Source: Pseudohongiella acticola
Lineage (GTDB): Bacteria; Pseudomonadota; Gammaproteobacteria; Pseudomonadales; Pseudohongiellaceae
Assembly: GCF_001758195.1 (NCBI RefSeq)
Contig: NZ_MASR01000001.1
Location: forward strand, 1,178,001-1,242,000
Direction of reading: 5' to 3'
DNA: 64,000 nt
The notes under the pieces are model-generated. The model was not told where the DNA came from and did no database searches. It saw only the letters and a program-made list of their open reading frames with translations. Below, piece after piece: positions 1-64,000 of the stretch. Each line of letters starts with the position of its first letter. Positions within the stretch are counted from its first letter, which is position 1. The position numbers and the translations under genes are program-made.

Positions 1-1381
1 CCAGCTCCTGAAACATGGTGCCGGTCAGCGTCTGCATGAACACCACCGGCAGAAAGATAACGCAGGTGGTAATGGTTGACGCCACGATGGCGCCGGTGAC
101 CTGGCGAGTGCCCTGGCGCGCCGCGCGTTTTTTTGAAGCACCGTTCTGGCGCAGACGCACGATGTTCTCGATCACCACAATGGCATTATCAACAATCAGC
201 CCCACACCCAGTGCCAGACCACCGAAACTCATCTGGTTAAGCGTCAGACCACCAAAGAACAGCAAGGCAAACGTGGCCACAATGGCGATGGGAATGGAAA
301 CGGCGATAATGCTGGTGATTGAACCGTTACGGAAAAACGCCATCAACACGATAACAGCAAGAATGCCGCCCCAGACGGCGGAGTTACGGACGCTGTCTAT
401 CGAATCCTGAATAAACTCGCTCTGGTCAGTCACGATCAGCATGTTGATGTCGGAGCGTTCCTGATTGATACGCTCGGCCTCGCGGCGAATCTGCGCGGCA
501 ACTTCTACCGTATTGGCACCAGACTGTTTGCGAATACCCAGGCGCAGCATGGGAACGTCATTGATCTCCACGTAGCGCCCCATGTCAGCGCGGTCATACT
601 CCACGTCGGCAACGTCGGAAACCCGCAGCGCGACGCCATTGACAGTGCGAATAACGGTATCCCGAATCTCATCAATAGTGCTGTACTCACCCAGCGATCG
701 CACGTAAAGGTCGCTCAATCCGCGCTGCACATTGCCACCCGGTGAGTTGCTGCTCTCGCGGCCAATGGCCTGCACAATATCATTCATGGTCAGACCGCCG
801 GCCAGCAGCCGGTCGCGATCAACCTCGATGCGGATCTCGCTGTCGATACCACCCCAGACATCAATCGCGCCGACCCCCGGAATTTGCTCAAAACGTCGCC
901 GTAGATCGCGCTCTAGCACGGTGGTCAGGTCCATCAGGTCCATGTTGGACTGCGCACCTACCACCACAATGGCAGAATCATCAGGATTGAATCGGTTGAT
1001 GCGTGGTGTGTCGGCATCTTCCGGCAATTGCCGACGCAGGCGATCCAGCGCTTCGCGCACATCATTGCTGACCGAGTCCAGGTTGGTGCCCTGGGCAAAA
1101 CGTATTGACACCCAGCTGTTGCCCTCGCGTGAGTTCGAACTCATGCGCTCCACGTTCTGCACCGTTGACAGCGCATTTTCCAGCGGCTCGGTGACCAGCA
1201 ACTCCATTTCTTCCGGACCGACATTGGGATAGCTGATCTGCACCGAAAGTTCAGGCATTTCGATTGGCGGCAACAGGTCAACCGGCAGATAACGAAACCC
1301 CAGGGTGCCCAGAGTGATGATGATCAGAAACACCATTGATGTGGCAATGGGCCTTTTTATTGAATTTGCAGTTAACGCCAT
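1..1381 (-). CDS. RND efflux transporter inner-membrane permease, partial (C-terminus outside window)
   Basis: This is the proton-driven inner-membrane pump of a tripartite RND efflux system, AcrB/MexB class. Translating from ATG at 1381 gives an N-terminal membrane segment (residues about 10-30, after ALTANSIKRPIATSMVF), then a porter-domain stretch with FAQGTNLD. Membrane segments follow, with the typical family region around VGLIVDNAIVVIENI. About 460 codons are present, so more than half of a usual 1,030-residue protein lies beyond position 1. It starts 30 bp after the stop of its adaptor gene, so the two are almost certainly one operon. No TolC-like outer-membrane gene is visible; it may lie to the left or elsewhere. 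The substrate cannot be read from this fragment. Confidence 0.93.
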   Translation of the reverse strand, partial: MALTANSIKRPIATSMVFLIIITLGTLGFRYLPVDLLPPIEMPELSVQISYPNVGPEEMELLVTEPLENALSTVQNVERMSSNSREGNSWVSIRFAQGTNLDSVSNDVREALDRLRRQLPEDADTPRINRFNPDDSAIVVVGAQSNMDLMDLTTVLERDLRRRFEQIPGVGAIDVWGGIDSEIRIEVDRDRLLAGGLTMNDIVQAIGRESSNSPGGNVQRGLSDLYVRSLGEYSTIDEIRDTVIRTVNGVALRVSDVADVEYDRADMGRYVEINDVPMLRLGIRKQSGANTVEVAAQIRREAERINQERSDINMLIVTDQSEFIQDSIDSVRNSAVWGGILAVIVLMAFFRNGSITSIIAVSIPIAIVATFALLFFGGLTLNQMSFGGLALGVGLIVDNAIVVIENIVRLRQNGASKKRAARQGTRQVTGAIVASTITTCVIFLPVVFMQTLTGTMFQEL

Positions 1382-1411
1382 GATGTTGTTGTCCGTCTGG
1401 GAATCGAAGGA

Positions 1412-2761
1412 TTAACTGTCGGAGAGGGCCTGACGATCTTCGCGCGACTGCTCGATGATGTTGAAAATGTCACGGCTCTGCATTCGCTGCATTTCCATGA
1501 TGCGATCCCAGGGCATCAATCGGGCGCGTGCCTCGCTGATGGCACCCACCAGCATGTTCTGGCCTACAGTGATGACCCACTGCCCTTCATTGACACCCCG
1601 AACACCACTGGCCATGCGGCCAGCTGCAATCACATCAATCGCAACAAAACTGACCGGCATCGGTGGTGATACTGCCGGTGCGCCGTCCACATCTGCCACC
1701 GGACGCAGTTCCTCACCGGGTGCATTCATGACATACACACCTTCAACACCGGTGCGTGGATGGCGATAAATGGCGCTGTTGGGAATCAGCACTGCCTGCT
1801 CGGTCTCGCCGTAAAGCACATCAACGTTAACGAACATGCCGGGGCGCATCAGATTGTCCGGATTGGCCATATCAATATAGGCTTCGGTACGCAAGGTCTC
1901 CGGATCGAGAAAAGGCGATATCCGAGAGATATCAGCATCCAGCATGGTGCCCGGCCAGTTCTCTGAATACAGATTCACCGACATGCCTTCGCGAATATAG
2001 TTCAGCATGCGCTCAGTCAGCAGAATCTCGATGCGCACCTGATCAACATCGCCAATCAGAAACAGCGGTGTGCCCGTGCTGGCCATCTGGCCACGCTCGG
2101 CATTACGCAGACCAACCAGACCGCTGATGGGCGCGCGCACTGTGGTATTGACCAGCTCCAGGCGACGTTCTTCCAGTTGCGAGCGTGCCTGATTTTCCTG
2201 CGCTTCGCGCAGGTCCATATTGGCGCTGGCCACGGCCACCTGCACTTCAATGGTTTCCAGATTGGCCGTTGTCTCAAGTTGTCGTTCGGTCAGCTCGCGG
2301 ACTCGTCGCGCCTGATTCTCCAGTTGTTGCAGGTTGGCTTCCGCCTGTCTCGTCTGCGCACGCGCAATGTCGAGCCCGGCGACGGCCTGCTCATAGCGTT
2401 CCACATATTCCGAATCACGTAACTGTACCAACGGATCACCGGCATTAACGTAATCGCCATTGTCGACATAGATCTCGGTGACAGGGCCGGAGACTTCCGG
2501 ATAGATCTCGGTCTGGTTGCGGGCACTGACCCGCCCGGTCAGACGCTCTTCCAATGGCAGGGCGCCGCGTTGAGCCTGAACCGCCTCAACCGCAGGAATC
2601 GTCATTTGCCGCTGCCCGCCGCCCGGGCCTCCGGGACCACCCGTATTGCCGCCCCGGCCGGGCTCAGCCGGCTCCTGGCTGCACGCTGCCAACCCTGCAA
2701 TCACTGTTGATGCCAATAATGCCAGCAGGACCGGTCGAGACTTTTGCTCTGATGTGGCCAT
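1412..2761 (-). CDS. RND efflux periplasmic adaptor (membrane fusion protein), lipoprotein
   Basis: HlyD/AcrA-type periplasmic adaptor that joins the RND pump to an outer-membrane channel. From ATG at 2761 the 449-residue product begins with a lipoprotein signal ending in the lipobox LAAC, then a Gly/Pro-rich linker. A lipoyl half-motif (EIYPEVSGPVTEIYVDNG) follows, then a long alpha-helical hairpin rich in Gln, Glu, Arg and Ala, the second lipoyl half (APISGLVG) and the beta-barrel and membrane-proximal domains. An in-frame upstream ATG at 2845 would bury the signal peptide behind 28 residues, so I reject it. The RND pump follows 30 bp downstream. Confidence 0.92.
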   Translation of the reverse strand: MATSEQKSRPVLLALLASTVIAGLAACSQEPAEPGRGGNTGGPGGPGGGQRQMTIPAVEAVQAQRGALPLEERLTGRVSARNQTEIYPEVSGPVTEIYVDNGDYVNAGDPLVQLRDSEYVERYEQAVAGLDIARAQTRQAEANLQQLENQARRVRELTERQLETTANLETIEVQVAVASANMDLREAQENQARSQLEERRLELVNTTVRAPISGLVGLRNAERGQMASTGTPLFLIGDVDQVRIEILLTERMLNYIREGMSVNLYSENWPGTMLDADISRISPFLDPETLRTEAYIDMANPDNLMRPGMFVNVDVLYGETEQAVLIPNSAIYRHPRTGVEGVYVMNAPGEELRPVADVDGAPAVSPPMPVSFVAIDVIAAGRMASGVRGVNEGQWVITVGQNMLVGAISEARARLMPWDRIMEMQRMQSRDIFNIIEQSREDRQALSDS

Positions 2762-3168
2762 GAGAGAACGCCCAAATAAAGAAAAATGATTTGACTGCTT
2801 AATACGGACGCTACCCACAATCAGTTCAAGCGCCCGTGAAATCAATCAGTTGCGTCTTGCAGATTAAACAGCACAACGCTGTTAATCCATCTTAACACCC
2901 GGCACTGGTCTTGTTTTACAGGCCGTTCATAGTATTGTGTTACAAGTGTTGTCACGATTGTGGTTATTGCCAGATTTCCGTCCCAATTCGGGCCTCCAGC
3001 TGCCCAGTGACTGCACTTGGCAGAGTTGCACCGGTAGTTTAAGTTAGCCTGTACGAGTGAAATTGGGTTTCCCGTCGGTCTTTGAGCTGATTCGTGGGCA
3101 AATCCATGGATATCGATGCATTTACACTTGGTTAAATACCCCCGATCAGGGCGGTTCAGGACATATTT
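2762..3168. other. Divergent intergenic region between efflux operon and speB
   Basis: About 400 bp without a convincing gene. It must hold the divergent promoters of the adaptor-pump operon and the agmatinase gene. I see no clear palindromic operator of the TetR type that often controls RND pumps. The agmatinase start is preceded by a modest AGGA about 7 bp upstream. Confidence 0.5.
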
Positions 3169-4116
3169 ATGAGCAGTTGGGACAACGCCTTTACCGGCAA
3201 ACCCGGCACGGGTGCCGTTAATTCACACAGCTTTGGCGGTGCCGTCAGTTTCTTTCGTACCCCCTTTGGTCGTGACCTGAGCGATATCGACGTCGCGGTC
3301 ATGGGCATTCCACTGGATATCGCGGTCACCAATCGCTCCGGCGCCCGCCTCGGCCCCCGCGCCATTCGCAACGCATCCATGTCGCTGGCATGGGAGAGAC
3401 CCTGGCCGTGGCAGACTGATCCATTACAGGCCCTGAAGGTTGTCGATTATGGTGACTGCGAGAATAATGAAGGCGGTGGCCTGCTCAGCGTCAAGCACAT
3501 TGAAACCTGGGTCAGCCAGATACTGGAAACTGACACGGCCACCCTTCTGCTAGGCGGCGATCACTTCATTTCCTATCCCAGCCTGTGCGCGCATTACAAA
3601 AAACACGGCCCGATTGCCCTGATTCATTTTGATGCCCACACCGACACCTGGCCCTCTTCAGGCAACGGCATTAATCATGGCACCATGTTCTACAGGGCTG
3701 CCAAAGAAGGCATTGTTCTGCCCGAGCACTCGGTACAGATCGGCATTCGCACCACCAATGATGACACGCTGGGTTACGACATTGTTTCGGCGACCCAGGT
3801 GCACGAACAAAGTGCAGCCGCTATCGTCAAACGCATTCGGGAAAGAGTCGGCGATCGACCCACCTATATCACCTTTGACATCGACTGTCTCGACCCGGCG
3901 TTTGCACCGGGCACCGGTACACCGGTCCCCGGCGGCCTGTCGTCGTTCCAGGCTCTGAATATCATCCGCGGCCTGAGTGGTATCAACCTCATTGGCATGG
4001 ATGTGGTCGAAGTCGCCCCTGCCTACGATCACGCCGAATTAACAGCCCTGGCCGGTGCGCAGATAGGCATTGAACTACTGGCGCTGTATGCCGAGTGCCA
4101 GGCTGCCAGATCCTGA
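3169..4116 (+). CDS. speB: Agmatinase
   Basis: Mn-dependent ureohydrolase that converts agmatine to putrescine and urea in the cytoplasm. All family metal-binding motifs are visible: GGDH (His132), HFDAHTDT (Asp155, His157, Asp159) and DIDCLDPAFAPGTGTPVPGG (Asp237, Asp239). At 315 residues it is slightly longer than the Escherichia coli enzyme. It is followed 57 bp downstream by arginine decarboxylase, which makes its substrate. The alternative members of this fold, guanidinobutyrase or proclavaminate amidino hydrolase, are less likely given that neighbour. Confidence 0.93.
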   Translation: MSSWDNAFTGKPGTGAVNSHSFGGAVSFFRTPFGRDLSDIDVAVMGIPLDIAVTNRSGARLGPRAIRNASMSLAWERPWPWQTDPLQALKVVDYGDCENNEGGGLLSVKHIETWVSQILETDTATLLLGGDHFISYPSLCAHYKKHGPIALIHFDAHTDTWPSSGNGINHGTMFYRAAKEGIVLPEHSVQIGIRTTNDDTLGYDIVSATQVHEQSAAAIVKRIRERVGDRPTYITFDIDCLDPAFAPGTGTPVPGGLSSFQALNIIRGLSGINLIGMDVVEVAPAYDHAELTALAGAQIGIELLALYAECQAARS

Positions 4117-4128
4117 GATTTAATTTTT

Positions 4129-4145
4129 GTTGCCTTCGGGGCAAC
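4129..4145 (+). other. Small hairpin with TTCG loop between speB and speA
   Basis: Arms GTTGCC and GGCAAC enclose TTCGG in the intercistronic gap. No T-run follows, so it is not an intrinsic terminator for the operon. A role as an mRNA-stabilising or processing stem is possible. Confidence 0.45.
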
Positions 4146-4173
4146 GACCCATAACGCTTTTGAGGTATTTTGC

Positions 4174-6120
4174 ATGACGACACAACAACCGCCCGCATGG
4201 AGCCTCGACGACGCTCAAACGATGTATGCCATGGATGTCTGGGGCGACGGTTTCTTCAGTATTAACGACAAAGGCAATGTCTGCGTTAAACCCATTGAGG
4301 GTATGGACATCAGTGTTGATATTAACGATGTCATTGCCGAGGCCCTGGCCGAAGGCTCAACACTGCCGCTGATCCTGCGTTTTCAGGACATCATCAGTTC
4401 ACGTGTCAAACGCCTGAATCGCAAATTCCGCGAAGCCATCGAAGGCGCCGGCTATGAGGGTGTCTATCGCAGCATTTTCCCGATCAAGGTTAACCAGCTG
4501 CAGGAAGTGGTCGCCGAAGTCATAGAGGCCGGGCGCGAGTTCGATATCGGGGTTGAGTGTGGTTCCAAAGCTGAGCTGATGGCCGCCCTGCCGATGATCG
4601 GATCAGACACGCTGATGCTGTGCAACGGCGTCAAAGACCATGTCATGCTGACCATGATGCTTAATGCGCAACAGCTGGGACAGCAGGTGATTCCGATCAT
4701 CGAAAAATATTCGGAATTCGAACAGTTGATGATTCTGGCGGACCAGCGTGAACTGAAACCACGCCTGGGTGTGCGGGTAAAACTCAACACCCGCGGTGCC
4801 GGGCGCTGGTATGAATCAGGCGGAGCACGCTCCAAATTTGGCCTGACCGTGCCGGAACTGGTGCGGCTGGTAAAAATTCTGGAGAAGCGGGGACAGGGCG
4901 ACTGTCTGGAACTGCTGCACTTCCATCTGGGCAGTCAGATCTCTGACATTCAGGTCCTGCGCAGCGCAGTCAAGGAAATCACCCAGATCTACGCCGACCT
5001 GGTCCTGCGCGGCGTCTCAGTCAAGTTTCTGGATGTTGGCGGCGGTCTCGGTGTCAACTATGGTGGCGATTATGATAATCCGGAGTCATCCATAAACTAC
5101 GGCCTGCGCGAATACGCCAATGTTGTGGTCTACGCGGTCAAGGAAATCTGCGACGAGCGCGGTGTGCCGGTACCCACCCTGTTGTCGGAAAGCGGCCGCG
5201 CGCTGACCGCGCATCACTCCATGCTGGTCGTCCCGGTACTGGGTGTGCACCGCCCCGACAGCCCACCCATGCATGATGAGACACCGCCCGACTCACCGTC
5301 AGTCGTCAGCCGTATGGAAACAGCGTACGAGGAGGCACGCAGCACCGACGTAACCGGGATTCTGTTGGAGTGCTATCACGATGCCCGTGAAGCGCGCGAA
5401 GAAGCGGATCAGCTCATGCGCCTGGGCTATATGACACTGGACCAGCTGGCACACACCGACAGTCTGTACTGGAGTACCTGCCGGGAAGTCCTGCAAAAGC
5501 TGGCGGCGGCGCAACTGACACCGCCCCCCACTGAACAGCTGGAACTGGAGGAACAGCTGACGGACCTGTATCTCTGTGATTTTTCCGTGTTCCATTCCAT
5601 TATTGACCACTGGGCCATACAGCAGGTATTCCCGGTGATGCCACTACACCGACTGCAGGAGCGGCCAGACCGGCGCGCACAGGTTGTCGATCTGACCTGC
5701 GACTCTGATGGCAAAATCGATCAGTACGTGCATGGTCACAGCAATACCAGCTGGCTGCCGCTACATTCCCATAAACACGGCGATGCCTACCACATCGGCA
5801 TCTTTCTGGTCGGCGCCTATCAGGAGATACTGGGCGACGCCCACAACCTGCTGGGGCGTGTAGATGAAGTGCACGTTTATGCCAAAGAAGACGAAACCGG
5901 CAATTTCTGGATCGAAGAGACACTAAAAGGCATCTGCATCAAAGACATGCTCAGTCAGGTTCAGTACTTCCCCAACGATCTTGATCGGCGCATGAGCGAA
6001 TTGATCCGCAAGCAGATCAATGCCGGGGTCATCAAGGCTGCGGAGGGCACCCGGATTCTCAACAACTACACCAAACGCCTGGATGAGAGCACCTATTGCA
6101 CAACGGAAGTCGTGCGTTGA
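4174..6120 (+). CDS. speA: Biosynthetic arginine decarboxylase
   Basis: PLP-dependent decarboxylase of the alanine-racemase-like fold III group; it turns arginine into agmatine, which agmatinase then converts to putrescine. The PLP lysine is in SIFPIKVNQ (Lys105). Further family motifs are HFHLGSQISD and the substrate-binding segment ESGRALTAHHS. The 648-residue length matches the family (630-660), with the expected helical insertion and C-terminal domain. GAGG about 9 bp before ATG supports the start. With speB it forms a complete arginine-to-putrescine route. Confidence 0.95.
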   Translation: MTTQQPPAWSLDDAQTMYAMDVWGDGFFSINDKGNVCVKPIEGMDISVDINDVIAEALAEGSTLPLILRFQDIISSRVKRLNRKFREAIEGAGYEGVYRSIFPIKVNQLQEVVAEVIEAGREFDIGVECGSKAELMAALPMIGSDTLMLCNGVKDHVMLTMMLNAQQLGQQVIPIIEKYSEFEQLMILADQRELKPRLGVRVKLNTRGAGRWYESGGARSKFGLTVPELVRLVKILEKRGQGDCLELLHFHLGSQISDIQVLRSAVKEITQIYADLVLRGVSVKFLDVGGGLGVNYGGDYDNPESSINYGLREYANVVVYAVKEICDERGVPVPTLLSESGRALTAHHSMLVVPVLGVHRPDSPPMHDETPPDSPSVVSRMETAYEEARSTDVTGILLECYHDAREAREEADQLMRLGYMTLDQLAHTDSLYWSTCREVLQKLAAAQLTPPPTEQLELEEQLTDLYLCDFSVFHSIIDHWAIQQVFPVMPLHRLQERPDRRAQVVDLTCDSDGKIDQYVHGHSNTSWLPLHSHKHGDAYHIGIFLVGAYQEILGDAHNLLGRVDEVHVYAKEDETGNFWIEETLKGICIKDMLSQVQYFPNDLDRRMSELIRKQINAGVIKAAEGTRILNNYTKRLDESTYCTTEVVR

Positions 6121-6168
6121 CATGCTTCACGGCAACAACCGTATTTTATTATTGACAGGGACAACCCA

Positions 6169-6543
6169 ATGCAAAAGAAATATTCAGAACACCCGGCCAT
6201 GTTCAGGAACAACCCGCTCGGATTCATTCTGGCAGTCATATTGATACCGCTCGCCGTCGGTATCATCATCCTGATGGTATGGTACCTCAAGTGCAAATCA
6301 ACCCGACTCGATTTCATCGGCAACGATCTGGTACTGGAGCGCGGGCTTCTTAGTAAAAACCGGACTGAACTGGACGTGAGCCGCATTCGCACGGTGAATG
6401 TTTACCAGTCCTTTTTTAACCGCATTTTTGGTGTCGGCAGAATTTCCATCTACACCGCCGGAGATGATCCGGAGATCGATGTCAGTGGTCTGCCAGACCC
6501 TCACGACCTGCGCGAGTTGATCAAAGCGGAACAGGACGCCTGA
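6169..6543 (+). CDS. PH-domain (bPH2/YdbS-like) small membrane protein
   Basis: A 124-residue protein with one or two membrane-spanning stretches at residues about 15-38. A compact beta-rich domain follows (about 45-120) that reads like the bacterial PH domain once called DUF304: YLKCKSTRLDFIGNDLVLERG, then the ELDVSRIRTVNVYQSFFNRIFGVGRI core. Proteins of this family sit in the inner membrane and have no established biochemical role. The next gene starts 2 bp after the stop, so the two are translated together. Linkage to polyamine genes is probably incidental. Confidence 0.75.
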   Translation: MQKKYSEHPAMFRNNPLGFILAVILIPLAVGIIILMVWYLKCKSTRLDFIGNDLVLERGLLSKNRTELDVSRIRTVNVYQSFFNRIFGVGRISIYTAGDDPEIDVSGLPDPHDLRELIKAEQDA

Positions 6544-6545
6544 AC

Positions 6546-6860
6546 ATGGTCGGCGAGAGCGGAAACAAGGACAAGAAAGACGCCAGAGCACTGGCAATCG
6601 TTTTGATCCTTCTGGTTGCGGTACTGGCAGTCACGGCGGTGTTTGCCATGCCCGCGCTGGCTGAGTTCAGCGCTCTTTACCTGGCCCCCGGATTGGGCCT
6701 GCGCGATGCCGCCATCATCGCATTTGTGGTTACCATCGCGGTGCTGGTGGTGTTTGCCATTGCTGCAGGCGATGGCCTGCTTGGCGAAATCCAGTTTATG
6801 TTGCTGGGTTTCTTCGCCTTCTTCGTGATGTTGTGGCTGATGATCGCCTGGGTATTCTGA
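6546..6860 (+). CDS. Small hypothetical membrane protein
   Basis: A 104-residue protein of unknown family. It has a short charged N-terminus (GNKDKKDAR) and then three predicted membrane segments at about 18-38, 52-76 and 80-104. The start lies 2 bp after the stop of the PH-domain gene. That suggests the two small proteins act together in the membrane. I do not recognise a conserved motif. Confidence 0.65.
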   Translation: MVGESGNKDKKDARALAIVLILLVAVLAVTAVFAMPALAEFSALYLAPGLGLRDAAIIAFVVTIAVLVVFAIAAGDGLLGEIQFMLLGFFAFFVMLWLMIAWVF

Positions 6861-6964
6861 GAGTAGCCATATGTTACTTGCCAGCGTGCAATAGCTATGC
6901 TGCAATTGACCCGGCGACCAAAAACAACAATACCCTGAACAGCCACACGCGAAGGAGTTCGATT

Positions 6965-8023
6965 ATGAAGAACCGATCGTTAGCTGTAGCACTTGTTAGC
7001 TTGCTCACCCCCTCCCTGCTTTACGCTCAAAGCGCGCCCTCGGCGAATACTCCGGACGCAACTGCGGCGAATACCCCTCAGCAATACACTGCCCCTCGCA
7101 CCGAGTGGGGCCACCCAGCATTGCGTGGCGTCTGGAATTTCAGCTCGTCCATACCCATGCAACGCCCAGCAGCGCTGGGAGATCGCGAATTTTATACCAT
7201 GGAAGAAGTCATGGCCCAGGAACAGGCCCGGCTGGATCGCGAAGCAGCCGGCGTCGAGTTGACCAACATCATCGGCGGCACCATTGGCGGTTACAACGAC
7301 TTCTGGCTGGAGACCAACCCGCTTGACTACAACCTGCGCACATCACTCATCGTTGAGCCTGCCAATGGCCGTCTGCCATCTCTTGTACCTGGCGCGCCTG
7401 TTGCAACAGGTGGCCTGGGACCCGACTCGGTCGGTGAACGTCCGGTACGCTTCACGGTTGGCGGTGTCGGCAAGGATGGGCCCGAAGACAGAGGTTTATC
7501 AGAACGCTGCCTGCTCGGTTTCAATTCAGTGCCCCCGTTTGAGCCCAGTCTGTATAACAACAATGTGCAGTTGTTCCAGACCGAAGACCACGTGGTGATT
7601 TTTAATGAAATGATCCACGAGTCACGTATCGTACCGCTGGACAACCGACCATATATTCCCGAGCAGATAACCCAGTGGACAGGCGATTCCCGGGGGCGCT
7701 GGGACGGTGACACTCTGGTGGTGGAGACACGCAATTTCAACAACAAGACACAGAGCTTTTCCGGCGTCGGTGTCAGTGCTGACAAACTACTGGTGGAGCG
7801 CTTCACCCGGGTAGGTGAAGACCGCGTTGATTACCAGTTCACGGTTCAGGACGACAGCGCCTTCGAAGCCCCTGTGACAGCCCGAATTCCGATGTTCCGT
7901 GCCGACGGCGACCTGTTTGAATACGCCTGCCATGAAGGCAACTATGGGCTGGTCAATGTCCTGCGCGGTGCGCGTGTTGAAGAAGGCACCTGGGACCATG
8001 AAAACAATCGGGCGGTCAGGTAG
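6965..8023 (+). CDS. Secreted protein of unknown function
   Basis: A 352-residue exported protein. The start at 6965 is set by AAGGAG just upstream and gives a clean signal peptide ending at LLYAQ; a longer frame from 6833 would hide it. After a low-complexity Ser/Ala/Thr/Pro linker comes a recurrent segment, TEWGHPALRGVWNFSSSIPM. I associate that segment with a group of uncharacterised secreted proteins common in marine gammaproteobacteria, from memory. Later parts are rich in aromatic and acidic residues, for example WTGDSRGRWDGDTLVVETRN. No catalytic motif is evident. It lies directly upstream of a PQQ-type dehydrogenase gene in the same orientation, with a 162-bp gap. Confidence 0.75.
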   Translation: MKNRSLAVALVSLLTPSLLYAQSAPSANTPDATAANTPQQYTAPRTEWGHPALRGVWNFSSSIPMQRPAALGDREFYTMEEVMAQEQARLDREAAGVELTNIIGGTIGGYNDFWLETNPLDYNLRTSLIVEPANGRLPSLVPGAPVATGGLGPDSVGERPVRFTVGGVGKDGPEDRGLSERCLLGFNSVPPFEPSLYNNNVQLFQTEDHVVIFNEMIHESRIVPLDNRPYIPEQITQWTGDSRGRWDGDTLVVETRNFNNKTQSFSGVGVSADKLLVERFTRVGEDRVDYQFTVQDDSAFEAPVTARIPMFRADGDLFEYACHEGNYGLVNVLRGARVEEGTWDHENNRAVR

Positions 8024-8151
8024 TACCGGTCATCGCAAAAGTGTCAGTCAGCACTACAACAGCCAGGCAAATTCCGTTATAAACCCAAAGACACATAAAG
8101 CAGTCAAAAACGCTACACCAGGCAAAAAAATAAGAACTAAACAATAAAAAA

Positions 8152-8169
8152 GGCGCGACAATTCGCGCC
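8152..8169. other. Perfect 7-bp hairpin upstream of the quinoprotein gene
   Basis: Arms GGCGCGA and TCGCGCC enclose CAAT. An A-tract lies on its left (8145-8151), so on the minus strand it has the form of an intrinsic terminator, although no minus-strand gene ends here. On the plus strand it sits 16 bp before the dehydrogenase ATG, close to the ribosome binding site, and could affect translation. Confidence 0.5.
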
Positions 8170-8185
8170 GTACAGGGCAGAACAT

Positions 8186-9937
8186 ATGAAGAGCGTAAAA
8201 CGGGCGGCCGGCATCGGCATACTCGCCGGACTGACATTGACCACAATCCCCGCCATTGCACAGGATCAGGGAGAAGCCCTGTTGCAGGCTCTGACACCGG
8301 TGACAGACGCCATGCTGAGCAATCCGCCAGCGCAGGACTGGCTGATGTGGCGCCGCACGCTGGACGCCTACGGTTTCAGCCCGCTGGACCAGATCAACAA
8401 GGGCAACGTCGCTGACCTCAATGAGGCATTTCGGGTGCCGCTGGGGCCCGGCTCCAGCACGCCGACGCCACTGGTGCACGATGGTGTGATGTTTCTACTT
8501 AACGCCAATGACACTTTGATGGCAATGGATGCCAGCAGCGGTGAGCTGTTGTGGTCCTACAAACACACACTGGCAGAGGGCGCCGGCCCTAGTTCAAAAT
8601 TTGGTATCGCCCTGCATGGCAACAAGGTCATCATGCCGACCAACGACATGCGCATGCTGGCGTTGGACACAAAAACCGGTGACATTATCTGGAACCACGC
8701 GGTTGCTGACGTGAGCACCGGCCGGAGCGGTCACACGCTGAGAGCGACACCCATTATTGCCAATGGCATGGTGATTCAGGGGGTCAATGCCACCATGGTA
8801 CCCGAAGGTGGCTTCATCATTGGCCTGGATGTGGAAACCGGCGAGGAAGCCTGGCGTTTTTATACCATCCCGCGTCCCGGCGAACCCGGCGACATGACCT
8901 GGAACGGACTCGAACTGGCCCTGCGCAGCGGTGGTTCGGTGTGGATGCCACCGAGCTATGATACTGAACTCGACCTGGTATATTTTGGCACCGCTCCCAC
9001 TTACGACACGGCGCCCCTGTTAAATCCAACTGGTGCGCCTGGTGTCACCAGCGACGCGCTGTATACCAACTCGACGCTGGCCCTGCGCCCAAAAACTGGC
9101 GAGCTGGTCTGGCACTTTCAACATGTTGCCAATGACCAATGGGATCTGGACTGGACCTACGAGCGGCAACCGGTTTACCTGCCCGTTAATGGTGACATGC
9201 GCAAAGTGATCATCACCGCCGGCAAAATGGCGCTGTACGACGTGCTGGACGCCGCCACCGGCGAGTACCTGTACTCCATGGACATGGGTCTGCAGAATGT
9301 TGTGAAGTCTGTGGATCCGGTTACCGGCGTCAAAACCATGAATCCCAACGCCACACCCAGCGCCGAGATCTCGCAACTGGTATGTCCGTTTGCCGCCGGG
9401 GGACGCAACTGGCAGGTTAGCTCGATCAACCCTGACAGCAAAATACTGTTCCTGCCCATCACCCAAATGTGCATGAACGGCGGACCTACCGGCCAGGGGG
9501 GCATTCTGTCCACGGGCGCCTCACTGATTCCAACACCGGTACCGGGACGTGAGGGCGAATTTGGCCGACTGCAGGCCGTCGATCTGGAAACCCGAGAACT
9601 GTTGTGGGACTTTCGCGAAATGGCGCCACCGACAACGGCCATCGTGGCAACGGCCGGCGGCGTCATTTTTGGCGGCACCCTGGATCACCAGTTCAAGGCG
9701 CTGGATGAAAGCACCGGCGAGGTGCTCTGGCAAACCAGTACCGGCGACATACCGGCCTCGTTCCCCATCACCTACATGGCTGGCGGTAAACAGCATGTGG
9801 CGCTGGTGATTGGCCAGCCCACCATCCACGCCGGCACCTTCATGGGCGCTGTTACCGCCATGACCGGCGGCGCTGAGGGCCCAATGGGGAAACTGCAGAA
9901 CAGCGGCGCCGCACTGGTGGTTTACGCACTAGACTGA
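8186..9937 (+). CDS. PQQ-dependent dehydrogenase-like eight-bladed propeller protein
   Basis: A periplasmic quinoprotein-type protein of 583 residues with a signal peptide ending near PAIAQ. Repeated tryptophan-docking motifs of the PQQ propeller are visible: AMDASSGELLWSYKH, ALDTKTGDIIWNHA, GLDVETGEEAWRFY, ALRPKTGELVWHFQ and ALDESTGEVLWQT. The segment HVANDQWDLDWTYE corresponds to the region after the active-site propeller blade in alcohol dehydrogenases. There is no vicinal Cys-Cys pair and no C-terminal cytochrome c domain, so electrons must leave through a separate carrier. The substrate is not readable; methanol dehydrogenase is unlikely without the Cys pair. Confidence 0.85.
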   Translation: MKSVKRAAGIGILAGLTLTTIPAIAQDQGEALLQALTPVTDAMLSNPPAQDWLMWRRTLDAYGFSPLDQINKGNVADLNEAFRVPLGPGSSTPTPLVHDGVMFLLNANDTLMAMDASSGELLWSYKHTLAEGAGPSSKFGIALHGNKVIMPTNDMRMLALDTKTGDIIWNHAVADVSTGRSGHTLRATPIIANGMVIQGVNATMVPEGGFIIGLDVETGEEAWRFYTIPRPGEPGDMTWNGLELALRSGGSVWMPPSYDTELDLVYFGTAPTYDTAPLLNPTGAPGVTSDALYTNSTLALRPKTGELVWHFQHVANDQWDLDWTYERQPVYLPVNGDMRKVIITAGKMALYDVLDAATGEYLYSMDMGLQNVVKSVDPVTGVKTMNPNATPSAEISQLVCPFAAGGRNWQVSSINPDSKILFLPITQMCMNGGPTGQGGILSTGASLIPTPVPGREGEFGRLQAVDLETRELLWDFREMAPPTTAIVATAGGVIFGGTLDHQFKALDESTGEVLWQTSTGDIPASFPITYMAGGKQHVALVIGQPTIHAGTFMGAVTAMTGGAEGPMGKLQNSGAALVVYALD

Positions 9938-9947
9938 CACGCTGTGA

Positions 9948-10003
9948 CTGGCTGCCAGCTGGCTGCCAGGCTGTTTGGATGACAGACTGTTTGGATATGA
10001 CAG
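9948..10003. repeat. Two adjacent short tandem duplications between convergent genes
   Basis: CTGGCTGCCAG occurs twice in direct succession (9948-9958 and 9959-9969). It is followed by CTGTTTGGATGACAG (9971-9985) and CTGTTTGGATATGACAG (9987-10003), which differ by two inserted bases. The array ends exactly at the sodC stop codon. It looks like local slippage duplication in a non-coding spacer. Confidence 0.7.
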
Positions 10004-10576
10004 TCAGCTGGCGACACCGATGACGCCGCACGCAACGCGTGGACCGGCGTCACCGGAGGGCTGGCTCTCCAGATCATCGGCACTGGCATGAATCACAACT
10101 GCACGGCCCAGTATGGAGTCTTCGCCAGCAAATGATAAGTCCGGGTCAACCTCATTGGTCTGGGCGACACCGGCACCATTGCTAATCAGGTTGCCCAGGT
10201 CACCGTCATGACTTCGTTCTTCGTCCGGCGCACCGTGTGGCATGCCATCCGGGCTAAAGTGACCACCAGCAGAACTGGCATCCGCCGCCCGACAATCCCC
10301 GAACCGGTGGATATGGAAACCGTGAGAGCTCATCGGGCCCAGACCACTGACCTGTGCCCCTACTCTGACACCTTCCTCAGTATTGGAAAACATCACCACG
10401 CCTTCAACATCATTACCATCAGTCGAATGCAAAACGGCAACAAATTCGGAGAATGAATCAGCCTGTGATGCCACCGCGGCGCTGGTCCCAACGACGTCAG
10501 ATTCCTGACTGCAGGCCCCCAGGACCGTTGCCAGGGCAACGCTGGTTACTATGGGTTTCAGATTTATCATAGACAC
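10004..10576 (-). CDS. sodC: Cu,Zn superoxide dismutase, lipoprotein
   Basis: Converts superoxide to peroxide and oxygen in the periplasm. The 190-residue product has a lipoprotein signal with lipobox LGAC (Cys22), so it is probably membrane-tethered. All ligands are present: copper His88, His90, His106 and His163; zinc His106 (bridging), His114, His123 and Asp126. The disulphide pair is Cys95 and Cys183. Motifs GFHIHRFGDC, GGHFSP, HDGDLGN and ACGVIG are intact. It is monocistronic and convergent with the quinoprotein gene. Confidence 0.95.
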   Translation of the reverse strand: MSMINLKPIVTSVALATVLGACSQESDVVGTSAAVASQADSFSEFVAVLHSTDGNDVEGVVMFSNTEEGVRVGAQVSGLGPMSSHGFHIHRFGDCRAADASSAGGHFSPDGMPHGAPDEERSHDGDLGNLISNGAGVAQTNEVDPDLSFAGEDSILGRAVVIHASADDLESQPSGDAGPRVACGVIGVAS

Positions 10577-10755
10577 TACACTCCATGTTATGATTGCTTC
10601 ATCGCCCGTATTGACCGCATCTGAATCTTTGATCCAAATGCCTGATTTATCGCGCGATTATTTCAAAATCTGTCGCTGTCAATACAGGCACCGTCAACCA
10701 CAGTATAGAGATCTGCCGGGCAGTTGCCAAATCACGACCAGCACAGCCAGGATGT

Positions 10756-11778
10756 TCATGCAGGCACAAAATAAAGCAGGCAATCCGTGCGGGCTATCTC
10801 GGGATTGTTGGTAACCATAAAAAATTTCATACGCACGCGCGCGTATAAGCGACCCCGATCCACGTAGAAGAAATGCAACAGGCGTTCAGTATCGTCGCTA
10901 CTCTTGGCCTGCAGAACCTCCGTCAGCTCACCCTTGATGCCACCCAGTTCCGTGCCCGGTTCAACATAGTTGAAGTTGAGTTGCTCCAGATCGGGATATA
11001 ACGTGACACCCAGCTCCTTTGGTAATTCACGACCATAGCCAATGAGGGCGCCCGGCAACAACTCAAGCCGCAGCGGGTGATGGAAATAATCCATAATGAC
11101 ATCGCTGGGATTCAGATCCAGCACTGTCGTCAGACTGGCGTACTGTGTCAAGCCAATCAGCGCTGTGCGATCGGACTCCTCGCTGCGGGCACCACCACAT
11201 TCAATGGTGACGACAGGACAGAAGCGACCACTGAGATCCATCACCGACCCCATCACCAGATCCGTCATCACGACGCGGTGAGTAAACAGGCTGATCAATG
11301 CTTCGTGCGCCGGATCAATCGCTGTGATCACACCAAACGATGGTCCCAGACCGGAGGTGTTGTGAATATCAATCAGCGCTTCGGGCGCCAGTGCCTGCCA
11401 GCAGTCCAGAAGTGTCCGCGCGAGCTGGCTTTGCGGATTGTCGTCAAACGGGGCCCTAAAGCAACGGTTCAGATCTCGCTCGCCCGGCAGCATTCTGTGC
11501 GAGAATAACGGCGGCGCCCGCGCCGCATCAACATTCACAATAAAAATATGCAGATCCACCGCCGGCTCAATACCCTGGCGCAATAACGCGTGCACAGCGC
11601 TGACCCCGGAAGGCTCATTGCCGTGAAGCAAGGTGACCACCACGCGACAGCGACTGGCGTCGCGGCCCGACAACTGGATATGGGTGGGTCCCGGCAACTC
11701 TGCGAGAAACTCAGGCAATGATCCGGCAAAAGTATCCGGCAGTGGATTGCGCCAGACATGCAGCTTTGGCACGTTCAT
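10756..11778 (-). CDS. AstE/AspA-family zinc deacylase-like protein
   Basis: A 340-residue member of the succinylglutamate desuccinylase/aspartoacylase group, Zn carboxypeptidase fold. Zinc ligands are readable as LLHGNE (His52, Glu55) and IDIHNTSG (His139). The substrate-binding DLNR follows GERD, and the general base is in TIECGG (Glu193). The start at 11778 overlaps the stop of the upstream ligase gene in an ATGA, with GGAG 6 bp upstream; the alternative at 11790 lacks this arrangement. There are no other arginine-succinyltransferase pathway genes here, so AstE itself is unlikely. The tight coupling suggests it trims or hydrolyses a product related to the ligase. Confidence 0.8.
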   Translation of the reverse strand: MNVPKLHVWRNPLPDTFAGSLPEFLAELPGPTHIQLSGRDASRCRVVVTLLHGNEPSGVSAVHALLRQGIEPAVDLHIFIVNVDAARAPPLFSHRMLPGERDLNRCFRAPFDDNPQSQLARTLLDCWQALAPEALIDIHNTSGLGPSFGVITAIDPAHEALISLFTHRVVMTDLVMGSVMDLSGRFCPVVTIECGGARSEESDRTALIGLTQYASLTTVLDLNPSDVIMDYFHHPLRLELLPGALIGYGRELPKELGVTLYPDLEQLNFNYVEPGTELGGIKGELTEVLQAKSSDDTERLLHFFYVDRGRLYARVRMKFFMVTNNPEIARTDCLLYFVPA

Positions 11779-13256
11779 GTCAGGCTCCATTGCGACACCG
11801 GTATATTATCAAGACTGTTGCGTTGATACTCCTGTTGCATGGCAAGCAGCGCCTGCTCAGATGTCAGTGTTTCCTGCAACCGGGCGAACCTGTCAAGCTG
11901 CCACTGGGCGCCGGTCTGTCGACTCTCCAGTCGGTCCCCGATTATGTCCAGCAAGGGTGCGAAATCGGTGTCAACAAAACCCATTTCTGACAGCTGCCGC
12001 GGCAACATGGGGAGCAGACGTGCCAAAATACTGGCCGCCGAATGGTATTCCGGTTCGCTTTGGCTGGTTGAGGGCCAGATCAACTTTGCCGCCAGCCCTT
12101 TCTCTGCAGCCCGATAGAAATTACGCACACAGTAGTCAAATGGAATCGACGGAATCAGCTCACGCATTGACGTCTGTAACAATCGTCCCAGGCCGATCAG
12201 TAGCGCCGAGTTGGCCATCATGTCCTTGATGCTCGGGCCCGCGGGGAGTGTGCGCATTTCGATACGCAGATGCCCGCCATCGGCGGGATCATAAACCGGA
12301 CGGTTCCAGAGCCAGACTGTGCCCATTTGAAGTCGAAGTTCGCTCAGTTGTGGCGCCTTTCCGGCACTCATCACCACAAACGGATCTTCATCACTACACA
12401 CCGGCAGAATGGGCCGGTACAGGCGAACCGCTTCCGCAAACAGCTCGTGGGCGCCATGTCGAACCCAGGCGTTGCCATAATTGACACGCGCAGGGCGAGG
12501 ATGCAGCGGGTCAGGTCGACGACAATCAATGGATTGCTTGAAAAGCGGCACCCGGGTTTCATGCCACAGGCGTTTGCCAAACAACAAGGGGGAGTTGGCA
12601 GCAATGGCCATCACCAGGGGTGTTACCAGCTGAATGGCATTGTATAGATCAGCGAACTCTTCGGGCTTCACTTTCAGGTGTACCTGAAACGATGTATTGG
12701 CACCTTCCAGCGTGACATCTTCCATATTCAGATCAATCTTGTCTTCGCCCTGAATGTTGATATCAAACGGGCCGCCGCGAATGCGCCTGAGCTCATCGGT
12801 CAGGGCATGATAGCGCGGCTCGTCCGTCATCACCGAACGACCCAGGTCGTCTGGCCGCAACATTGGCAGAATGCCGACAGGAAAAACACTTCCCTGCCAG
12901 CGTTCGGCGCAGGCATTGATCCGTTTCAGGGCCGTCAACGCTTCCGCTTCGGTTTTCTGAAAGCAGTTATCAGAGAGCAACACCGGACTGAAGTTGTATT
13001 CAAGATTAAAGCGATTCAACTCCAGCGTCAGTTGATCGTCCGCCAGTGCCTGCTGTATCTCCTTATTGATGGGCAGCGGCCGGCCCTGTGCATTGACGAT
13101 ATACAGTTCCAGCTCGGCCCCGAATGATGCCGGGCCGTCGCCGAATCCTGGCGTCTGCAACAGCGTTTCCAGGCTTTTCAGGTTGCTGCCAAGCCGGTCA
13201 CGGAATCTGGTAAAATCCTCTTCGTCAAAGTCTGTTCGCTCGGTGGCCTGTCCCAT
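11775..13256 (-). CDS. GCS2-type carboxylate-amine ligase (glutamate-cysteine ligase-like)
   Basis: A 493-residue protein of the glutamate-cysteine ligase type 2 superfamily (COG2170-like). An N-terminal glutamate-binding segment FGAELELYIVN lies at about residues 45-55. The metal/ATP-binding stretch NMEDVTLEGANTSFQVHLKV follows, with GGHLRIEMRTLPAGPS further on. Start 13256 is preceded by AAGGAG at 6 bp; an upstream ATG at 13331 is rejected. It is longer than the YbdK subgroup. The reaction is presumably ATP-dependent amide formation at a carboxylate, but neither partner can be deduced. It is translationally coupled by a 4-bp overlap to the AstE-like hydrolase. Confidence 0.8.
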   Translation of the reverse strand: MGQATERTDFDEEDFTRFRDRLGSNLKSLETLLQTPGFGDGPASFGAELELYIVNAQGRPLPINKEIQQALADDQLTLELNRFNLEYNFSPVLLSDNCFQKTEAEALTALKRINACAERWQGSVFPVGILPMLRPDDLGRSVMTDEPRYHALTDELRRIRGGPFDINIQGEDKIDLNMEDVTLEGANTSFQVHLKVKPEEFADLYNAIQLVTPLVMAIAANSPLLFGKRLWHETRVPLFKQSIDCRRPDPLHPRPARVNYGNAWVRHGAHELFAEAVRLYRPILPVCSDEDPFVVMSAGKAPQLSELRLQMGTVWLWNRPVYDPADGGHLRIEMRTLPAGPSIKDMMANSALLIGLGRLLQTSMRELIPSIPFDYCVRNFYRAAEKGLAAKLIWPSTSQSEPEYHSAASILARLLPMLPRQLSEMGFVDTDFAPLLDIIGDRLESRQTGAQWQLDRFARLQETLTSEQALLAMQQEYQRNSLDNIPVSQWSLT

Positions 13257-13400
13257 CAGTGCTCCTTTTCTCCGGGCCCCGGGCCTGACAGTATCCTGAG
13301 GCTTTGACTGCTGATGTTGTGGTAATGGCAAGATTATGGCTTCAGAATAACATGATCCGACACATTAGCCTGGCTCACGCTGCAAAAACGAGGACATCCC

Positions 13401-13937
13401 ATGCCTGAGGACATTCTGACGTTCTGGTTCGACGAAATTAGACCAGCACAATGGTGGAAAAAAGACGCGAGCTTTGATGCGATGATTGTTGCGCGCTTCG
13501 CGGACCTGCATGCGCAGGCGAGCTGTTGTGAATTGTATTCCTGGCGCAGTTCCGCCCACGGACGCCTGGCCGAAGTGCTGGTACTGGACCAATTCTCGCG
13601 CAACATGTTCCGCGATACACCGCGCTCGTTCAGCGCCGATCCACTGGCGCTGGCACTCGCCCAGGAAGCTGTCGCAACGGGCGCCGACGCTGAGCTAAGC
13701 CCGATACAGCGCAGCTTTTTGTATATGCCATACATGCACAGTGAGTCCCTGCTTATTCACGAACGTGCCATTGAGCTGTATACCCGCAACGGCATCGCGG
13801 AAAACCTGAGCTTTGAGATCAGACACAAGGAAATCATTGAACGCTTCGGTCGTTATCCACACCGCAACACCATCCTGGGACGTGAGTCGACAACAGAAGA
13901 GCTGGCCTTCCTGAAGCAGCCGGGTTCATCATTCTGA
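13401..13937 (+). CDS. DUF924 family protein
   Basis: A 178-residue soluble protein of the DUF924 family (COG3803, TPR-like helical fold). The diagnostic beginning ILTFWFDE is followed by WWKKDASFD, then LDQFSRNMFRDTP, FLYMPYMHSE and a C-terminal GRYPHRN. The family is widespread in proteobacteria and has no assigned reaction. It is transcribed alone, divergent from the ligase operon with a 144-bp gap. Confidence 0.88.
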   Translation: MPEDILTFWFDEIRPAQWWKKDASFDAMIVARFADLHAQASCCELYSWRSSAHGRLAEVLVLDQFSRNMFRDTPRSFSADPLALALAQEAVATGADAELSPIQRSFLYMPYMHSESLLIHERAIELYTRNGIAENLSFEIRHKEIIERFGRYPHRNTILGRESTTEELAFLKQPGSSF

Positions 13938-13966
13938 TCAAGATGCTTAGTCCAACACAATACGAA

Positions 13967-13981
13967 TGATAATGATTTTTA
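13967..13981 (+). promoter_or_regulatory. Fur box upstream of hemP
   Basis: TGATAATGATTTTTA matches the 7-1-7 Fur consensus (TGATAAT, one base, ATTATCA) at 12 of 14 positions. It lies 120 bp before hemP in an AT-rich promoter stretch. Iron-repressed expression of the haem locus is the natural reading. Confidence 0.75.
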
Positions 13982-14100
13982 TTTGCGTTTTAGCTTTTTA
14001 GCTTTTATCATGCATTTTCTGGCAGAGCATCCGCTGCACGTCCGGGTGTCTGATCCTGACAATACGACATAACGATAATCGAAAAAAAGGAGCGCAACCC

Positions 14101-14268
14101 ATGGCCGAACACGGTCACAAGGCGGCCAACGCCAGCGTCAGCACCACAGAACCCGCTATCAGCAGTAAAGCCCTGTTCAAAGGCCAAAGAATCATAAGCA
14201 TTGAACATAATGGCGAACACTACGCCCTGCGCATCACTGCCAGCGGCAAGCTGATTTTAACCAAGTAA
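14101..14268 (+). CDS. hemP: Hemin uptake protein HemP
   Basis: A 55-residue protein ending in the HemP signature: SKALFKGQRIISIEHNGE, then YALRITASGKLILTK. AAAGGAG lies 8 bp before ATG. HemP/HmuP proteins are small regulators or accessory factors of haem uptake, known to promote expression of the haem receptor in some species. A Fur box lies upstream and a haem-type TonB receptor downstream. The stop codon lies at the start of a 17-bp tandem repeat array. Confidence 0.9.
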   Translation: MAEHGHKAANASVSTTEPAISSKALFKGQRIISIEHNGEHYALRITASGKLILTK

Positions 14269-14333
14269 CTGTTTTGACCAAGAAACTGTTTTGACCAAGA
14301 AACTATTTTAGCCAAGAAACTATTTTAACCAAG
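14250..14333. repeat. 17-bp tandem repeat starting in the hemP 3' end
   Basis: A partial first unit (14250-14265) codes for the last residues of HemP. Four full 17-bp units follow at 14266, 14283, 14300 and 14317, of the form AAACTGTTTTGACCAAG with few changes. The array lies between hemP and the receptor gene, in the transcribed spacer. Confidence 0.9.
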
Positions 14334-14442
14334 TAAGTGTGACCTACGCTGTGATCCCCTCATTGCAGCGACTTCGAGTCCAGCCAGCCACCCGATTGCG
14401 TCAAGCATGGCAGCCAGCCCGACTCTCTTTTACAGGAGAGCC

Positions 14443-16707
14443 ATGCCCATGCCCATGCCCACAATCATTTTATCAGCAACACCCCATATTCCATGCGGGC
14501 GCAAAACGCTCAGCATGCTGATGCCTTTGCTGCCCTTGCTACCATTACTCGGCGGCGCCATCTCGGCCCATGCTCAGGAAAGTGACTCTGTTGACGAGGT
14601 GCTCGTCACGGCGACCTATCTGCAACGGAGCGCTCAGGACATTGCGGGCACTGTGTCCGTAATCACTGACCAGGAAATAAAGCAGACACTGGCCGACAGC
14701 CTGGCTGATGTCATCCGCTACCAGCCGGGACTGGGCATGGACAGTGCCGCTCGCGGTGGCGATGAAGGTTTCAGTATTCGCGGCATCGGTGGCAACCGGG
14801 TACTGACCGTCATTGACGGTGTGCGCAGCACCGACATGTACGCGGCCGGGCCTTCTTCTTATGGAAAAGACGGGTTTGAAGTTGATGACCTGAAAGCTGT
14901 CGAAGTCATCCGTGGCCCGGCTTCAGTGTTATATGGTGCCGACGCGCTCGGTGGCGTTGTGTTGCTGAGAACGCGCGACGCAGCGGACTACCTGGCACCC
15001 GGTCAGGGCCTGCACACTGAGTTACGGGCCGCTGGCAGCAGCGACAACAATCAGGGCAAACTCGGCGCAACCATTGCCGGTCAGTCGGGCCGACTCGGCA
15101 GTGTGCTACAACTGACCCGTCGGGACTTTGAAGAGCAGGACGTCAATGGTTCCGGCTCGCTCAATCCGCAGGACGGCAACAGCAACAACCTGTTCTGGAA
15201 AACACAATGGGAAGCTTCAGCCAGCCAGTCTTTCAGCATTGCCATTGATGCCAGCGAACGTGAAATAGACACTCAGCTCGATAGTGAACTGAGCAGCAGC
15301 GTGTCCCGATCCGTTGGCACAGACACTACAAGTCGACAACGAATCAGCCTGATGCACAACTGGGAACTGCAAACCTCACTGGTGGACAATCTCAGTACAC
15401 GATTGCATCGTCAGCGTACCAATGCCGACCAGCAGACCGGGCAGACCCGGACCAGTTACGCCTTTGTAAATCCGCGGAATCCAGCCAGTTTCCGCGGTAC
15501 GCAGGCCGAACGTTTCACCAGTCTGGAGTTCAATCAGGACACAATCAGCGGCATGATCATTGCCGGCAAAAGTCTGGCATTGGGCAACACAACACACGAC
15601 ATGGTCTACGGCATCAGCCATGAACAGACCGAAACCGAACGTCCCCGTGACCGCTTTGATACCGACCTGAGCACCGGCACAATCAGCCGTGCCATTCCCA
15701 GCTACCCAATGGCACCGCCGGAAATCTTTCCCAACAAGACTTTCCCGGATACACGCACGGTGCGCAGCGGGCTATTTTTTCAGGATGAAATTGCTCTCAT
15801 GGACGAGAACCTTATTGTCATTCCCGGCGTGCGCTATGACCGCTACCAGATGGACCCGGACACCGAAAGCCTGTTCACCGGAACCGGCGACATTTCCGAC
15901 TGGGGTGGTTTTGAGATCAGCAAATTTGACGAAACCAAGGTGTCATATAACCTGGGCGCGATCTACCGGCTGAATGCCAACCTGACGACCTTCGCCCAGT
16001 ACGCAGAAGGGTTCAGGCCACCAAACTTTGATGAAGCCAACCAAGCCTTTGTCAACCTGGGCCATGGTTATGCCACGGTTCCCAACCCGGACCTGAAAGC
16101 AGAAACCAGCCAAGGTATGGAGCTGGGGCTGCGTGGCACAACAGACTCCGGCCGCTTCACCCTCGCGCTGTTCGACAACCACTATGAAGATTTCATCGAA
16201 AGCGCACTGGTTGGCATGCAGGACGGCATCATGCTGTTCCAGGACAGCAATGTCGGTGAGGCAAGAATTTATGGCGCCGAGGCCACGTATGACTGGCAGC
16301 TCAATGCACAACTATCATGGCGCAACTCGCTGGCCTGGGCCAGGGGCCACGACGAAACCAGTGACACGGCGCTGAACTCGGTGGACCCTGTCACACTGGT
16401 CAGTGGTCTGCGCTATCAACGTAGCGATCGCTGGGCCATTGAAGGCATTGCCACCCTGGTCGGCAACAAAAGCCGTGTCGCTGCCGATGATCAGATTACC
16501 GGCGAGGCATATCAGGTTTTCGACCTGATCGGTCATTATCATTTGTCCCGCAGCGCCAGTATCCGGTTCGGTGTCTTTAATGTGTTCGATGCGCAATACG
16601 CCCGCTGGAGTCGCATTCGCGGTCTGAGCGCCGACGACGCCGATGCCATCGCCGATCGTCAGGCACCGGGCACAAACGCCCGGCTCGCAGTCAATTTTTC
16701 ATTCTAG
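14443..16707 (+). CDS. TonB-dependent haem/haemoglobin receptor
   Basis: Outer-membrane gated channel that takes up haem or haemoproteins with TonB energy. The mature N-terminus carries a TonB-box-like DEVLVTATY; the plug has GFSIRGIGGNRVLTVIDGV and IRGPASVLYGADALGG. In the barrel, YAEGFRPPNF (FRAP box) and VPNPDLKAETS (NPNL box) flank LGHGY; a histidine between these boxes is typical of HemR-class haem receptors. The C-terminus ends in NFSF, a proper outer-membrane signature. AGGAG at 14434 favours ATG 14443 or 14449; three CCCATG hexamers there give alternative starts. Placement between hemP and a chelatase-like gene supports haem as substrate. Confidence 0.9.
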   Translation: MPMPMPTIILSATPHIPCGRKTLSMLMPLLPLLPLLGGAISAHAQESDSVDEVLVTATYLQRSAQDIAGTVSVITDQEIKQTLADSLADVIRYQPGLGMDSAARGGDEGFSIRGIGGNRVLTVIDGVRSTDMYAAGPSSYGKDGFEVDDLKAVEVIRGPASVLYGADALGGVVLLRTRDAADYLAPGQGLHTELRAAGSSDNNQGKLGATIAGQSGRLGSVLQLTRRDFEEQDVNGSGSLNPQDGNSNNLFWKTQWEASASQSFSIAIDASEREIDTQLDSELSSSVSRSVGTDTTSRQRISLMHNWELQTSLVDNLSTRLHRQRTNADQQTGQTRTSYAFVNPRNPASFRGTQAERFTSLEFNQDTISGMIIAGKSLALGNTTHDMVYGISHEQTETERPRDRFDTDLSTGTISRAIPSYPMAPPEIFPNKTFPDTRTVRSGLFFQDEIALMDENLIVIPGVRYDRYQMDPDTESLFTGTGDISDWGGFEISKFDETKVSYNLGAIYRLNANLTTFAQYAEGFRPPNFDEANQAFVNLGHGYATVPNPDLKAETSQGMELGLRGTTDSGRFTLALFDNHYEDFIESALVGMQDGIMLFQDSNVGEARIYGAEATYDWQLNAQLSWRNSLAWARGHDETSDTALNSVDPVTLVSGLRYQRSDRWAIEGIATLVGNKSRVAADDQITGEAYQVFDLIGHYHLSRSASIRFGVFNVFDAQYARWSRIRGLSADDADAIADRQAPGTNARLAVNFSF

Positions 16708-16756
16708 GCCGATACTTCAACCAGATATCTAAACCAGATAATCCAACTAACGCAAC

Positions 16757-16777
16757 GCTGCCCAATATACGGGCAGC
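16757..16777 (+). other. 7-bp hairpin abutting the chelatase-like gene's Shine-Dalgarno
   Basis: Arms GCTGCCC (16757-16763) and GGGCAGC (16771-16777) are perfect, with a 7-base loop. AAGGAG follows immediately at 16778. Without a T-run it is not a terminator. It could protect the downstream mRNA end or modulate ribosome access. Confidence 0.55.
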
Positions 16778-16792
16778 AAGGAGAATTTTGTG

Positions 16793-17713
16793 ATGACAAT
16801 TATTCGGGGTATTTCATTGGCCACCTGGTGTTTTCTGATGCAGGCAACCGCCCTTCACGCGCAGAACGTCAGCCAGGTTGGTGAAGGCAAATTCGGTGTC
16901 GTGGTGATGGCACATGGCGGACCACAGGCCTGGAACGAGGGCGTGACCGACATGCTGCGACCACTGAGCCGACAATATGATCTGGAAATCGCGTTTGGTA
17001 TGGCTGATGCCTATTCATTGCAGGAAGCCATCAGCAAGCTGGAATCGCGTGGCGTCACCGACATTGGCGTAGTGCGGCTGTTTATCAGCGGCGAAAGCTG
17101 GCTCGAGCGCACCGGACAGATTCTGGGCCTGCAGGAAGGAGCGCCGGAGCGACCAGAACCGGACCCACAAATGCATGGTGAGCATGGCAATCATGACACC
17201 GAAGCGCAGCATATGGGCCACCGTATGGAATTCTGGCGCGTGGACAGCGATGCCCGCTTTCGACTGAGCCAGGAAGGTCTGTCTGAAGCGCCTGAAATGG
17301 ACAAGGTTCTGGTCGATCGGGTGATGGCGCTTAGCAGCAATCCGGAGAACGAGGATGTGCTGATTCTTGCACACGGCCCCGGCGATGATGCTGAGAACGA
17401 ACGCTGGCTGCAGTATATCAATGAACGGGCAGCCGGTTTACGCAGTGGATACAATTTTAATGCTGTCAAGGTTGCTACCCTGCGGGAAGACTGGCCGGAA
17501 AAACGCGACGCCGCGCAACAGATCGTCCGTGATTATGTCGGAAGCGCCAATGCCGCCGGACGCAAAGCCCTGGTCATCCCCTACCGGGTTCATGGTTTTG
17601 GTCCTTACGCTGATGTGCTGGCAGGTCTTGACTATGTCGCCGATGAAACCGGTCTGGTGCCACACCCTGCGGTCGCCGACTGGATAGCCAGGCAGATACG
17701 CACTCTGGAATAA
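16793..17713 (+). CDS. Secreted CbiX/sirohydrochlorin-chelatase-like protein of the haem locus
   Basis: A 306-residue exported protein with a signal peptide ending near LHAQ and two chelatase-like halves. The first half begins with VVVMAHGGP, the second with VLILAHGPGDD. Near the end VIPYRVHGFGPYADVL resembles the second metal-site histidine region of CbiX/CbiK. Between the halves lies a His/Met-rich loop at residues about 127-145 (MHGEHGNHD, QHMGHRM). Cytoplasmic chelatases insert metal into tetrapyrroles. Export of this one, 3' of a haem receptor, suggests a periplasmic haem- or iron-handling role. GTG at 16790 is an equally possible start. Confidence 0.8.
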   Translation: MTIIRGISLATWCFLMQATALHAQNVSQVGEGKFGVVVMAHGGPQAWNEGVTDMLRPLSRQYDLEIAFGMADAYSLQEAISKLESRGVTDIGVVRLFISGESWLERTGQILGLQEGAPERPEPDPQMHGEHGNHDTEAQHMGHRMEFWRVDSDARFRLSQEGLSEAPEMDKVLVDRVMALSSNPENEDVLILAHGPGDDAENERWLQYINERAAGLRSGYNFNAVKVATLREDWPEKRDAAQQIVRDYVGSANAAGRKALVIPYRVHGFGPYADVLAGLDYVADETGLVPHPAVADWIARQIRTLE

Positions 17714-17804
17714 CCTGTGGCAGGCCATCCATTCCCCTTCCCCTGTCGGCTGGACGCGTCGAGTGTTAGCGGCTATGCTCCCTGCGTACTGGCAGGGGGA
17801 ACGA

Positions 17805-18500
17805 ATGATGAAAACGATTGGCATGCTCGGCGGCATGAGCTGGGAATCGACACAGAGTTATTACCGGTCCATCAACGAGGGCATCAAGGCCAGACTCGGC
17901 GGCCTGCACTCAGCAAAGATTGCGCTATACAGTGTCGATTTCGCGGAGATAGAGTCACTTCAGCATCGGGGCGAATGGGAACAGACAGCAGAAATTTTGG
18001 GCGACGCTGCGCTGTCAGTGCAACATGCCGGCGCTGATTTTCTGCTGATCTGTACCAACACCATGCACAAGGTGGCGCCGCAGATTCAGCGCCGTATTGA
18101 TATCCCGGTGCTGCACATTGCTGATGCCACAGCCCGGGTACTTTTAGCCGACGGCGTTTCCCGGGTGGGCCTACTGGGCACACGGTTCACCATGGAACAG
18201 GACTTCTACAGGGAACGCCTGCAGGCACAGGGAATCGACGTGCTTGTCCCGGGCGATGATGGCCGTAACGTGGTTCATGATGTGATCTACACTGAACTGT
18301 GCCTGGGCGTCATCAAAGACGACTCCAGAGCACGATACCTGGACATAGTTGCACGGCTGGCAGACAACGGTGCCCAGGCCATCATTCTAGGCTGTACCGA
18401 AATCGCGTTATTGATCCGTCAGTCGGACACTCAGGTGCCCCTGTACGACACGACCGCTATTCACGCCAGCGAAGCCATCGCCATGGCACTTGCTGAATGA
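17805..18500 (+). CDS. Aspartate/glutamate racemase family protein
   Basis: A 231-residue cofactor-independent racemase of the Asp/Glu/hydantoin racemase fold (YgeA-like). The two catalytic cysteines are in LLICTNTMHK and IILGCTEIAL, and the N-terminus KTIGMLGGMSWEST is characteristic. AGGGGGA lies just upstream; ATG 17805 or the adjacent ATG 17808 is the start. It probably interconverts L- and D-aspartate or a broader amino acid set. A D-amino acid dehydrogenase gene lies about 2.3 kb downstream. Confidence 0.87.
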   Translation: MMKTIGMLGGMSWESTQSYYRSINEGIKARLGGLHSAKIALYSVDFAEIESLQHRGEWEQTAEILGDAALSVQHAGADFLLICTNTMHKVAPQIQRRIDIPVLHIADATARVLLADGVSRVGLLGTRFTMEQDFYRERLQAQGIDVLVPGDDGRNVVHDVIYTELCLGVIKDDSRARYLDIVARLADNGAQAIILGCTEIALLIRQSDTQVPLYDTTAIHASEAIAMALAE

Positions 18501-18516
18501 AAACGCACGGGCAAGA

Positions 18517-18945
18517 CTAGTTAGCAAAGATGCGTGCCGCCAGCAACAGAATCACGGCATAGCGCAGGCCCTTGCCAAGCAACACCAACACCAGAAACAG
18601 GCTGAAACGCATACGCATGGTGCCGGCGACAAAGGTCAGCGGATCACCGACCACCGGCAACCAGGCAAACAGCAGGCTCCAGTAGCCATAACGCTTGAAA
18701 TGCCGTTGTGCTCGTTGCAAACTATCGCTGCTGACCGGAAACCAGCGCCGGTTCTGGAAACGCAGAACTTCGCGTCCCAGGTACCAGTTCACGCAAGAAC
18801 CCAGGGTGTTGCCCAACGTCGCCGATAACCAGAGCAGGGCCGGCGACAGGCCCTGCTGAAACAGCGCCAGCAACAGCACTTCGGATGAAGCCGGCAACAA
18901 CGTAGCGGCGAGAAAACCGGTAACAAAAAGCGAAAGGTAGGACAC
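18517..18945 (-). CDS. YqaA family inner-membrane protein (DedA-like)
   Basis: A 142-residue membrane protein of the VTT/SNARE-associated group. Membrane segments lie at about 3-28, 35-55, 85-108 and 115-140. The family stretch LPASSEVLLLAL is followed by GNTLGSCVNWYLGR, and LLFAWLPVVGDPLTFVAGTMRM lies in the middle. It starts with GTG. DedA relatives are linked to lipid transport and membrane potential; YqaA itself has no firm role. Confidence 0.88.
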   Translation of the reverse strand: MSYLSLFVTGFLAATLLPASSEVLLLALFQQGLSPALLWLSATLGNTLGSCVNWYLGREVLRFQNRRWFPVSSDSLQRAQRHFKRYGYWSLLFAWLPVVGDPLTFVAGTMRMRFSLFLVLVLLGKGLRYAVILLLAARIFAN

Positions 18946-18998
18946 GTGACACTCTATACAGTTGGGAATTCAGGCACGGCAATGACCGGTGGTTTTTT

Positions 18999-19229
18999 AT
19001 GTCGCGCACCCTGATTGTTGACCTGCGCATCAGTGCCGATGAGTTCCTGCGCCACTATCAAGGCTCGGCGCGCCATGTCTCCTGCTATGCCCGGGACGGA
19101 CGGCGCGTGCAATTCCCCACATCAATCCTGCAGCGTTTTATCAGTCACAACGGCATTGCAGGCAGCTTCAAGCTGGAGCTCGACGAAAACAACAAGCTGA
19201 TCTCAGTCTCGCAGGTTGGCAAACTCTGA
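18999..19229 (+). CDS. DUF2835 family protein
   Basis: A 76-residue protein of the DUF2835 family, seen in gammaproteobacteria. Its features are LRISADEFLRHYQGSARHV, then RDGRRVQFPTSILQRFI with HNGIAGSF following. Function is unknown; the size and composition suggest a small RNA- or protein-binding domain, which is inference only. It lies divergent from yqaA and convergent with the aldolase gene 6 bp away. Confidence 0.85.
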   Translation: MSRTLIVDLRISADEFLRHYQGSARHVSCYARDGRRVQFPTSILQRFISHNGIAGSFKLELDENNKLISVSQVGKL

Positions 19230-19235
19230 TGCCAC

Positions 19236-20003
19236 TCAATTGCGGTAGCCAGGATCCTTGGCATCCAGTGTGCGCAATAATCCCGGCCACAGCAACGGCG
19301 CCACTTTAGGCAATGTCTGCGACTGTTTACGTGTGGTCTCAATGGCCTGCTGGGACGGATAACACAGTTCACCACCGGCCTGGGCACGAATCTGTTTCTC
19401 GCAGGCGTTTTCCAGAAAATACATCAGCGTAAAGGCTTCCGGTATGGTCTTGCCCAGCGTCAGCGTGCCGTGGTTTCGCAGTATCATGATGTCCTTGTCA
19501 CCCAGATCCTGAACGATGCGTTCACGCTCTTCCAGATTCAGCGCGACGCCCTCGTAGTCATGGTAGGCAATGCGCGGATGCACCAGCATGGCGGTCTGGG
19601 TGATTGGCAACAGACCGTCTTTTTGTGCTGACACCGCCGTGCCTGCGTGATTGTGCAGGTGCATGACGCTGCCGGCGTCCTCACGCGCCATATGGATGGC
19701 ACTGTGGATGGTAAACCCGGCTGGATTCACCTTGTAGCCATTGTCGGACAGGATCTCGCCTTCCTTGTCGACCTTGACCAGCGACGAGGCCGTGATTTCA
19801 TGAAACATCAGTCCATAGGGATTGATCAGAAAGTGATGATCGCCACCGGGCACACGCGCAGACAGGTGCGTAAATATCAGATCATCCCAGCCAAAGTGCG
19901 CCACCAGGCGATAGGCCGCTGCCAGTTCGATACGAACTTGCCATTCTTCATCGCTGACATTATCCGGACGCGCGGAAAACAGGTCTTGGGGATTGGCACT
20001 CAT
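19236..20003 (-). CDS. Class II aldolase/adducin family protein
   Basis: A 255-residue cytoplasmic protein of the class II aldolase/adducin fold. Zn ligands fit HLHNHAGTAV, with a third histidine in ILRNHGTLTLG. The catalytic region LINPYGLMFHEITASSLVKV is present. Members of this size often lack known sugar-phosphate substrates and are annotated generically. It is upstream of no obvious sugar pathway here, so the substrate is open. Confidence 0.88.
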   Translation of the reverse strand: MSANPQDLFSARPDNVSDEEWQVRIELAAAYRLVAHFGWDDLIFTHLSARVPGGDHHFLINPYGLMFHEITASSLVKVDKEGEILSDNGYKVNPAGFTIHSAIHMAREDAGSVMHLHNHAGTAVSAQKDGLLPITQTAMLVHPRIAYHDYEGVALNLEERERIVQDLGDKDIMILRNHGTLTLGKTIPEAFTLMYFLENACEKQIRAQAGGELCYPSQQAIETTRKQSQTLPKVAPLLWPGLLRTLDAKDPGYRN

Positions 20004-20133
20004 GGGTCTTCTCCAGATCAGAAACTTGCTGATCGCAATTGTTGCGTTTTGCGCCGACGGTTTCCAGCATTTTCTGGTCTGTATGGGCTGAGCTCAACGG
20101 AATAGTCTGTCGTCCACTTGCGTCGGCGCGCTG

Positions 20134-20640
20134 CTAAACTATTTCCGGCGTGTCATCCGGCACCGGCAACTCCAGGGTTTCCTTGATTTCTTCCATGACA
20201 ATGTAACTTTTTGATTCGCGCACGCCAGGCAGCTTCAGCAGAATATCGCCCAGCAATTTTCGATATGACGCCATCTCCGAAATTCTGGCCTTGACCAGAT
20301 AATCAAAATCGCCGGACACCAGATGGCACTCCATCACATGCGGCAACTTGATGGCGGCACGCCGGAAGTCTTCAAAGATACTGGCAGACTTGGTGGTCAG
20401 GCTGATCTCGACAAAGACCAGCAGGTTTGCCTGCAGTTTGTGCGGATTAAGCCGGGCACCGTAGCTGATAATGAATTTCTCCCGCTCCAGTCGTTTGACC
20501 CGCTCCATACAGGGCGTTGTCGACAAACCCACCCGTTCGCCCAGATCGACGTATGAGATTCGCCCCTCGCGCTGCAGGATGCGCAGAATCTGGCGATCGA
20601 TCTTATCCAGCTCGCGACTGGAGGCTCTGCGAGTTTTCAC
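20134..20640 (-). CDS. Lrp/AsnC family transcriptional regulator
   Basis: A 168-residue regulator with an N-terminal winged helix (LDKIDRQILRILQREGRISY, then VGLSTTPCMERVKRLE) and a C-terminal RAM ligand-binding domain (about 75-155). It resembles Lrp itself, including VKRLEREKFIISYGARLNP. Divergent from dadA with a 190-bp gap, the classical place for a D/L-alanine-responsive regulator of amino acid catabolism (DadR/Lrp type). Whether it is the global Lrp or a local regulator cannot be settled from sequence. Confidence 0.88.
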   Translation of the reverse strand: MKTRRASSRELDKIDRQILRILQREGRISYVDLGERVGLSTTPCMERVKRLEREKFIISYGARLNPHKLQANLLVFVEISLTTKSASIFEDFRRAAIKLPHVMECHLVSGDFDYLVKARISEMASYRKLLGDILLKLPGVRESKSYIVMEEIKETLELPVPDDTPEIV

Positions 20641-20797
20641 ACTTTATTCCCGTTGTTATAAACATTTGCAGTGATTATCACTACGTCTGACCATTGAAAC
20701 AGAAAATACACGCAGTCGACCCATCTTACAATAGGCGCTTAGTCCATCCACAAACCAGCTTGCATAATTCAGTTTGCACAAGTCAGCGAGCTAAACC

Positions 20798-20822
20798 GAC
20801 AGGACAGGACAGGACAGGACAG
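20798..20822 (+). repeat. Five GACAG units running into the dadA Shine-Dalgarno
   Basis: The pentamer GACAG is repeated five times without error. The last unit merges into AGGAG (20821-20825), which lies 5 bp before the dadA ATG. Each unit also offers a weaker AGGA-like ribosome-binding core. Confidence 0.92.
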
Positions 20823-20830
20823 GAGTTAGT

Positions 20831-22183
20831 ATGCAGCACGTCAAACAAGGACACAGCCTGATTCTGGGCAGCGGCATCATCGGCATTACCAGCGCCTGGT
20901 ATCTGGCCAAAGCAGGTCATCAGGTGACGGTAGTTGACCGTCAGCCGGGTCCGGCCCAGGAAACCAGCTTCGCCAATGCGGGCATGATATCCCCTGGCTA
21001 TTCAGCGCCGTGGGCGGCGCCCGGGGTGCCGCTGAAAGCCATCAAGTGGTTGCTGTCCAGACATGCGCCACTGGCCATCCGGCCAACGGCGGACCTGAGC
21101 CAGTACCGCTGGATGCTGCAGATGCTGCGCAACTGTACCGCGGATCGCTACGCCATCAATAAGGAACGTATGATGCGCCTGGCCGATCACAGCCGCCAGT
21201 GCCTGATCGCACTGCGCTCGGAAACCGGCATTAACTATGAGCAGCGTCAACGAGGCACACTGCAACTGTTTCGCACCCGCAAACAGCGTGATGCGGCAGC
21301 GCAGGACATCACTGTGCTGCAGCAGCTGGGGGTGCCGTTTGAACTGCTCGATCAGGACGGTTGTATTCGTGCCGAGCCCGGTCTGGCCAGCAGCCGGGAC
21401 AAAATTTTTGGTGGACTGCGCCTGCCGCTAGATGAGACCGGTGATTGCCAGCTGTTTACCAAAGAACTTGAAGCACGCTGTCGTGCGCTGGGCGTGGCGT
21501 TCCGGTACGGATGTCGTATCGACACCTTGAACAGCGACGGCAATCGCATTACCGGCGTCAATATCATTGAGAGGGATGGCGGTACCGAAACGTTGACGGC
21601 GGACAACTACGTGCTGGCACTGGGCAGCTACTCGCCTGAACTGCTGCAACCACTGGGCATCAACCTGCCGGTCTATCCCGTTAAAGGTTATTCACTGACC
21701 GTTCCCGTACAGGACCAGAACAGGGCACCGGTGTCGACCATTATGGATGAAACCTACAAGGTCGCTATCACCCGCTTTGATGACCGCATCCGTGTCGGCG
21801 GCACCGCCGAACTGGCCGGCTTCGACTTGCGCCTGCGCAGCAAACCACTGGCAACCCTGCGCATGGTGGTCAACGATCTCTTCCCGGGCGGTGGTGATAA
21901 CAATGACACCCGTTACTGGGCTGGCCTGCGCCCGATGACGCCCGACGGTACACCGGTGGTGGGTGCAACGGCTCTCAAGAACCTGTTTCTGAACACTGGC
22001 CATGGAACTTTGGGCTGGACCATGTCTTGCGGTTCGGCACAGTTGTTGTCTGACATTGTCGATGGTCAACGCCCGGCAATTTCGACTGATGGGTTCGACA
22101 TTGGCCGCTACACAGGTCGGGATCCTGGGTCAGCCCACCCCTATCGACCGCAGGCACCGGCAGCCGGTTTCTACCACTCATAA
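20831..22183 (+). CDS. dadA: D-amino acid dehydrogenase
   Basis: FAD-dependent membrane-associated dehydrogenase that oxidises D-alanine and other D-amino acids to 2-oxoacids, passing electrons to the respiratory chain. The FAD motif is [17 protein letters not shown] (residues 13-29), and [20 protein letters not shown] is a DadA signature. The C-terminal [14 protein letters not shown] and [14 protein letters not shown] segments are also typical. The 450-residue length is slightly above the usual 432. Divergent Lrp-type regulator and pentanucleotide repeat at the ribosome binding site. Confidence 0.93.
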
Positions 22184-22195
22184 GTGGTCTTCCCG

Positions 22196-22229
22196 GTGTT
22201 AAATGCAACTTTATGGTTGCATTTAACAC
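22196..22229. promoter_or_regulatory. Perfect 14-bp palindromic operator upstream of SRPBCC-arsR operon
   Basis: Arms GTGTTAAATGCAAC (22196-22209) and GTTGCATTTAACAC (22216-22229) are perfectly complementary across a 6-base spacer. A promoter overlaps: TTGCAT at 22217-22222, an 18-bp spacer, and TACTCT at 22241-22246. Binding by the ArsR-type protein encoded in this operon would block it. It also lies 12 bp after the dadA stop and could form an RNA stem, but there is no T-run. Confidence 0.8.
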
Positions 22230-22268
22230 TTGCCTTCGATTACTCTAAACGCAACCAGGAGGTTGCAT

Positions 22269-22754
22269 ATGAAAAATCAAGGCAAAACGTCAGATCAACA
22301 AACACAAGACAGTATTGTAAAGCTCGTTGATATCAAGGCGCCCGTGCCCCGGGTCTGGCAGGCCATCAGTGACCACCGGCAGTTTGGTGAATGGTTTCGC
22401 GTAAAACTGAACGAACCTTTTGTTGCTGGCGAAAAATCAACGGGCGTCACCACCTACCCCGGCTACGAAGGTTACGAGTGGCTGGCCATTGTGGAAACGG
22501 TGACACCAGAAAGCCTGCTGGCATTTCACTGGTATCATGAGGGTGAAGGCTCCGAGCTTGCCCTGAACGAAGAACCCACAACACGGGTTGAGTTTCACCT
22601 GCAGGCCATTGCGGGCGGTACTCGCCTGACCATTACCGAATCGGGGCTGTCCGCTCTGCCCGAATCACGACGTCAGGACATCATCCGCAGCAATACGCAA
22701 GGCTGGGACATCCAGGCCGATCACATTCGTGAATTCGTGGCCGAACATGCCTGA
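22269..22754 (+). CDS. SRPBCC (AHSA1-like) domain protein
   Basis: A 161-residue protein with the START/Bet v1-like fold: VDIKAPVPRVWQAISDHRQF, then WFRVKLNEPFVAGE and the C-terminal helix after LSALPESRR. Such proteins bind hydrophobic ligands or act as stress cofactors, with no fixed reaction. AGGAGG 6 bp before ATG sets the start; an earlier frame start at 22230 lies inside the promoter. It overlaps the ArsR gene by 8 bp, so the pair is translationally coupled. Confidence 0.87.
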   Translation: MKNQGKTSDQQTQDSIVKLVDIKAPVPRVWQAISDHRQFGEWFRVKLNEPFVAGEKSTGVTTYPGYEGYEWLAIVETVTPESLLAFHWYHEGEGSELALNEEPTTRVEFHLQAIAGGTRLTITESGLSALPESRRQDIIRSNTQGWDIQADHIREFVAEHA

Positions 22755-23088
22755 ATCATCTGGGCACTCGCATCATCTGCCGGAACTGGCCGTGCCGGTT
22801 TTTGCCGCGCTCGCTGATCCGACGCGGCTGGCATTGTTGAGCCGATTGCAGGACGGGCAGCCTCACGCCATCGTTGACCTGACCGAAGGCAGCGGTCTGA
22901 GCCGACAGGCCATCAGCAAGCATCTGACGGTATTACATGATGCCGGGTTGGTAGAAAGTCGGCGTCAGGGGCGCGAGAGCCGTTATCTGTACCGGCCGCA
23001 AGGCATGCAACAGGCGCGTAGCTACCTGGATAGAGTGGCACAGCAATGGGACGATGCCATTGATCGGCTGAAGGCGTTTGTTGAATGA
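22747..23088 (+). CDS. ArsR/SmtB-type transcriptional repressor
   Basis: A 113-residue winged-helix regulator: FAALADPTRLALLSRLQ, recognition helix LSRQAISKHLTVLHDAGLVE, and wing RQGRESRYLY. No cysteine cluster of the metal-sensing type is present, so it is not a metal sensor of the usual kind. ArsR-SRPBCC pairs are common, and the repressor generally controls its own operon. The perfect palindrome upstream of the operon is its likely binding site. Confidence 0.9.
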   Translation: MPESSGHSHHLPELAVPVFAALADPTRLALLSRLQDGQPHAIVDLTEGSGLSRQAISKHLTVLHDAGLVESRRQGRESRYLYRPQGMQQARSYLDRVAQQWDDAIDRLKAFVE

Positions 23089-23163
23089 CGCGAACGCTGA
23101 GCGCCGGGCCCTCAGCCAGGGGGGGCAGTAGCCATCAAGCCAGCTAATGATTCAACACAGGCC

Positions 23164-23619
23164 TCAGCACAGCGACACTATTGTTTTCCATTCGTCGTCG
23201 CTGACCGGCATCACTGACAGGCGATTGCCCTTCCTGACCAGTGCCAGTGACTCCAGTTGCGGCAGTACCTTGAGTTCATCCAGTGTAATCAGTCGCGGAA
23301 ATTTTCTCCCGAATATCATATCCACGGCCGTCCAGCGAGGGTTGTCGGGTGTGCTTTTTGCATCATAATAGTCTGACTTACTGTCAAACTGGGCAGGGTC
23401 CGGATAGGCGTCACGCACCACGGTGACCATGCCGGCAATGCCAATATGCTTGCAGCTGGAGTGATACACAAATACCTCATCACCTACCGTCATGTCCCGA
23501 ATGAAGTTGCGCGCCTGATAATTGCGCACACCTTCCCAGACAATCGCTATATCCGGCGATCGGGCAAAGTCATCAATACTGCATTCATCGGGTTCAGTTT
23601 TTACCAGCCACCTGGTCAT
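23164..23619 (-). CDS. EVE domain protein
   Basis: A 151-residue protein that is a single EVE (PUA/YTH-like) domain: WLVKTEPDECSIDDF, VWEGVRNYQARNFIRDM, VGDEVFVYHSSC, then the aromatic cage region around WTAVDMIF. EVE domains bind modified bases in RNA or DNA; stand-alone bacterial versions are conserved housekeeping-like proteins with unclear targets. No restriction or defence genes lie nearby. Confidence 0.9.
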   Translation of the reverse strand: MTRWLVKTEPDECSIDDFARSPDIAIVWEGVRNYQARNFIRDMTVGDEVFVYHSSCKHIGIAGMVTVVRDAYPDPAQFDSKSDYYDAKSTPDNPRWTAVDMIFGRKFPRLITLDELKVLPQLESLALVRKGNRLSVMPVSDDEWKTIVSLC

Positions 23620-23683
23620 CTTCGTTGTTCCTCAAAACCAATACCGTTATTCCGTCTGCAGCCTGCAAACCCAGCACGTCAAA

Positions 23684-24487
23684 TCAGTACGTTAAAACCG
23701 TGCGCAGCATCTGCAGTGCCAATAGAATTACCAGCGCCGCAAACAGTTTCTTGAGCGTGGCTACCGGCAGACTATGCGCCAGCTTTGCCCCCAGCGGGGC
23801 CGACAGGAAACTGGCCGCCGCCATCATCAGCACCGCCGGCCAATAAACGAACCCAACCGTGTAGGCTGGCAGGCTGGCAATACCCCAGCCATTCAGGATG
23901 TAACCCATCGACCCCGCGAGTGCAATGGGCAGACCCACTGCCGCGGACGTACCTATGGCTGTCTGCAACCGCACATTGCACCAGACCAGAAACGGCACCG
24001 TCATGGTTCCGCCGCCAATCGCCACCAGCGCCGACACGCCACCAATACCGCCGCCGACTGAGGAGAGCCCCGCCAGCCCCGGCAGTTCGCGGGCAGGATC
24101 AGGTTTACGATTAAGGATCATCTGCACAGCGACGTAGGTCATGAACAGGCAGAAGAAAATGGCCAGCGGCTGAGGTGACAGCCAGGCTGCCAGAAACGTC
24201 CCGGCAAAGGTGCCGACCACAATGCCCGGCGCCAACCCACGCACGGCTGGCCAAAGCACCGCGCCGTGTTTATTGTGGGCGCGAAGGCTGGCGATTGATG
24301 TCGGCACAATCGCCGCCATGGACGTGCCCAACGCCAGGTGCACAACGTAGTCGGGCGCAAACCCCTGCGCCACAAACATGACCGCGAGCACCGGCACCAT
24401 GACGGCGCCCCCGCCGATGCCGAACAGGCCAGCCAGAAAACCCGTGAAGATGCCCAGCAACAAATAACTGCCAATCCAGATTATCAT
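23684..24487 (-). CDS. TauE/SafE family sulfite exporter-like permease
   Basis: A 267-residue inner-membrane protein with about eight membrane segments arranged as two related halves. Each half starts with a Gly-rich motif: GFLAGLFGIGGGAVMVPVL and GGIGGVSALVAIGGGTMTVP. These are the signature of the TauE/SafE/YfcA group, which exports sulfite, sulfoacetate or other organic anions. The substrate is unknown here. Divergent from phoD. Confidence 0.92.
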   Translation of the reverse strand: MIIWIGSYLLLGIFTGFLAGLFGIGGGAVMVPVLAVMFVAQGFAPDYVVHLALGTSMAAIVPTSIASLRAHNKHGAVLWPAVRGLAPGIVVGTFAGTFLAAWLSPQPLAIFFCLFMTYVAVQMILNRKPDPARELPGLAGLSSVGGGIGGVSALVAIGGGTMTVPFLVWCNVRLQTAIGTSAAVGLPIALAGSMGYILNGWGIASLPAYTVGFVYWPAVLMMAAASFLSAPLGAKLAHSLPVATLKKLFAALVILLALQMLRTVLTY

Positions 24488-24617
24488 TTATGCCTCGCGC
24501 TGCTTTTCATGAAAACTCAATGCAGGCAAACATCGCATACCTCAGGGTGCTTGTCTAACAGGTGTTGTTGTAGCATATATCTGTATAACCGGCGCTTTCC
24601 AGATAAGCTCGGCAGGC

Positions 24618-24651
24618 CTGTCACCGACCTGTCGTACTCGCGCACTAGCAT
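24618..24651 (+). promoter_or_regulatory. Pho box and -10 element of phoD
   Basis: Two direct repeats, CTGTCAC (24618-24624) and CTGTCGT (24629-24635), are separated by four bases, the exact PhoB 7-4-7 layout. A -10-like TAGCAT follows at 24646-24651, 10 bp after the second repeat, which is the spacing expected when PhoB replaces the -35 element. Confidence 0.8.
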
Positions 24652-24693
24652 AGAGCACAAACAAATCATTCCATCGCAATAAGGTGTCCTCTC

Positions 24694-26319
24694 ATGTCTT
24701 CGCCACGCCACTCGCTTAGCCGCCGCCGTTTCCTACAGATTTCTGCCGCCACGCTGGGTGCGCTGGCAATCCGCGGACTGCCCATTTATGCCGCTGCCGC
24801 AGCGCATTTTACGCACGGCGTTGCCAGTGGTGACCCATTGCAGGATCGCGTCATTCTGTGGACCCGGGTGTTGCCAGGCGACGGCCAGGCGGACACCCTT
24901 GATGTGCAATGGCAGATCGCCGTGGATCCGCAGTTTGAGCAGATCGTGGCGGCTGGCGACACACAAACCGGCCCTGCCCGGGATTTTACCGTCAAAGTCG
25001 ACGCTGCCGGACTGACACCCGGGACGTCCTATTTCTACCGCTTTACGGCCACGGGTATCCACAGTGCCACCGGGCGCACACGCACCCTGCCTGCGGCCGG
25101 CGCAGCACAGGCACGACTGGCCGTGGTGTCGTGTTCAAACTATCCGCAGGGTTACTTTAACGCCTACCGCGAAATAGCGGCGCGCGAGTGTGACGCGGTT
25201 CTGCACCTGGGCGATTATATTTACGAATACGCCGACGGCGGCTACGCCAACGCGGACATGCTCAACAAAGGCCGCCACGTCCAGCCTGAGCATGAAATTG
25301 TGTCGCTGGACGACTATCGCATGCGCTATGGTCTATATCGCAGTGACGCCGATCTACAGGCTATCCATCAGGCACACCCTTTCATCTGTGTCTGGGACGA
25401 CCATGAGATTACCAACAACACTTTCCAGACCGGCGCACAGAACCACAATGACGGTGAAGGCGAGTTTGACGACCGGCGCCGTGCTGCCATCCAGGCGTTT
25501 TACGAATGGCTGCCCATTCGCGAGCAGGGCAACGTGGAAGATGGCATCATTTATCGCAGTTTTGACATCGGTGACCTGGCAACCCTGATCATGCTGGACA
25601 CCCGACTGATTGCCCGCGATGAACAATTAACCCATGACATGAACATCGATACCCTGCGTCGCGGCCTGGCAGACTCTACGCGCTCCATGTTGGGGGCCAC
25701 ACAACAGCAGTTTCTTGCCAATGAGTTACGCCGCTCTGCCAGTGCCGGTATCCCCTGGCAGGTAATTGGCCAACAGGTCATCATGGGCCGCAAGGAGATA
25801 CCGCTGGTAGCCGATGTTGAGTTCGCTGAAGACATCCGCCCGGATATCGCGTCGAGCCGTTATGGCATGTTGCGGGAACGGGGCCAGATGGGGCTGCCTT
25901 TCAATCTGGATGCATGGGACGGATACCCGGCTGACCGGGAACGCGTACTGGACCTGTTCCGTCAGCACGCCAACAATGCCGTGGTGCTTTCCGGTGACAC
26001 TCATAGCTCATGGGCGTTTGATCTGCACGACGATACCGGCGAGGCAATCGCTGTTGAGTTTGGCACCCCCAGCATTACTTCACCCGGATTCGAGAACTTC
26101 ATGCCGCTGCCAGAGAACGAGCTGGTCGCAGCGTTCATGCGCAACAGCCCGGAGATGCGATACATGCGTGGTTTGGGCAGAGGCTGGATGGAACTGGACC
26201 TGACCCGGGAGCGCATCGCGACCCGGTTCCTGTATGTTTCCACCATTATGGAACAGGAGTACCTGGTGGAAGAAACGGATCCGATGCTCACCGTAGCCGG
26301 CGAGCATCGGATCCGTTAA
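24694..26319 (+). CDS. phoD: Alkaline phosphatase D (PhoD family), Tat-exported
   Basis: A 541-residue Ca/Fe-dependent phosphodiesterase/alkaline phosphatase. A Tat signal SRRRFLQ (residues 9-15) precedes a hydrophobic stretch. The N-terminal beta domain (FTHGVASGDPLQDRVILWTRV) is followed by the metallophosphoesterase core: LHLGDYIYEYADGG, VWDDHEITNN and VLSGDTHSSWAF. These are the PhoD metal-site motifs. It lies behind a well-formed Pho box, so expression in phosphate starvation is expected. Acts outside the cytoplasm on phosphate esters. Confidence 0.94.
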   Translation: MSSPRHSLSRRRFLQISAATLGALAIRGLPIYAAAAAHFTHGVASGDPLQDRVILWTRVLPGDGQADTLDVQWQIAVDPQFEQIVAAGDTQTGPARDFTVKVDAAGLTPGTSYFYRFTATGIHSATGRTRTLPAAGAAQARLAVVSCSNYPQGYFNAYREIAARECDAVLHLGDYIYEYADGGYANADMLNKGRHVQPEHEIVSLDDYRMRYGLYRSDADLQAIHQAHPFICVWDDHEITNNTFQTGAQNHNDGEGEFDDRRRAAIQAFYEWLPIREQGNVEDGIIYRSFDIGDLATLIMLDTRLIARDEQLTHDMNIDTLRRGLADSTRSMLGATQQQFLANELRRSASAGIPWQVIGQQVIMGRKEIPLVADVEFAEDIRPDIASSRYGMLRERGQMGLPFNLDAWDGYPADRERVLDLFRQHANNAVVLSGDTHSSWAFDLHDDTGEAIAVEFGTPSITSPGFENFMPLPENELVAAFMRNSPEMRYMRGLGRGWMELDLTRERIATRFLYVSTIMEQEYLVEETDPMLTVAGEHRIR

Positions 26320-26346
26320 GTGTGGTAGTGCCCCTCCTGCGGTCCG

Positions 26347-26443
26347 CCGTTTTTTGCTCCTGCAAAAACGGCATTTGACCACCAGGGATGGTGGAAATGC
26401 CTGCAATGCAGGAGCAATTGCAGGCACCGCCATCCATGGCGGT
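26347..26443. other. Densely folded spacer between convergent phoD and icmF
   Basis: Several inverted repeats are nested. CCGTTTTT (26347-26354) pairs with AAAAACGG (26364-26371). GCTCCTGCA (26356-26364) pairs with TGCAGGAGC (26407-26415). GGCATTT and CCACC pair with GGTGG and AAATGCC inside 26370-26401. ACCGCCAT (26426-26433) pairs with ATGGCGGT (26436-26443), touching the icmF stop. Some pairings exclude each other. A bidirectional termination region is the simplest reading. Confidence 0.6.
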
Positions 26444-29400
26444 CACATATTCCTGCGGTATTGGCCGCCTACTTCGAAGAAGGCGTTGGTGATCTGACCG
26501 AGTGAGCAGCACTGGACGGCGTCCATCAGGACTTCAAACACGTTGTCGTTGTTGATGGCAGCCTGCTTCAGGCGGGCAATGGCCTGCTCTGATTCGCTGG
26601 CGTGGCGCTGCTGAAAATCACGCAGGCGGCTTATCTGACTCTGCTTTTCTTCGTCGGTTGAACGTGCCAACTCGACGCTGAATTCCGCCTCCTCGTCTTC
26701 GCCATTGGGATTGAGGAAGGTGTTCACACCCACAATCGGCAATGAACCGTCATGCTTCTTGTGTTCGTAGTGCATGGACTCATCCTGAATACGGCCACGC
26801 TGGTACCCGGTTTCCATCGCGCCCAGCACACCGCCGCGCTCGGCGATACGCTCAAATTCCTGCATCACCGCTTCTTCAACCAGGTCTGTCAACTCATCAA
26901 TGATAAATGCACCCTGGTTCGGATTCTCATTACGCGCCAGGCCCCACTCTTTGTTGATGATCAGCTGAATGGCCACCGCCCGGCGCACCGATTCACCCGT
27001 GGGCGTGGTGACGGCCTCATCATACGCGTTGGTGTGCAGACTGTTGCAGTTGTCGTATACCGCGATCAAGGCCTGCAATGTGGTGCGAATGTCATTGAAC
27101 GACATCTCCTGAGCGTGCAACGATCGCCCCGAGGTCTGGATATGGTATTTGAGTTTCTGGCTACGTTCGTTGGCACCATATTTTTCGCGCATGGTGGTTG
27201 ACCAGATACGTCTGGCCACGCGTCCCAGCACGGTGTATTCCGCATCCATGCCATTGGAGAAGAAGAACGACAGATTGGGCGCGAAGTCGTCAATGTTCAT
27301 GCCGCGGGCCAGCCAGGCTTCAACAAAGGTAAAGCCATTGGACAGGGTAAACGCCAACTGCGAGATCGGATTCGCGCCTGCTTCCGCGATGTGGTAACCG
27401 GAGATCGACACGGAGTAGAAGTTGCGCACTTTATTGGCGATAAAGTATTCCTGAATATCGCCCATCAGTTTCAGACTGAACTCGGTAGAGAAAATGCATG
27501 TATTCTGGCCCTGATCTTCCTTCAGGATATCGGCCTGAACAGTGCCCCGCACTGACGCCAGTGCCCCAGCCTTTAGCTGCGCCGCTTCTGTAGCATCGGG
27601 TTCGCGGCCCTGTTCGCTGCGGAAACGCTCCATCTGCTGCGCGATCGCCGAGTTCAGAAACATCGCCAGAATGGTGGGTGCGGGTCCGTTGATGGTCATC
27701 GACACTGAGGTGGTGGGGTGACACAGATCAAAGCCGTCGTATAACACTTTCATGTCATCCAGGGTGGCAATGGATACGCCGGAGTTGCCCACCTTGCCAT
27801 AGATGTCAGGACGCTCATCGGGATCGAAGCCGTACAGTGTCACCGAATCGAAGGCAGTTGACAGGCGTTTGGCATCGGCATGTTCTGACAGAGATTTGAA
27901 GCGGCGATTGGTACGAAACGCGTCACCCTCACCGGCGAACATACGCGTGGGGTCTTCGCCCTCGCGCTTGACGGCAAACACACCCGAGGTATAAGGAAAT
28001 CGACCTGGCACATTATCCAATGCCAGCCATCGTAGAATGTCACCATGGTCGCTATATCGTGGCAGCGACACTTTGGGTACTCGCGTGCCTGACATGGTGG
28101 TCCAGGCCAGGGAGTTGCGTTGCGACTTGCCCCGGATGTCAGTGACAAGTTCATCTTCAGAATATGCCTGCTTTAACGCGGGCCAGTTCTCCAACAGGGC
28201 TTCACTGTCACCGTGCAATTGCTGTTGCCGCGTTTTGATCAAGGCGTCCAGGCTGCCAGTCAGGTTGTCATCTGGATTCGCGCTGTTCGCCATGTCCCGG
28301 GTCGCCTGTAACTGCTGCAGCTCTCTGGCGATCACTGCCTGCTGCTCGACCCGCTGTCGGTAGTCACGCACGGTATCGGCGATTTCAGCGAGATAACGTT
28401 GCCGTTGTGGTGGAATGATGACCGACTGCTGGGTCGAAGTACGGGTTGTGACCGGCGCCAGCTGATGCGTGAAGTCCGGCAGTCCATGCTGCATCAGCAC
28501 CGGCACCAGCGCCTGGTACAGCGCCGTCACGCCATCATCATTGAAGCGTGCGGCAATGGTGCCGTACACCGGCATCTGCTCCACGGTTCTGTCGAAGGCC
28601 ACGCGGTTGCGCTGCACCTGTTTACTGACATCGCGCAGCGCGTCTTCGCCGCCTTTGCGATCAAACTTGTTGATGGCGATGACATCGGCGTAGTCCAGCA
28701 TGTCGATCTTTTCCAGCTGACTGGCGGCGCCGAACTCGGGCGTCATCACGTAAAGTGAATTGTTCACATAGGGCACAATGCCCGCATCACCCTGACCAAT
28801 GCCGGGCGTTTCCACAATCACCAGATCAAAACCTGCCACCTTTACACTGCTGATGATGTCACGCAGATAAGTCGGCACTTCAGTTTCCGAGCGGCGGGTG
28901 GCAATGGAGCGCATGTATACCGAAGGGTGGTAGATGGCGTTCATGCGCACGCGATCGCCCAGCAGTGCACCACCGGTGCGGCGCCGTGTCGGGTCGATCG
29001 CCAGTACTGCGATACGCAGCTTATCGCCGCTGTCCTGACGCAGGCGCAGTATCAGCTCATCGGTGAGTGATGACTTGCCGGCGCCACCGGTGCCCGTGAT
29101 ACCCAGTACCGGTACATTGTCCACTGCGGCAGCTGCCTGCTGCAGCTGCGACTTCTGCTCAGCGCTCAATGCATCAAGCTCCAACGCACTGATCACCCGC
29201 GACAGCGCGACCCGATCGCCGGACTGGGTCGCAGCGATATCCAGCGCCGGCCCCGTTTTGCGCTCCACCGTGACCTTGTGCATGATATCGTCAATCATAC
29301 CCTGCAGGCCCATGCTCTGACCGTCATCCGGCGAATAAATCCGGCTCACGCCATAGTCGTGCAGCTCTTTTATCTCGCTGGGAATGATGACGCCACCGCC

Positions 29401-29715
29401 GCCACCAAATACCTGAATATGGCCCGCGCCGCGCTCACGCAACATATCGACCATGTATTTGAAATACTCGAGGTGACCACCCTGATAGGAGCTGATGGCA
29501 ATGCCCTGCACATCTTCCTGCAGTGCCGATTCAACGACTTCCTGCACTGAGCGATTGTGTGCCAGATGAATGACTTCCGCACCCGACGCCTGCAGCATGC
29601 GCCGCATGATGTTGATGGCGGCATCATGGCCGTCAAACAGGCTTGCCGCGGTAATAAAACGGGGAAATTCCAGGGCCGGAGAGCTGGATGGATGGATACT
29701 GACGACTGATGACAC
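26443..29715 (-). CDS. icmF: Fused isobutyryl-CoA mutase IcmF
   Basis: Coenzyme B12-dependent mutase with its own G-protein chaperone, interconverting isobutyryl-CoA and butyryl-CoA, in some species also isovaleryl-CoA and pivalyl-CoA. Order: B12-binding domain (FDGHDAAINI, axial His30), MeaI-type GTPase with P-loop GTGGAGKS (about 208-215), linker, and large mutase domain (FPYTSGVFAVKREGEDPTR, RMFAGEGDAFRTNRRF). The GTG start at 29715 has AGGAG 7 bp upstream and gives 1,090 residues, the usual length; a GTG at 29772 would add 19 odd residues. Divergent from a MerR-type regulator across a LiuR-like operator. Confidence 0.94.
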   Translation of the reverse strand: MSSVVSIHPSSSPALEFPRFITAASLFDGHDAAINIMRRMLQASGAEVIHLAHNRSVQEVVESALQEDVQGIAISSYQGGHLEYFKYMVDMLRERGAGHIQVFGGGGGVIIPSEIKELHDYGVSRIYSPDDGQSMGLQGMIDDIMHKVTVERKTGPALDIAATQSGDRVALSRVISALELDALSAEQKSQLQQAAAAVDNVPVLGITGTGGAGKSSLTDELILRLRQDSGDKLRIAVLAIDPTRRRTGGALLGDRVRMNAIYHPSVYMRSIATRRSETEVPTYLRDIISSVKVAGFDLVIVETPGIGQGDAGIVPYVNNSLYVMTPEFGAASQLEKIDMLDYADVIAINKFDRKGGEDALRDVSKQVQRNRVAFDRTVEQMPVYGTIAARFNDDGVTALYQALVPVLMQHGLPDFTHQLAPVTTRTSTQQSVIIPPQRQRYLAEIADTVRDYRQRVEQQAVIARELQQLQATRDMANSANPDDNLTGSLDALIKTRQQQLHGDSEALLENWPALKQAYSEDELVTDIRGKSQRNSLAWTTMSGTRVPKVSLPRYSDHGDILRWLALDNVPGRFPYTSGVFAVKREGEDPTRMFAGEGDAFRTNRRFKSLSEHADAKRLSTAFDSVTLYGFDPDERPDIYGKVGNSGVSIATLDDMKVLYDGFDLCHPTTSVSMTINGPAPTILAMFLNSAIAQQMERFRSEQGREPDATEAAQLKAGALASVRGTVQADILKEDQGQNTCIFSTEFSLKLMGDIQEYFIANKVRNFYSVSISGYHIAEAGANPISQLAFTLSNGFTFVEAWLARGMNIDDFAPNLSFFFSNGMDAEYTVLGRVARRIWSTTMREKYGANERSQKLKYHIQTSGRSLHAQEMSFNDIRTTLQALIAVYDNCNSLHTNAYDEAVTTPTGESVRRAVAIQLIINKEWGLARNENPNQGAFIIDELTDLVEEAVMQEFERIAERGGVLGAMETGYQRGRIQDESMHYEHKKHDGSLPIVGVNTFLNPNGEDEEAEFSVELARSTDEEKQSQISRLRDFQQRHASESEQAIARLKQAAINNDNVFEVLMDAVQCCSLGQITNAFFEVGGQYRRNM

Positions 29716-29855
29716 GATGTTGCTCCTGTCGGTTCGACAACGAACCTGATCTTCAACCTGCCTAGGCTGCACTTGTTATTTTGCGGTTGCTGCCGCCGTG
29801 ACATCAGCCACGATAGCTGGCGATAGTTGTCCTGTGGACCAAGGTCATTTATTAT

Positions 29856-29879
29856 ATTGACGTTTACGTTAACGTCAAT
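29856..29879. promoter_or_regulatory. LiuR-type palindromic operator between icmF and merR
   Basis: ATTGACGTT (29856-29864) and AACGTCAAT (29871-29879) are perfect arms around TACGTT. From memory, ACGT-rich palindromes of this form are the reported sites of LiuR, a MerR-family regulator of branched-chain amino acid catabolism. It is placed to control both divergent genes. Confidence 0.72.
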
Positions 29880-29897
29880 CAAGGAATTCAAGCCAAC

Positions 29898-30353
29898 ATG
29901 CCAGACACCTCCCAAGCGCTCAGCGCCAGCTTTCTGCGCAGTAATGCCCTGGACCCGCTCGACGACGGCCTAAAAACCTACACCATCTCGCAAATGGCGA
30001 AAGAATTCGACATTACCACGCGCGCCATCCGGTTTTATGAAAGTGAAGGCTTGCTGACACCTGTTCGCGAAGGCCGCAATCGCCTGTATAGTCAGCGTGA
30101 CCACACACGCCTCAAACTCATTCTGCGCGGCAAACGATTGGGGTTTTCACTCGATGAAATCGGTGAAATGTTTGATCTGTATGACTCAGCCACCGGCGAA
30201 CTGGCCCAATTGAGACACGTTCTGGATAAAATCGGCGAACGCAAACAGGTCCTCAGACAGCAGCTGGAAGACATTCAGTTGAGTCTGCATGAACTTAAAG
30301 AATTTGAAACCCTGTGCAAACATCGTCTGTCCCAGATGCGCAGCAACCACTAA
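29898..30353 (+). CDS. MerR family regulator, LiuR-like
   Basis: A 151-residue regulator with the MerR winged helix (TYTISQMAKEFDITTRAIRFY, then ESEGLLTPVREGRNRLYSQ) and a coiled-coil C-terminal region (about 110-145). It lacks the metal-binding cysteines of MerR/CueR; a lone Cys sits near the C-terminus. Similarity of the N-terminal half and the adjacent ACGT-rich palindrome point to LiuR, which governs leucine/isovalerate degradation. Neighbours icmF and a thiolase fit acyl-CoA metabolism. The 20-residue N-terminal tail is unusual but has an upstream AAGGA. Confidence 0.82.
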   Translation: MPDTSQALSASFLRSNALDPLDDGLKTYTISQMAKEFDITTRAIRFYESEGLLTPVREGRNRLYSQRDHTRLKLILRGKRLGFSLDEIGEMFDLYDSATGELAQLRHVLDKIGERKQVLRQQLEDIQLSLHELKEFETLCKHRLSQMRSNH

Positions 30354-30417
30354 ACCCGAACAACCCATTCAGCCTAACCCATTCAGAAATAACACAAAAG
30401 ATCAGGACACCCACATC

Positions 30418-31611
30418 ATGAGCAAAGATTCAGTTGTCATTCTCGGCGGCGCGCGGACCCCTATTGGCGGTTTTCAGGGCCTGTTTTCAGCCACCACGGC
30501 GCCGGCCCTGGGCGTTGCTGCTGCCAATGCAGCACTGCAGCGTGCCGGGCTCGACCCGGCAGCACACGACTCGGCTATCGATGACGTATTGATTGGCTGC
30601 GTATTGCCCGCAGGTCTGGCCCAGGCGCCGGCACGCCAGGTTGCGCTGGGCGCTGGCCTCGCCGTAACCACACCATGCACCACCGTCAACAAGATGTGTG
30701 GTTCGGGCATGAAAACCGTGATGATGGGTATGGACCAGATTCTGGCCGGGAATGCGGATACAGTGTTGGCGGGTGGTATCGAGAACATGACTCAGGCGCC
30801 CTATCTGATCCCCAAAGGCCGTAGCGGTCTGCGCCTGGGCCACGGCGAGCTTAAAGACCACATGTTTCTGGACGGGCTTGAGGATGCCTACACCGGCCGC
30901 CTGATGGGCAGCTTTGCACAGGAAACGGCAGACAAGCATGGTTTGAGCCGGGAAGACATGGACAACTATGCCATCGAGTCACTGACCCGCGCGCAAAAGG
31001 CAATCGACTCCGGCTGGTTTGACGCGGAATCCGTCGGCGTTGATGTCAAAGTCGGTCGTACCGACACCAGGGTCGAGCACGACGAACAACCCGGCAAGGC
31101 CAACCCCGACAAGATACCCACACTGCGCCCGGCATTTGCTGCCGATGGCAGCATTACCGCCGCCAACTCTTCCTCCATTTCTGACGGTGCTGCAGCCGTG
31201 GTGCTGATGCGCGAAAGTAGCGCGCTGGAGAAAGGTCTGAAGCCCATGGCAAGATTGCTGGCCCAGGCCAGCCATGCCCGCCACCCCAGCGAATTCACGG
31301 TCGCGCCCATTGGCGCCATTGAAAAAGTGTTGCAGAAAACTGGCTGGACGGTTGACGATGTCGATCTGTTTGAAATCAACGAAGCCTTTGCCATGGTGCC
31401 AATGCTGGCCATGCGTGAACTGGGACTGGATCACAACAAGGTGAACATTCACGGCGGTGCCTGCGCCCTCGGCCACCCGGTTGGCGCTTCCGGCACACGT
31501 ATCATCGTGACGCTGATGTATGCCCTGAAGAAACTGGGCAAAACCCGTGGCATTGCCAGTCTGTGTATCGGCGGAGGCGAAGCAGTCGCCGTTGCGATAG
31601 AAATGCTGTAG
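30418..31611 (+). CDS. Acetyl-CoA C-acetyltransferase (thiolase)
   Basis: A 397-residue thiolase. The nucleophile is in NKMCGSGMK, the second cysteine in SLCIGGGEA, and the catalytic histidine in GGACALGHPVGASG. NEAFA is present. The start ATG at 30418 gives MSKDSVVILGGARTPIGGF, the proper thiolase beginning; an in-frame ATG at 30289 lies inside the regulator gene. It follows the LiuR-like gene by 64 bp, so it may share its transcript. Either acetoacetyl-CoA cleavage or synthesis is possible. Confidence 0.92.
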   Translation: MSKDSVVILGGARTPIGGFQGLFSATTAPALGVAAANAALQRAGLDPAAHDSAIDDVLIGCVLPAGLAQAPARQVALGAGLAVTTPCTTVNKMCGSGMKTVMMGMDQILAGNADTVLAGGIENMTQAPYLIPKGRSGLRLGHGELKDHMFLDGLEDAYTGRLMGSFAQETADKHGLSREDMDNYAIESLTRAQKAIDSGWFDAESVGVDVKVGRTDTRVEHDEQPGKANPDKIPTLRPAFAADGSITAANSSSISDGAAAVVLMRESSALEKGLKPMARLLAQASHARHPSEFTVAPIGAIEKVLQKTGWTVDDVDLFEINEAFAMVPMLAMRELGLDHNKVNIHGGACALGHPVGASGTRIIVTLMYALKKLGKTRGIASLCIGGGEAVAVAIEML

Positions 31612-31617
31612 AAATCA

Positions 31618-31655
31618 GCCGGGACGCGCGGTGGCAATCCACCTGGCGTCCCGGC
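31618..31655. other. Long hairpin between convergent thiolase and glycine-zipper genes
   Basis: GCCGGGACGC (31618-31627) pairs with GCGTCCCGGC (31646-31655). Inside, GGTGG (31630-31634) pairs with CCACC (31639-31643). No T-run follows on either strand, so termination, if any, is not canonical. Confidence 0.6.
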
Positions 31656-31670
31656 AACTGGCCTTAAACG

Positions 31671-32126
31671 CTATCTAATCGCGATATTGCCGTTCTGTAC
31701 ACGCACGGGCACGCCCGCGCTGATCCCGGTCGCATCCGGGACATTGATGACCTGTTGACCACCTGTCTCCATATCGATAACCACTTCATAATACGTCGAT
31801 GACCCGCGATTCCGCTCAATGGTATTGCCCACAAATGCACCACCGACGGCGCCTGCGGCAGTGGCAATATCCCGCCCCGAGCCACCACCAACCTGATTAC
31901 CGGCCACGCCACCAACAATGGCACCGATGACCGCGCCTGCGCCGCTGGAGTCGCCCTGCTGGGTGACCGGATTAACGGCGCGAATCACGCCACATGAAGT
32001 GCAGACTGGTTCCGGCTGCGACGAATTGTCCGCACCACCAACGGCGCTTGCCGTTTCCTGAGGAGAACAGGCACTCATAATAACAAGCGCCAGCACGGTA
32101 AGAAGAGAGAGTTTGAGTATACGCAT
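31671..32126 (-). CDS. Glycine-zipper 2TM-domain lipoprotein
   Basis: A 151-residue lipoprotein with lipobox MSAC. A PVCTSCG segment, then the glycine-zipper region GAGAVIGAIVGGVAGNQVGGG, then AAGAVGGAFVGNTIE, belong to the SlyB/17-kDa antigen type. The C-terminal part (YYEVVIDMETGGQQVINV) forms a small beta domain. Such proteins stabilise or sense the outer membrane. The start at 32126 puts the signal peptide at the N-terminus; an upstream ATG at 32141 is a possible alternative. Confidence 0.88.
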   Translation of the reverse strand: MRILKLSLLTVLALVIMSACSPQETASAVGGADNSSQPEPVCTSCGVIRAVNPVTQQGDSSGAGAVIGAIVGGVAGNQVGGGSGRDIATAAGAVGGAFVGNTIERNRGSSTYYEVVIDMETGGQQVINVPDATGISAGVPVRVQNGNIAIR

Positions 32127-32240
32127 ATTGTCAATTTCCATATTGTGAACATGATGTATTGAGTGTTTGGACACTGATTGATCTTAGCACGTCTGCTTTG
32201 TGCTGTAACACACACCGCCAACCCCCGCTTAGTCACCGCG

Positions 32241-32693
32241 TCACCGCTGTGAGGTCTGCATTTCTGCTACCGATATGGCAAAAATACGCCAGCCGCCGGC
32301 AATGTTCTGAAACAGAATATCAAAACGGATAGCCTGGGGTCGGAATTCAAACCCGCCCCGCAATCTGAGCACACCATCTTGGTCGATTGCCGGGGCAATG
32401 TGATACTCCGGTTCCAGCAATATTGCGCGACCGACGTCTACCCTGTTTTCCCGCAGCGTTCTGAATAGCTGGGCCAGATCTGCAACGGTGTTGCTGTTCT
32501 GGAAATCAGGAGAGCCCAGTGCGTGCAGCACGGAATAGTTCCCGGTCCTGTTGGCACTGTCGACTGCTACCATGCTGGTCCAGACCAGACGTGCAAGCGT
32601 TGATTCGTCCGGCACCGGCGCCGCCTGTTGAGCCACTGCCAGGCCCGGCGCGCTGCTACACAGCAGCAGGACCGCCAGCACAATCGTCCGCAT
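32241..32693 (-). CDS. Secreted hypothetical protein
   Basis: A 150-residue exported protein with a signal peptide of about 22 residues (LAVLLLCSSAPGLAVA). The rest has a NTF2-like feel: WTSMVAVDSANRTGNYSVLH near the start and FDILFQNIAGGWRIFAISV at the end. That assignment is a visual impression, not a motif match. The start at 32693 is chosen because the signal peptide begins there; longer frames up to 32765 have no ribosome binding site. Function unknown. Confidence 0.65.
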   Translation of the reverse strand: MRTIVLAVLLLCSSAPGLAVAQQAAPVPDESTLARLVWTSMVAVDSANRTGNYSVLHALGSPDFQNSNTVADLAQLFRTLRENRVDVGRAILLEPEYHIAPAIDQDGVLRLRGGFEFRPQAIRFDILFQNIAGGWRIFAISVAEMQTSQR

Positions 32694-32917
32694 CCGGTTG
32701 CGGGACCGAACCAGAACACATGTCAGTAAATCCATCCTGGTACTCATATAAACGTCCATTGCCAAGCGTGATTGAATTCGTCACAGTGAACCCGGTAAGG
32801 AGTAAACCCTGTGATGAGCGAACCTGGTAATGGCGGCAGGGCTGGACAATTATTCGCGCCGGCCCTTCCGCTATATGGCCAACAGGCTCTTGTCGTTGAC
32901 CTGCCAGCCAGGCTTTA

Positions 32918-34336
32918 CTACCAGGCCAGCTGGGCACCCACTCTGCCACCCACTTTGGCGTCAGAATCAAGTCCGGTTGACATGCCGGCTGAAAAAACCA
33001 GCCGGTCTGTTGCACGGTAACTACCCGAGAACGCAAACGCTGACTCGCTTTCGAAGTAACCAAACCCTCCGCCCACGGCGAAGGTGGCGTTAGCGGGAAC
33101 ATAGGGAGACTCCATCGCCATTGCCATGGCGATACCGGCGCGGTTCTCCCGGATGCTGCGACCCTGGCGGGCGATTTCAGAATTCTGTGCGCCCAGTAAT
33201 CCCTGCACAGAATCGTTAAACAGTGCGCCCAGGTCCATGGTCGCCAGGTTACCATTGGCGTCGGACGTGACCACTCGGGTGGTGCCCGTCTGCCGGCTGC
33301 GACTGGCATCGGAAGCGACGCCCGGCAACGTGTAGGTCTGGCTGGAAGAACCAATCACAACCTGGTTTGCCGCGGTAGCATTGACGCCGGCACCAATAGC
33401 AATTGAATTGTCGAAATCAGCACTGCTTTCGTCACCAATAGCGATAGCCTGCAGACCCGATGACGAAGCTGCTTCCCCGACGGCGACTGAGCGCACGCCA
33501 CTCGCGTTGGCCAGGTGACCGAGCGCCGTCGCTCTTTCGACGGACGCTGAGCGCCAGCCATAAGCCGTAGATCCCGGGCCTGACGCGTTGGACTCGCCAC
33601 CAACCGCGGTCGTGGAGTTGCCCATCGCTACTGAAGTGTCACCGATTGCTAACGCATCGACACCGTTCGCGATCGATTCATTACCGATCGCGGTGGCATT
33701 GTCAGTCTGTGCATCAGCATTTTCGCCGACCGCAACCGCGCGCACACCTGATGCTGTCGCCAGATGACCAACGGCAGTGGATCGCTCCCCAGAAACCGTC
33801 TGCCACCCGAAGGCACTTGAGCCTGGACCGGTTGCCACCGCTTCGCCGCCGATTGACGTGGTAGAATTACCCATCGCTACCGATGTATCGCCGATGGCGA
33901 GCGCGTCAGTACCATTGGCAATCGATTCGTTACCGATGGCCGTTGCGTTGTCGGTCTGAGCATCTGCATTCTCACCGACTGCGACGGACCGCACGCCTGT
34001 CGCCGTCGCCAGGTGGCCAACAGCAGTGGCGCGTTCTCCTGACGCGCTCTGCCAGCCAAAAGCTGTGGAACCTGGCCCTGTTGCAACAGACTCGCCGCCC
34101 ACTGCCGTTGTGGAATTACCGGTTGCCGTACTGTCGGCACCGACCGCAACCGCATCTACGCCGGTTGCAGTAGACCCCGGGCCACATTCGGTTGTTGTTG
34201 CTTCGCTGGCATTGGAATTACATTCAACTGAGCCATCAGCATACGCGGGCGCACTGACAACAAAGGAAGACAAAAGGCCTGCTGCGGTAGCAGCAACAAT
34301 GAGGTGAGATCGTACAAACTGTCCTGGATTTTTCAT
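32918..34336 (-). CDS. YadA-like trimeric autotransporter adhesin
   Basis: A 472-residue surface protein. Signal peptide (to about residue 34, PAYA), then a head domain of repeated left-handed coil motifs such as ATAVGHLATATG, SVAVGENADAQ, ATAIGNESI and ALAIGD. A neck-like VVIGSSSQTYTLPGVASD comes next, a short coiled stalk (NSEIARQGRSIRENRAGIAMAMAME), and the four-strand YadA anchor ending in VGAQLAW. AAGGA 7 bp before ATG 34336 sets the start. It is short for the family. Two head repeats of 83 residues are nearly identical. Likely role: attachment to surfaces or cells. Confidence 0.92.
   Translation of the reverse strand: MKNPGQFVRSHLIVAATAAGLLSSFVVSAPAYADGSVECNSNASEATTTECGPGSTATGVDAVAVGADSTATGNSTTAVGGESVATGPGSTAFGWQSASGERATAVGHLATATGVRSVAVGENADAQTDNATAIGNESIANGTDALAIGDTSVAMGNSTTSIGGEAVATGPGSSAFGWQTVSGERSTAVGHLATASGVRAVAVGENADAQTDNATAIGNESIANGVDALAIGDTSVAMGNSTTAVGGESNASGPGSTAYGWRSASVERATALGHLANASGVRSVAVGEAASSSGLQAIAIGDESSADFDNSIAIGAGVNATAANQVVIGSSSQTYTLPGVASDASRSRQTGTTRVVTSDANGNLATMDLGALFNDSVQGLLGAQNSEIARQGRSIRENRAGIAMAMAMESPYVPANATFAVGGGFGYFESESAFAFSGSYRATDRLVFSAGMSTGLDSDAKVGGRVGAQLAW
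33539..34036 (-). repeat. Two tandem 249-bp coding repeats in the adhesin head
   Basis: Residues 101-183 and 184-266 are near-identical 83-residue units, beginning ERATAVGHLA and ERSTAVGHLA. A diverged partial third unit begins at residue 267. At the DNA level the copies differ mostly at third codon positions, so the duplication is not recent, or the protein is conserved by selection. Confidence 0.88.
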
Positions 34337-34505
34337 AAAAAGATCCTTGGCAAAAGCCATTTTCAGATACTGTCAGGAATGCTGTCGGATTCCGGTTTAC
34401 GATTCTGTCGCTCACGGAAAACCTCGAGCACTATCCGGGAGTACGGCGAAGCCGGCGGATGGATCAGCCCGAAGGATGCGGGTATGCAGATTTGAGAACT
34501 GCATC

Positions 34506-34534
34506 ACAATAAAAACCGGGGCAGAAAGCCCCGG
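34506..34534 (-). terminator. Intrinsic terminator after the lectin-like gene
   Basis: On the minus strand CCGGGGC and GCCCCGG form a 7-bp stem with a 5-base loop, followed by TTTTTATTG. It lies 54 bp past the stop of the lectin-like gene. The stretch 34337-34505 before the adhesin gene must hold the adhesin promoter; no operator was recognised. Confidence 0.85.
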
Positions 34535-34587
34535 CGTTAAAACGGTGAAATTATGATGACGCCAGACAGGCGTCTAGCAGACGTTCA

Positions 34588-35235
34588 TTAATCGGTAGCA
34601 AAACAATAGAAATAACCATTGCCACCACTGCCCTGCAGATCCTGCAGGCTGCAACCACGTGAACCATGAGCGCTGTTCCAGGAGGTCGGATTGGCGCCAC
34701 CACCCTGTCGGTCATGATGGCCCACCTGGGCACTGCCTTCATCGTTGCTGGTCCAATTGTTACAGGTGTGGTCTTCACCGTCCGTAAAGGCATTACCCTC
34801 AAGATCCGAGCCAGTCAGGATATCGTGCTGGTTTGGGCTGTCGCCACGCCCGTTCACCATAGCGCCGGTTTCGGTCAGGGAGTTTTCTTTGCTCAACTGA
34901 TTGTTGTCACTGTGCAGATCGTCAACGTCTGCAGCAACCTGCACACCATTGGCATTAAACCACGGACCTGCGCCAATACGGTCGCGAGCATTGACTGCCG
35001 GCATGCCATTGCTCTCCTGTGCACTCAGGTAAGCTGCCCAGGTTTTTCCAGTCACACCAGCGGCCTGCGCCAGCACTGCACAATGCATGTCGGCACCGGC
35101 CAGCCCGCCAAGATAGGCGCCATTACCGGTGCCACTGCTGGTAATAAAAAAGCTCAGGGAATCATCCTGAGCCATGGTGCCGGCAGACATGCCCAGAACC
35201 AATGATGTCAGTGCCACAGAAATCGATTTTTTCAT
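34588..35235 (-). CDS. Secreted lectin-like (DUF1554/endostatin-like fold) protein
   Basis: A 215-residue exported protein with a signal peptide ending in GTMAQ. The remainder resembles the DUF1554 or C-type-lectin-like group: FFITSSGTGNGAYLGGLAG, ADMHCAVLAQAAG, then TWAAYLSAQ. C-terminal features are HTCNNWTSNDEG and the closing GRGCSLQDLQGSGGNGYFYC-like end. Four or more cysteines suggest disulphides. GAGGAGA before ATG 35235 sets the start. Function unknown; its own promoter and terminator flank it. Confidence 0.78.
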   Translation of the reverse strand: MKKSISVALTSLVLGMSAGTMAQDDSLSFFITSSGTGNGAYLGGLAGADMHCAVLAQAAGVTGKTWAAYLSAQESNGMPAVNARDRIGAGPWFNANGVQVAADVDDLHSDNNQLSKENSLTETGAMVNGRGDSPNQHDILTGSDLEGNAFTDGEDHTCNNWTSNDEGSAQVGHHDRQGGGANPTSWNSAHGSRGCSLQDLQGSGGNGYFYCFATD

Positions 35236-35286
35236 GGTACGTCTCCTCACAGTTGTTGTCGTTGTTTTTGAAGCCAATGCCGCCCC

Positions 35287-35946
35287 TTATTTGGGTTGTT
35301 TCGCCACCCTCAGATAGGGTTTGAGCGCTTTCCAGCCCTCCGGGAATTTCTTTTTAGCTTCATCATCACTGACCGATGGCGGGATGATGATGTCTTCGCC
35401 ATTTTCCCAGTTCACCGGCGTAGCCACTGTGTGGCGGGCGGTCAGTTGAATGGAGTCAAGCAGGCGCAGAATTTCATTAAAGTTGCGACCACTGGTCATT
35501 GGATAAACCAGAAACGCTTTGATTTTTTTGTCGGGCCCGATGATAAACACGGAACGCACGGTGGCGTTGTCGGCTGCTGTGCGGCCTTCCGCAGACCCTG
35601 CCTCAGCTTCCGGCAGCATGTCGTACAGTTTGGCAACGTTCAAATCGGTATCACCAATCATCGGGAAGTTGGGAGCCGTTCCCTGCGTTTCTTCAATATC
35701 TTTTGCCCAGCCAGTGTGATTTTCCACCGGGTCCACGGACAGTCCGATGACCTTGGTGTTGCGTTTATCAAACTCAGGTTTCAGCCGGGCAGCAAAACCC
35801 AGCTCGGTGGTGCAAACCGGCGTATAGTCTTTGGGATGGGAAAACAGAATGGCCCAGCTATCGCCAATCCAGTCGTGAAAATTGATATCACCGTCTGTGG
35901 TTTTTGCCGTGAAATCCGGCGCAGTCATGCCAATTCGAATACTCAT
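35287..35946 (-). CDS. 1-Cys-type peroxiredoxin (Prx6 group)
   Basis: A 219-residue thiol peroxidase reducing hydroperoxides in the cytoplasm. The peroxidatic Cys45 is in DYTPVCTTELG, and the conserved Arg lies in NATVRSVFIIGP. The extended C-terminal domain (DSIQLTARHTVATPVNW, then PYLRVAKQPK) is the Prx6/AhpE-like dimerisation tail. No typical resolving cysteine is seen. AGGAG lies 8 bp before ATG 35946; a longer frame has no support. Confidence 0.93.
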   Translation of the reverse strand: MSIRIGMTAPDFTAKTTDGDINFHDWIGDSWAILFSHPKDYTPVCTTELGFAARLKPEFDKRNTKVIGLSVDPVENHTGWAKDIEETQGTAPNFPMIGDTDLNVAKLYDMLPEAEAGSAEGRTAADNATVRSVFIIGPDKKIKAFLVYPMTSGRNFNEILRLLDSIQLTARHTVATPVNWENGEDIIIPPSVSDDEAKKKFPEGWKALKPYLRVAKQPK

Positions 35947-36128
35947 ATGACTCTCCTTTTGTGCGTTTGGCACACAGAATACTACTGTCTGCAGGCAATT
36001 TGCGAGTAAAGACGTGTGAGCAGGAGCGAGATCGGAGCTCAACCGGCCCACCTCGCGGCAGACCGGTCAATCCATATGGCATCAAAAGCGGGAGGTGGCC
36101 TCAAAGGCCCGGTATCATAGACTCTAAG

Positions 36129-36926
36129 TCAAAGGCGAGATACGGCCAGCTCAATGCGGCTGGCAGCGCCGTAGATAACCGATGGCTCAGTGTGCAGTCG
36201 CTGCGGAGGCTGCAGCCCTGTCCAGGCCGGGTGCACCAGGTCCAGTTGATTACGAATGGACGCCACGGCTGAGGTATCGTTGGTGAGTGCGGCGACGTTA
36301 TCCAGCATGTCATAGGCAATTCGGATGAAACCCAGCGCATCCTGGTACTCGTGTGCATTTTCCAGCGACAGATCGTCGCCCACGGCAATGTCGTACTCCG
36401 CAGCGGCCGTGCTGACCAGGTCGACAATTACGTCGCCCAGCAAACGTGCACTCTGGTTGCTGACTGCCAGCTCGGCGGCCGTGATACCCTGCAACAGCGC
36501 CTCATACGCCGCCTCAACGTCAGCCACCGGCTCACCGTTTTCGACGGCAGTGGCCAGGGCGGCCAACTGATCGGCAAAACCCGGCGCATTGCGTGACTCC
36601 AGCGCGGGCTGCAGTGCTGCGTAGATCTCGCTCTCAGGGTGTTTCATGTGCGTCGCTGATGCGTCCTCATCACCCTCGCGGTACAGGTTGACGCCGACAT
36701 TGAGATGGCCCCGAATGAACGCCAGCTGCCCCAGATAGACGGCATCACTGGCGACCGAGTCGGCGCTGCTGGCGCCTTCGCCACCCTCACCGCCTTCACT
36801 GGCCGTCATCGCACCATGGTCCATACCCGCCATATCCGAACTTTCGTCACTGCTGCAGGAGGTCATGGCAACGCCAGCAACACAGACGACACCCAGACCC
36901 AGCCAGAGTTTGTTTTTTGACTCCAT
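36129..36926 (-). CDS. Lipoprotein with Met/His-rich N-terminus, unknown function
   Basis: A 265-residue lipoprotein with lipobox TSC. The mature N-terminus carries DMAGMDHGAM, the kind of Met/His cluster that binds copper or iron, followed by a Glu/Gly/Ser linker. The rest is all-helical: QLAFIRGHLNVGVNLYREG, ATHMKHPESEIYAAL and later helices. I do not recognise a named family; the His pattern loosely recalls imelysin/EfeO-type proteins but the GxHxxE motif is not clear. GAGGG 9 bp before ATG 36926 favours that start over GTG 36935. It is divergent from a Fur-controlled dioxygenase. Confidence 0.7.
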   Translation of the reverse strand: MESKNKLWLGLGVVCVAGVAMTSCSSDESSDMAGMDHGAMTASEGGEGGEGASSADSVASDAVYLGQLAFIRGHLNVGVNLYREGDEDASATHMKHPESEIYAALQPALESRNAPGFADQLAALATAVENGEPVADVEAAYEALLQGITAAELAVSNQSARLLGDVIVDLVSTAAAEYDIAVGDDLSLENAHEYQDALGFIRIAYDMLDNVAALTNDTSAVASIRNQLDLVHPAWTGLQPPQRLHTEPSVIYGAASRIELAVSRL

Positions 36927-37052
36927 GACAGACACCCTCTTTGTTATCTCAATTCAATTTTTCAGATTAATTCAACCGGGCGCCACGCTCGGCCAACCCT
37001 GTGATTGCCTTCTTGCTCGTGGCACACTAAACTGAGCACAGCTTACATTAAC

Positions 37053-37067
37053 CAATAATCATTCTCA
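37053..37067 (+). promoter_or_regulatory. Fur box upstream of PiuC-like dioxygenase gene
   Basis: CAATAATCATTCTCA matches the 7-1-7 Fur consensus at 11 of 14 positions and ends 12 bp before the start codon. The lipoprotein gene is divergent from the same 153-bp gap, so one site could regulate both. Confidence 0.65.
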
Positions 37068-37079
37068 ATCGCATTCACC

Positions 37080-37742
37080 ATGATTCTACCTGTTGCCAGC
37101 ATTTTATCCCCAGATCTGATCCAGTCCTGTCAGCAATTGGCCAGCGACGATGCATTGTTTGTTGACGGGCGCAGCACGGCAGGCTGGTATGCCCGACAAC
37201 ACAAAAACAATCTGCAGGCGCGACCCGAGGCATCGTTAGACACGTTATTTGAGCAGATCAGAGCCGCCATTCAGGCACATGAACTGGTTCAGGCCGCTAC
37301 CCGCCCGAAAAATATCATCCGCCTGTTGCTGGGCCGGTATGACGAAGGCATGCACTACGGTACTCATGTTGATGATGCACTGATCGATGGACAGCGCACC
37401 GATGTCTCCTTCACTGTTTTTCTCAATGAACCCGACTCCTATGATGGCGGTGAACTGGTCATTGATGAACCCTCAGCCGAGCGTCCATTCAAACTCGCGG
37501 CCGGCTCCATGCTGCTCTACCCCGCCACCACACTGCACCAGGTAATGCCGGTGACACGTGGCCGTCGCCTGGTACTGGTGGGCTGGATCAGAAGTCTGAT
37601 CAGGGATCCGGCGCAGCGTGAACTGCTGTTCGATCTGGAGCGCAGCATTGCGCAACTACGCAAAGCGCCCGATCAGGCCGGAGCGCTGTCGCTGCTCCTG
37701 AAAACGCGCAGCAATCTACTTCGGATGTGGGCCGAAGACTGA
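37080..37742 (+). CDS. PiuC/YbiX-type Fe(II)- and 2-oxoglutarate-dependent dioxygenase
   Basis: A 220-residue PKHD-type hydroxylase. The iron triad is His96 and Asp98 (GTHVDDA) plus His153 (TLHQVMPV), with Arg163 (TRGRRLVLVGW) for 2-oxoglutarate. PiuC relatives are iron-regulated and usually sit next to TonB siderophore receptors; none is here. There is no clear Shine-Dalgarno, but the start coincides with the family N-terminus. The immediate Fur box supports iron control. The substrate is unknown in general. Confidence 0.9.
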   Translation: MILPVASILSPDLIQSCQQLASDDALFVDGRSTAGWYARQHKNNLQARPEASLDTLFEQIRAAIQAHELVQAATRPKNIIRLLLGRYDEGMHYGTHVDDALIDGQRTDVSFTVFLNEPDSYDGGELVIDEPSAERPFKLAAGSMLLYPATTLHQVMPVTRGRRLVLVGWIRSLIRDPAQRELLFDLERSIAQLRKAPDQAGALSLLLKTRSNLLRMWAED

Positions 37743-37760
37743 CGGCGCGCCAGAACGATA

Positions 37761-40337
37761 TCAGGCCGAGTTGCGCGCTGCATTGATATTGCCAAACAGC
37801 GTGCGCACCACCATTTTTTCGTAAACCTCCAGACGTTTCTGGTCGTCCTGCTCGCGGCATTCACGGATGCGAATCAGGGCATATTGCTGGATTGTCAGCA
37901 GTGGCAGCACCACCTGCTCTCGCAACCGAATGCTGAGCCGGCTACGGGCATTATCCTGTAACAGTTCGTCCTGCCCCGCTACCTTCAACACCATTTCCTT
38001 GCTCAATAGGTACTCCTGGTAGATGTCCTGCCAGAATTCGCCAAAGCGCGGGTCGTTCTCCATGTAACGTGTCAGCTCGAAATTGGTTTTGCTCATGCTC
38101 TGCATGCTGTTCGAGATCAGCGCACGAAAGAATCGCGAGCGCTGATACAGGTCCAGGCAGGCATCCAGCCGGCCAAACTCTTCCTGTGCTTTCAGTGCCG
38201 TACCCAGGCCATAAAAGCCGGGCACATTCTGTTTCAACTGGCTCCACGAGCCCACAAAGGGTATCGCGCGCAGGTCTTCAAATTTAAGCGCACCACCGCC
38301 ACCGCGCTTGGATGGGCGACTGCCGATATTGGCCATGGCGTAATACTTGAGCACGCTCATTTCTTCCAGATACGGCATGAATAGCTCATGCTGTTTGAAC
38401 GCTTCGTATTTGTCGTAGCTGCGCTCAGCCAGGTCGCGAATCAGATTACGCTGCAGATCGTCCAGCTCGCGATCGGCCCGGTCGACCAGATTATTCTCCA
38501 GCCCGGCCGTCATCAATTGTCCCAGGTTATGACTGGCAGCGACCTTGATGCCGTAGTGTGAGCTGATGGTCTGGCCCTGCACCGTCATCTGGATCTGATT
38601 GCTTTCGATATTCTTGCCGTGTGCCGCATAGAACAGATATGCGTCGCCACCGCCACGCGCGGGTGGACCACCACGACCATCAAAGAACACGACTTCAACG
38701 CCGGCGTCACGTGAGACCCCGGTAATGGTTTCCTTGGCAGAATAGATCGCCCAGTTTGCCATCAGATAGCCACCATCTTTGGTGCCATCGGAGAAACCCA
38801 GCATGACCGTCTGGCGCTTTTTCCGCTGCTCCAGATGACGCTGATAGTACTCGTTCTGATACAGACTGGTCATGGACTGGCCGCCCTGGCGCAGATCGTT
38901 GACCGTTTCGAACAGGGGCACAATGTCCACACTGATCGGGTTATCGACCCAGCCACAGAGCCGGAACAATGCCAGCACCCGTGCCACATCGACCGGGCCA
39001 CGGCAGTTGCTGATAATATAGCGATGCGCGCCACGTTCACCATTGCTTGCCTGGATACGGCGAATGACGTCAAACGACTCAATCGTGTCCCGTACCACCG
39101 GATCATCAAACTGGCTGGCATCAATCGGCTCATCGCGTCGGCACTGAAACAGCGCGTCAACCTGCTCCTGCTCGGTCAGCATGGCAAAATCATCGGGCAA
39201 CAGGCCTTGGTAATGTTCGGCAATGCTCTCCATGGCGCCGGTGATTACCCGACTGTCCTGACGAATATCGATGCTGGCGAAATGGAAACCGAACAGCGTC
39301 AATTTGCGCCGGAATGAGCGCAGTGGCTCAAGATACATGGACTGATAGCGTTTGACGATCAACGTCTCTGCTTCTTCCAACGCTGCCATCATATCGCTGA
39401 GCGTAATATCTTCGCGATCGGCTTTTTCGACCAGTTCATCACGTATTCGTTTTTCCAGCCGGTCCAGCAACTCATAAACGTCCTGAAAGCTCAGCCGCCG
39501 TTTTAATGCACGCAGATCCTGGTGGTAACACTGCAGAACGGTACGTCGCAGACGCGCGGCGACTCGTAAGGTGGTATCCGTGGTGACAAACGGGTTGCCA
39601 TCGCGATCGCCACCCGGCCAGAAACCAATACTGATCAGTTCGCTGTTGTTGTTTATTGACTCCGGGTAACGCGCGGCAAGCGGATCTACAATGTCGCCGA
39701 TGGCGGGATACAGAATATTGCCCAGATACCAGGTCAGCAGCACCGCCTCGTCGTAGGGCGTCGGTTTCTGCTTTTTGAAGAACGGCGTATTGCCAAGTTG
39801 TTGCAGCAGGTCTCGCACTTCAGCGATGCGGGCATCACCAATCGCGGCACTGAGGTCAGAAATAATCGCCAGCACCTGCCCCGGATAGAACTGCGTCGGG
39901 TGCGCGGTGAGCACCACGCGCACGCCGAAATTTTTCAACAGCTGCGCCAGTTTTTCCGTACGGCCTTCATCCTCAGCACGTTCGGTCAGCCGCATCAGCG
40001 AGCTTTTTTCCTCAATATGATGAATGCGGCTGTAGGCTGCATCCTCCAGCGCATCAACCAGGACGACCTGGCGCTCTACATACTGAATGATCTTGAACAA
40101 GAACTGAACCTGCTCATCCTGAGTAAAGTGATCCCGATGTTGTTCAAAAAAATCACCGATGATCTGTCGCGGATCATCGCCTTGCGTCAGGCCGCGTTCA
40201 CACGCTTCAGCCATCAGCGGCAACAGGGTTCCGGTCTGTTCCACGGCATCAAGGGGCAGTGTCAGAAACAAGCTGTTGTAAAGCTGATAATTCAGCTCTA
40301 CCAGTTCTTCAAACAGTTTTGCGGTCTGGTCAGTCAT
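37761..40337 (-). CDS. ppc: Phosphoenolpyruvate carboxylase
   Basis: Anaplerotic enzyme adding bicarbonate to PEP to form oxaloacetate. Catalytic motif VVLTAHPTQ (His146), GFWPGGDRDGNPFV, GFSDGTKDGGYLMANW and FFDGRGGPPARGGG are all present. At 858 residues it is close to the family length. Its ATG overlaps the TGA of the upstream MFS gene by 4 bp, so it is coupled to that operon. The C-terminus is RNSA rather than the usual RNTG. Confidence 0.95.
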   Translation of the reverse strand: MTDQTAKLFEELVELNYQLYNSLFLTLPLDAVEQTGTLLPLMAEACERGLTQGDDPRQIIGDFFEQHRDHFTQDEQVQFLFKIIQYVERQVVLVDALEDAAYSRIHHIEEKSSLMRLTERAEDEGRTEKLAQLLKNFGVRVVLTAHPTQFYPGQVLAIISDLSAAIGDARIAEVRDLLQQLGNTPFFKKQKPTPYDEAVLLTWYLGNILYPAIGDIVDPLAARYPESINNNSELISIGFWPGGDRDGNPFVTTDTTLRVAARLRRTVLQCYHQDLRALKRRLSFQDVYELLDRLEKRIRDELVEKADREDITLSDMMAALEEAETLIVKRYQSMYLEPLRSFRRKLTLFGFHFASIDIRQDSRVITGAMESIAEHYQGLLPDDFAMLTEQEQVDALFQCRRDEPIDASQFDDPVVRDTIESFDVIRRIQASNGERGAHRYIISNCRGPVDVARVLALFRLCGWVDNPISVDIVPLFETVNDLRQGGQSMTSLYQNEYYQRHLEQRKKRQTVMLGFSDGTKDGGYLMANWAIYSAKETITGVSRDAGVEVVFFDGRGGPPARGGGDAYLFYAAHGKNIESNQIQMTVQGQTISSHYGIKVAASHNLGQLMTAGLENNLVDRADRELDDLQRNLIRDLAERSYDKYEAFKQHELFMPYLEEMSVLKYYAMANIGSRPSKRGGGGALKFEDLRAIPFVGSWSQLKQNVPGFYGLGTALKAQEEFGRLDACLDLYQRSRFFRALISNSMQSMSKTNFELTRYMENDPRFGEFWQDIYQEYLLSKEMVLKVAGQDELLQDNARSRLSIRLREQVVLPLLTIQQYALIRIRECREQDDQKRLEVYEKMVVRTLFGNINAARNSA

Positions 40338-41581
40338 TCGGCACCTGGTACGGGTGTAGGGTTTTTGGGATACGACGCCATCATCAATAGCGACGCAAAG
40401 AATACATATACTGCGCAGACGCCAAACAAACCATAGGCGTCCACACCGTGATCAATAAAATAGCCAAACAGCACCGGCGAGATCGCTGTTGCCAGCACCA
40501 TGATCGCCATCATCATGGAGCGGATTGCACCCAGTTTACGCGTGCCGTAGATTTCAGGCCATAGCGAGCCGGTAATCGGCGGGCTGCTACCGGCTGACAT
40601 GCCCAGCAATGCCAGCATTAAGAGCGCCGCCAGGTCCCCCGGCATCAGCGCCGCAATCAGCATGCTCAATAGCATTGGCAGCAGAAAAATGCCGACCAGT
40701 CGCGGGCCTTTGAAACGATCCACCAATACCCCGGACACCAGCGAGCTGACCCAGTGCACGGCACCGTAAACAATAAAACAGGTCGCCAGCCAGCTCAGGC
40801 TCCAGCCTTTGTCTGTCACCAGAAAGTTCTGATGGATAAAGACGCCAGTGATCAGAAAGGGGTTTGCCATCAGGCCAGGTAAGGCCAGCCAGAAGCGATA
40901 GTCGCGCAGCATCTCCCGACGTCCGGCGCCGCCATTGTCGACATCGGTGGCTGTCTGCCCCGGCTGACGAGCAGGCATCGGTGGTGTTGCCGGTATATTG
41001 CTGCGCTTCAACAGCCAGAGCATGAAGGGTATCAGGACCACAACAGCGGCTATTGCAATCAGGCCAAAACTCGCCTGCCAGCCAATGGCGGCGATCATTG
41101 CTACTGCCATCAGCGGCAGTACAATCTCCCCCAACGGAACGCCCGACATGGCCACACTGATGGCCTTGCCGCGTTCAGCGACAAAGTAACGTGACATCGA
41201 GGTCATGCCACCATGCGGCAGCAGCGACTGGCCAAACAGTCGCAACAGAAAAAAACCGATCAGCAGCGTCACCAGACCGTTTGCCTGCGACAGCACGGTC
41301 AATGCTACTGCCAGTCCCAGTGCCACCGCCACCGCATACGACCGTAGCGGAAGGCGGTCGATCAGACCGCCCGCCCACACCACGGTCGCCGCCGAGACCA
41401 GTGTTGCCAGCGAATAGGCCGTGCCGTACTCACCGGCACTGAGGCCCAGCGTGCGCTGAATGTCAGCACCAAACCAGGCAACAAAAAACGACTGCCCGAA
41501 ATTGCCCCAGAAAACAGCCGTAAACCCGAAGCCCAATAATGCCCAGTGTTGCCGCAAAAAAACCAGATATCCTGTCAACAC
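40334..41581 (-). CDS. MFS transporter
   Basis: A 415-residue major facilitator with 12 membrane segments and a central loop rich in Pro and Gln between helices 6 and 7 (around PATPPMPARQPGQ). The motif between helices 2 and 3 is present as GGLIDRLPLRS. It is related to the oxalate/formate antiporter-like and monocarboxylate groups by overall pattern, but the substrate is unknown. GTG 41581 has AGGAG 3 bp upstream (TTG 41578 at 6 bp is also possible). A long form from ATG 41620 lies inside the YfbR gene without a binding site. Coupled to ppc. Confidence 0.88.
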   Translation of the reverse strand: MLTGYLVFLRQHWALLGFGFTAVFWGNFGQSFFVAWFGADIQRTLGLSAGEYGTAYSLATLVSAATVVWAGGLIDRLPLRSYAVAVALGLAVALTVLSQANGLVTLLIGFFLLRLFGQSLLPHGGMTSMSRYFVAERGKAISVAMSGVPLGEIVLPLMAVAMIAAIGWQASFGLIAIAAVVVLIPFMLWLLKRSNIPATPPMPARQPGQTATDVDNGGAGRREMLRDYRFWLALPGLMANPFLITGVFIHQNFLVTDKGWSLSWLATCFIVYGAVHWVSSLVSGVLVDRFKGPRLVGIFLLPMLLSMLIAALMPGDLAALLMLALLGMSAGSSPPITGSLWPEIYGTRKLGAIRSMMMAIMVLATAISPVLFGYFIDHGVDAYGLFGVCAVYVFFASLLMMASYPKNPTPVPGAE

Positions 41582-41603
41582 ATACTCCTGCTTATGACTG
41601 CCA

Positions 41604-42260
41604 TTACCGCAACAGCTCATCCAGAGTCAGGCCATAGCTGGGCGCAAAAGTTTCCAGAAAATACTTCACCTCGGGACAGTCGTCCCGCTCCAGGCGTTTG
41701 TGCACATCTTCTTCTGCCTTGCGAAATTCCGGGTTACCGGCCTGTACCTCGGCCTTGCATTTAAGGTAAGCGCATATGGTGTCAGCAGACTTGATCAACG
41801 AGTGATATTCTGCGGAAATTTCCGCTTCCACCAGCACCGGCCGGAAATCCGCCTTCAGGTCCTCAGGCAGCAGGTTCAGAAGTTCATGATCTGCCTGGTG
41901 TTCAATGGCCTTGTAGGCTTTGGTGATCTCCGGCGAGTGATATTTGATCGGCGACGGCATATCACCGGTAATGACTTCGCTGCAGTCATGGTATAAGGCC
42001 GCTACCACCACGGCGTTGACATCAACGTTGCCGCCAAAATAACGATTCTTCGCCAGCGCCAGCACATGCGCGATAGTGGCTACCTCCCAGCTGTGCTCCA
42101 TGACATTTTCGCTGATCACGTTGCGTTTCATGCCCCAGCGCTGTAGCCAGCGCAACTTGCTGATATAGGCATAAAAATGGCTTTTTGTGATCGCGGGTCC
42201 TGTTTTTGACGGCTGCTTTGACGCAGGCTGTTTTGACGAGGGCTGCTCTTGCGAGGACAT
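41604..42260 (-). CDS. yfbR: HD-domain 5'-deoxynucleotidase (YfbR-like)
   Basis: A 218-residue phosphohydrolase acting on deoxynucleoside 5'-monophosphates. HD-domain metal ligands are in ENVMEHSWEVATIAH and ALYHDCSEVITGDMPSP; the N-terminal YAYISKLRWLQRWGMKRN is YfbR-like. It carries a low-complexity N-terminal extension of about 25 residues (SSKQPASKQPSK) not found in Escherichia coli YfbR. It leads the operon with the MFS and ppc genes. Confidence 0.9.
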   Translation of the reverse strand: MSSQEQPSSKQPASKQPSKTGPAITKSHFYAYISKLRWLQRWGMKRNVISENVMEHSWEVATIAHVLALAKNRYFGGNVDVNAVVVAALYHDCSEVITGDMPSPIKYHSPEITKAYKAIEHQADHELLNLLPEDLKADFRPVLVEAEISAEYHSLIKSADTICAYLKCKAEVQAGNPEFRKAEEDVHKRLERDDCPEVKYFLETFAPSYGLTLDELLR

Positions 42261-42473
42261 AGTGGGCTCTTCAGTAAACCTTAAGCGTGACTTCTGGCCG
42301 CATTATACCCCCCAGAACCGGTTAATGTCCGTGCCAACTGTCGCAAACTGATCACCGTAGCGGCGGAGCGTTTGGTTCAGCGGCAGCGCACTGCTAATAT
42401 ACGGCTGCGCGCAGTCACACCCTTTTGATGCAACCAGAACCAGGCGCAACGACCAACAGCGAGCAAACCGAGC

Positions 42474-42797
42474 ATGAGCAGTAAACCGGACCGGAACAGC
42501 GCCAGCAACCTGAAACACCTGATTAATGGAAAATATGGTCTGGCCCTGACTTACTGGACGCTCTACCTGGTTGGTGCAGGGGCATTTTTTGTGTCAGGAA
42601 GCCTTGCCGTAGCCGATGATGCCTGGACGGTTTATGTGGTCCTGCTCGGGTTGATGCTGGCATGGACGTTTGCCCTGCTCACAGGCATCAAGTTCGCCTA
42701 TCGCGGAGAAGACCCGGGCAAGGCGCTGGGCCGCATTGCCATGCTGTTTCTACTGCTTAACATGACCAATGCCCTGGCGACCCTGAGCTTTATCTGA
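42474..42797 (+). CDS. Small hypothetical membrane protein
   Basis: A 107-residue protein with a hydrophilic start (SSKPDRNSASNLKHLINGKY) and three membrane segments at about 23-43, 48-68 and 85-105. Between the second and third is a charged loop with YRGEDPGKALGR. I know no named family. It is transcribed alone and convergent with the XRE regulator. Confidence 0.7.
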   Translation: MSSKPDRNSASNLKHLINGKYGLALTYWTLYLVGAGAFFVSGSLAVADDAWTVYVVLLGLMLAWTFALLTGIKFAYRGEDPGKALGRIAMLFLLLNMTNALATLSFI

Positions 42798-42812
42798 GAC
42801 TCAAGCCAATGG

Positions 42813-43139
42813 TCAAGACTTGCTGGATTTGGTTTTTTGCCTTGCCGAGTCGTGGACCATGGCCGACGACGCTGCGGACGGTGTCCGCATGGCGGGCGGG
42901 TAGACTCTGGCGCCGGTTTTTCTGGCAGGGTCACGATCGGCGGGGAACAGATCACCCACATCCAGGCGGAACGCCTTGCACAGCTGCTCCAGGGTATCCA
43001 GCGTTACATTCTGATCTTCGTTCTCAATACGCATGATGGTGGATTGAGCCACGCCGATTTTGCGGGCAAACACCCGCTGCGGCACGTCGCCGCGGGCGTT
43101 CCTGATAAAAGCTGCCAATCTTGCGCGCAAGTGAACCAT
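42813..43139 (-). CDS. XRE family transcriptional regulator
   Basis: A 108-residue protein with a helix-turn-helix at about residues 8-65 (QRVFARKIGVAQSTIMRIEN, then DQNVTLDTLEQLCKAF) and a basic tail. The start codon lies in a palindrome AACCAT, AC, ATGGTT, with a related dyad 30 bp upstream. Autorepression is the likely mode. Target beyond itself could be the AbgT gene on the other side of the gap. Confidence 0.87.
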   Translation of the reverse strand: MVHLRARLAAFIRNARGDVPQRVFARKIGVAQSTIMRIENEDQNVTLDTLEQLCKAFRLDVGDLFPADRDPARKTGARVYPPAMRTPSAASSAMVHDSARQKTKSSKS

Positions 43140-43178
43140 ACATGGTTTATACTTTCATTAACGAACCACATGCGGTTC
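43134..43178. promoter_or_regulatory. Paired dyads, probable XRE operators
   Basis: AACCAT and ATGGTT (43134-43147) form a perfect dyad over the XRE start codon. GAACC (43163-43167) and GGTTC (43174-43178) form a second dyad; its full 16 bp GAACCACATGCGGTTC is palindromic but for one pair. The centres are 30 bp apart, close to three helical turns. The rest of the 43140-43447 gap holds nothing else recognised. Confidence 0.7.
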
Positions 43179-43447
43179 AAGCGAATCAACTGCAGTCGCA
43201 GGCACCGATCAACACCAGCAGGAAGCAGGCAACACCGTCAGGGGTTCCACTCAGCGCCAGCTGCTGGCGCCCCTGGCGTTTTTTGCCGTCACTTGGCTTT
43301 TCCTGCCTTCCCCGCCCTTCCCAGGGACGCCAGCCATCCTGCCCGGTCATCGACTGTTTGCGCCAATGCCTCAGCTGAACTATGCTTGCTGCCATATCAG
43401 CTTGTCTGCCCGACTTTCATCACAAGATCCCGTTAAAGGACTTCAAC

Positions 43448-45016
43448 ATGGCTCAGACCCCCCCTGTGACTCCCCGACAACCCGGCTTTCTTGGCTGGAT
43501 CGAATATAACGGTAATCGCCTGCCCGACCCCGTGTTCATATTTTTCTGGCTTATTCTGTTTGTTGTGGCCATCAGTGTGGTTGCTGCGCTTGCTGGCCTG
43601 AGCGCAGTGCACCCTACCCAGTTTGAGGTTGATGGCAGTCCACTGATCATTGAAGCAGCCAGTCTGCTATCCGCAGACAACATTCAACGCCTGCTGGTTG
43701 AAATGCCAACAACATTTACTCACTTTCATCCTCTGGGTTATGTCCTGCTGGTGATGCTGGGCGCCGGTGTCGCGGAGCGCAGCGGCCTGTTTGCAGCGGT
43801 CATGAGCAGCGCGGTCAAAGCCGCACCGGCAGCTCTGTTGACGCCGGTGGTGGCGCTGCTGGCCATGGTGGGCAACCTTGCCGCCGACGCGGCGTATGTC
43901 GTTCTGATACCGTTGGCCGGGGTCGTTTTTGCCGCCGCCGGTCGACACCCGATCGCCGGTATTGCCGCCGGTTTTGCCGGCGTGTCCGGCGGTTTTTCCG
44001 CCAACCTGATTCCGGGTCAGCTCGATGCCCTGTTGTTTGGAATCACCGAGGCTGCGGTCGTGACGCTGGATACCAGCTGGGTGATGAATATTGCAGGCAA
44101 CTGGTATTTTATTGCCGCCATGACTTTCATCTATCTGCCGGTGATCTGGTACGTCACTGATAAAGTGATTGAGCCCCGTCTGGCACCCTTGTCGGAGGAG
44201 AACAAAGGCTCGGCGGCGCTGGCGCAACGTGAATCGGACGTGCTCAGTGACAGCGAGCACCAGGGTATGCGACGGGCTGGACTGGCGTCGCTTGGGGTCA
44301 TTCTGGTCTGGGCGCTGCTGTGTTTTGCGCCCGGCACACCGCTGATCAATGAGGATGCCGGTGCCGCCAGCATGCAGCCTTTTTATCAGTCACTGGTTGC
44401 TGCCTTTTTCATTCTGTTTCTGGCCAGCGGCTGGGCCTATGGCAGTGCCACCGGCAGTGTTAGCTCACACCGCGATGTCGTGCGCATGATGTCAGAAGCG
44501 ATGGCAGACCTGTCCTATTACCTGGTGCTGGCCTTTGCGGCAGCGCATTTTGTGGCCATGTTCAACTGGTCCAACCTGGGTCTGATTTTTGCCATCAATG
44601 GTGCCGCAGTCATTCAGGCGACGTCGTTGCCAATGCCGATCCTGATGGCACTGATCATATTGCTGACCGGCATGATCAACTTGCTCATCGGTTCAGCGAG
44701 TGCCAAGTGGGCATTGCTGGCACCGGTGCTGGTGCCCATGCTGATGCTGCTGGGCATCTCACCGGAAATGGCCACCGCCGCCTACCGTGTTGGTGACGGT
44801 GCCACCAACATCATCACGCCACTGATGCCTTACTTTCCACTGATCCTGGCCTTCTGTCATCGCTGGCAGAAAGACTTCGGGCTGGGCAGTCTGGCTGCGA
44901 CAATGATTCCTTACAGTATCTGGATGATGGTGACGGGTTTGATCCTGACCATGCTATGGATCTGGTTGGGCTTGCCGCTGGGGCCGGGGGCAGTGTCCGG
45001 CTACGAACTGCTGTAG
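43448..45016 (+). CDS. AbgT family transporter
   Basis: A 522-residue inner-membrane protein of the p-aminobenzoyl-glutamate transporter family, which also includes sulfonamide and folate-catabolite exporters. Signature segments are GWIEYNGNRLPDPVFIFFW at the N-terminus, PTTFTHFHPLGYVLLVMLGAG, FSANLIPGQLDALL and NLLIGSASAKWALLAPVLVP. About 11-13 membrane segments. AAAGGAC 7 bp before ATG 43448 sets the start. No abgA/abgB hydrolase genes are near, so uptake for folate salvage is not evident. Confidence 0.92.
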   Translation: MAQTPPVTPRQPGFLGWIEYNGNRLPDPVFIFFWLILFVVAISVVAALAGLSAVHPTQFEVDGSPLIIEAASLLSADNIQRLLVEMPTTFTHFHPLGYVLLVMLGAGVAERSGLFAAVMSSAVKAAPAALLTPVVALLAMVGNLAADAAYVVLIPLAGVVFAAAGRHPIAGIAAGFAGVSGGFSANLIPGQLDALLFGITEAAVVTLDTSWVMNIAGNWYFIAAMTFIYLPVIWYVTDKVIEPRLAPLSEENKGSAALAQRESDVLSDSEHQGMRRAGLASLGVILVWALLCFAPGTPLINEDAGAASMQPFYQSLVAAFFILFLASGWAYGSATGSVSSHRDVVRMMSEAMADLSYYLVLAFAAAHFVAMFNWSNLGLIFAINGAAVIQATSLPMPILMALIILLTGMINLLIGSASAKWALLAPVLVPMLMLLGISPEMATAAYRVGDGATNIITPLMPYFPLILAFCHRWQKDFGLGSLAATMIPYSIWMMVTGLILTMLWIWLGLPLGPGAVSGYELL

Positions 45017-45231
45017 ATCACGCTGGTCCTTTCGCTCCAGTGTTGTCGGTCCATGGAAGTCCCGAAGCGCTTCGTTTCGGAAACGCCTGCCGTGGCTGGC
45101 TTGAGCAGATCTTCCACTGACGAGGATCCAGGCCGGATGTGGAGGGGGTTGTGAGCGAGGGTGTACCCGAGGAACCTCCCCCTCTGCAGCCGCGAGCCGC
45201 CAGGCGCTGACTTCGTGAGGCGTGTGCAAAG
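45017..45231. other. Structured non-coding spacer, possible interspersed repeat
   Basis: About 215 bp between convergent genes with strong local symmetry. CGAAGCGCTTCG (45063-45074) is a perfect palindrome. GAGGGGG (45142-45148) pairs with CCCCCTC (45178-45184), enclosing GGGTGTACCC. Reading frames cross it, but none has a start site or conserved domain. It may be a multi-copy intergenic element. Confidence 0.45.
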
Positions 45232-45232
45232 A

Positions 45233-45270
45233 AAAAGGGGACGAAGGATTAAATCCCTCCGTCCCCTTTT
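45233..45270. terminator. Bidirectional terminator between abgT and the fusion gene
   Basis: AAAAGGGGACG (45233-45243) pairs with CGTCCCCTTTT (45260-45270). The A-tract on one side and T-tract on the other serve both strands. It lies exactly between two convergent genes. Confidence 0.9.
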
Positions 45271-45285
45271 CAGTTGAGCTGCGTA

Positions 45286-47022
45286 TTACTGCGCAGCGAC
45301 TTCGGTCGCCGGGCTCTGATCTACGTACTGCCAATTGACCGCACCGAAGAACATCTCATCCCAGCTTTGCAGACCCCAAGGTACCGAACGCTCCGGATCC
45401 GGGTTGGCCTTGTTCTGGCTGGAGTTGTCGAAAGCGCCTGTGGCGACAATTTTGGTACCGGCAGGTACCAGCTTGGGTTCGCGCAGCTTGTAACTTAACT
45501 GCCAATTGTAATTGTAGTTGGCAATATTGATCAGCTCCTCACTGCTACCATCAGGGTATTGCGCTTCGAAACGCATACGCTTGCCGCGGAAATGCATGTG
45601 CGGCAGGAATGAATGCAGGTAGGCGTCACGTGGCACAGTAATTGTCTGCGCCATTTCGAAGTCTGGATCATTCGGTGGAATGTTGGTCCAGGTCGGCGTG
45701 AAGATACAGGCACACTGTCCAGACATGCGTTTCTCTGGCACATAGCCTTCGGGATAGAACCAGATACCTATCTCACTCTCATCTACCGTTTCGCGCCCGG
45801 TTGTGGTGTAGTGTAGCTGCAGCGCCAATTGTGAGCCAGCACGCAGCAGTCCACCGGTGTTTTCTGGCTCATGATACGGCGCAGCACCAGGGATATAGGC
45901 GGTGATGCTGGGTTCGTCAGGATTGCCACCACCCAGGAAGCTGCCGCGGCCATCAGAGCCGGGAGGCAGTATACTGTTCAGGGTATGGTGAAGTACCGTG
46001 CGATCACCCGCAATGTACTGACTGGCACGGACCCAACGGTCTTCGGTCAGCCCCTCAAACGGCACTACCACGCTACGATAATCCAGTACGCCCGTCGCCG
46101 GGATGCTCTGCGCCGGCACTTTCACAATCAGATCCGGCTCACCAAAAGCCCATTCGGTTGCTGGCCATTCCAGCATGGCCAGCGGGTCCTGGTCACCGTC
46201 TTTCTGTGAACCCTGAGCGATCCAGTGCAGCAGGGTTTGCTGATCGTCCACACTCAGTACGTAATCATTGGTGAAATCGCCAACATGGGGATCGATCTGA
46301 CCCGGCGGCATACGCTTGGTCATCAGCACTTCACGAATCATGGGTGACCAGCCCTGAGCCATGGCATGGCTGTCCATGGCAAACGGCGCAATTCCGCCTT
46401 CCCGGTGACAGCTGGCGCAATTTTCCGCCAGAATCGGTGCCACTTCTTCACTATAGGATATTGTTCGTGCCATATCGGCATCGCGCGCCGGGTAGCTGAT
46501 CGCCTCTCCGGTCACGGCCAATGACGACGTTGTCACGGCATTGCCGGCATCTATCTCCTGCAGGGCTGTTGCCAGGCCACTGACCGGCCCGCGATAGGTC
46601 ACCTGAAAGCTGCGTGGGTCCAGCACCAGTACTTCGCCTGCTGCGCGCACACCCAGTGCATCTGCAACAATCTGGGCATCGTCAATCAGCACAGGTATGT
46701 CATGACCTTGTGACGACACGGTAGCGACGACCGAATCACGTGACTCCCCCAGGGGGTTAAGCATGAAAAACTGGAAATCATCAGCATGAGCTGCTTTGGC
46801 AGCCTGGAATTCGGGCAGGGCCTGCTGTACTGCCGTGCTGTTATTGGTTTGCACCATCAGCACGACGGCTTTGTGATTATCGTACCAGGCCATGTGGTGA
46901 AACAGGCCTTCATGATCCAGCAGGGCAAAATCGCCCACGCGCTCACTGGTCTGCTGGGCACTGGCACTGAAGCTAAGTGCAGCCAGCACCGACAACGACG
47001 CGGTTAACAAACGTTTTTTCAT
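45286..47022 (-). CDS. Thioredoxin-fold, cytochrome c and copper type II monooxygenase-like fusion
   Basis: A 578-residue exported protein (signal to about ASAQ). Residues about 25-165 form a peroxiredoxin/thioredoxin-like fold, but the CxxC site is replaced by TNNST, so it cannot do thiol redox chemistry. A c-type haem motif CASCH (202-206) follows, with Met238 in RMPPG as a probable distal ligand. Residues about 290-570 resemble ascorbate-dependent copper monooxygenases: HH at 345-346, QLHYTTTG (His404) and HMHFRG (475, 477). A cysteine pair CAC occurs at 437-439. Function unknown; oxidative chemistry in the periplasm is inferred. Confidence 0.82.
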   Translation of the reverse strand: MKKRLLTASLSVLAALSFSASAQQTSERVGDFALLDHEGLFHHMAWYDNHKAVVLMVQTNNSTAVQQALPEFQAAKAAHADDFQFFMLNPLGESRDSVVATVSSQGHDIPVLIDDAQIVADALGVRAAGEVLVLDPRSFQVTYRGPVSGLATALQEIDAGNAVTTSSLAVTGEAISYPARDADMARTISYSEEVAPILAENCASCHREGGIAPFAMDSHAMAQGWSPMIREVLMTKRMPPGQIDPHVGDFTNDYVLSVDDQQTLLHWIAQGSQKDGDQDPLAMLEWPATEWAFGEPDLIVKVPAQSIPATGVLDYRSVVVPFEGLTEDRWVRASQYIAGDRTVLHHTLNSILPPGSDGRGSFLGGGNPDEPSITAYIPGAAPYHEPENTGGLLRAGSQLALQLHYTTTGRETVDESEIGIWFYPEGYVPEKRMSGQCACIFTPTWTNIPPNDPDFEMAQTITVPRDAYLHSFLPHMHFRGKRMRFEAQYPDGSSEELINIANYNYNWQLSYKLREPKLVPAGTKIVATGAFDNSSQNKANPDPERSVPWGLQSWDEMFFGAVNWQYVDQSPATEVAAQ

Positions 47023-47418
47023 GACTTCCTCCGGGGGAAAATAACGCTATTAAATTTTCTTGTTCAGCCGGTCTACCGGGCCGATATCAGCAATCGGGCA
47101 CAGCAACCGGACACGGCCCGCAGGGGAAGACAACCAGACCGTTCATCCATTTATTTGCTGACGCTAGCACAGCGTCTGATATCGCACAATAGCGCTTGCG
47201 CCGGTTACAACGGGGCTGCGACAGACGCCCATAAAGGTTGACTGGCACGCTTTATTTGCTGCCCGGACACGGCTATTTTCCGTTGTGTGATTTTTACGTT
47301 ACACTTGGCGACGATGCAAAACCCGAACAAACGCTCAGTCACTCGCAGATCACAGCGGACAGGGTCTCCCGCATTGCTGTGATGTTACGAATTAACACTA
47401 TAAATCAAAGGATTCATC
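47023..47418. other. Divergent intergenic region with thiolase promoter
   Basis: Nearly 400 bp without a credible gene. A sigma-70-like promoter for the thiolase is TTGCTG (47375-47380), 18 bp, TATAAA (47399-47404). TTTATTTGCTG occurs twice (47150-47160 and 47251-47261). GACGCT and AGCGTC form a small hairpin at 47160-47176. No known operator recognised. Confidence 0.55.
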
Positions 47419-48600
47419 ATGAAAGAAGCTGTGATCGTCGCGACGGCGCGCACCCCGATTGGCAAAGCTTATCGAGGCGCTTTCAATAACACCGATGGCC
47501 CGACGCTGGGCGCGCACGCGATTCGCGAAGCCGTCAGCCGCGCCGGCATTGCACCGGATGAAATCGATGATGTGGTCATGGGTTGCGCCGTACAGCAGGG
47601 TACCACCGGTTACAACATCGGTCGTCTGGCCGCCGTGGCCGCCGGTCTGCCCAGCTCTGTCTCCGGTATGAGCATGGACCGTCAATGTGCCTCCGGCATG
47701 ATGGCAATCGCCACAGCAGCCAAACAGATCGTCTGCGACAACATGCCGATTGTTATTGGCGCCGGTATGGAATCCATCAGTCTGGTGCAGAACGACCACC
47801 GCAACAAATACCGAACTGTCGATGACAACGTTGTTGCCATGTCACAACACGCCTACATGCCGATGTTGCAGACGGCAGAGGTGGTTGCCAAGCGTTACAA
47901 CATCAGCCGCGAAGCCCAGGACGAATACAGTTTGCAGAGCCAGCAGCGTACAGCTGCCGCACAGGCTGCCGGAAAGTTTGACCAGGAACTGGCGCCCATG
48001 GAGTCCAACATGGGGGGCATGAACAAGGAAACCGGCGAAGTCAGTTTCAAAAAGGTCACACTGGCAAAAGACGAAGGCAACCGCCCGGAAACCAACATCG
48101 AAGGGCTGTCGGGCCTGAAACCTGTCATTGAAGGCGGCTGTATTACTGCCGGCAACGCCAGCCAGCTTTCCGATGGCGCGTCAGCAAGTGTCATCATGGA
48201 CAGCAAACTGGCCGAACAGAAAGGTCTGACACCACTGGGCGCTTACCGGGGCCTGGCGGTGGCCGGTTGCGAACCGGATGAAATGGGTATCGGTCCGGTA
48301 TTTGCCATCCCCAAACTGCTCAAGCGCTTCGGCCTGAAAATGGATGACATCGGGCTGTGGGAACTGAATGAAGCCTTCGCGGTTCAGGTTCTGTATTGCC
48401 GCGACAAACTGGGCATCCCCAATGACCTGTTGAATGTGAACGGTGGCGCGATTTCGATTGGCCATCCTTACGGAATGAGCGGTGCGCGTATGGTCGGCCA
48501 TGCACTGATTGAAGGGAAGCGTCGTGGTGCCAAATACGTGGTCTGCACGATGTGTATCGGCGGCGGCATGGGCGCCGCCGGACTGTTTGAAGTGTACTGA
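47419..48600 (+). CDS. Acetyl-CoA C-acyltransferase (thiolase)
   Basis: A 393-residue thiolase distinct from the one at 30.4 kb. Motifs: nucleophile in [36 protein letters not shown] and [13 protein letters not shown]. The pattern is that of the degradative acyl-CoA thiolases (FadA/PaaJ-like), suggesting a role in beta-oxidation or aromatic acid degradation. AAGGA precedes ATG. It stands alone, with its own promoter and terminator. Confidence 0.93.
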
Positions 48601-48608
48601 TACAGAAA

Positions 48609-48641
48609 AAGCGCACACGGGATTCCTTCCCGTGTGCGCTT
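48609..48641. terminator. Intrinsic terminator with 14-bp perfect stem
   Basis: AAGCGCACACGGGA (48609-48622) pairs with TCCCGTGTGCGCTT (48628-48641) around TTCCT. On the minus strand it is followed by a T-run, on the plus strand by TATCTG. It can serve both the thiolase and the outer-membrane protein gene. A second small hairpin (TTAACAC, GTGTTAA) lies at 48651-48668. Confidence 0.88.
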
Positions 48642-48729
48642 ATCTGACCATTAACACATCCGTGTTAACATCCTTGTCACAACTTCACTTACATCCTTGC
48701 ACACATCCATGTTGAAACTGTCGTCGTGT

Positions 48730-49296
48730 TCAGAAGGTAAACTTCAGGCCCGCTGACAACACATCAACTTTGGAATCGAAATCGCCACCTGCGATCGGTC
48801 CGATTTCATCTTCTCCCAGATCAACGTCCAGTCGATCATAGGCCACGCGTAAATCAAGACTCTCAGTGATGCTGAACTGAGCGCCTACACCGTATGTCAG
48901 TTCACTACCACTGAAGGACTCACTAAACGGCCCCACGCGGACATCACTGTCCCACCAGAAGCGTCCTGCTTTTGCGATCAACGCAAAGCTGTCGGTTAGC
49001 GGCAGTCGCCCTGTAGCCGCCAGGCTGTAGCCGTCGATCTCGGATTCAGCGAGATCTCCTCCAGCCTCACCGAAGTCGGTATAACCGCCCTCGATGCCAA
49101 AATAAGGATTTAACTGCCACCCAGCAAATAGTTGGGCAGCGTTGTTGTCGTCGTCAAATTCGCTGTCGTCGACGCTGACGAGGCCCAAAGCACCACCGAC
49201 GTAGGGCCCAGTTTCGTTGGCCAACAACGAAGTTGAGTATGAGCCTGCTGTCAGACCTGCAATGATGCAGAGGGTTTGTATTGTCGTTCTTTTCAT
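48730..49296 (-). CDS. Outer-membrane beta-barrel protein (OmpA/OmpX-like)
   Basis: A 188-residue outer-membrane protein with a signal peptide to about SLLAN and an eight-strand barrel pattern: GPYVGGALGLVSVDD, FGIEGGYTDFGEAGG, GVGAQFSITESLDLRVAY. The C-terminal AGLKFTF ends in Phe, as barrel proteins do. AGGAG 7 bp before ATG 49296 sets the start. Function is not predictable; small barrels often contribute to stress or adhesion. Confidence 0.88.
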   Translation of the reverse strand: MKRTTIQTLCIIAGLTAGSYSTSLLANETGPYVGGALGLVSVDDSEFDDDNNAAQLFAGWQLNPYFGIEGGYTDFGEAGGDLAESEIDGYSLAATGRLPLTDSFALIAKAGRFWWDSDVRVGPFSESFSGSELTYGVGAQFSITESLDLRVAYDRLDVDLGEDEIGPIAGGDFDSKVDVLSAGLKFTF

Positions 49297-49552
49297 ATTC
49301 AGCTCCTGCTGTTTCCTATCCTGATGGTCGTAGACACCACGGCTTGTGTCCGTTCCGATGCACTGAGGGTGTTGCAACCGCCGTGCCAGAATTAAATATT
49401 CAATCTATTCAGAAGCTTATGAAAAAAGAAGGCGTTTGATTGGTCAGCCGGTGTCGGGCAAGCGCAACAGATTTGAATGCCAAATCACAGGCCATTGATT
49501 TAAATGAAATTTTAATGTCGGCGAGACCCAACACATGAATCAGACGCCGCAG

Positions 49553-50704
49553 TCAGGGGCCTGTGGCGGGGTATCCGAGCAATTGCAGAACGCCATCAAC
49601 GGGGATCGCCGGATATTGTCCTGCGCTGATACCATCAACATTGCTGGCTTTAAACAGCGCGTTGTAGACAGCCTCTTCTGTGGCTTCAACAACCGACTGG
49701 AACAGCGGGGTCATATGCTCATTGGGCCAGTCCTGCAGCGTATGTAACTGCTCACGTCGCGTGATCGTACGACGGACGCTGGTGGCTGTTGAGAACGCCA
49801 GTGCGTAGTCGCCAGAGCCGTTCGACATGACTGAACCAGTGCGCGCAATGCCCAGAAAAGAGCGAGCAGCCAGGCGCTCAAGGTTGCGGTCAGACAGCGG
49901 GGCATCGGTGGCGATAATAATCATCACTGAACCATCCGGACTGGTGGCAACCGCCAACGGATCCCCTGGCACCTGCAGATCCTGCCGGCGCACGGGCGTG
50001 CCCATTATTGTCAATTCGCCGCCATAGTTGGTCTGCACCAGCACGCCCACGGTAAAACCGCCGGCCTCCTGAGGCAGAACCCGGGAACTGGTCCCGATGC
50101 CACCTTTCCAGCCAAAACTGACCGTGCCCATCCCGGCACCAATACTGCCCTCTTCAACCGGGCCCGGACCTGCCGCCTCAATGGCAGCAAGCGCATGTTG
50201 CGGTCGCACCGCGCGCAAACGGATATTATTGATACGGCCATCATTAGTCTCACCGACAACGGCGTTGACCGACCGCACTGCTTCGTTTCCGGGCTGCGCC
50301 AGCGTCCACTCAATGACACCGGCGGCCGCTTCCGGCACGGACAGGGTATTGGTCAGTAGAATCGGCGTTTCAATCTCACCCAGCTCAATAACCTGAGTGG
50401 TCCCCATCATCTTGCCATAGCCGTTACCCTGCGAAAATCCGGCGGGTACTTTGTCCTGATACAGGTTCCCTGTGTGCGGCAAAATTGCAGTGACGCCGGT
50501 ACGCACATTGTCTTCCGCAGTGATCGTGACATGCCCTACCTGCACTCCTGACACATCAGTAATGGCATTGTGGGTGCCGGGTTGATAGATGCCCGGCGCG
50601 ATGCCAGCCTCCCTTGCACGCGGGTCATCGTCATTAGCGAGTGTATTGCCGCAACAGAACATCAGCACCAGACTCAACTGGCGTATTTGCATCGTCAACT
50701 TCAT
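49553..50704 (-). CDS. P1 family peptidase (DmpA/BapA-like aminopeptidase)
   Basis: An N-terminal nucleophile hydrolase made as a precursor that cleaves itself into two chains. The cleavage site is Gly258-Ser259 in SPDGSVMIIIATDAPL, with Ser259 the nucleophile. Other signatures: NAITDVSGVQVGHVT, TAILPHTGN and GGIGTSSRV. The 383-residue product has a signal peptide (to about NTLA), so it acts in the periplasm or outside. Known members hydrolyse D-alanyl or beta-peptide amides. Fits with the racemase and dadA genes only loosely. Confidence 0.92.
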   Translation of the reverse strand: MKLTMQIRQLSLVLMFCCGNTLANDDDPRAREAGIAPGIYQPGTHNAITDVSGVQVGHVTITAEDNVRTGVTAILPHTGNLYQDKVPAGFSQGNGYGKMMGTTQVIELGEIETPILLTNTLSVPEAAAGVIEWTLAQPGNEAVRSVNAVVGETNDGRINNIRLRAVRPQHALAAIEAAGPGPVEEGSIGAGMGTVSFGWKGGIGTSSRVLPQEAGGFTVGVLVQTNYGGELTIMGTPVRRQDLQVPGDPLAVATSPDGSVMIIIATDAPLSDRNLERLAARSFLGIARTGSVMSNGSGDYALAFSTATSVRRTITRREQLHTLQDWPNEHMTPLFQSVVEATEEAVYNALFKASNVDGISAGQYPAIPVDGVLQLLGYPATGP

Positions 50705-50731
50705 CGGTAAAGGCTTCCTTTTGGCAATCGC

Positions 50732-51172
50732 TCAGACCGCGAACAGCTGTGTCTCAATGTCCTTGAATGCCTTGAACTCGAGCGCATTGCCGGATGGATC
50801 CAGAAAGAACAGTGTCGCCTGCTCGCCGGGTTCACCCTTAAAACGGATATAAGGCTCGATAATGAATTTTGTGCCAATAGCGCGCAGCCTGTCTGCCAGT
50901 GTGGCCCATTCCGCCATGCTCAGCACCACACCAAAATGCGGCACCGGCACGCCATGGCCATCGACATGATTATTGCTCTGGTTAACCTGCCCTTGCGACC
51001 CGATACCAGGGTTTACGTGCACCACCAACTGGTGGCCAAACAGGTTAAAGTCTATCCACTGATCGGAGCTGCGCCCCTGGGGCAGCCCCAGCTTTTTACC
51101 ATAAAAATCATGCGCCTCTGCCAGATCCCGAACCTGGATGGCGAGATGAAAAGGCCTTAGTTGGGTGGTCAT
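50732..51172 (-). CDS. VOC family protein (glyoxalase/dioxygenase fold)
   Basis: A 146-residue protein of two beta-alpha-beta-beta-beta units. First: [20 protein letters not shown]; second: [20 protein letters not shown], ending in [15 protein letters not shown]. Metal ligands may be His in HLAIQV, His in PHFGVV and Glu in LEFKAF. The start at 51172 is preceded by GAGG at 8 bp; a much longer frame start is rejected. The substrate is unknown. Confidence 0.9.
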
Positions 51173-51206
51173 GCACACTGCCTCATGAAAGTTTTTGCCA
51201 TTGTAG

Positions 51207-51611
51207 TCATTCCGGACTCGGTTTGCTTCGCAAAGATTTGGTGGTACTGAGCTTGCGTTTGCCTTCAAGGCGTTTTCGTTTCGCCGAACGTGGAACCCGC
51301 GTCGGCCGTCGTGGCGCATCCGTACGCGACGCATCCTCAAGCAGGGCCTGTAACCGCTGCAATGCGTCTTCGCGGTTTTTTTCCTGAGTCCGGAAACGTT
51401 GCGCCTTGATCACAATAACGCCTTCCGAGGTCATACGTCGGTCTCGCCGCGCCAACACCAAAGCCTTGATATGCTCAGGCAGTGATGACGCCGGCACATC
51501 AAATCGCAAATGAATGGCAGATGACACCTTGTTGACATTCTGGCCTCCAGCACCCTGTGCCCGAATAGCCGTCAATTCGATTTCTGTCGGCGGTATATCA
51601 AAAGAAGCCAT
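51207..51611 (-). CDS. arfB: Ribosome rescue factor ArfB (peptidyl-tRNA hydrolase)
   Basis: Hydrolyses peptidyl-tRNA on ribosomes stalled on non-stop mRNA. The catalytic GGQ is at residues 22-24 in [20 protein letters not shown]. The basic C-terminal tail ([19 protein letters not shown]) that enters the mRNA channel is complete. The 134-residue length matches YaeJ. It heads the block of minus-strand genes here. Confidence 0.95.
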
Positions 51612-51823
51612 AAAACATATCTCGATTCATCAAGTACGACACGATATTGTCAAGCTAACACAACGATCCGCCTCAAACTGGTGCAGACACCGATAAAAAG
51701 AACCAAAAAGTATCGTCAACCTGAGCGCTGTAAACTCAAACATCCAGATCCGAATTAACATTCAGACCGCCATAAAAATTAATTTCTTTACATATCATAA
51801 AGATAACAATACAGCATAAAAGC

Positions 51824-51839
51824 TGGCACGCACAATGCA
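51824..51839 (+). promoter_or_regulatory. Sigma-54 (-24/-12) promoter
   Basis: TGGCACGCACAATGCA matches the RpoN consensus TGGCAC, five bases, TTGCA with one mismatch. GG lies at 51825-51826 and GC at 51837-51838, the required 10-bp spacing. Predicted start is near 51850. No coding start follows within 200 bp. Confidence 0.7.
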
Positions 51840-51849
51840 TTATTACAGA

Positions 51850-51972
51850 CATAGCACTGATATTCCCCTATCAGTTGCTAGAAATGGAACTGACTCTCCC
51901 CTTTTCCATTGATGGGTGATACTAGCCCACGTGATGCGCGCGGATTACCTGCCATCACGTGGGCATTTTTTT
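51850..51972 (+). ncRNA. Candidate sigma-54-dependent small RNA
   Basis: About 123 nt from the predicted start to the terminator T-run, with no ORF. Hairpin 1: TAGCA plus CTGATA (51852-51862) pairs with TATCAG and TGCTA (51869-51880, one bulge), loop TTCCCC. Hairpin 2: AATGGAA (51883-51889) pairs with TTCCATT (51904-51910), and its loop contains CTCTCCCC. Hairpin 3 is the terminator. Pyrimidine-rich CCCC loops resemble anti-Shine-Dalgarno loops of several regulatory RNAs. The nearest gene downstream starts 90 bp after the terminator. Confidence 0.6.
51925..51972 (+). terminator. Strong intrinsic terminator ending the candidate small RNA
   Basis: GCCCACGTGATG (51925-51936) pairs perfectly with CATCACGTGGGC (51953-51964), followed by A and seven Ts (51966-51972). 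No plus-strand protein gene ends before it. Confidence 0.93.
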
Positions 51973-52061
51973 GCCCGCCCGGAACCTGCAATCCGCCTGC
52001 GTCTGCTAAACTCGTCCTGCTCATTCAGTCTTCTTGTATTACTTTGAATCCGGGAACCATC

Positions 52062-53063
52062 ATGCCTGCCGTCAAACCACTCCCTGCATGGCTCCGCATC
52101 TGCATCGTGCTGCCGATACTTGCGCTGGCTTCTCCACTGTACGCCTGGGACGCGACCGGACATCGGCTCAGTGTTTATGTCGCCTATCAGAGCCTGACTC
52201 AGACACAACGTGAGTACTGGCATGAGGTATTACAGCATCATCCTCGCTTTACCGCCGACTTTGAGCAAGCCATGCCTGACGCTGTTCGCGCTGCCTCCAG
52301 CGATGAGCAGACCCGCTGGCTTCTGGGTCAGGCGGCAGTCTGGCCGGACCTGGCCCGCGGTTTGCCCGAGATCATTCGTTCGCGTTACAACCAGCCTGAC
52401 TGGCACTGGATAGAGGGCGCCTGGCTACGTGATCACGCGACAGTCCAGGGCAATCTCTACATCGAAACCAGGCCACTGCCTGACATTGCCGGCGCACCGG
52501 CAGACAACAGTCGCTTTGCTTCTCATGCCAGCAATGTCCTGACAGCGTTGGAGCGGGCTGCGTGGCAGCTTGAACACGAAACCGATGCGGGACAGCGTGC
52601 CATTGCACTGTGCTGGCTGCTCCACCTGATTGGTGATATTCACCAGCCGCTGCATACCGGTGGCCTGGTATCAGCAAGACTGTTTCCCGCCGGCGACCGC
52701 GGTGGCAATGCCATATCGACACGCGGCGGCAATCTTCACGCAATCTGGGACCAGGCCTTGCGCGGTTCTGATTTCAATGACAATCTGCAGGCAGTTTCCC
52801 GGCAAGCTGCCAGCCTGACCTGGCAACAGGCGTTCGCCCCGACTCTCTGGCTGCAGGAGAGCCGCAGTCTTCTGTTGCGGCAGGTCTATCCTGAACGCGT
52901 GATCGCCGAGGTGCGACGCGGTGAAAGCAGGGGGCAAAGGCCAGACAGCATCACCTTGAGCAACGATTATCAAAGCAATATGAGACAAACTGCCAGGCTG
53001 CGACTCGCCGAGGCCGGTTACCGAATCAGCAGTACTCTATCAGACATCACTGGAACCCTATGA
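52062..53063 (+). CDS. S1/P1-type secreted nuclease
   Basis: A 333-residue zinc-dependent nuclease of the S1/P1 family, degrading single-stranded nucleic acids outside the cytoplasm. The signal peptide ends in LYA, leaving Trp29 as the mature N-terminus, as the family requires for zinc binding (WDATGHRL). Further ligands: LLHLIGDIHQPLHTG and GGNLHAIWDQ. The start at 52062 lies directly before the signal peptide. The next gene overlaps by 4 bp. Confidence 0.92.
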   Translation: MPAVKPLPAWLRICIVLPILALASPLYAWDATGHRLSVYVAYQSLTQTQREYWHEVLQHHPRFTADFEQAMPDAVRAASSDEQTRWLLGQAAVWPDLARGLPEIIRSRYNQPDWHWIEGAWLRDHATVQGNLYIETRPLPDIAGAPADNSRFASHASNVLTALERAAWQLEHETDAGQRAIALCWLLHLIGDIHQPLHTGGLVSARLFPAGDRGGNAISTRGGNLHAIWDQALRGSDFNDNLQAVSRQAASLTWQQAFAPTLWLQESRSLLLRQVYPERVIAEVRRGESRGQRPDSITLSNDYQSNMRQTARLRLAEAGYRISSTLSDITGTL

Positions 53064-53953
53064 TCAGTTTTCACAACATTCCCAGCAAAAGAAAACCTTT
53101 CGCCGCGGTTATCGCCGCTCTTGCCATTCTGCCCTGGCCAGCGCTGGCAGCTGAGGAGGCTGAACCGGTGATGCTTGAGAAGCCACTGTGGGAGCTCGGT
53201 GCAGGGGCCGGTGTGCTGGTTCAACCGCATTACCCTGGATCATCACAGCACCAGACCCGCGGCCTGGGCCTGCCGTACGTGGTCTACCGTGGCGATGTGT
53301 TGCGCATAGGGGACGGCCAGACAGCGCGCGCAGTTGCCGCCGAAAACAATTTTTACGAACTGTCTCTGTCTTTCGCTGCCGCCTTTGATGCAGACAGTGA
53401 TGGTAACGAGCTACGTGAAGGCATGCCCGATCTCGACTTTATTTTTGAAGTCGGTCCCCAGCTGGTCTTCAGCCTGGCTGATTTTCAGTTCAGCGACACC
53501 AGCTACAGTGAGCTTGAACTGTCATTACAGGCACGCGCTGCCTTGTCGACAGACTTCAGCGGTGTAGACCATCATGGTTATGTCTTTGAACCCATGCTGC
53601 GCTATCGCCACTACGGGTTTTTGTCACCACAACTTGAAGCGACCGTTTCGATCAGACCGGTATGGGCAACGCGTGATGTGCATGGCTACTTTTACGATGT
53701 AGAAACCGAATTTGCTACCGCTACCCGCACGCCGTTTGAGGCATCATCAGGGTACTTTGGCACCGGCGTCAATTTCTCCGGTACCTGGCACATCAATGAC
53801 AAGGCACGGATAATTGCGGGTATTCAGACCAGCTTCCATCACGGCGCGGAAAATCGTGACAGCCCCCTGTTTGAGGACGACTTCACTGTCGGTGCTGCAG
53901 TGGGTTTCATCTGGTCGCTGTTTGAAAGCAAACGCACAGTCATGCGGCCATAA
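53060..53953 (+). CDS. MipA/OmpV family outer-membrane protein
   Basis: A 297-residue barrel protein with a signal peptide to about PALAA. MipA/OmpV features: WELGAGAGVLVQPHYPGSSQ, LPYVVYRGDVLRIGDG and the mid-barrel FEVGPQLVFSL. MipA was found as a scaffold of murein synthesis and lysis; OmpV relatives vary. The last residues RTVMRP follow the final strand. The start overlaps the nuclease stop in ATGA, so the two are coupled. Confidence 0.9.
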   Translation: MISFHNIPSKRKPFAAVIAALAILPWPALAAEEAEPVMLEKPLWELGAGAGVLVQPHYPGSSQHQTRGLGLPYVVYRGDVLRIGDGQTARAVAAENNFYELSLSFAAAFDADSDGNELREGMPDLDFIFEVGPQLVFSLADFQFSDTSYSELELSLQARAALSTDFSGVDHHGYVFEPMLRYRHYGFLSPQLEATVSIRPVWATRDVHGYFYDVETEFATATRTPFEASSGYFGTGVNFSGTWHINDKARIIAGIQTSFHHGAENRDSPLFEDDFTVGAAVGFIWSLFESKRTVMRP

Positions 53954-53997
53954 CCCGAAAGAACGTAAATTGAGAACAGAAACAGAGTACCAAATCG

Positions 53998-55149
53998 ATG
54001 GCAGAACCGCTGAAAAACCAGTACGGCCCGGAAATAGCGCATCGTATTGCCGACATGATCAGCGCCACATATCCCTCTTTCAGACGTCAAATCTTTCTGG
54101 ATTATGTGCTAACGGATTACGACAGCCTGGAACTGATGCCACGTGGCTGGCATATGGCGGACGGACTGTTTCATGCACTGCCAGACAATTATGCCGAGGC
54201 TATCGATATTCTGTTGGCATCGTTGCCAACCGCCAAACCGGCAGTCAGCGAAACCTCCCCCACACAGGACCGTGAAGGTGGTTCACTGGCGCCGTTTCTG
54301 TTCATGCCGCATACATTTTTTGTTGCCCGTTACGGCCTGGCGGACTTCGAGACATCAATGCGTGCGCAGTACGAGTTGACGCAACGCTTTACCGCAGAGT
54401 TCAGTATCCGCCCCTTCCTGCAACAACAGCCGGAAGCCACATTAAAACGACTGCAAAACTGGGTAAACGACCCGAGTGAACATGTCAGAAGACTGGTGTC
54501 CGAAGGCACCCGGCCACGATTGCCGTGGGCCTCACGATTGCCCGCGTTTCAGCGTGACCCCGCGCCGGTTTTGGCGCTACTTGAGCAACTCAGGGACGAT
54601 GACTCACTTTATGTGCGCCGTTCAGTCGCCAACAACCTCAATGACATAGGCAAAGACCATCCGCTGATATTGTTGTCCACTGCGGAGAACTGGTTCAGGA
54701 ACGCCAGTGTCGAGCGAAAATGGATCGTCAGGCATGCCCTGCGAAACCAACTCAAGGAAGGACAGCCGCGCGCGCTGGCCATCTTTGGTTTCAAGTCAGC
54801 CAGCAACATCGGAACAGGTGATATCAATATTCAGCCGGGCAATGTGAATGTGGGTGAACGCGTCAAATTCAGCGCGACACTCACGAATAACAGTGGCCAG
54901 CGGCAGATGTTACTGATCGATTTTAAGGTGCATTTTGTCAAAGCCAATGGCGCTGCCCGCGCCAAAGTGTTTAAGCTTACCCAGACCAGCCTTGACAGCA
55001 ATCAGTCCGTCACAGTCAGCAAACACATTTCACTGGCGCCGATGACAACACGCAAACTCTATGCTGGCAAACATCAGATAGAACTGCTGATCAATGGTCA
55101 ACCCTACCCACTGGGGGCATTCAATCTGAACATTCCTGCCACAACCTAA
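53998..55149 (+). CDS. AlkC-like DNA glycosylase with Ig-like domain
   Basis: A 383-residue member of the HEAT-like repeat DNA glycosylases. Residues about 1-255 are helical repeats (PEIAHRIADMISATYPSFRR, ENWFRNASVERKWIVRHALR). Residues about 270-380 form an immunoglobulin-like beta domain beginning INIQPGNVNVGERVKFSATL. This layout is that of AlkC, which excises N3-methylcytosine and N1-methyladenine, where the Ig-like part contacts DNA. It starts 44 bp after the MipA gene. Its stop overlaps the flavoprotein's stop on the other strand. Confidence 0.88.
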   Translation: MAEPLKNQYGPEIAHRIADMISATYPSFRRQIFLDYVLTDYDSLELMPRGWHMADGLFHALPDNYAEAIDILLASLPTAKPAVSETSPTQDREGGSLAPFLFMPHTFFVARYGLADFETSMRAQYELTQRFTAEFSIRPFLQQQPEATLKRLQNWVNDPSEHVRRLVSEGTRPRLPWASRLPAFQRDPAPVLALLEQLRDDDSLYVRRSVANNLNDIGKDHPLILLSTAENWFRNASVERKWIVRHALRNQLKEGQPRALAIFGFKSASNIGTGDINIQPGNVNVGERVKFSATLTNNSGQRQMLLIDFKVHFVKANGAARAKVFKLTQTSLDSNQSVTVSKHISLAPMTTRKLYAGKHQIELLINGQPYPLGAFNLNIPATT

Positions 55150-56255
55150 CGGGCATCCGTTAGGCGGTGCTTTTTCATAAACCCCTGGTCAAGGTGGTTC
55201 TTCCACTTGCCTATCAATCTGCCACTCAATGTAAAGCCCGCGTAATGCACCAGGGCCCCGCCATCGGCGGTCGACAACAGCGCCAATGCGCTTTTCTGCG
55301 GCCGGTAAGCTGTCAGCTCACCACCGGTCAGTTTCGCCTTGATATTGCGGGCAAGCACTGCGCCGTGTCGCACAGAATAAACACCTGATTTTTGACTGCC
55401 TGCATGTGCAGCACTGTCGCCGGCCACAAATACGTCAGACGAGCTTGTCGATCTCAGCGTATCGTCAACACGAATGAAACCACTCTGATCACACATCAGT
55501 CCACTATCCTGATACCAGCTCTGCGCAGCGGCACCGTTGACCAGTATCAGTGCGTCGAGCTGTTGCAGCGGGCGCTCACCATTCATCGCCTGCCCCTGAC
55601 GCAGCTGATCAATGTAGACATCCTCTCGCAGCTTGACACCGCGCGCCAACAGCAGGTTGCGCGCGCGGTGCATCAGTCCACACGCATGACCCTCAAGCAA
55701 CGCCCGTCCACTGAACACATGCACGTCACTGGCCGGCAGGCTTTTACGCAATGCCAGTGCCAGCTCCACAGCCGCAGCACCACCGCCGAGAATGCCCAGT
55801 CGCGCCGGCGCCTCCCCGCGCTGCCATAGCTGCCAGCGCTGAAAAAACTCGGCGAAAGGTTTGGCTGGCACCAGATCGATGCTGCCATCATTCAGAACCG
55901 GAGGCGGCGGCCTGGACCCAGTGTTGATGGACAGGGTCTGATAAGACAAAGCTCCTGCCTTTGCCAGCGTGATCACGTTACCAGCCGCATTTAGCGCCAC
56001 CACACTATCGTCAATCAATTCGATACCCAGTGCCTGGCACAAGGGTGCCAATGCGATCGCACAATCCGCCGCTGTATACCGGCCAGCCAGCAAACCCGGC
56101 ATCATGCCGGAATACCAGGCGTCAGGCCCCGGATTGATCAGTACTGTCCCGGCAGGCGGTCGAAAACCATCGTCGAGCCAGCGCCTGAATAACACCAGGT
56201 GGGCGTGGCCTGCACCTGCCAGTACAAGCGGACTATTAATCGGGGCGTCTTTCAA
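55146..56255 (-). CDS. FAD-dependent oxidoreductase of the SelD-partner group
   Basis: A 369-residue two-Rossmann flavoprotein. First motif LVLAGAGHAHLVLFRRW, then WYSGMMPGLLAGRYTAADCAI, second dinucleotide site LGILGGGAAAVELALAL, and FVAGDSAAHAG near the C-terminus. The GHAHLVLFRRW start and YSGMMPG are typical of the domain often fused to or located beside selenide, water dikinase (SelD). No SelD is adjacent here. NDH-2-like quinone reduction has been suggested for relatives. Starts close to a divergent threonine aldolase. Confidence 0.85.
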   Translation of the reverse strand: MKDAPINSPLVLAGAGHAHLVLFRRWLDDGFRPPAGTVLINPGPDAWYSGMMPGLLAGRYTAADCAIALAPLCQALGIELIDDSVVALNAAGNVITLAKAGALSYQTLSINTGSRPPPPVLNDGSIDLVPAKPFAEFFQRWQLWQRGEAPARLGILGGGAAAVELALALRKSLPASDVHVFSGRALLEGHACGLMHRARNLLLARGVKLREDVYIDQLRQGQAMNGERPLQQLDALILVNGAAAQSWYQDSGLMCDQSGFIRVDDTLRSTSSSDVFVAGDSAAHAGSQKSGVYSVRHGAVLARNIKAKLTGGELTAYRPQKSALALLSTADGGALVHYAGFTLSGRLIGKWKNHLDQGFMKKHRLTDAR

Positions 56256-56456
56256 AATTCACAATCCAGGCATGGTCAAAGAGACTGTTCATGGGCCATC
56301 AATGGTACGCGACTATGGCGTGCGCCAACAGACTCTGGTGCCATATACATGAGGCCCCGAGACTGACAGCCGGAGACTGCAATCTGCAACCGAATCAGTT
56401 AGCATCACCTGACCAAGCCTTTCCATTGACACACGTTCAATCTGTACGAGGATACC

Positions 56457-57500
56457 ATGCCCGATACCGACACCATTGCCTGGGTCGACCTGCGCAGCGA
56501 TACCGTGACCAAACCCACAGCGGCCATGCGCCAGGCCATGTTTGACGCCGAAGTCGGTGATGATGTGTGGGGAGAGGATCCTACCGTCAGGCAACTTGAA
56601 CAGACTCTGGCCAACATGACCGGCATGGAGGCCGGTCTGTTTATGCCGTCTGGCACCCAGTCCAATCTGGTGGCTTTGCTGTCACATTGTGGCCGCGGTG
56701 ACGAATACATAGTTGGGCAGCAGGCTCACACCTATCGTTATGAAGGCGGTGGTGCTGCGGCCCTGGGCGGCATTCAGCCACAGCCACTGCCAATGACTGC
56801 GGCCGGCGCACTGGACCTTGATGAGGTGCTCGCCGCCATCAAGCCGGATGACTGCCATTTTGCCCGTACCCGACTATTGTGTCTGGAAAACACCGTTCAC
56901 GGCCAGGTACTGCCGCTACAGTATCTTGCTCAGGCCCGGGCACTGGTCGATTCCAATAACCTGCAACTGCATCTGGACGGCGCCCGCGTTTTTAATGCGG
57001 CCGTCGCCCTGCAGTGCCCAGTGGCAGACATTACCCGTCACTTTGATACTGTGTCCATCTGCCTGTCAAAAGGTCTGGGAGCTCCGGTCGGTTCGGTCCT
57101 GCTGGGACCGGCGGATTTCATCGAACAGGCCAGGCGCTGGCGCAAAGTCTGCGGCGGCGGCCTGCGCCAGAGCGGTCTGCTGGCAGCAGCCGGCCTGCAC
57201 GCGCTTGAGCACCATGTCGAACGCCTCGCAGACGATCATCGGCGCGCTAATGAACTGGCCCAGAGACTCACCAACGCCGGTTACACGCTGGCAATGCCGC
57301 AAACCAACATCATCTTCATCAAGGTAGACGGGCTGGACCGGGAACGGCTGGCACAATGGCTGGAACAACACCGGATCAAGGCAGACTGTCTGGGCCGCGA
57401 CAGCGTCAGACTGGTCACACACCTTGACATAGACGATGCCGGGCTTGAGCGTGCTGCGCAGGCTTTCGAATCATTCATGACCGAGGAGCACAGAACATGA
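56457..57500 (+). CDS. ltaE: Low-specificity L-threonine aldolase
   Basis: PLP enzyme that splits threonine and allo-threonine into glycine and acetaldehyde. The start WVDLRSDTVTKPTAAMR is diagnostic, with VGDDVWGEDPTV next. The PLP lysine is Lys205 in ICLSKGLGAPVGS, and LHLDGARVFNA holds the conserved Asp/Arg. Length 347 is normal. Its TGA overlaps the esterase ATG by 4 bp. Confidence 0.94.
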   Translation: MPDTDTIAWVDLRSDTVTKPTAAMRQAMFDAEVGDDVWGEDPTVRQLEQTLANMTGMEAGLFMPSGTQSNLVALLSHCGRGDEYIVGQQAHTYRYEGGGAAALGGIQPQPLPMTAAGALDLDEVLAAIKPDDCHFARTRLLCLENTVHGQVLPLQYLAQARALVDSNNLQLHLDGARVFNAAVALQCPVADITRHFDTVSICLSKGLGAPVGSVLLGPADFIEQARRWRKVCGGGLRQSGLLAAAGLHALEHHVERLADDHRRANELAQRLTNAGYTLAMPQTNIIFIKVDGLDRERLAQWLEQHRIKADCLGRDSVRLVTHLDIDDAGLERAAQAFESFMTEEHRT

Positions 57501-58303
57501 AAAATTTCCTGAAATCAGCTGTCATTACAATGGCGATGCTGCCCGTGCTGCTGTCATGCAATTCTGTGCAGGCTGCACGTGAAATCGCAGACGATCAAAG
57601 CATGATAACGGATGAGCGCGTTCAGCACCGAAGTTATACCTTTGAACCCACGGGCGAAACGCTGCCTTATGCTGTTTTTGTACCAACCAGTTACACGGCA
57701 GGCTCACCGTCTCCGCTGGTAGTGTCTCTGCATGGATTGGGACGAACTTACGACTGGCTGATGGGCTACGACGGCTTACTGGACTACGCGGAGGCGTACG
57801 GTTTTATCGTGGTCACACCACTGGGATATGTCAGACGCGGCTGGTATGGTTCTCGCCCCACCGAAACAGCTGTTCACGCCGAACATAGCGAAGCCGATGT
57901 GATGAATGTGATTGCGCTGGTCAGGAACGAATTCAGTGTTGATGAAGAACGCACTTACCTGTGGGGCCACTCCATGGGCGGCGCCGGTACCTACCACATC
58001 GCTGTCAGGAACCCGGGTATGTTTGCCGCCCTGGCGGTTGCAGCACCGGCGCCACGAGCTGATCTTTCGCCCACCGTGTTATCCCCGATACGGGACACAC
58101 CGATACTGGTCCTTCAGGGCACCGAAGATGAACTGGTCCCGGTAGAAAGAACCCGCCAGTGGGTGGCAGCCATGCGGTCCCTTGGTATGCCGCACCTCTA
58201 TATCGAGCTGGAAGGCGCGGATCACACTGATTTTATTGCCAGCAATCGCACCAACATGCGAAAAGTCATGAATTTTTTTGACACAGTGGGTGCGCGTCGC
58301 TGA
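57497..58303 (+). CDS. Alpha/beta hydrolase, PHB depolymerase/LpqC-like lipoprotein esterase
   Basis: A 268-residue hydrolase. Its signal sequence ends in LLSC, a lipobox, so it is probably a lipoprotein. The triad is Ser159 (WGHSMGGAG), Asp211 (GTEDELVPV) and His243 (GADHTDF); the oxyanion region is LVVSLHGLGRTYDW. The family includes secreted PHB depolymerases and feruloyl esterases; small-ester specificity is not readable. Overlap of the start with ltaE suggests translation coupling, although the roles are unrelated. Confidence 0.87.
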   Translation: MKNFLKSAVITMAMLPVLLSCNSVQAAREIADDQSMITDERVQHRSYTFEPTGETLPYAVFVPTSYTAGSPSPLVVSLHGLGRTYDWLMGYDGLLDYAEAYGFIVVTPLGYVRRGWYGSRPTETAVHAEHSEADVMNVIALVRNEFSVDEERTYLWGHSMGGAGTYHIAVRNPGMFAALAVAAPAPRADLSPTVLSPIRDTPILVLQGTEDELVPVERTRQWVAAMRSLGMPHLYIELEGADHTDFIASNRTNMRKVMNFFDTVGARR

Positions 58304-58318
58304 AACGTCGGCGCCTTA

Positions 58319-58816
58319 TCAGGCGCCGGTATCAGCTTCAGGCTCAGTTTCAGGGTTGGCAAAAATGCCCAAATCTCTGACCTGTTCGAAATAGCCGCTC
58401 ACCCGCAGGTCAATCACAATTTCTGCGTCGGTATCATTCCGGTAGTACCAGCCGTGCTCACCGCTGACCGGCGCCACCAGGCTACCAAAGGAGTTCATAC
58501 TCTGCTCCTGTTCTCGATAACGATACCAGTAGGAATCGTCATCCGGGTCATGGCCGTGGAAGTCGACATAGACGGGCGCACTGGAAACCCACTGATACAT
58601 CAGCACCTGATCCTGCTGCATGACAGCCTTGATTTCCGTGCGTTCTGTGGGTTGCAAAACAACCTGTACGTTTTCGCTACGATAGGGCCCCTGCTGGTTC
58701 TGATAAACAGCCGGGTTTTCCAGTGGCGCCGGATCGCCTGATCCGGCCCCGGAGCATGCTGCCAACATCAGTGCTGCCACACCAAAAATGCCTGTCCTGA
58801 TCACAAATCCCTGCAT
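58319..58816 (-). CDS. Hypothetical lipoprotein
   Basis: A 165-residue lipoprotein with lipobox LAAC. After a Gly/Ser/Pro linker the domain runs from VQVVLQPTERTEIKAVMQQ to VIDLRVSGYFEQV, with aromatic DPDDDSYWYRYRE and WYYRNDTDAEIVI segments. It may be a small beta-sandwich; I know no named family. GAGGAG lies 7 bp before ATG 58816; two upstream ATGs are too close to or before it. Confidence 0.72.
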   Translation of the reverse strand: MQGFVIRTGIFGVAALMLAACSGAGSGDPAPLENPAVYQNQQGPYRSENVQVVLQPTERTEIKAVMQQDQVLMYQWVSSAPVYVDFHGHDPDDDSYWYRYREQEQSMNSFGSLVAPVSGEHGWYYRNDTDAEIVIDLRVSGYFEQVRDLGIFANPETEPEADTGA

Positions 58817-58863
58817 TCCCATGCTCCTCAATTAAACCTGACTTATTTATCTGCTAGTGCCGC

Positions 58864-59766
58864 TCAGTGTAACAGGTCACCCCTGTCCTGAAATAACAAC
58901 GCGATTTCCGACGCATCGAAGCGATAGTCCGTGCCACAGAACTCGCAGGCAATGCTGACCTCGCCCTGCTCGATAATGATGCTATCAACTTCTTCTTTGC
59001 CAATGGATACCAGAGCTCGTGCGGTGCGCTCGCGAGAGCAGCTGCATTGATAGTGAAACTCTCGGGGCGGATACAGTTTCACATTTTCCTGGTGATACAG
59101 GCGATGCAGTAATTCTTCATTGCTCAGCGCCAGCATTTCGCTGGTGGTCAGGGTTTGTGCCAGGGTAACCAGGTGTTGCCAACGCTGCTCGCGCGTACCG
59201 TCGTCGCTGGCAGCCGTCGAGCCCGGCAATTGCTGCAGCAAAAATCCGCATACCTGATTGTCATCAACAGCGAAATAAAACCAGCTTTCCAACTGTTCCG
59301 ATTGTTCGAAATAGGTCTGTAAAGACGCCGCCAGTGAGCCGCCTTCCAGCGACACGATGCCCTGGTAGGGATCCGCACGTCTTGAGTCAACGGTAATCAC
59401 CAACAGGCCCTCACCGGCAAGCGCATCAAAATCAGCGCTCTCGGGGACTTTTTCGAATCTGGCAATGCCCCGAATGGCACCCTCGCTGGTGCACTCCGAC
59501 ATTACCAGGTTCAGTTCACCGTCACCGCGCACCTGCAACACCAGGCGCCCATCATATTTGATGGCGGACCCCAGCAGCACTGCCGCTGCCAGAAACTCGC
59601 CCAGCAGAGTGCGCACGGCAGGGGGATAGCCATGATCGCTGACGGTATCGGTGTAACTGCGCGTCAAACGGACAATTTCGCCACGCACATCGTCATCGGC
59701 GAACAAAAATCGCTGACAGATATCAGTTGTTGGCGCTTCGGGGGGTACTGAGCTTGATTCAGACAT
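58864..59766 (-). CDS. hslO: Redox-regulated chaperone Hsp33
   Basis: A 300-residue holdase that binds unfolding proteins under oxidative stress and heat. The zinc-binding cysteine switch is complete near the C-terminus: CSCS (CxC) and CEFC (CxxC). The N-terminal domain DDVRGEIVRLTRSYTDTV and GEFLAAAVLLGSAIKYDGRL match the family. AGGAAG before ATG 59766 sets the start; the longer frame has no binding site. It stands alone. Confidence 0.94.
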   Translation of the reverse strand: MSESSSVPPEAPTTDICQRFLFADDDVRGEIVRLTRSYTDTVSDHGYPPAVRTLLGEFLAAAVLLGSAIKYDGRLVLQVRGDGELNLVMSECTSEGAIRGIARFEKVPESADFDALAGEGLLVITVDSRRADPYQGIVSLEGGSLAASLQTYFEQSEQLESWFYFAVDDNQVCGFLLQQLPGSTAASDDGTREQRWQHLVTLAQTLTTSEMLALSNEELLHRLYHQENVKLYPPREFHYQCSCSRERTARALVSIGKEEVDSIIIEQGEVSIACEFCGTDYRFDASEIALLFQDRGDLLH

Positions 59767-59974
59767 ACGGCTTCCTGTACAAACGGTGCTTTGCTCTGAG
59801 GCTGAACATAGGGCAGCAGACGGTTTCAGTCCGCTCAATGCCTGCATTTTACGCACGCCGCGCAATGAATGCACTGATTACACGGATTGCACCGTGATCT
59901 GATTGAAAACAACAGGCCCTTGCGGCAAGATTAACCGGCATCGACAGCTTTTCCAACAACATCTGAAACACAAG

Positions 59975-61084
59975 GTGACTGCCCTGAACAAGAACGACAA
60001 CTCACCAGGACCGGCTGCTGGCAAATTTATCCTGACTGCGTTGGCAGGCATTTTACTGATGTCATCGCCACTGGCAGGGCTGGCGCACGACATGACCGAA
60101 ACCGCCCGTGAACGCATGGCATCAGGCGGCTATCTGGAAGTCATGTGGACAGGCGCTGAGCATATGTTAAGCGGTTATGATCATTTGCTGTTTCTGCTTG
60201 GCGTCATGTTTTTCCTGAGCCGCTTTGTCGATATTCTGAGATTTGTCACCGCGTTTACTGTTGGCCATACCCTGACCCTGATTGCTGCAACCTATGCCGG
60301 CATTACTGCCAATCATTATTTGATTGACGCGGTCATCGCCGTCACCGTTGCCTATAAAGGTTTCGAAAATCTGAATGGTTTCCAGCGCTGGCTGGGGGTG
60401 CAGGCACCAAACCTGTTGCTGATGGTGTTCATTTTCGGCCTCATTCATGGCTTTGGCCTGTCCGCCCGACTGCAGGAAGTCACACTGGCCGACGACCCAG
60501 CCCTGTTAAGCAAAATTCTGTTGTTTAATGTGGGTGTCGAATTTGGCCAGATTGCGGCGCTTATGGTGATGGCATTCGCCATACGCGCCTGGCAACAGGT
60601 TCGTGGTTGGGACCTTGCCAGCCGGCTCGTCAATATCGGACTCATCGTTGCCGGTGCTGCCTTGCTGATATTTCAGCTGTCCGGATACGTGCAGGACCGC
60701 AGCCTGTCACAGGACATAAGCTTTGACATCTTCACCGACCGCGAGCAGATGATGGGACAGGTGCGCCGTGCCGATGGCACTGCTCTGGTTAATACGGCAC
60801 TGTTGATAGAGCCAATTTCCGTGCCAGCTGGCGAGACTGACGATGCCACTGAGCTGAGCACCGATGCGCAGGGCTGGTTTGTCTTTAGCGGCCAGATGAA
60901 CCGGGATTATCGCTTGCAGCTGGCCGATGGCAGCGCTGCCACCGATATTGCGCTGGGCACCGTCGCCGATGCCCATCTGCATGAAGTGCATATACCCTTT
61001 TATGTTTACCTCGCTATTGCATTGCTGTTATCCGTGATTCCCGCCCGTGTATTGCGCAGGCGGGAAGCGACGCGCCAGCGCTGA
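59975..61084 (+). CDS. HupE/UreJ family membrane protein
   Basis: A membrane protein of the HupE/UreJ_2 type (metal permease-like, often a nickel or cobalt role). After a signal or first membrane segment (ILTALAGILLMSSPLAG) comes GAEHMLSGYDHLLFLLGVMFF with the His/Asp motif, then FTVGHTLTLI and FGLIHGFGLSARLQE. Six to seven helices are followed by a soluble region (about residues 225-340) and a final helix. The start is uncertain: TTG 59903 or GTG 59975 have no good ribosome binding site; GTG gives a better signal. No hydrogenase or urease genes are near. Confidence 0.8.
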   Translation: MTALNKNDNSPGPAAGKFILTALAGILLMSSPLAGLAHDMTETARERMASGGYLEVMWTGAEHMLSGYDHLLFLLGVMFFLSRFVDILRFVTAFTVGHTLTLIAATYAGITANHYLIDAVIAVTVAYKGFENLNGFQRWLGVQAPNLLLMVFIFGLIHGFGLSARLQEVTLADDPALLSKILLFNVGVEFGQIAALMVMAFAIRAWQQVRGWDLASRLVNIGLIVAGAALLIFQLSGYVQDRSLSQDISFDIFTDREQMMGQVRRADGTALVNTALLIEPISVPAGETDDATELSTDAQGWFVFSGQMNRDYRLQLADGSAATDIALGTVADAHLHEVHIPFYVYLAIALLLSVIPARVLRRREATRQR

Positions 61085-63310
61085 CGCCTGTGCAACATTG
61101 CGGATCAGCCGATCACCGGCACTCTGGGCCAGCGTAAGCAATGACTCGGGATGAAATTGCACCGCGCTCCAGGGCCTGGTTCTGTGCTCTATTGCCATCA
61201 CACAGTGATCATCACTGCTGCGCGCACTGACAACAAAGTCATCAGGCACCTGACCCGCGTGAATTGAATGATAACGCCCCGCATTAAAGGGACTCATGAC
61301 GCCATCAAACAGCCTGCCGCCCTGATGCACTATCGGCGAGGCACTGCCGTGTACTGGCCGTGACAGCAGCGCCAGGGACCCGCCCGCGTATTCGATCATT
61401 GCCTGTAAACCCAGGCAGACGCCAAATACAGGCAGGTCCAGCGTTTCGCACAGCGCCAGCGTGGTATTGCAATCAAAATCGGCTGGCCGCCCCGGCCCGG
61501 GTGATAAAATGACAAGATCAAATGCCTGCTTCTGCAATGCGGCTCGTGCAGCTTGAGGCCGCAAGGTGGTTACATCAACACCTGTCGCCCGAAAACTGGC
61601 TGCCAGTGTGTGAACAAAGGAATCCTGATGATCAATCATCAAAGCCTTCAGGCCAATGCCCGTTGCTGACGAAATTGACGTTGAACCCTTGTTCCCGGGT
61701 GAGTCCGTATTCTTCATCGCTGGTTGCAGCACTGATAGCAAGGCAGATGCTTTCAGGCGGGTTTCCTGTTCTTCCGCCACCGGATCGGAGTCCTGCAGCA
61801 GCGTCGCGCCCGCCCGCACCTGCGCCACCGCCTGCCGTATCTGCACCGTGCGTATAGTCAGACCAGTGTCCATGGCCCCATTAAATCCCAGATGACCAAA
61901 CGCACCGCCGTACCAGCAACGCGGTGTTTTTTCATGGTCTTCAATAAACTGCATCGCCCGCTGTTTCGGAGCGCCAGTTACCGTCACCGCCCAGGTGTGA
62001 GACAGGAACGCATCCAGCGCGTCGAAACCGGACTGCAATCGACCCTGCACATGATCAACGGTGTGTATCAATTTTGAGTACTGCTCTACCTGACGGCGCC
62101 CGACAATGCGAACACTGCCTGGCACGCAGACCCTGCTCTTATCGTTGCGATCGACATCTGTACACATCGACAACTCGGCTTCATCCTTGCTCGAATTCAG
62201 CAGTTGCCGGATACGATCGGCATCTTCCATTGCATCGCTGCCCCGGGCAATGGTGCCAGAGATGGGACAGGTTTCCACCAGGTCACCCAAAGACGCATCA
62301 GGCCTGACTCGCACAAACATCTCGGGTGACGCAGACACCAGATATTCCTGCTCACCCAGATTGATCAGCGCAGCATAGGGAGACGGATTACTGGCCCTGA
62401 GCCTGTCAAAAATTGTTGACGGTTGACACTGCAGCTCGGTGGAGAATGTCTGACCCGGCACCACTTCAAACAGATCGCCGCATTTAAAACGGGCCCTGGC
62501 TTTGTCGACGACAGCGGCGTACTCTCCGGGCTGATGGTCGCTGGCAACTGTGGCCTGCGTTTGATGCAGGCTGGCGACGCTGGCACAAGAACGGGCGGTA
62601 GTATCAACCTCAGGTGGCACTGCCTTGCCCTGCCGATTCAGGCCCCCGGTAGTAAACACCTGACCGGCACTATCACGACAGTAGAAATCGAAGCGGTGGA
62701 TTACACCCGCACCACTGTCACTGTCCACCGTCAGGATTTCATCGGGCAGGTACAGAACCAGGTCGCGTTGATCACTGGACCTGTGCTGGCGCTGCGTTAT
62801 CGACTCAAACTGGAATGCCAGATCATAGGCAAACGCGCCGTACAGACCCAGCAACTGGCTGTGGACGCTGGAAAAATGTGTTATCAGGCGTCGCAGAATC
62901 GAAAACACGCTGGGCTGACGGGTTCGCATCTCTTCGGCAAAAAAGCCATTCGATGTTGTCACCCTGCAGACAATGCTGGTTTCTGACACTGACTCAAGCA
63001 GATAGTCGGAGCTGTCACCAGCAAGCGCCCTGTGACATTCGTGCAACAGCAATTCACCACGCGCATTAAGCGCCTCAATACGAACTGCTTGCTGGCGGGC
63101 GGTAATACGGACAGGGGGAGTGGTAAAAACCCGTTCGTGGCGACGGTAACGGCCCGGATAATCAACGCCGCAAACCATCGCCATGCCACAATAATTGTCG
63201 AGTAGCGCCAGTCGACGGTTCATCTCTGCTTTACCATCACAGACTTGTTGCTGGTGATTGATGCGGACACCACCGGCGGTGGTATAGGTAGTCTGGTTTA
63301 TGTGATTCAC
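61028..63310 (-). CDS. trpEG: Fused anthranilate synthase TrpE-TrpG
   Basis: Converts chorismate and glutamine to anthranilate, the first step of tryptophan synthesis. The N-terminal TrpE part (about 1-540) carries CPISGTIARG, DRNDKSRVC and HTWAVTVTGAPKQRAMQFIE. The C-terminal TrpG part (about 565-745) has DHQDSFVHTLA, LSPGPGRP, the nucleophile in FGVCLGLQAM and VQFHPESLLT. Fused TrpEG is unusual in gammaproteobacteria and better known from alphaproteobacteria. The GTG start at 63310 has AGAGGA 6 bp upstream. It overlaps the HupE gene by 57 bp tail to tail. A structured leader lies upstream. An aminodeoxychorismate or phenazine-type enzyme is a less likely alternative. Confidence 0.9.
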   Translation of the reverse strand: MNHINQTTYTTAGGVRINHQQQVCDGKAEMNRRLALLDNYCGMAMVCGVDYPGRYRRHERVFTTPPVRITARQQAVRIEALNARGELLLHECHRALAGDSSDYLLESVSETSIVCRVTTSNGFFAEEMRTRQPSVFSILRRLITHFSSVHSQLLGLYGAFAYDLAFQFESITQRQHRSSDQRDLVLYLPDEILTVDSDSGAGVIHRFDFYCRDSAGQVFTTGGLNRQGKAVPPEVDTTARSCASVASLHQTQATVASDHQPGEYAAVVDKARARFKCGDLFEVVPGQTFSTELQCQPSTIFDRLRASNPSPYAALINLGEQEYLVSASPEMFVRVRPDASLGDLVETCPISGTIARGSDAMEDADRIRQLLNSSKDEAELSMCTDVDRNDKSRVCVPGSVRIVGRRQVEQYSKLIHTVDHVQGRLQSGFDALDAFLSHTWAVTVTGAPKQRAMQFIEDHEKTPRCWYGGAFGHLGFNGAMDTGLTIRTVQIRQAVAQVRAGATLLQDSDPVAEEQETRLKASALLSVLQPAMKNTDSPGNKGSTSISSATGIGLKALMIDHQDSFVHTLAASFRATGVDVTTLRPQAARAALQKQAFDLVILSPGPGRPADFDCNTTLALCETLDLPVFGVCLGLQAMIEYAGGSLALLSRPVHGSASPIVHQGGRLFDGVMSPFNAGRYHSIHAGQVPDDFVVSARSSDDHCVMAIEHRTRPWSAVQFHPESLLTLAQSAGDRLIRNVAQASALARRFPPAQYTGGNHG

Positions 63311-63317
63311 GTTGTTT

Positions 63318-63335
63318 CCTCTCGTGTCGGAGAGG
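63318..63335 (-). promoter_or_regulatory. Hairpin hiding the trpEG Shine-Dalgarno
   Basis: On the minus strand CCTCTC and GAGAGG form a perfect 6-bp stem with loop CGACAC. GAGAGG is the ribosome binding site for the GTG start 7 bp downstream. The CCTCTC arm overlaps GCAGCCT (63333-63339), which can instead pair far upstream. Confidence 0.65.
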
Positions 63336-63408
63336 CTGCACCCGCTACTATGGCGAGGCCGGAATCGAGGAGTAATCACACAGTTGGAGCAGGATTTTTA
63401 TCAAGACA

Positions 63409-63502
63409 CAGGCCGCCTTCCTAACGGGGGCAGCCTGAAAAAGACTCAGATCAGATAGTCTGATCGTATTTTTTCTGGCGGCCCTTGTTGATAAACCGCC
63501 AG
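63409..63502 (-). promoter_or_regulatory. Overlapping leader RNA pairings upstream of trpEG
   Basis: Segments in RNA order: (1) CTGGCGG at 63496-63502, (2) GGCCGCCAG at 63475-63483, (3) CAGGCTGCC at 63429-63437, (4) GGCGGCCTG at 63409-63417. 1 pairs with 2; 3 pairs with 4 (one G-U). Alternatively GGCCGCC of 2 pairs with GGCGGCC of 4, freeing 3 to pair AGGCTGC with GCAGCCT near the start codon. A weaker AGACT, AGTCT stem followed by Ts lies between (minus strand, 63442-63462). Confidence 0.55.
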
Positions 63503-63525
63503 AAATACTGTGTTTGCATGTTCAT
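63451..63525 (-). CDS. Candidate trp leader peptide
   Basis: A 24-codon ORF that starts within 2-3 bases of the predicted transcription start and stops before hairpin 3-4. Residues 6-10 read QYFWR, three different aromatic codons in a row, with the Trp codon at 63499-63501 inside segment 1. There is no Shine-Dalgarno, so it would be leaderless or start at the second ATG (63519). Only one Trp codon is present, fewer than in classical trp leaders. It may be non-functional. Confidence 0.35.
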   Translation of the reverse strand: MNMQTQYFWRFINKGRQKKYDQTI

Positions 63526-63533
63526 GGGGCGAG

Positions 63534-63563
63534 ATAATGCCCCGATTGCGGCCGGGCTGTCAA
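63534..63563 (-). promoter_or_regulatory. Sigma-70 promoter of the trpEG transcript
   Basis: On the minus strand TTGACA (63558-63563) is a perfect -35, 18 bp before CATTAT (63534-63539). Transcription would begin near 63527, giving a leader of about 217 nt. A GGGGC, GCCCC hairpin overlaps the start region (63526-63543). Confidence 0.7.
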
Positions 63564-63586
63564 GACTCAACTGAACCCGTGCCGAT

Positions 63587-64000
63587 TTACCAGGAAATGG
63601 CAGCTCCGTCGTAGGCGAAAAAGAAACCACTATCGACCGGCCGGGCGCTGTCAATCACCTTCAGCATTCCGGCAACACTTGTGTTGGTGTCGATCAGGGC
63701 ATTGGGGCCACCCATGTCTGTCAACACCCAACCCGGATGCAGGCTCAACACGATGAACTGCTCCGGCTGCAAATCTATGGCCAACGATTTGGCGGCCTGG
63801 TTCAGTGCGCTTTTGGCCGTGCGGTACAAATATGAACCACCGCTGCCATTGTCACTGATTGACCCCATCTTTGAACTGATAAACGCCAATCGACGCTCAG
63901 TGCCTTTGCGCAGGTTTGGCAGCAACGCCTGGGTCAGCAGCACCGGCGCTATTACGTCGACCAGCATAACCTCCGCCCAGTCACTCTCGCGCAAAGATCC
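63587..64000 (-). CDS. Short-chain dehydrogenase/reductase, partial (N-terminus outside window)
   Basis: The C-terminal about 137 residues of a classical SDR. Visible: AFISSKMGSISDNGSGG with the catalytic Ser region, YLYRTAKSALNQAAKSLA with Tyr and Lys of the YxxxK site, and LHPGWVLTDMGGP after strand six. The reading frame stays open to the window edge, so the nucleotide-binding half lies to the right. The C-terminal TSVAGMLKVID and DGAAISW match the C-factor/CsgA-like subgroup. The substrate is unknown. Confidence 0.88.
   Translation of the reverse strand, partial: GSLRESDWAEVMLVDVIAPVLLTQALLPNLRKGTERRLAFISSKMGSISDNGSGGSYLYRTAKSALNQAAKSLAIDLQPEQFIVLSLHPGWVLTDMGGPNALIDTNTSVAGMLKVIDSARPVDSGFFFAYDGAAISW

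Follow-up and report, generated by a model that had tools for sequence, protein, structure and literature searches.

The leader upstream of trpEG, the fused anthranilate synthase gene of Pseudohongiella acticola, is likely to be a leader-peptide-dependent translational attenuator, apparently a tryptophan switch in which the transcription terminator has been lost and translation has become the point of control. The window, by which we mean the whole analyzed stretch of 64,000 nucleotides from contig NZ_MASR01000001.1, carries all attenuator features on the minus strand (Table 1). Comparison of the leaders reveals a short open reading frame, a Shine-Dalgarno sequence predicted to be closed, the lack of a recognizable terminator, and a segment (segment 5) complementary to the 5′ arm of the central hairpin (arm 3). 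In the mechanism that we infer, which concerns the transcription start, the stalling, the switch and its direction, transcription would begin at the leader AUG or a few bases from it. When charged tRNA-Trp is sufficient, the leader would be read through, hairpins 1:2 and 3:4 would form, and the trpEG Shine-Dalgarno sequence would remain shut in CCUCUC:GAGAGG. Stalling at the Trp codon would place a ribosome over segment 1 and thereby release segment 2, which would break hairpin 3:4, and an arm of the broken hairpin could then grab the anti-Shine-Dalgarno strand (segment 5), allowing trpEG to be translated.

Table 1. Features of the trpEG leader in the window, in the order of transcription
Feature	Coordinates	Strand	Basis or remark
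-35 hexamer TTGACA	63558..63563	-	Consensus scan and conserved spacing to the leader AUG
-10 hexamer CATTAT	63534..63539	-	4/6 match, spacer 18
Leader ORF MNMQTQYFWRFINKGRQKKYDQTI, 24 codons	63451..63525	-	Homologous leader in 14/14 genus trpEG loci
Segment 1 UUUCUGGCGGUUU, 5′ arm of hairpin 1:2	63493..63505	-	Folding, duplex comparison
Sole Trp codon	63499..63501	-	Second Trp codon of relatives is CGG (Arg) here
Segment 2 GGGCCGCCAGAAA, partner of 1, alternatively of 3 or 4	63472..63484	-	Folding, duplexes
Small hairpin GAUCAGACUAUCUGAUC containing the leader stop codon	63449..63465	-	Minimum-energy fold
Segment 3 including U-run UUUUUCAGGCUGCC	63429..63442	-	CAGGCUGCCC in 14/14 genus loci
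Segment 4 GGCGGCCUG, 3′ arm of 3:4, without U-tract behind	63409..63417	-	Folding, T-run count
Segment 5 GCAGCCU, complementary to segment 3, overlaps the anti-Shine-Dalgarno	63333..63339	-	Duplexes versus shuffles
Anti-Shine-Dalgarno CCUCUC	63330..63335	-	Minimum-energy fold
Shine-Dalgarno GAGAGG (segment 6), paired with CCUCUC	63318..63323	-	Fold, unpaired probability
trpEG, fused anthranilate synthase, start GTG at 63310	61028..63310	-	ORF and profile matches

The gene was recognized as a fused trpEG in a profile search (NF010081, 979 bits; TIGR01815, 905 bits; both over the cut-off). The perfect TTGACA box that the first-pass annotation had claimed is present at its site, 63563-63558. Taken alone, the consensus scans for promoters and terminators were uninformative, given that about 0.8 promoter-like sites and 1.2 terminators are expected by chance in the 1.2 kb scanned, and for this reason the promoter call becomes convincing only via conservation. 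TTGAC was found 35–39 nt 5′ of the leader AUG, with an ORF there that bears Trp, in 72 of 74 family loci (76 trpEG copies minus G147 and G048, which have no upstream sequence); the search accepted spacings of 32–45 nt, and 72/74 is a raw count. This conserved spacing suggests that the trpEG transcript probably starts no more than some 3 nt away from the leader AUG, and is thus leaderless or nearly so.

The 24-codon leader with Tyr, Phe and Trp codons in a row was also borne out: it lies at 63525-63451 and carries UAU UUC UGG consecutively, and a homologue precedes trpEG at all 14 loci present in 15 Pseudohongiella-like genomes (hereafter the genus). The single Trp codon, to which the first-pass annotation had drawn attention, is true of the window but not genus-wide, as the leaders of the other 13 loci carry two. 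Three of the 72 family leaders (L025, L153 and L155) are odd in encoding a different, GW-type peptide.

Folding of the RNA 63526-63290 gave -80.2 kcal/mol, compared with -58.5 (sd 4.2) in 200 shuffles (z = -5.1). Hairpins 1:2 and 3:4 are present in the minimum-energy fold together with the CCUCUC:GAGAGG closure, exactly the closed state that had been proposed. The Shine-Dalgarno sequence of the window has an unpaired probability of 0.00–0.02 in the default folds; its mean over the 14 genus loci is 0.15, versus 0.48 for 11 other genes of the window (those, among 23, having a recognized Shine-Dalgarno sequence). Two genus loci, G002 and G014, are half open in the free full-leader fold (0.51 each), and pairing 5:6 as a duplex was significant against shuffles in 0/14 genus loci. 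A search with 4227 Rfam families at the gathering score returned no match in the whole window, and with loose cut-offs the leader gave five chance-level matches (E 0.13 to 4.7), far under the gathering scores.

For the open state, the first-pass annotation had proposed that segment 2 pairs with 4 and segment 3 with GCAGCCT, over 7 bp each. Both complementarities are exact in the window (2:4, GGCCGCC:GGCGGCC; 3:5, AGGCUGC:GCAGCCU), and because the two helices cross each other, this state would be a pseudoknot. Segment 2 also complements segment 3 (GGGC.GCC.GAAAAA : UUUUUC.GGC.GCCC, -18.7 kcal/mol), a pairing absent from that annotation, which recurs with its U-run/A-run extension at all 14 genus loci (-17.0 to -22.9 kcal/mol) and exceeds 2:4 in strength at 10 of them. 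As duplexes, 2:3 beats shuffles in 12/14 genus loci and 2:4 in 7/14; 2:4 is intact, counting Watson-Crick and G-U pairs, in 11/14, with a C.A mismatch in G002, G006 and G014. When the stretch to the start codon was scanned for the best partner of each arm of the central hairpin, the partner of arm 3 beat dinucleotide shuffles in 12/14 genus loci (p ≤ 0.05) and proved to be the GCAGCC element adjoining the Shine-Dalgarno sequence; that of arm 4 did so in 4/14. Pairing 3:5 is therefore kept at most genus loci; G004 has lost it, and in G008 it is weak. Segment 3 is invariant across the 14 loci, so that covariation gives no test of 3:5, and segment 5 is maintained although spacer lengths differ greatly.

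The anti-Shine-Dalgarno strand might also be captured in another way, compatible with translational attenuation and a sub-form of it. Stalling would then lead to 2:3, and the freed segment 4, with the loop AGGAAGGC, would take the strand in a nested structure, as in the sister genus g4. This arrangement is quite possible, if somewhat short of probable. It accords with the strength and conservation of 2:3, with the covarying 4:5 helix of g4 described below, and with G004, in which 3:5 is lost and 4:5 is strong (-18.1). However, in the genus 4:5 is interrupted at its centre by a G.A or A.A mismatch and as a duplex beats shuffles in only 2/14 loci, and segment 5 matches segment 3 rather than segment 4; pairing 2:5 gained support against shuffles in 0/14 genus loci. 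In the window species, the best partner of arm 4 (-19.5 kcal/mol, p = 0.04) lies immediately upstream of the anti-Shine-Dalgarno, and that of arm 3 reaches -19.4 kcal/mol. For the sub-clade of the window, we regard the pseudoknot 2:4 + 3:5 and the nested 2:3 + 4:5 as about evenly balanced candidates for the ON state.

The leaders of g4 show the reverse of the pattern in the window's genus, with the best partner of arm 3 beating shuffles in 2/39 and that of arm 4 in 29/39. Helix 4:5 is paired in 416 of 455 cells (91.4%), compared with at most 53.1% when slid and 89.0% in 500 shuffles, and 5 of its 12 pairs show two-sided changes; its 17 pair types fall inside the shuffle range (≤18), and the share of paired cells alone stands out. 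Helix 5:6 is paired in 132 of 167 cells (79.0%; shuffles ≤77.8%), and helix 3:4, at 91.7%, is no higher than its shuffles (≤91.7%). The g4 set comprised 43 gene copies, yielding 39 leaders (38 distinct rows in the covariation alignment) after G147 (contig end), G144 (match starting at query residue 91), and G055 and G100 (hairpin pattern missing) were left out; segment 2 was unrecognizable in two of the 39 when 2:3 and 2:4 were compared. Neither arm had a clear partner in g5 (2/9 each at p ≤ 0.05; a tenth locus, L014, has no 3:4 motif and stood outside the nine scanned). The 3:5 pairing in the window's genus and the covarying 4:5 in g4 both point to translational control, wired differently. 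It is possible, though less likely than not, that the sister genera each converted one ancestral tryptophan terminator to a translational switch by mirror-image wiring, the window's genus using 3:5 + 2:4 (5′ arm, pseudoknotted ON state) and g4 using 4:5 + 2:3 (3′ arm, nested).

Folding calculations bear on the suggestion that a stalled ribosome would open trpEG through the pseudoknot. With segment 1 masked in partition-function folding, the Shine-Dalgarno sequence of the window species did not open (0.02 free, 0.02 masked), its unpaired probability never rose above 0.47 at the 14 genus loci, and masking lowered openness in G002, G006, G012 and G014. A helix equilibrium model that permits pseudoknots opened on stalling in 9/14 genus loci, including 4/4 of the window's sub-clade. 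This opening was set aside as evidence, because much of it remained when segment 5 was shuffled upstream of the anti-Shine-Dalgarno, and because just 12 of 35 g4 leaders were closed unstalled and open stalled (4 of the 39 have no segment 1 or 2). The suggestion thus survives in part: the complementarity is conserved and such opening is possible, but the structure is a pseudoknot rivalled by 2:3 + 4:5, and the masked fold stays closed.

A terminator-like hairpin was found in 0/14 genus loci, in 5/6 loci of g2 and g8, and in 11 of 16 chosen outside loci. The longest T-run after 3:4 is at most 2 in all 14 genus loci and 5–6 in the five g2/g8 loci with an identified 3:4 (in this count 3:4 was unrecognizable in 3/8 g5 loci and in L030). 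In the tree, one g2 and one g8 row cluster with the outgroup (99/98), separate from the window's genus. Of the hallmarks of trpL-type attenuators, the genus has the leader with Trp codons, has a U-tract intrinsic terminator at 0/14 loci, and has the exclusive pairings 1:2/3:4 versus 2:3 as complementarity only. Hairpin 3:4, or a Rho site, might still stop transcription unless a ribosome stalls, with the closed Shine-Dalgarno sequence being secondary; 3:4 is strong, like the g2/g8 terminators, its would-be classical antiterminator 2:3 is kept, and trpLE(G) of Sinorhizobium meliloti acts by termination (PMC7298713). We nevertheless consider this unlikely, as the T-run behind 3:4 never exceeds two, and termination would leave both the GCAGCC element near the Shine-Dalgarno sequence and the g4 4:5 covariation unexplained. 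Control at translation initiation rather than termination, as the first-pass annotation had suggested, is supported by these comparisons, because no terminator-like hairpin was found in the genus, relatives on the outgroup side have one, and the Shine-Dalgarno sequence is predicted to be more closed than those of 11 other genes of the window.

It is very improbable that the leader and hairpins are inherited remnants of a decaying attenuator with trpEG now constitutive: one of two Trp codons is gone in the window species, plain folding gives no stalling-induced opening and a second, ordinary trpE lies elsewhere in the genome, but segment 3 is invariant despite trpEG proteins only 51–75% identical to the window's, segment 5 is retained across spacers of very different length, and single-Trp leaders occur in other lineages too (11/72 family leaders, the window's counted in).

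Textbook accounts of ribosome-controlled transcription termination take trp attenuation as their example. If translational attenuation is true here, the window's family shows an attenuator losing its terminator and being rewired to translation initiation. Leaders of the terminator type and of the translational type would then coexist within one family, the latter apparently in more than one wiring, and homologous leaders would allow a direct test of how leader-peptide control shifted from transcription to translation. A literature search for a trp gene under translational attenuation by a leader peptide found none, which is weak evidence of absence given that subscription journals are thinly covered. 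Translational attenuation by a leader ORF as such is already known in other systems. In the erm-type attenuators of antibiotic resistance genes, a drug-stalled ribosome exposes a sequestered Shine-Dalgarno sequence; a release of this kind is proposed for the window, and the trigger is a drug there and presumably a shortage of charged tRNA-Trp here. Cysteine-responsive leaderless short ORFs in mycobacteria were reportedly described by Canestrari et al. in 2020.

According to citing papers, genes downstream of those mycobacterial ORFs are under translation attenuation (PMC9031893, PMC13236596), and the second of these also gives the general scheme for translational attenuation of resistance genes. 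The mycobacterial leaders resemble the trpEG leader, as proposed here, in placing amino-acid-sensing codons within a leaderless ORF, but they sense cysteine and belong to another phylum (PMC9031893, PMC13236596). The actinobacterial LEU element of leuA resembles the proposed switch in combining leader codons for the product amino acid, a predicted pseudoknot and a paired Shine-Dalgarno sequence; unlike in the window, the partner of the Shine-Dalgarno sequence is the run of codons, and its authors preferred a protein ligand to classical attenuation, which they thought unlikely (PMC1262725). The attenuation variants of Lopatovskaya et al. (2010), as mentioned in PMC4833913, overlap the ribosome-binding sites of amino-acid genes and, like the present case, represent leader-gene attenuation at that site proposed on comparative grounds. 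In S. meliloti trpLE(G), trpE(G) follows a short leader ORF that contains Trp codons, the 5′ end of the RNA is the AUG, as we propose for the window, and two mutually exclusive structures form, one a terminator; the window's genus differs in having no U-tract and in a Shine-Dalgarno sequence that is predicted to be closed (PMC7298713).

From its sequence, the leader of the fused trpEG gene in the Pseudohongiella acticola window (see table) would work like a translational attenuator, and no terminator of the kind that marks transcription attenuators was found in it. The leader RNA has a folding z of -5.1 relative to shuffles, and its minimum-energy fold is the closed state that the first-pass annotation had described, with segment 1 paired to segment 2 over the Trp codon, segments 3 and 4 forming a hairpin (3:4), and the Shine-Dalgarno GAGAGG (segment 6) closed by CCUCUC.

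Features of the trpEG leader and the second trpE of the same genome
Feature	Position	Strand
Promoter-like pair TTGACA/CATTAT, 24-codon ORF, hairpin run and GTG start of fused trpEG	window 63563 to 63308	minus
Perfect 7-bp hairpin containing the leader stop codon	window 63449-63465	minus
Second, ordinary trpE, directly behind rpe	1616-3802 of L158 (G000 C1:2551500-2560500)	

The closest named trpEG protein is 74% identical and comes from a Pseudohongiella MAG. Of the 15 genomes of the genus, 14 have fused trpEG, as do 75 of 137 in the family Pseudohongiellaceae (E <= 1e-150), and each of 95 genomes gave one or more TrpE- or PabB-like matches. As the window's genome also carries an ordinary trpE, trpEG represents an additional anthranilate synthase. 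With the leader as a DNA query, no second similar stretch came up in this genome, although diverged leaders could escape such a search.

The leader ORF, which the annotation expected in relatives, is present at all 14 trpEG loci of the genus; 13 of these leaders contain two Trp codons (12 YFWW, one FFWW), and the window species reads YFWR. Across the family (74 of 76 gene copies surveyed, accepting a TTGAC-to-ORF spacing of 32-45 nt), a Trp-codon ORF starts 35-39 nt past TTGAC in 72 copies (in 60 the spacing is 37 or 38 nt); given a normal -35-to-start distance, this spacing suggests that the transcripts begin at or next to the leader AUG. The longest Trp run in these 72 leaders is two in 59, one in 11 and three in 2; single-Trp leaders are a minority in the family, and that of the window is not unique. 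In the sister genus g4, six leaders (L129, L131, L133, L136, L137 and L139) have a single Trp codon inside an aromatic run (FYFWF, RYFFWQF, FYFWLF), and three loci (L025, L153, L155) have another leader type ending in (L)VQGWR instead of the aromatic run of their relatives. The stop-codon hairpin is kept, with changes, in the window's sub-clade and is absent from leaders of the type in genome G002. In addition, trpEG leaders on contigs titled Klebsiella pneumoniae (L048) and Bacillus subtilis (L055) resemble Pseudohongiellaceae (same as L029) and Pseudochrobactrum ones, and the titles look wrong.

The annotation had suggested that control may act on translation rather than termination, and hairpin 3:4 indeed does not look like a terminator in the genus: the longest T-run within 10 nt past it is at most 2 at all 14 loci, and a second scan, for GC-rich stems with at least 4 T directly behind them, matched none of these loci. 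The same scan matched 0 of 8 loci in genus g5, 0 of 2 in g6/g7, 2 of 11 in g4 (in one case at hairpin 3:4 of the leader) and 5 of 6 in g2/g8, where the T-run past 3:4 is 5-6 in the five loci with a 3:4 hairpin. Among 16 hand-chosen outside loci 11 matched; one of these matches is at a distance of 244 nt from the start, so some may not be the attenuator. In the trpEG protein tree, which is rooted for drawing only and includes a long-branched genus member (G012), the single g2 and g8 rows cluster with the outgroup (99/98 support), the g2 row (L030) being the sole g2/g8 locus without a terminator; g1 (the window's genus), g5/g7 and g4/g6 split off separately on the opposite side of the tree. The simplest history would be an ancestral terminator whose U-tract was later lost, and the window leader probably descends from a transcription attenuator.

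The mean unpaired probability of the Shine-Dalgarno in local folds is 0.15 at the 14 genus loci and 0.30 at 34 g4 loci; it is higher, 0.48, in those other window genes (11 of 23) whose Shine-Dalgarno could be recognised (by rank test p = 9e-5 against the genus and 0.003 against g4, related loci not being independent). The two strands of the closing stem change together, reading CUC:GAG in the window's sub-clade and CUU:AAG in G009 and G007; in g4, 132 of 167 cells are paired (shuffles <=77.8%, slid versions <=62.1%). Five g5 loci (L016, L112, L113, L120, L157) show by eye what looks like a further type of Shine-Dalgarno clamp, GAGUCC..GGACUC or GUCCUC..GAGGAC, and no terminator was found at them.

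Segments 2, 3, 4 and 5 of the genus, the last (GCAGCCU) overlapping the anti-Shine-Dalgarno, have the near-palindromic core GGCNGCC in common, in which N is C in segment 2, U in segment 3, G in segment 4 (but A there in three species) and A in segment 5, so each is able to pair with the others. The core middles match exactly in 2:4 and 3:5, the complementarity claimed for the open state; 3:4 has a wobble there, and 2:3 and 4:5 each have a mismatch. Taken as duplexes, composition shuffles were beaten (fraction <= 0.01) by 1:2 at 11, 2:3 at 12, 3:4 at 10 and 3:5 at 11 of 14 loci, at fewer by 2:4 (7) and 4:5 (2), and at none by 2:5 or the closing stem 5:6, the last result running counter to the evidence for a closed site in this genus. 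Segment 3 is invariant at all 14 loci, so covariation cannot speak for 3:5. A position-free test took the best partner of each arm anywhere between hairpin 3:4 and the start codon and compared it with 200 dinucleotide shuffles; it gave arm 3 a partner at 12 of 14 genus loci (p<=0.05; 9 at 0.01) and arm 4 at four, including the window species (-19.5 kcal/mol, p = 0.04, immediately upstream of the anti-Shine-Dalgarno). In g4, arm 4 has a partner at 29 of 39 loci (18 at 0.01) and arm 3 at 2. The partners in both genera mostly overlap or adjoin the anti-Shine-Dalgarno. Translational-type g4 leaders (L018, L023, L024, L026, L027, L031, most of L123-L155) carry a covarying 4:5 helix, GAGUUGUGGCGG : CGCCAUAACUC, by the anti-Shine-Dalgarno, with 416 of 455 cells paired (slid versions <=53.1%, 500 shuffles <=89.0%) and changes on both sides at 5 of 12 pairs (25 cells, each counting a sequence, not an event). 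Genus sub-clade L008-L013 has a second element, CGCA(G/A)CCUUC, ~70-160 nt before the start and complementary to GGAAGG of the 3:4 loop.

For the ON state, 2:3 is stronger than 2:4 in all 37 g4 leaders with a recognisable segment 2 (median gap 7.6 kcal/mol), which fits a nested 2:3 + 4:5 structure. The median gap is 2.5 kcal/mol in the window's genus; 2:3 is ahead by 9 kcal/mol in G002, G006 and G014, and the two helices are equal to within 0.7 kcal/mol in the window's own sub-clade, to which 2:4 + 3:5 is therefore open. Thus, the proposed open state stands as a live candidate in the window species, but it is a pseudoknot, and nested 2:3 + 4:5 is a rival candidate there. Ordinary folding, which is unable to form this pseudoknot, gave no Shine-Dalgarno opening with segment 1 masked (0.02 in the window, <=0.47 at any of the 14 loci), and masking lowered opening at four of the 14. 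A pseudoknot-capable model opened 9 of 14, but a control showed that this was not specific.

A limited literature search found no paper on leader-ORF translational attenuation of a trp gene. The S. meliloti trpE(G) attenuator, in the part of PMC7298713 that describes it, has a leaderless leader and acts by termination; the transcript 5' end suggested for Pseudohongiellaceae resembles that of its trpL. The actinobacterial LEU element combines a leader ORF, a pseudoknot and the Shine-Dalgarno, as outlined in PMC1262725, and attenuation overlapping the ribosome-binding site was proposed earlier from comparison, according to a passage of PMC4833913. For mycobacterial cysteine genes, passages of PMC9031893 and PMC13236596 report translational attenuation through a leader ORF in response to an amino acid; in the leader described here, the gene so controlled would be a trp gene.
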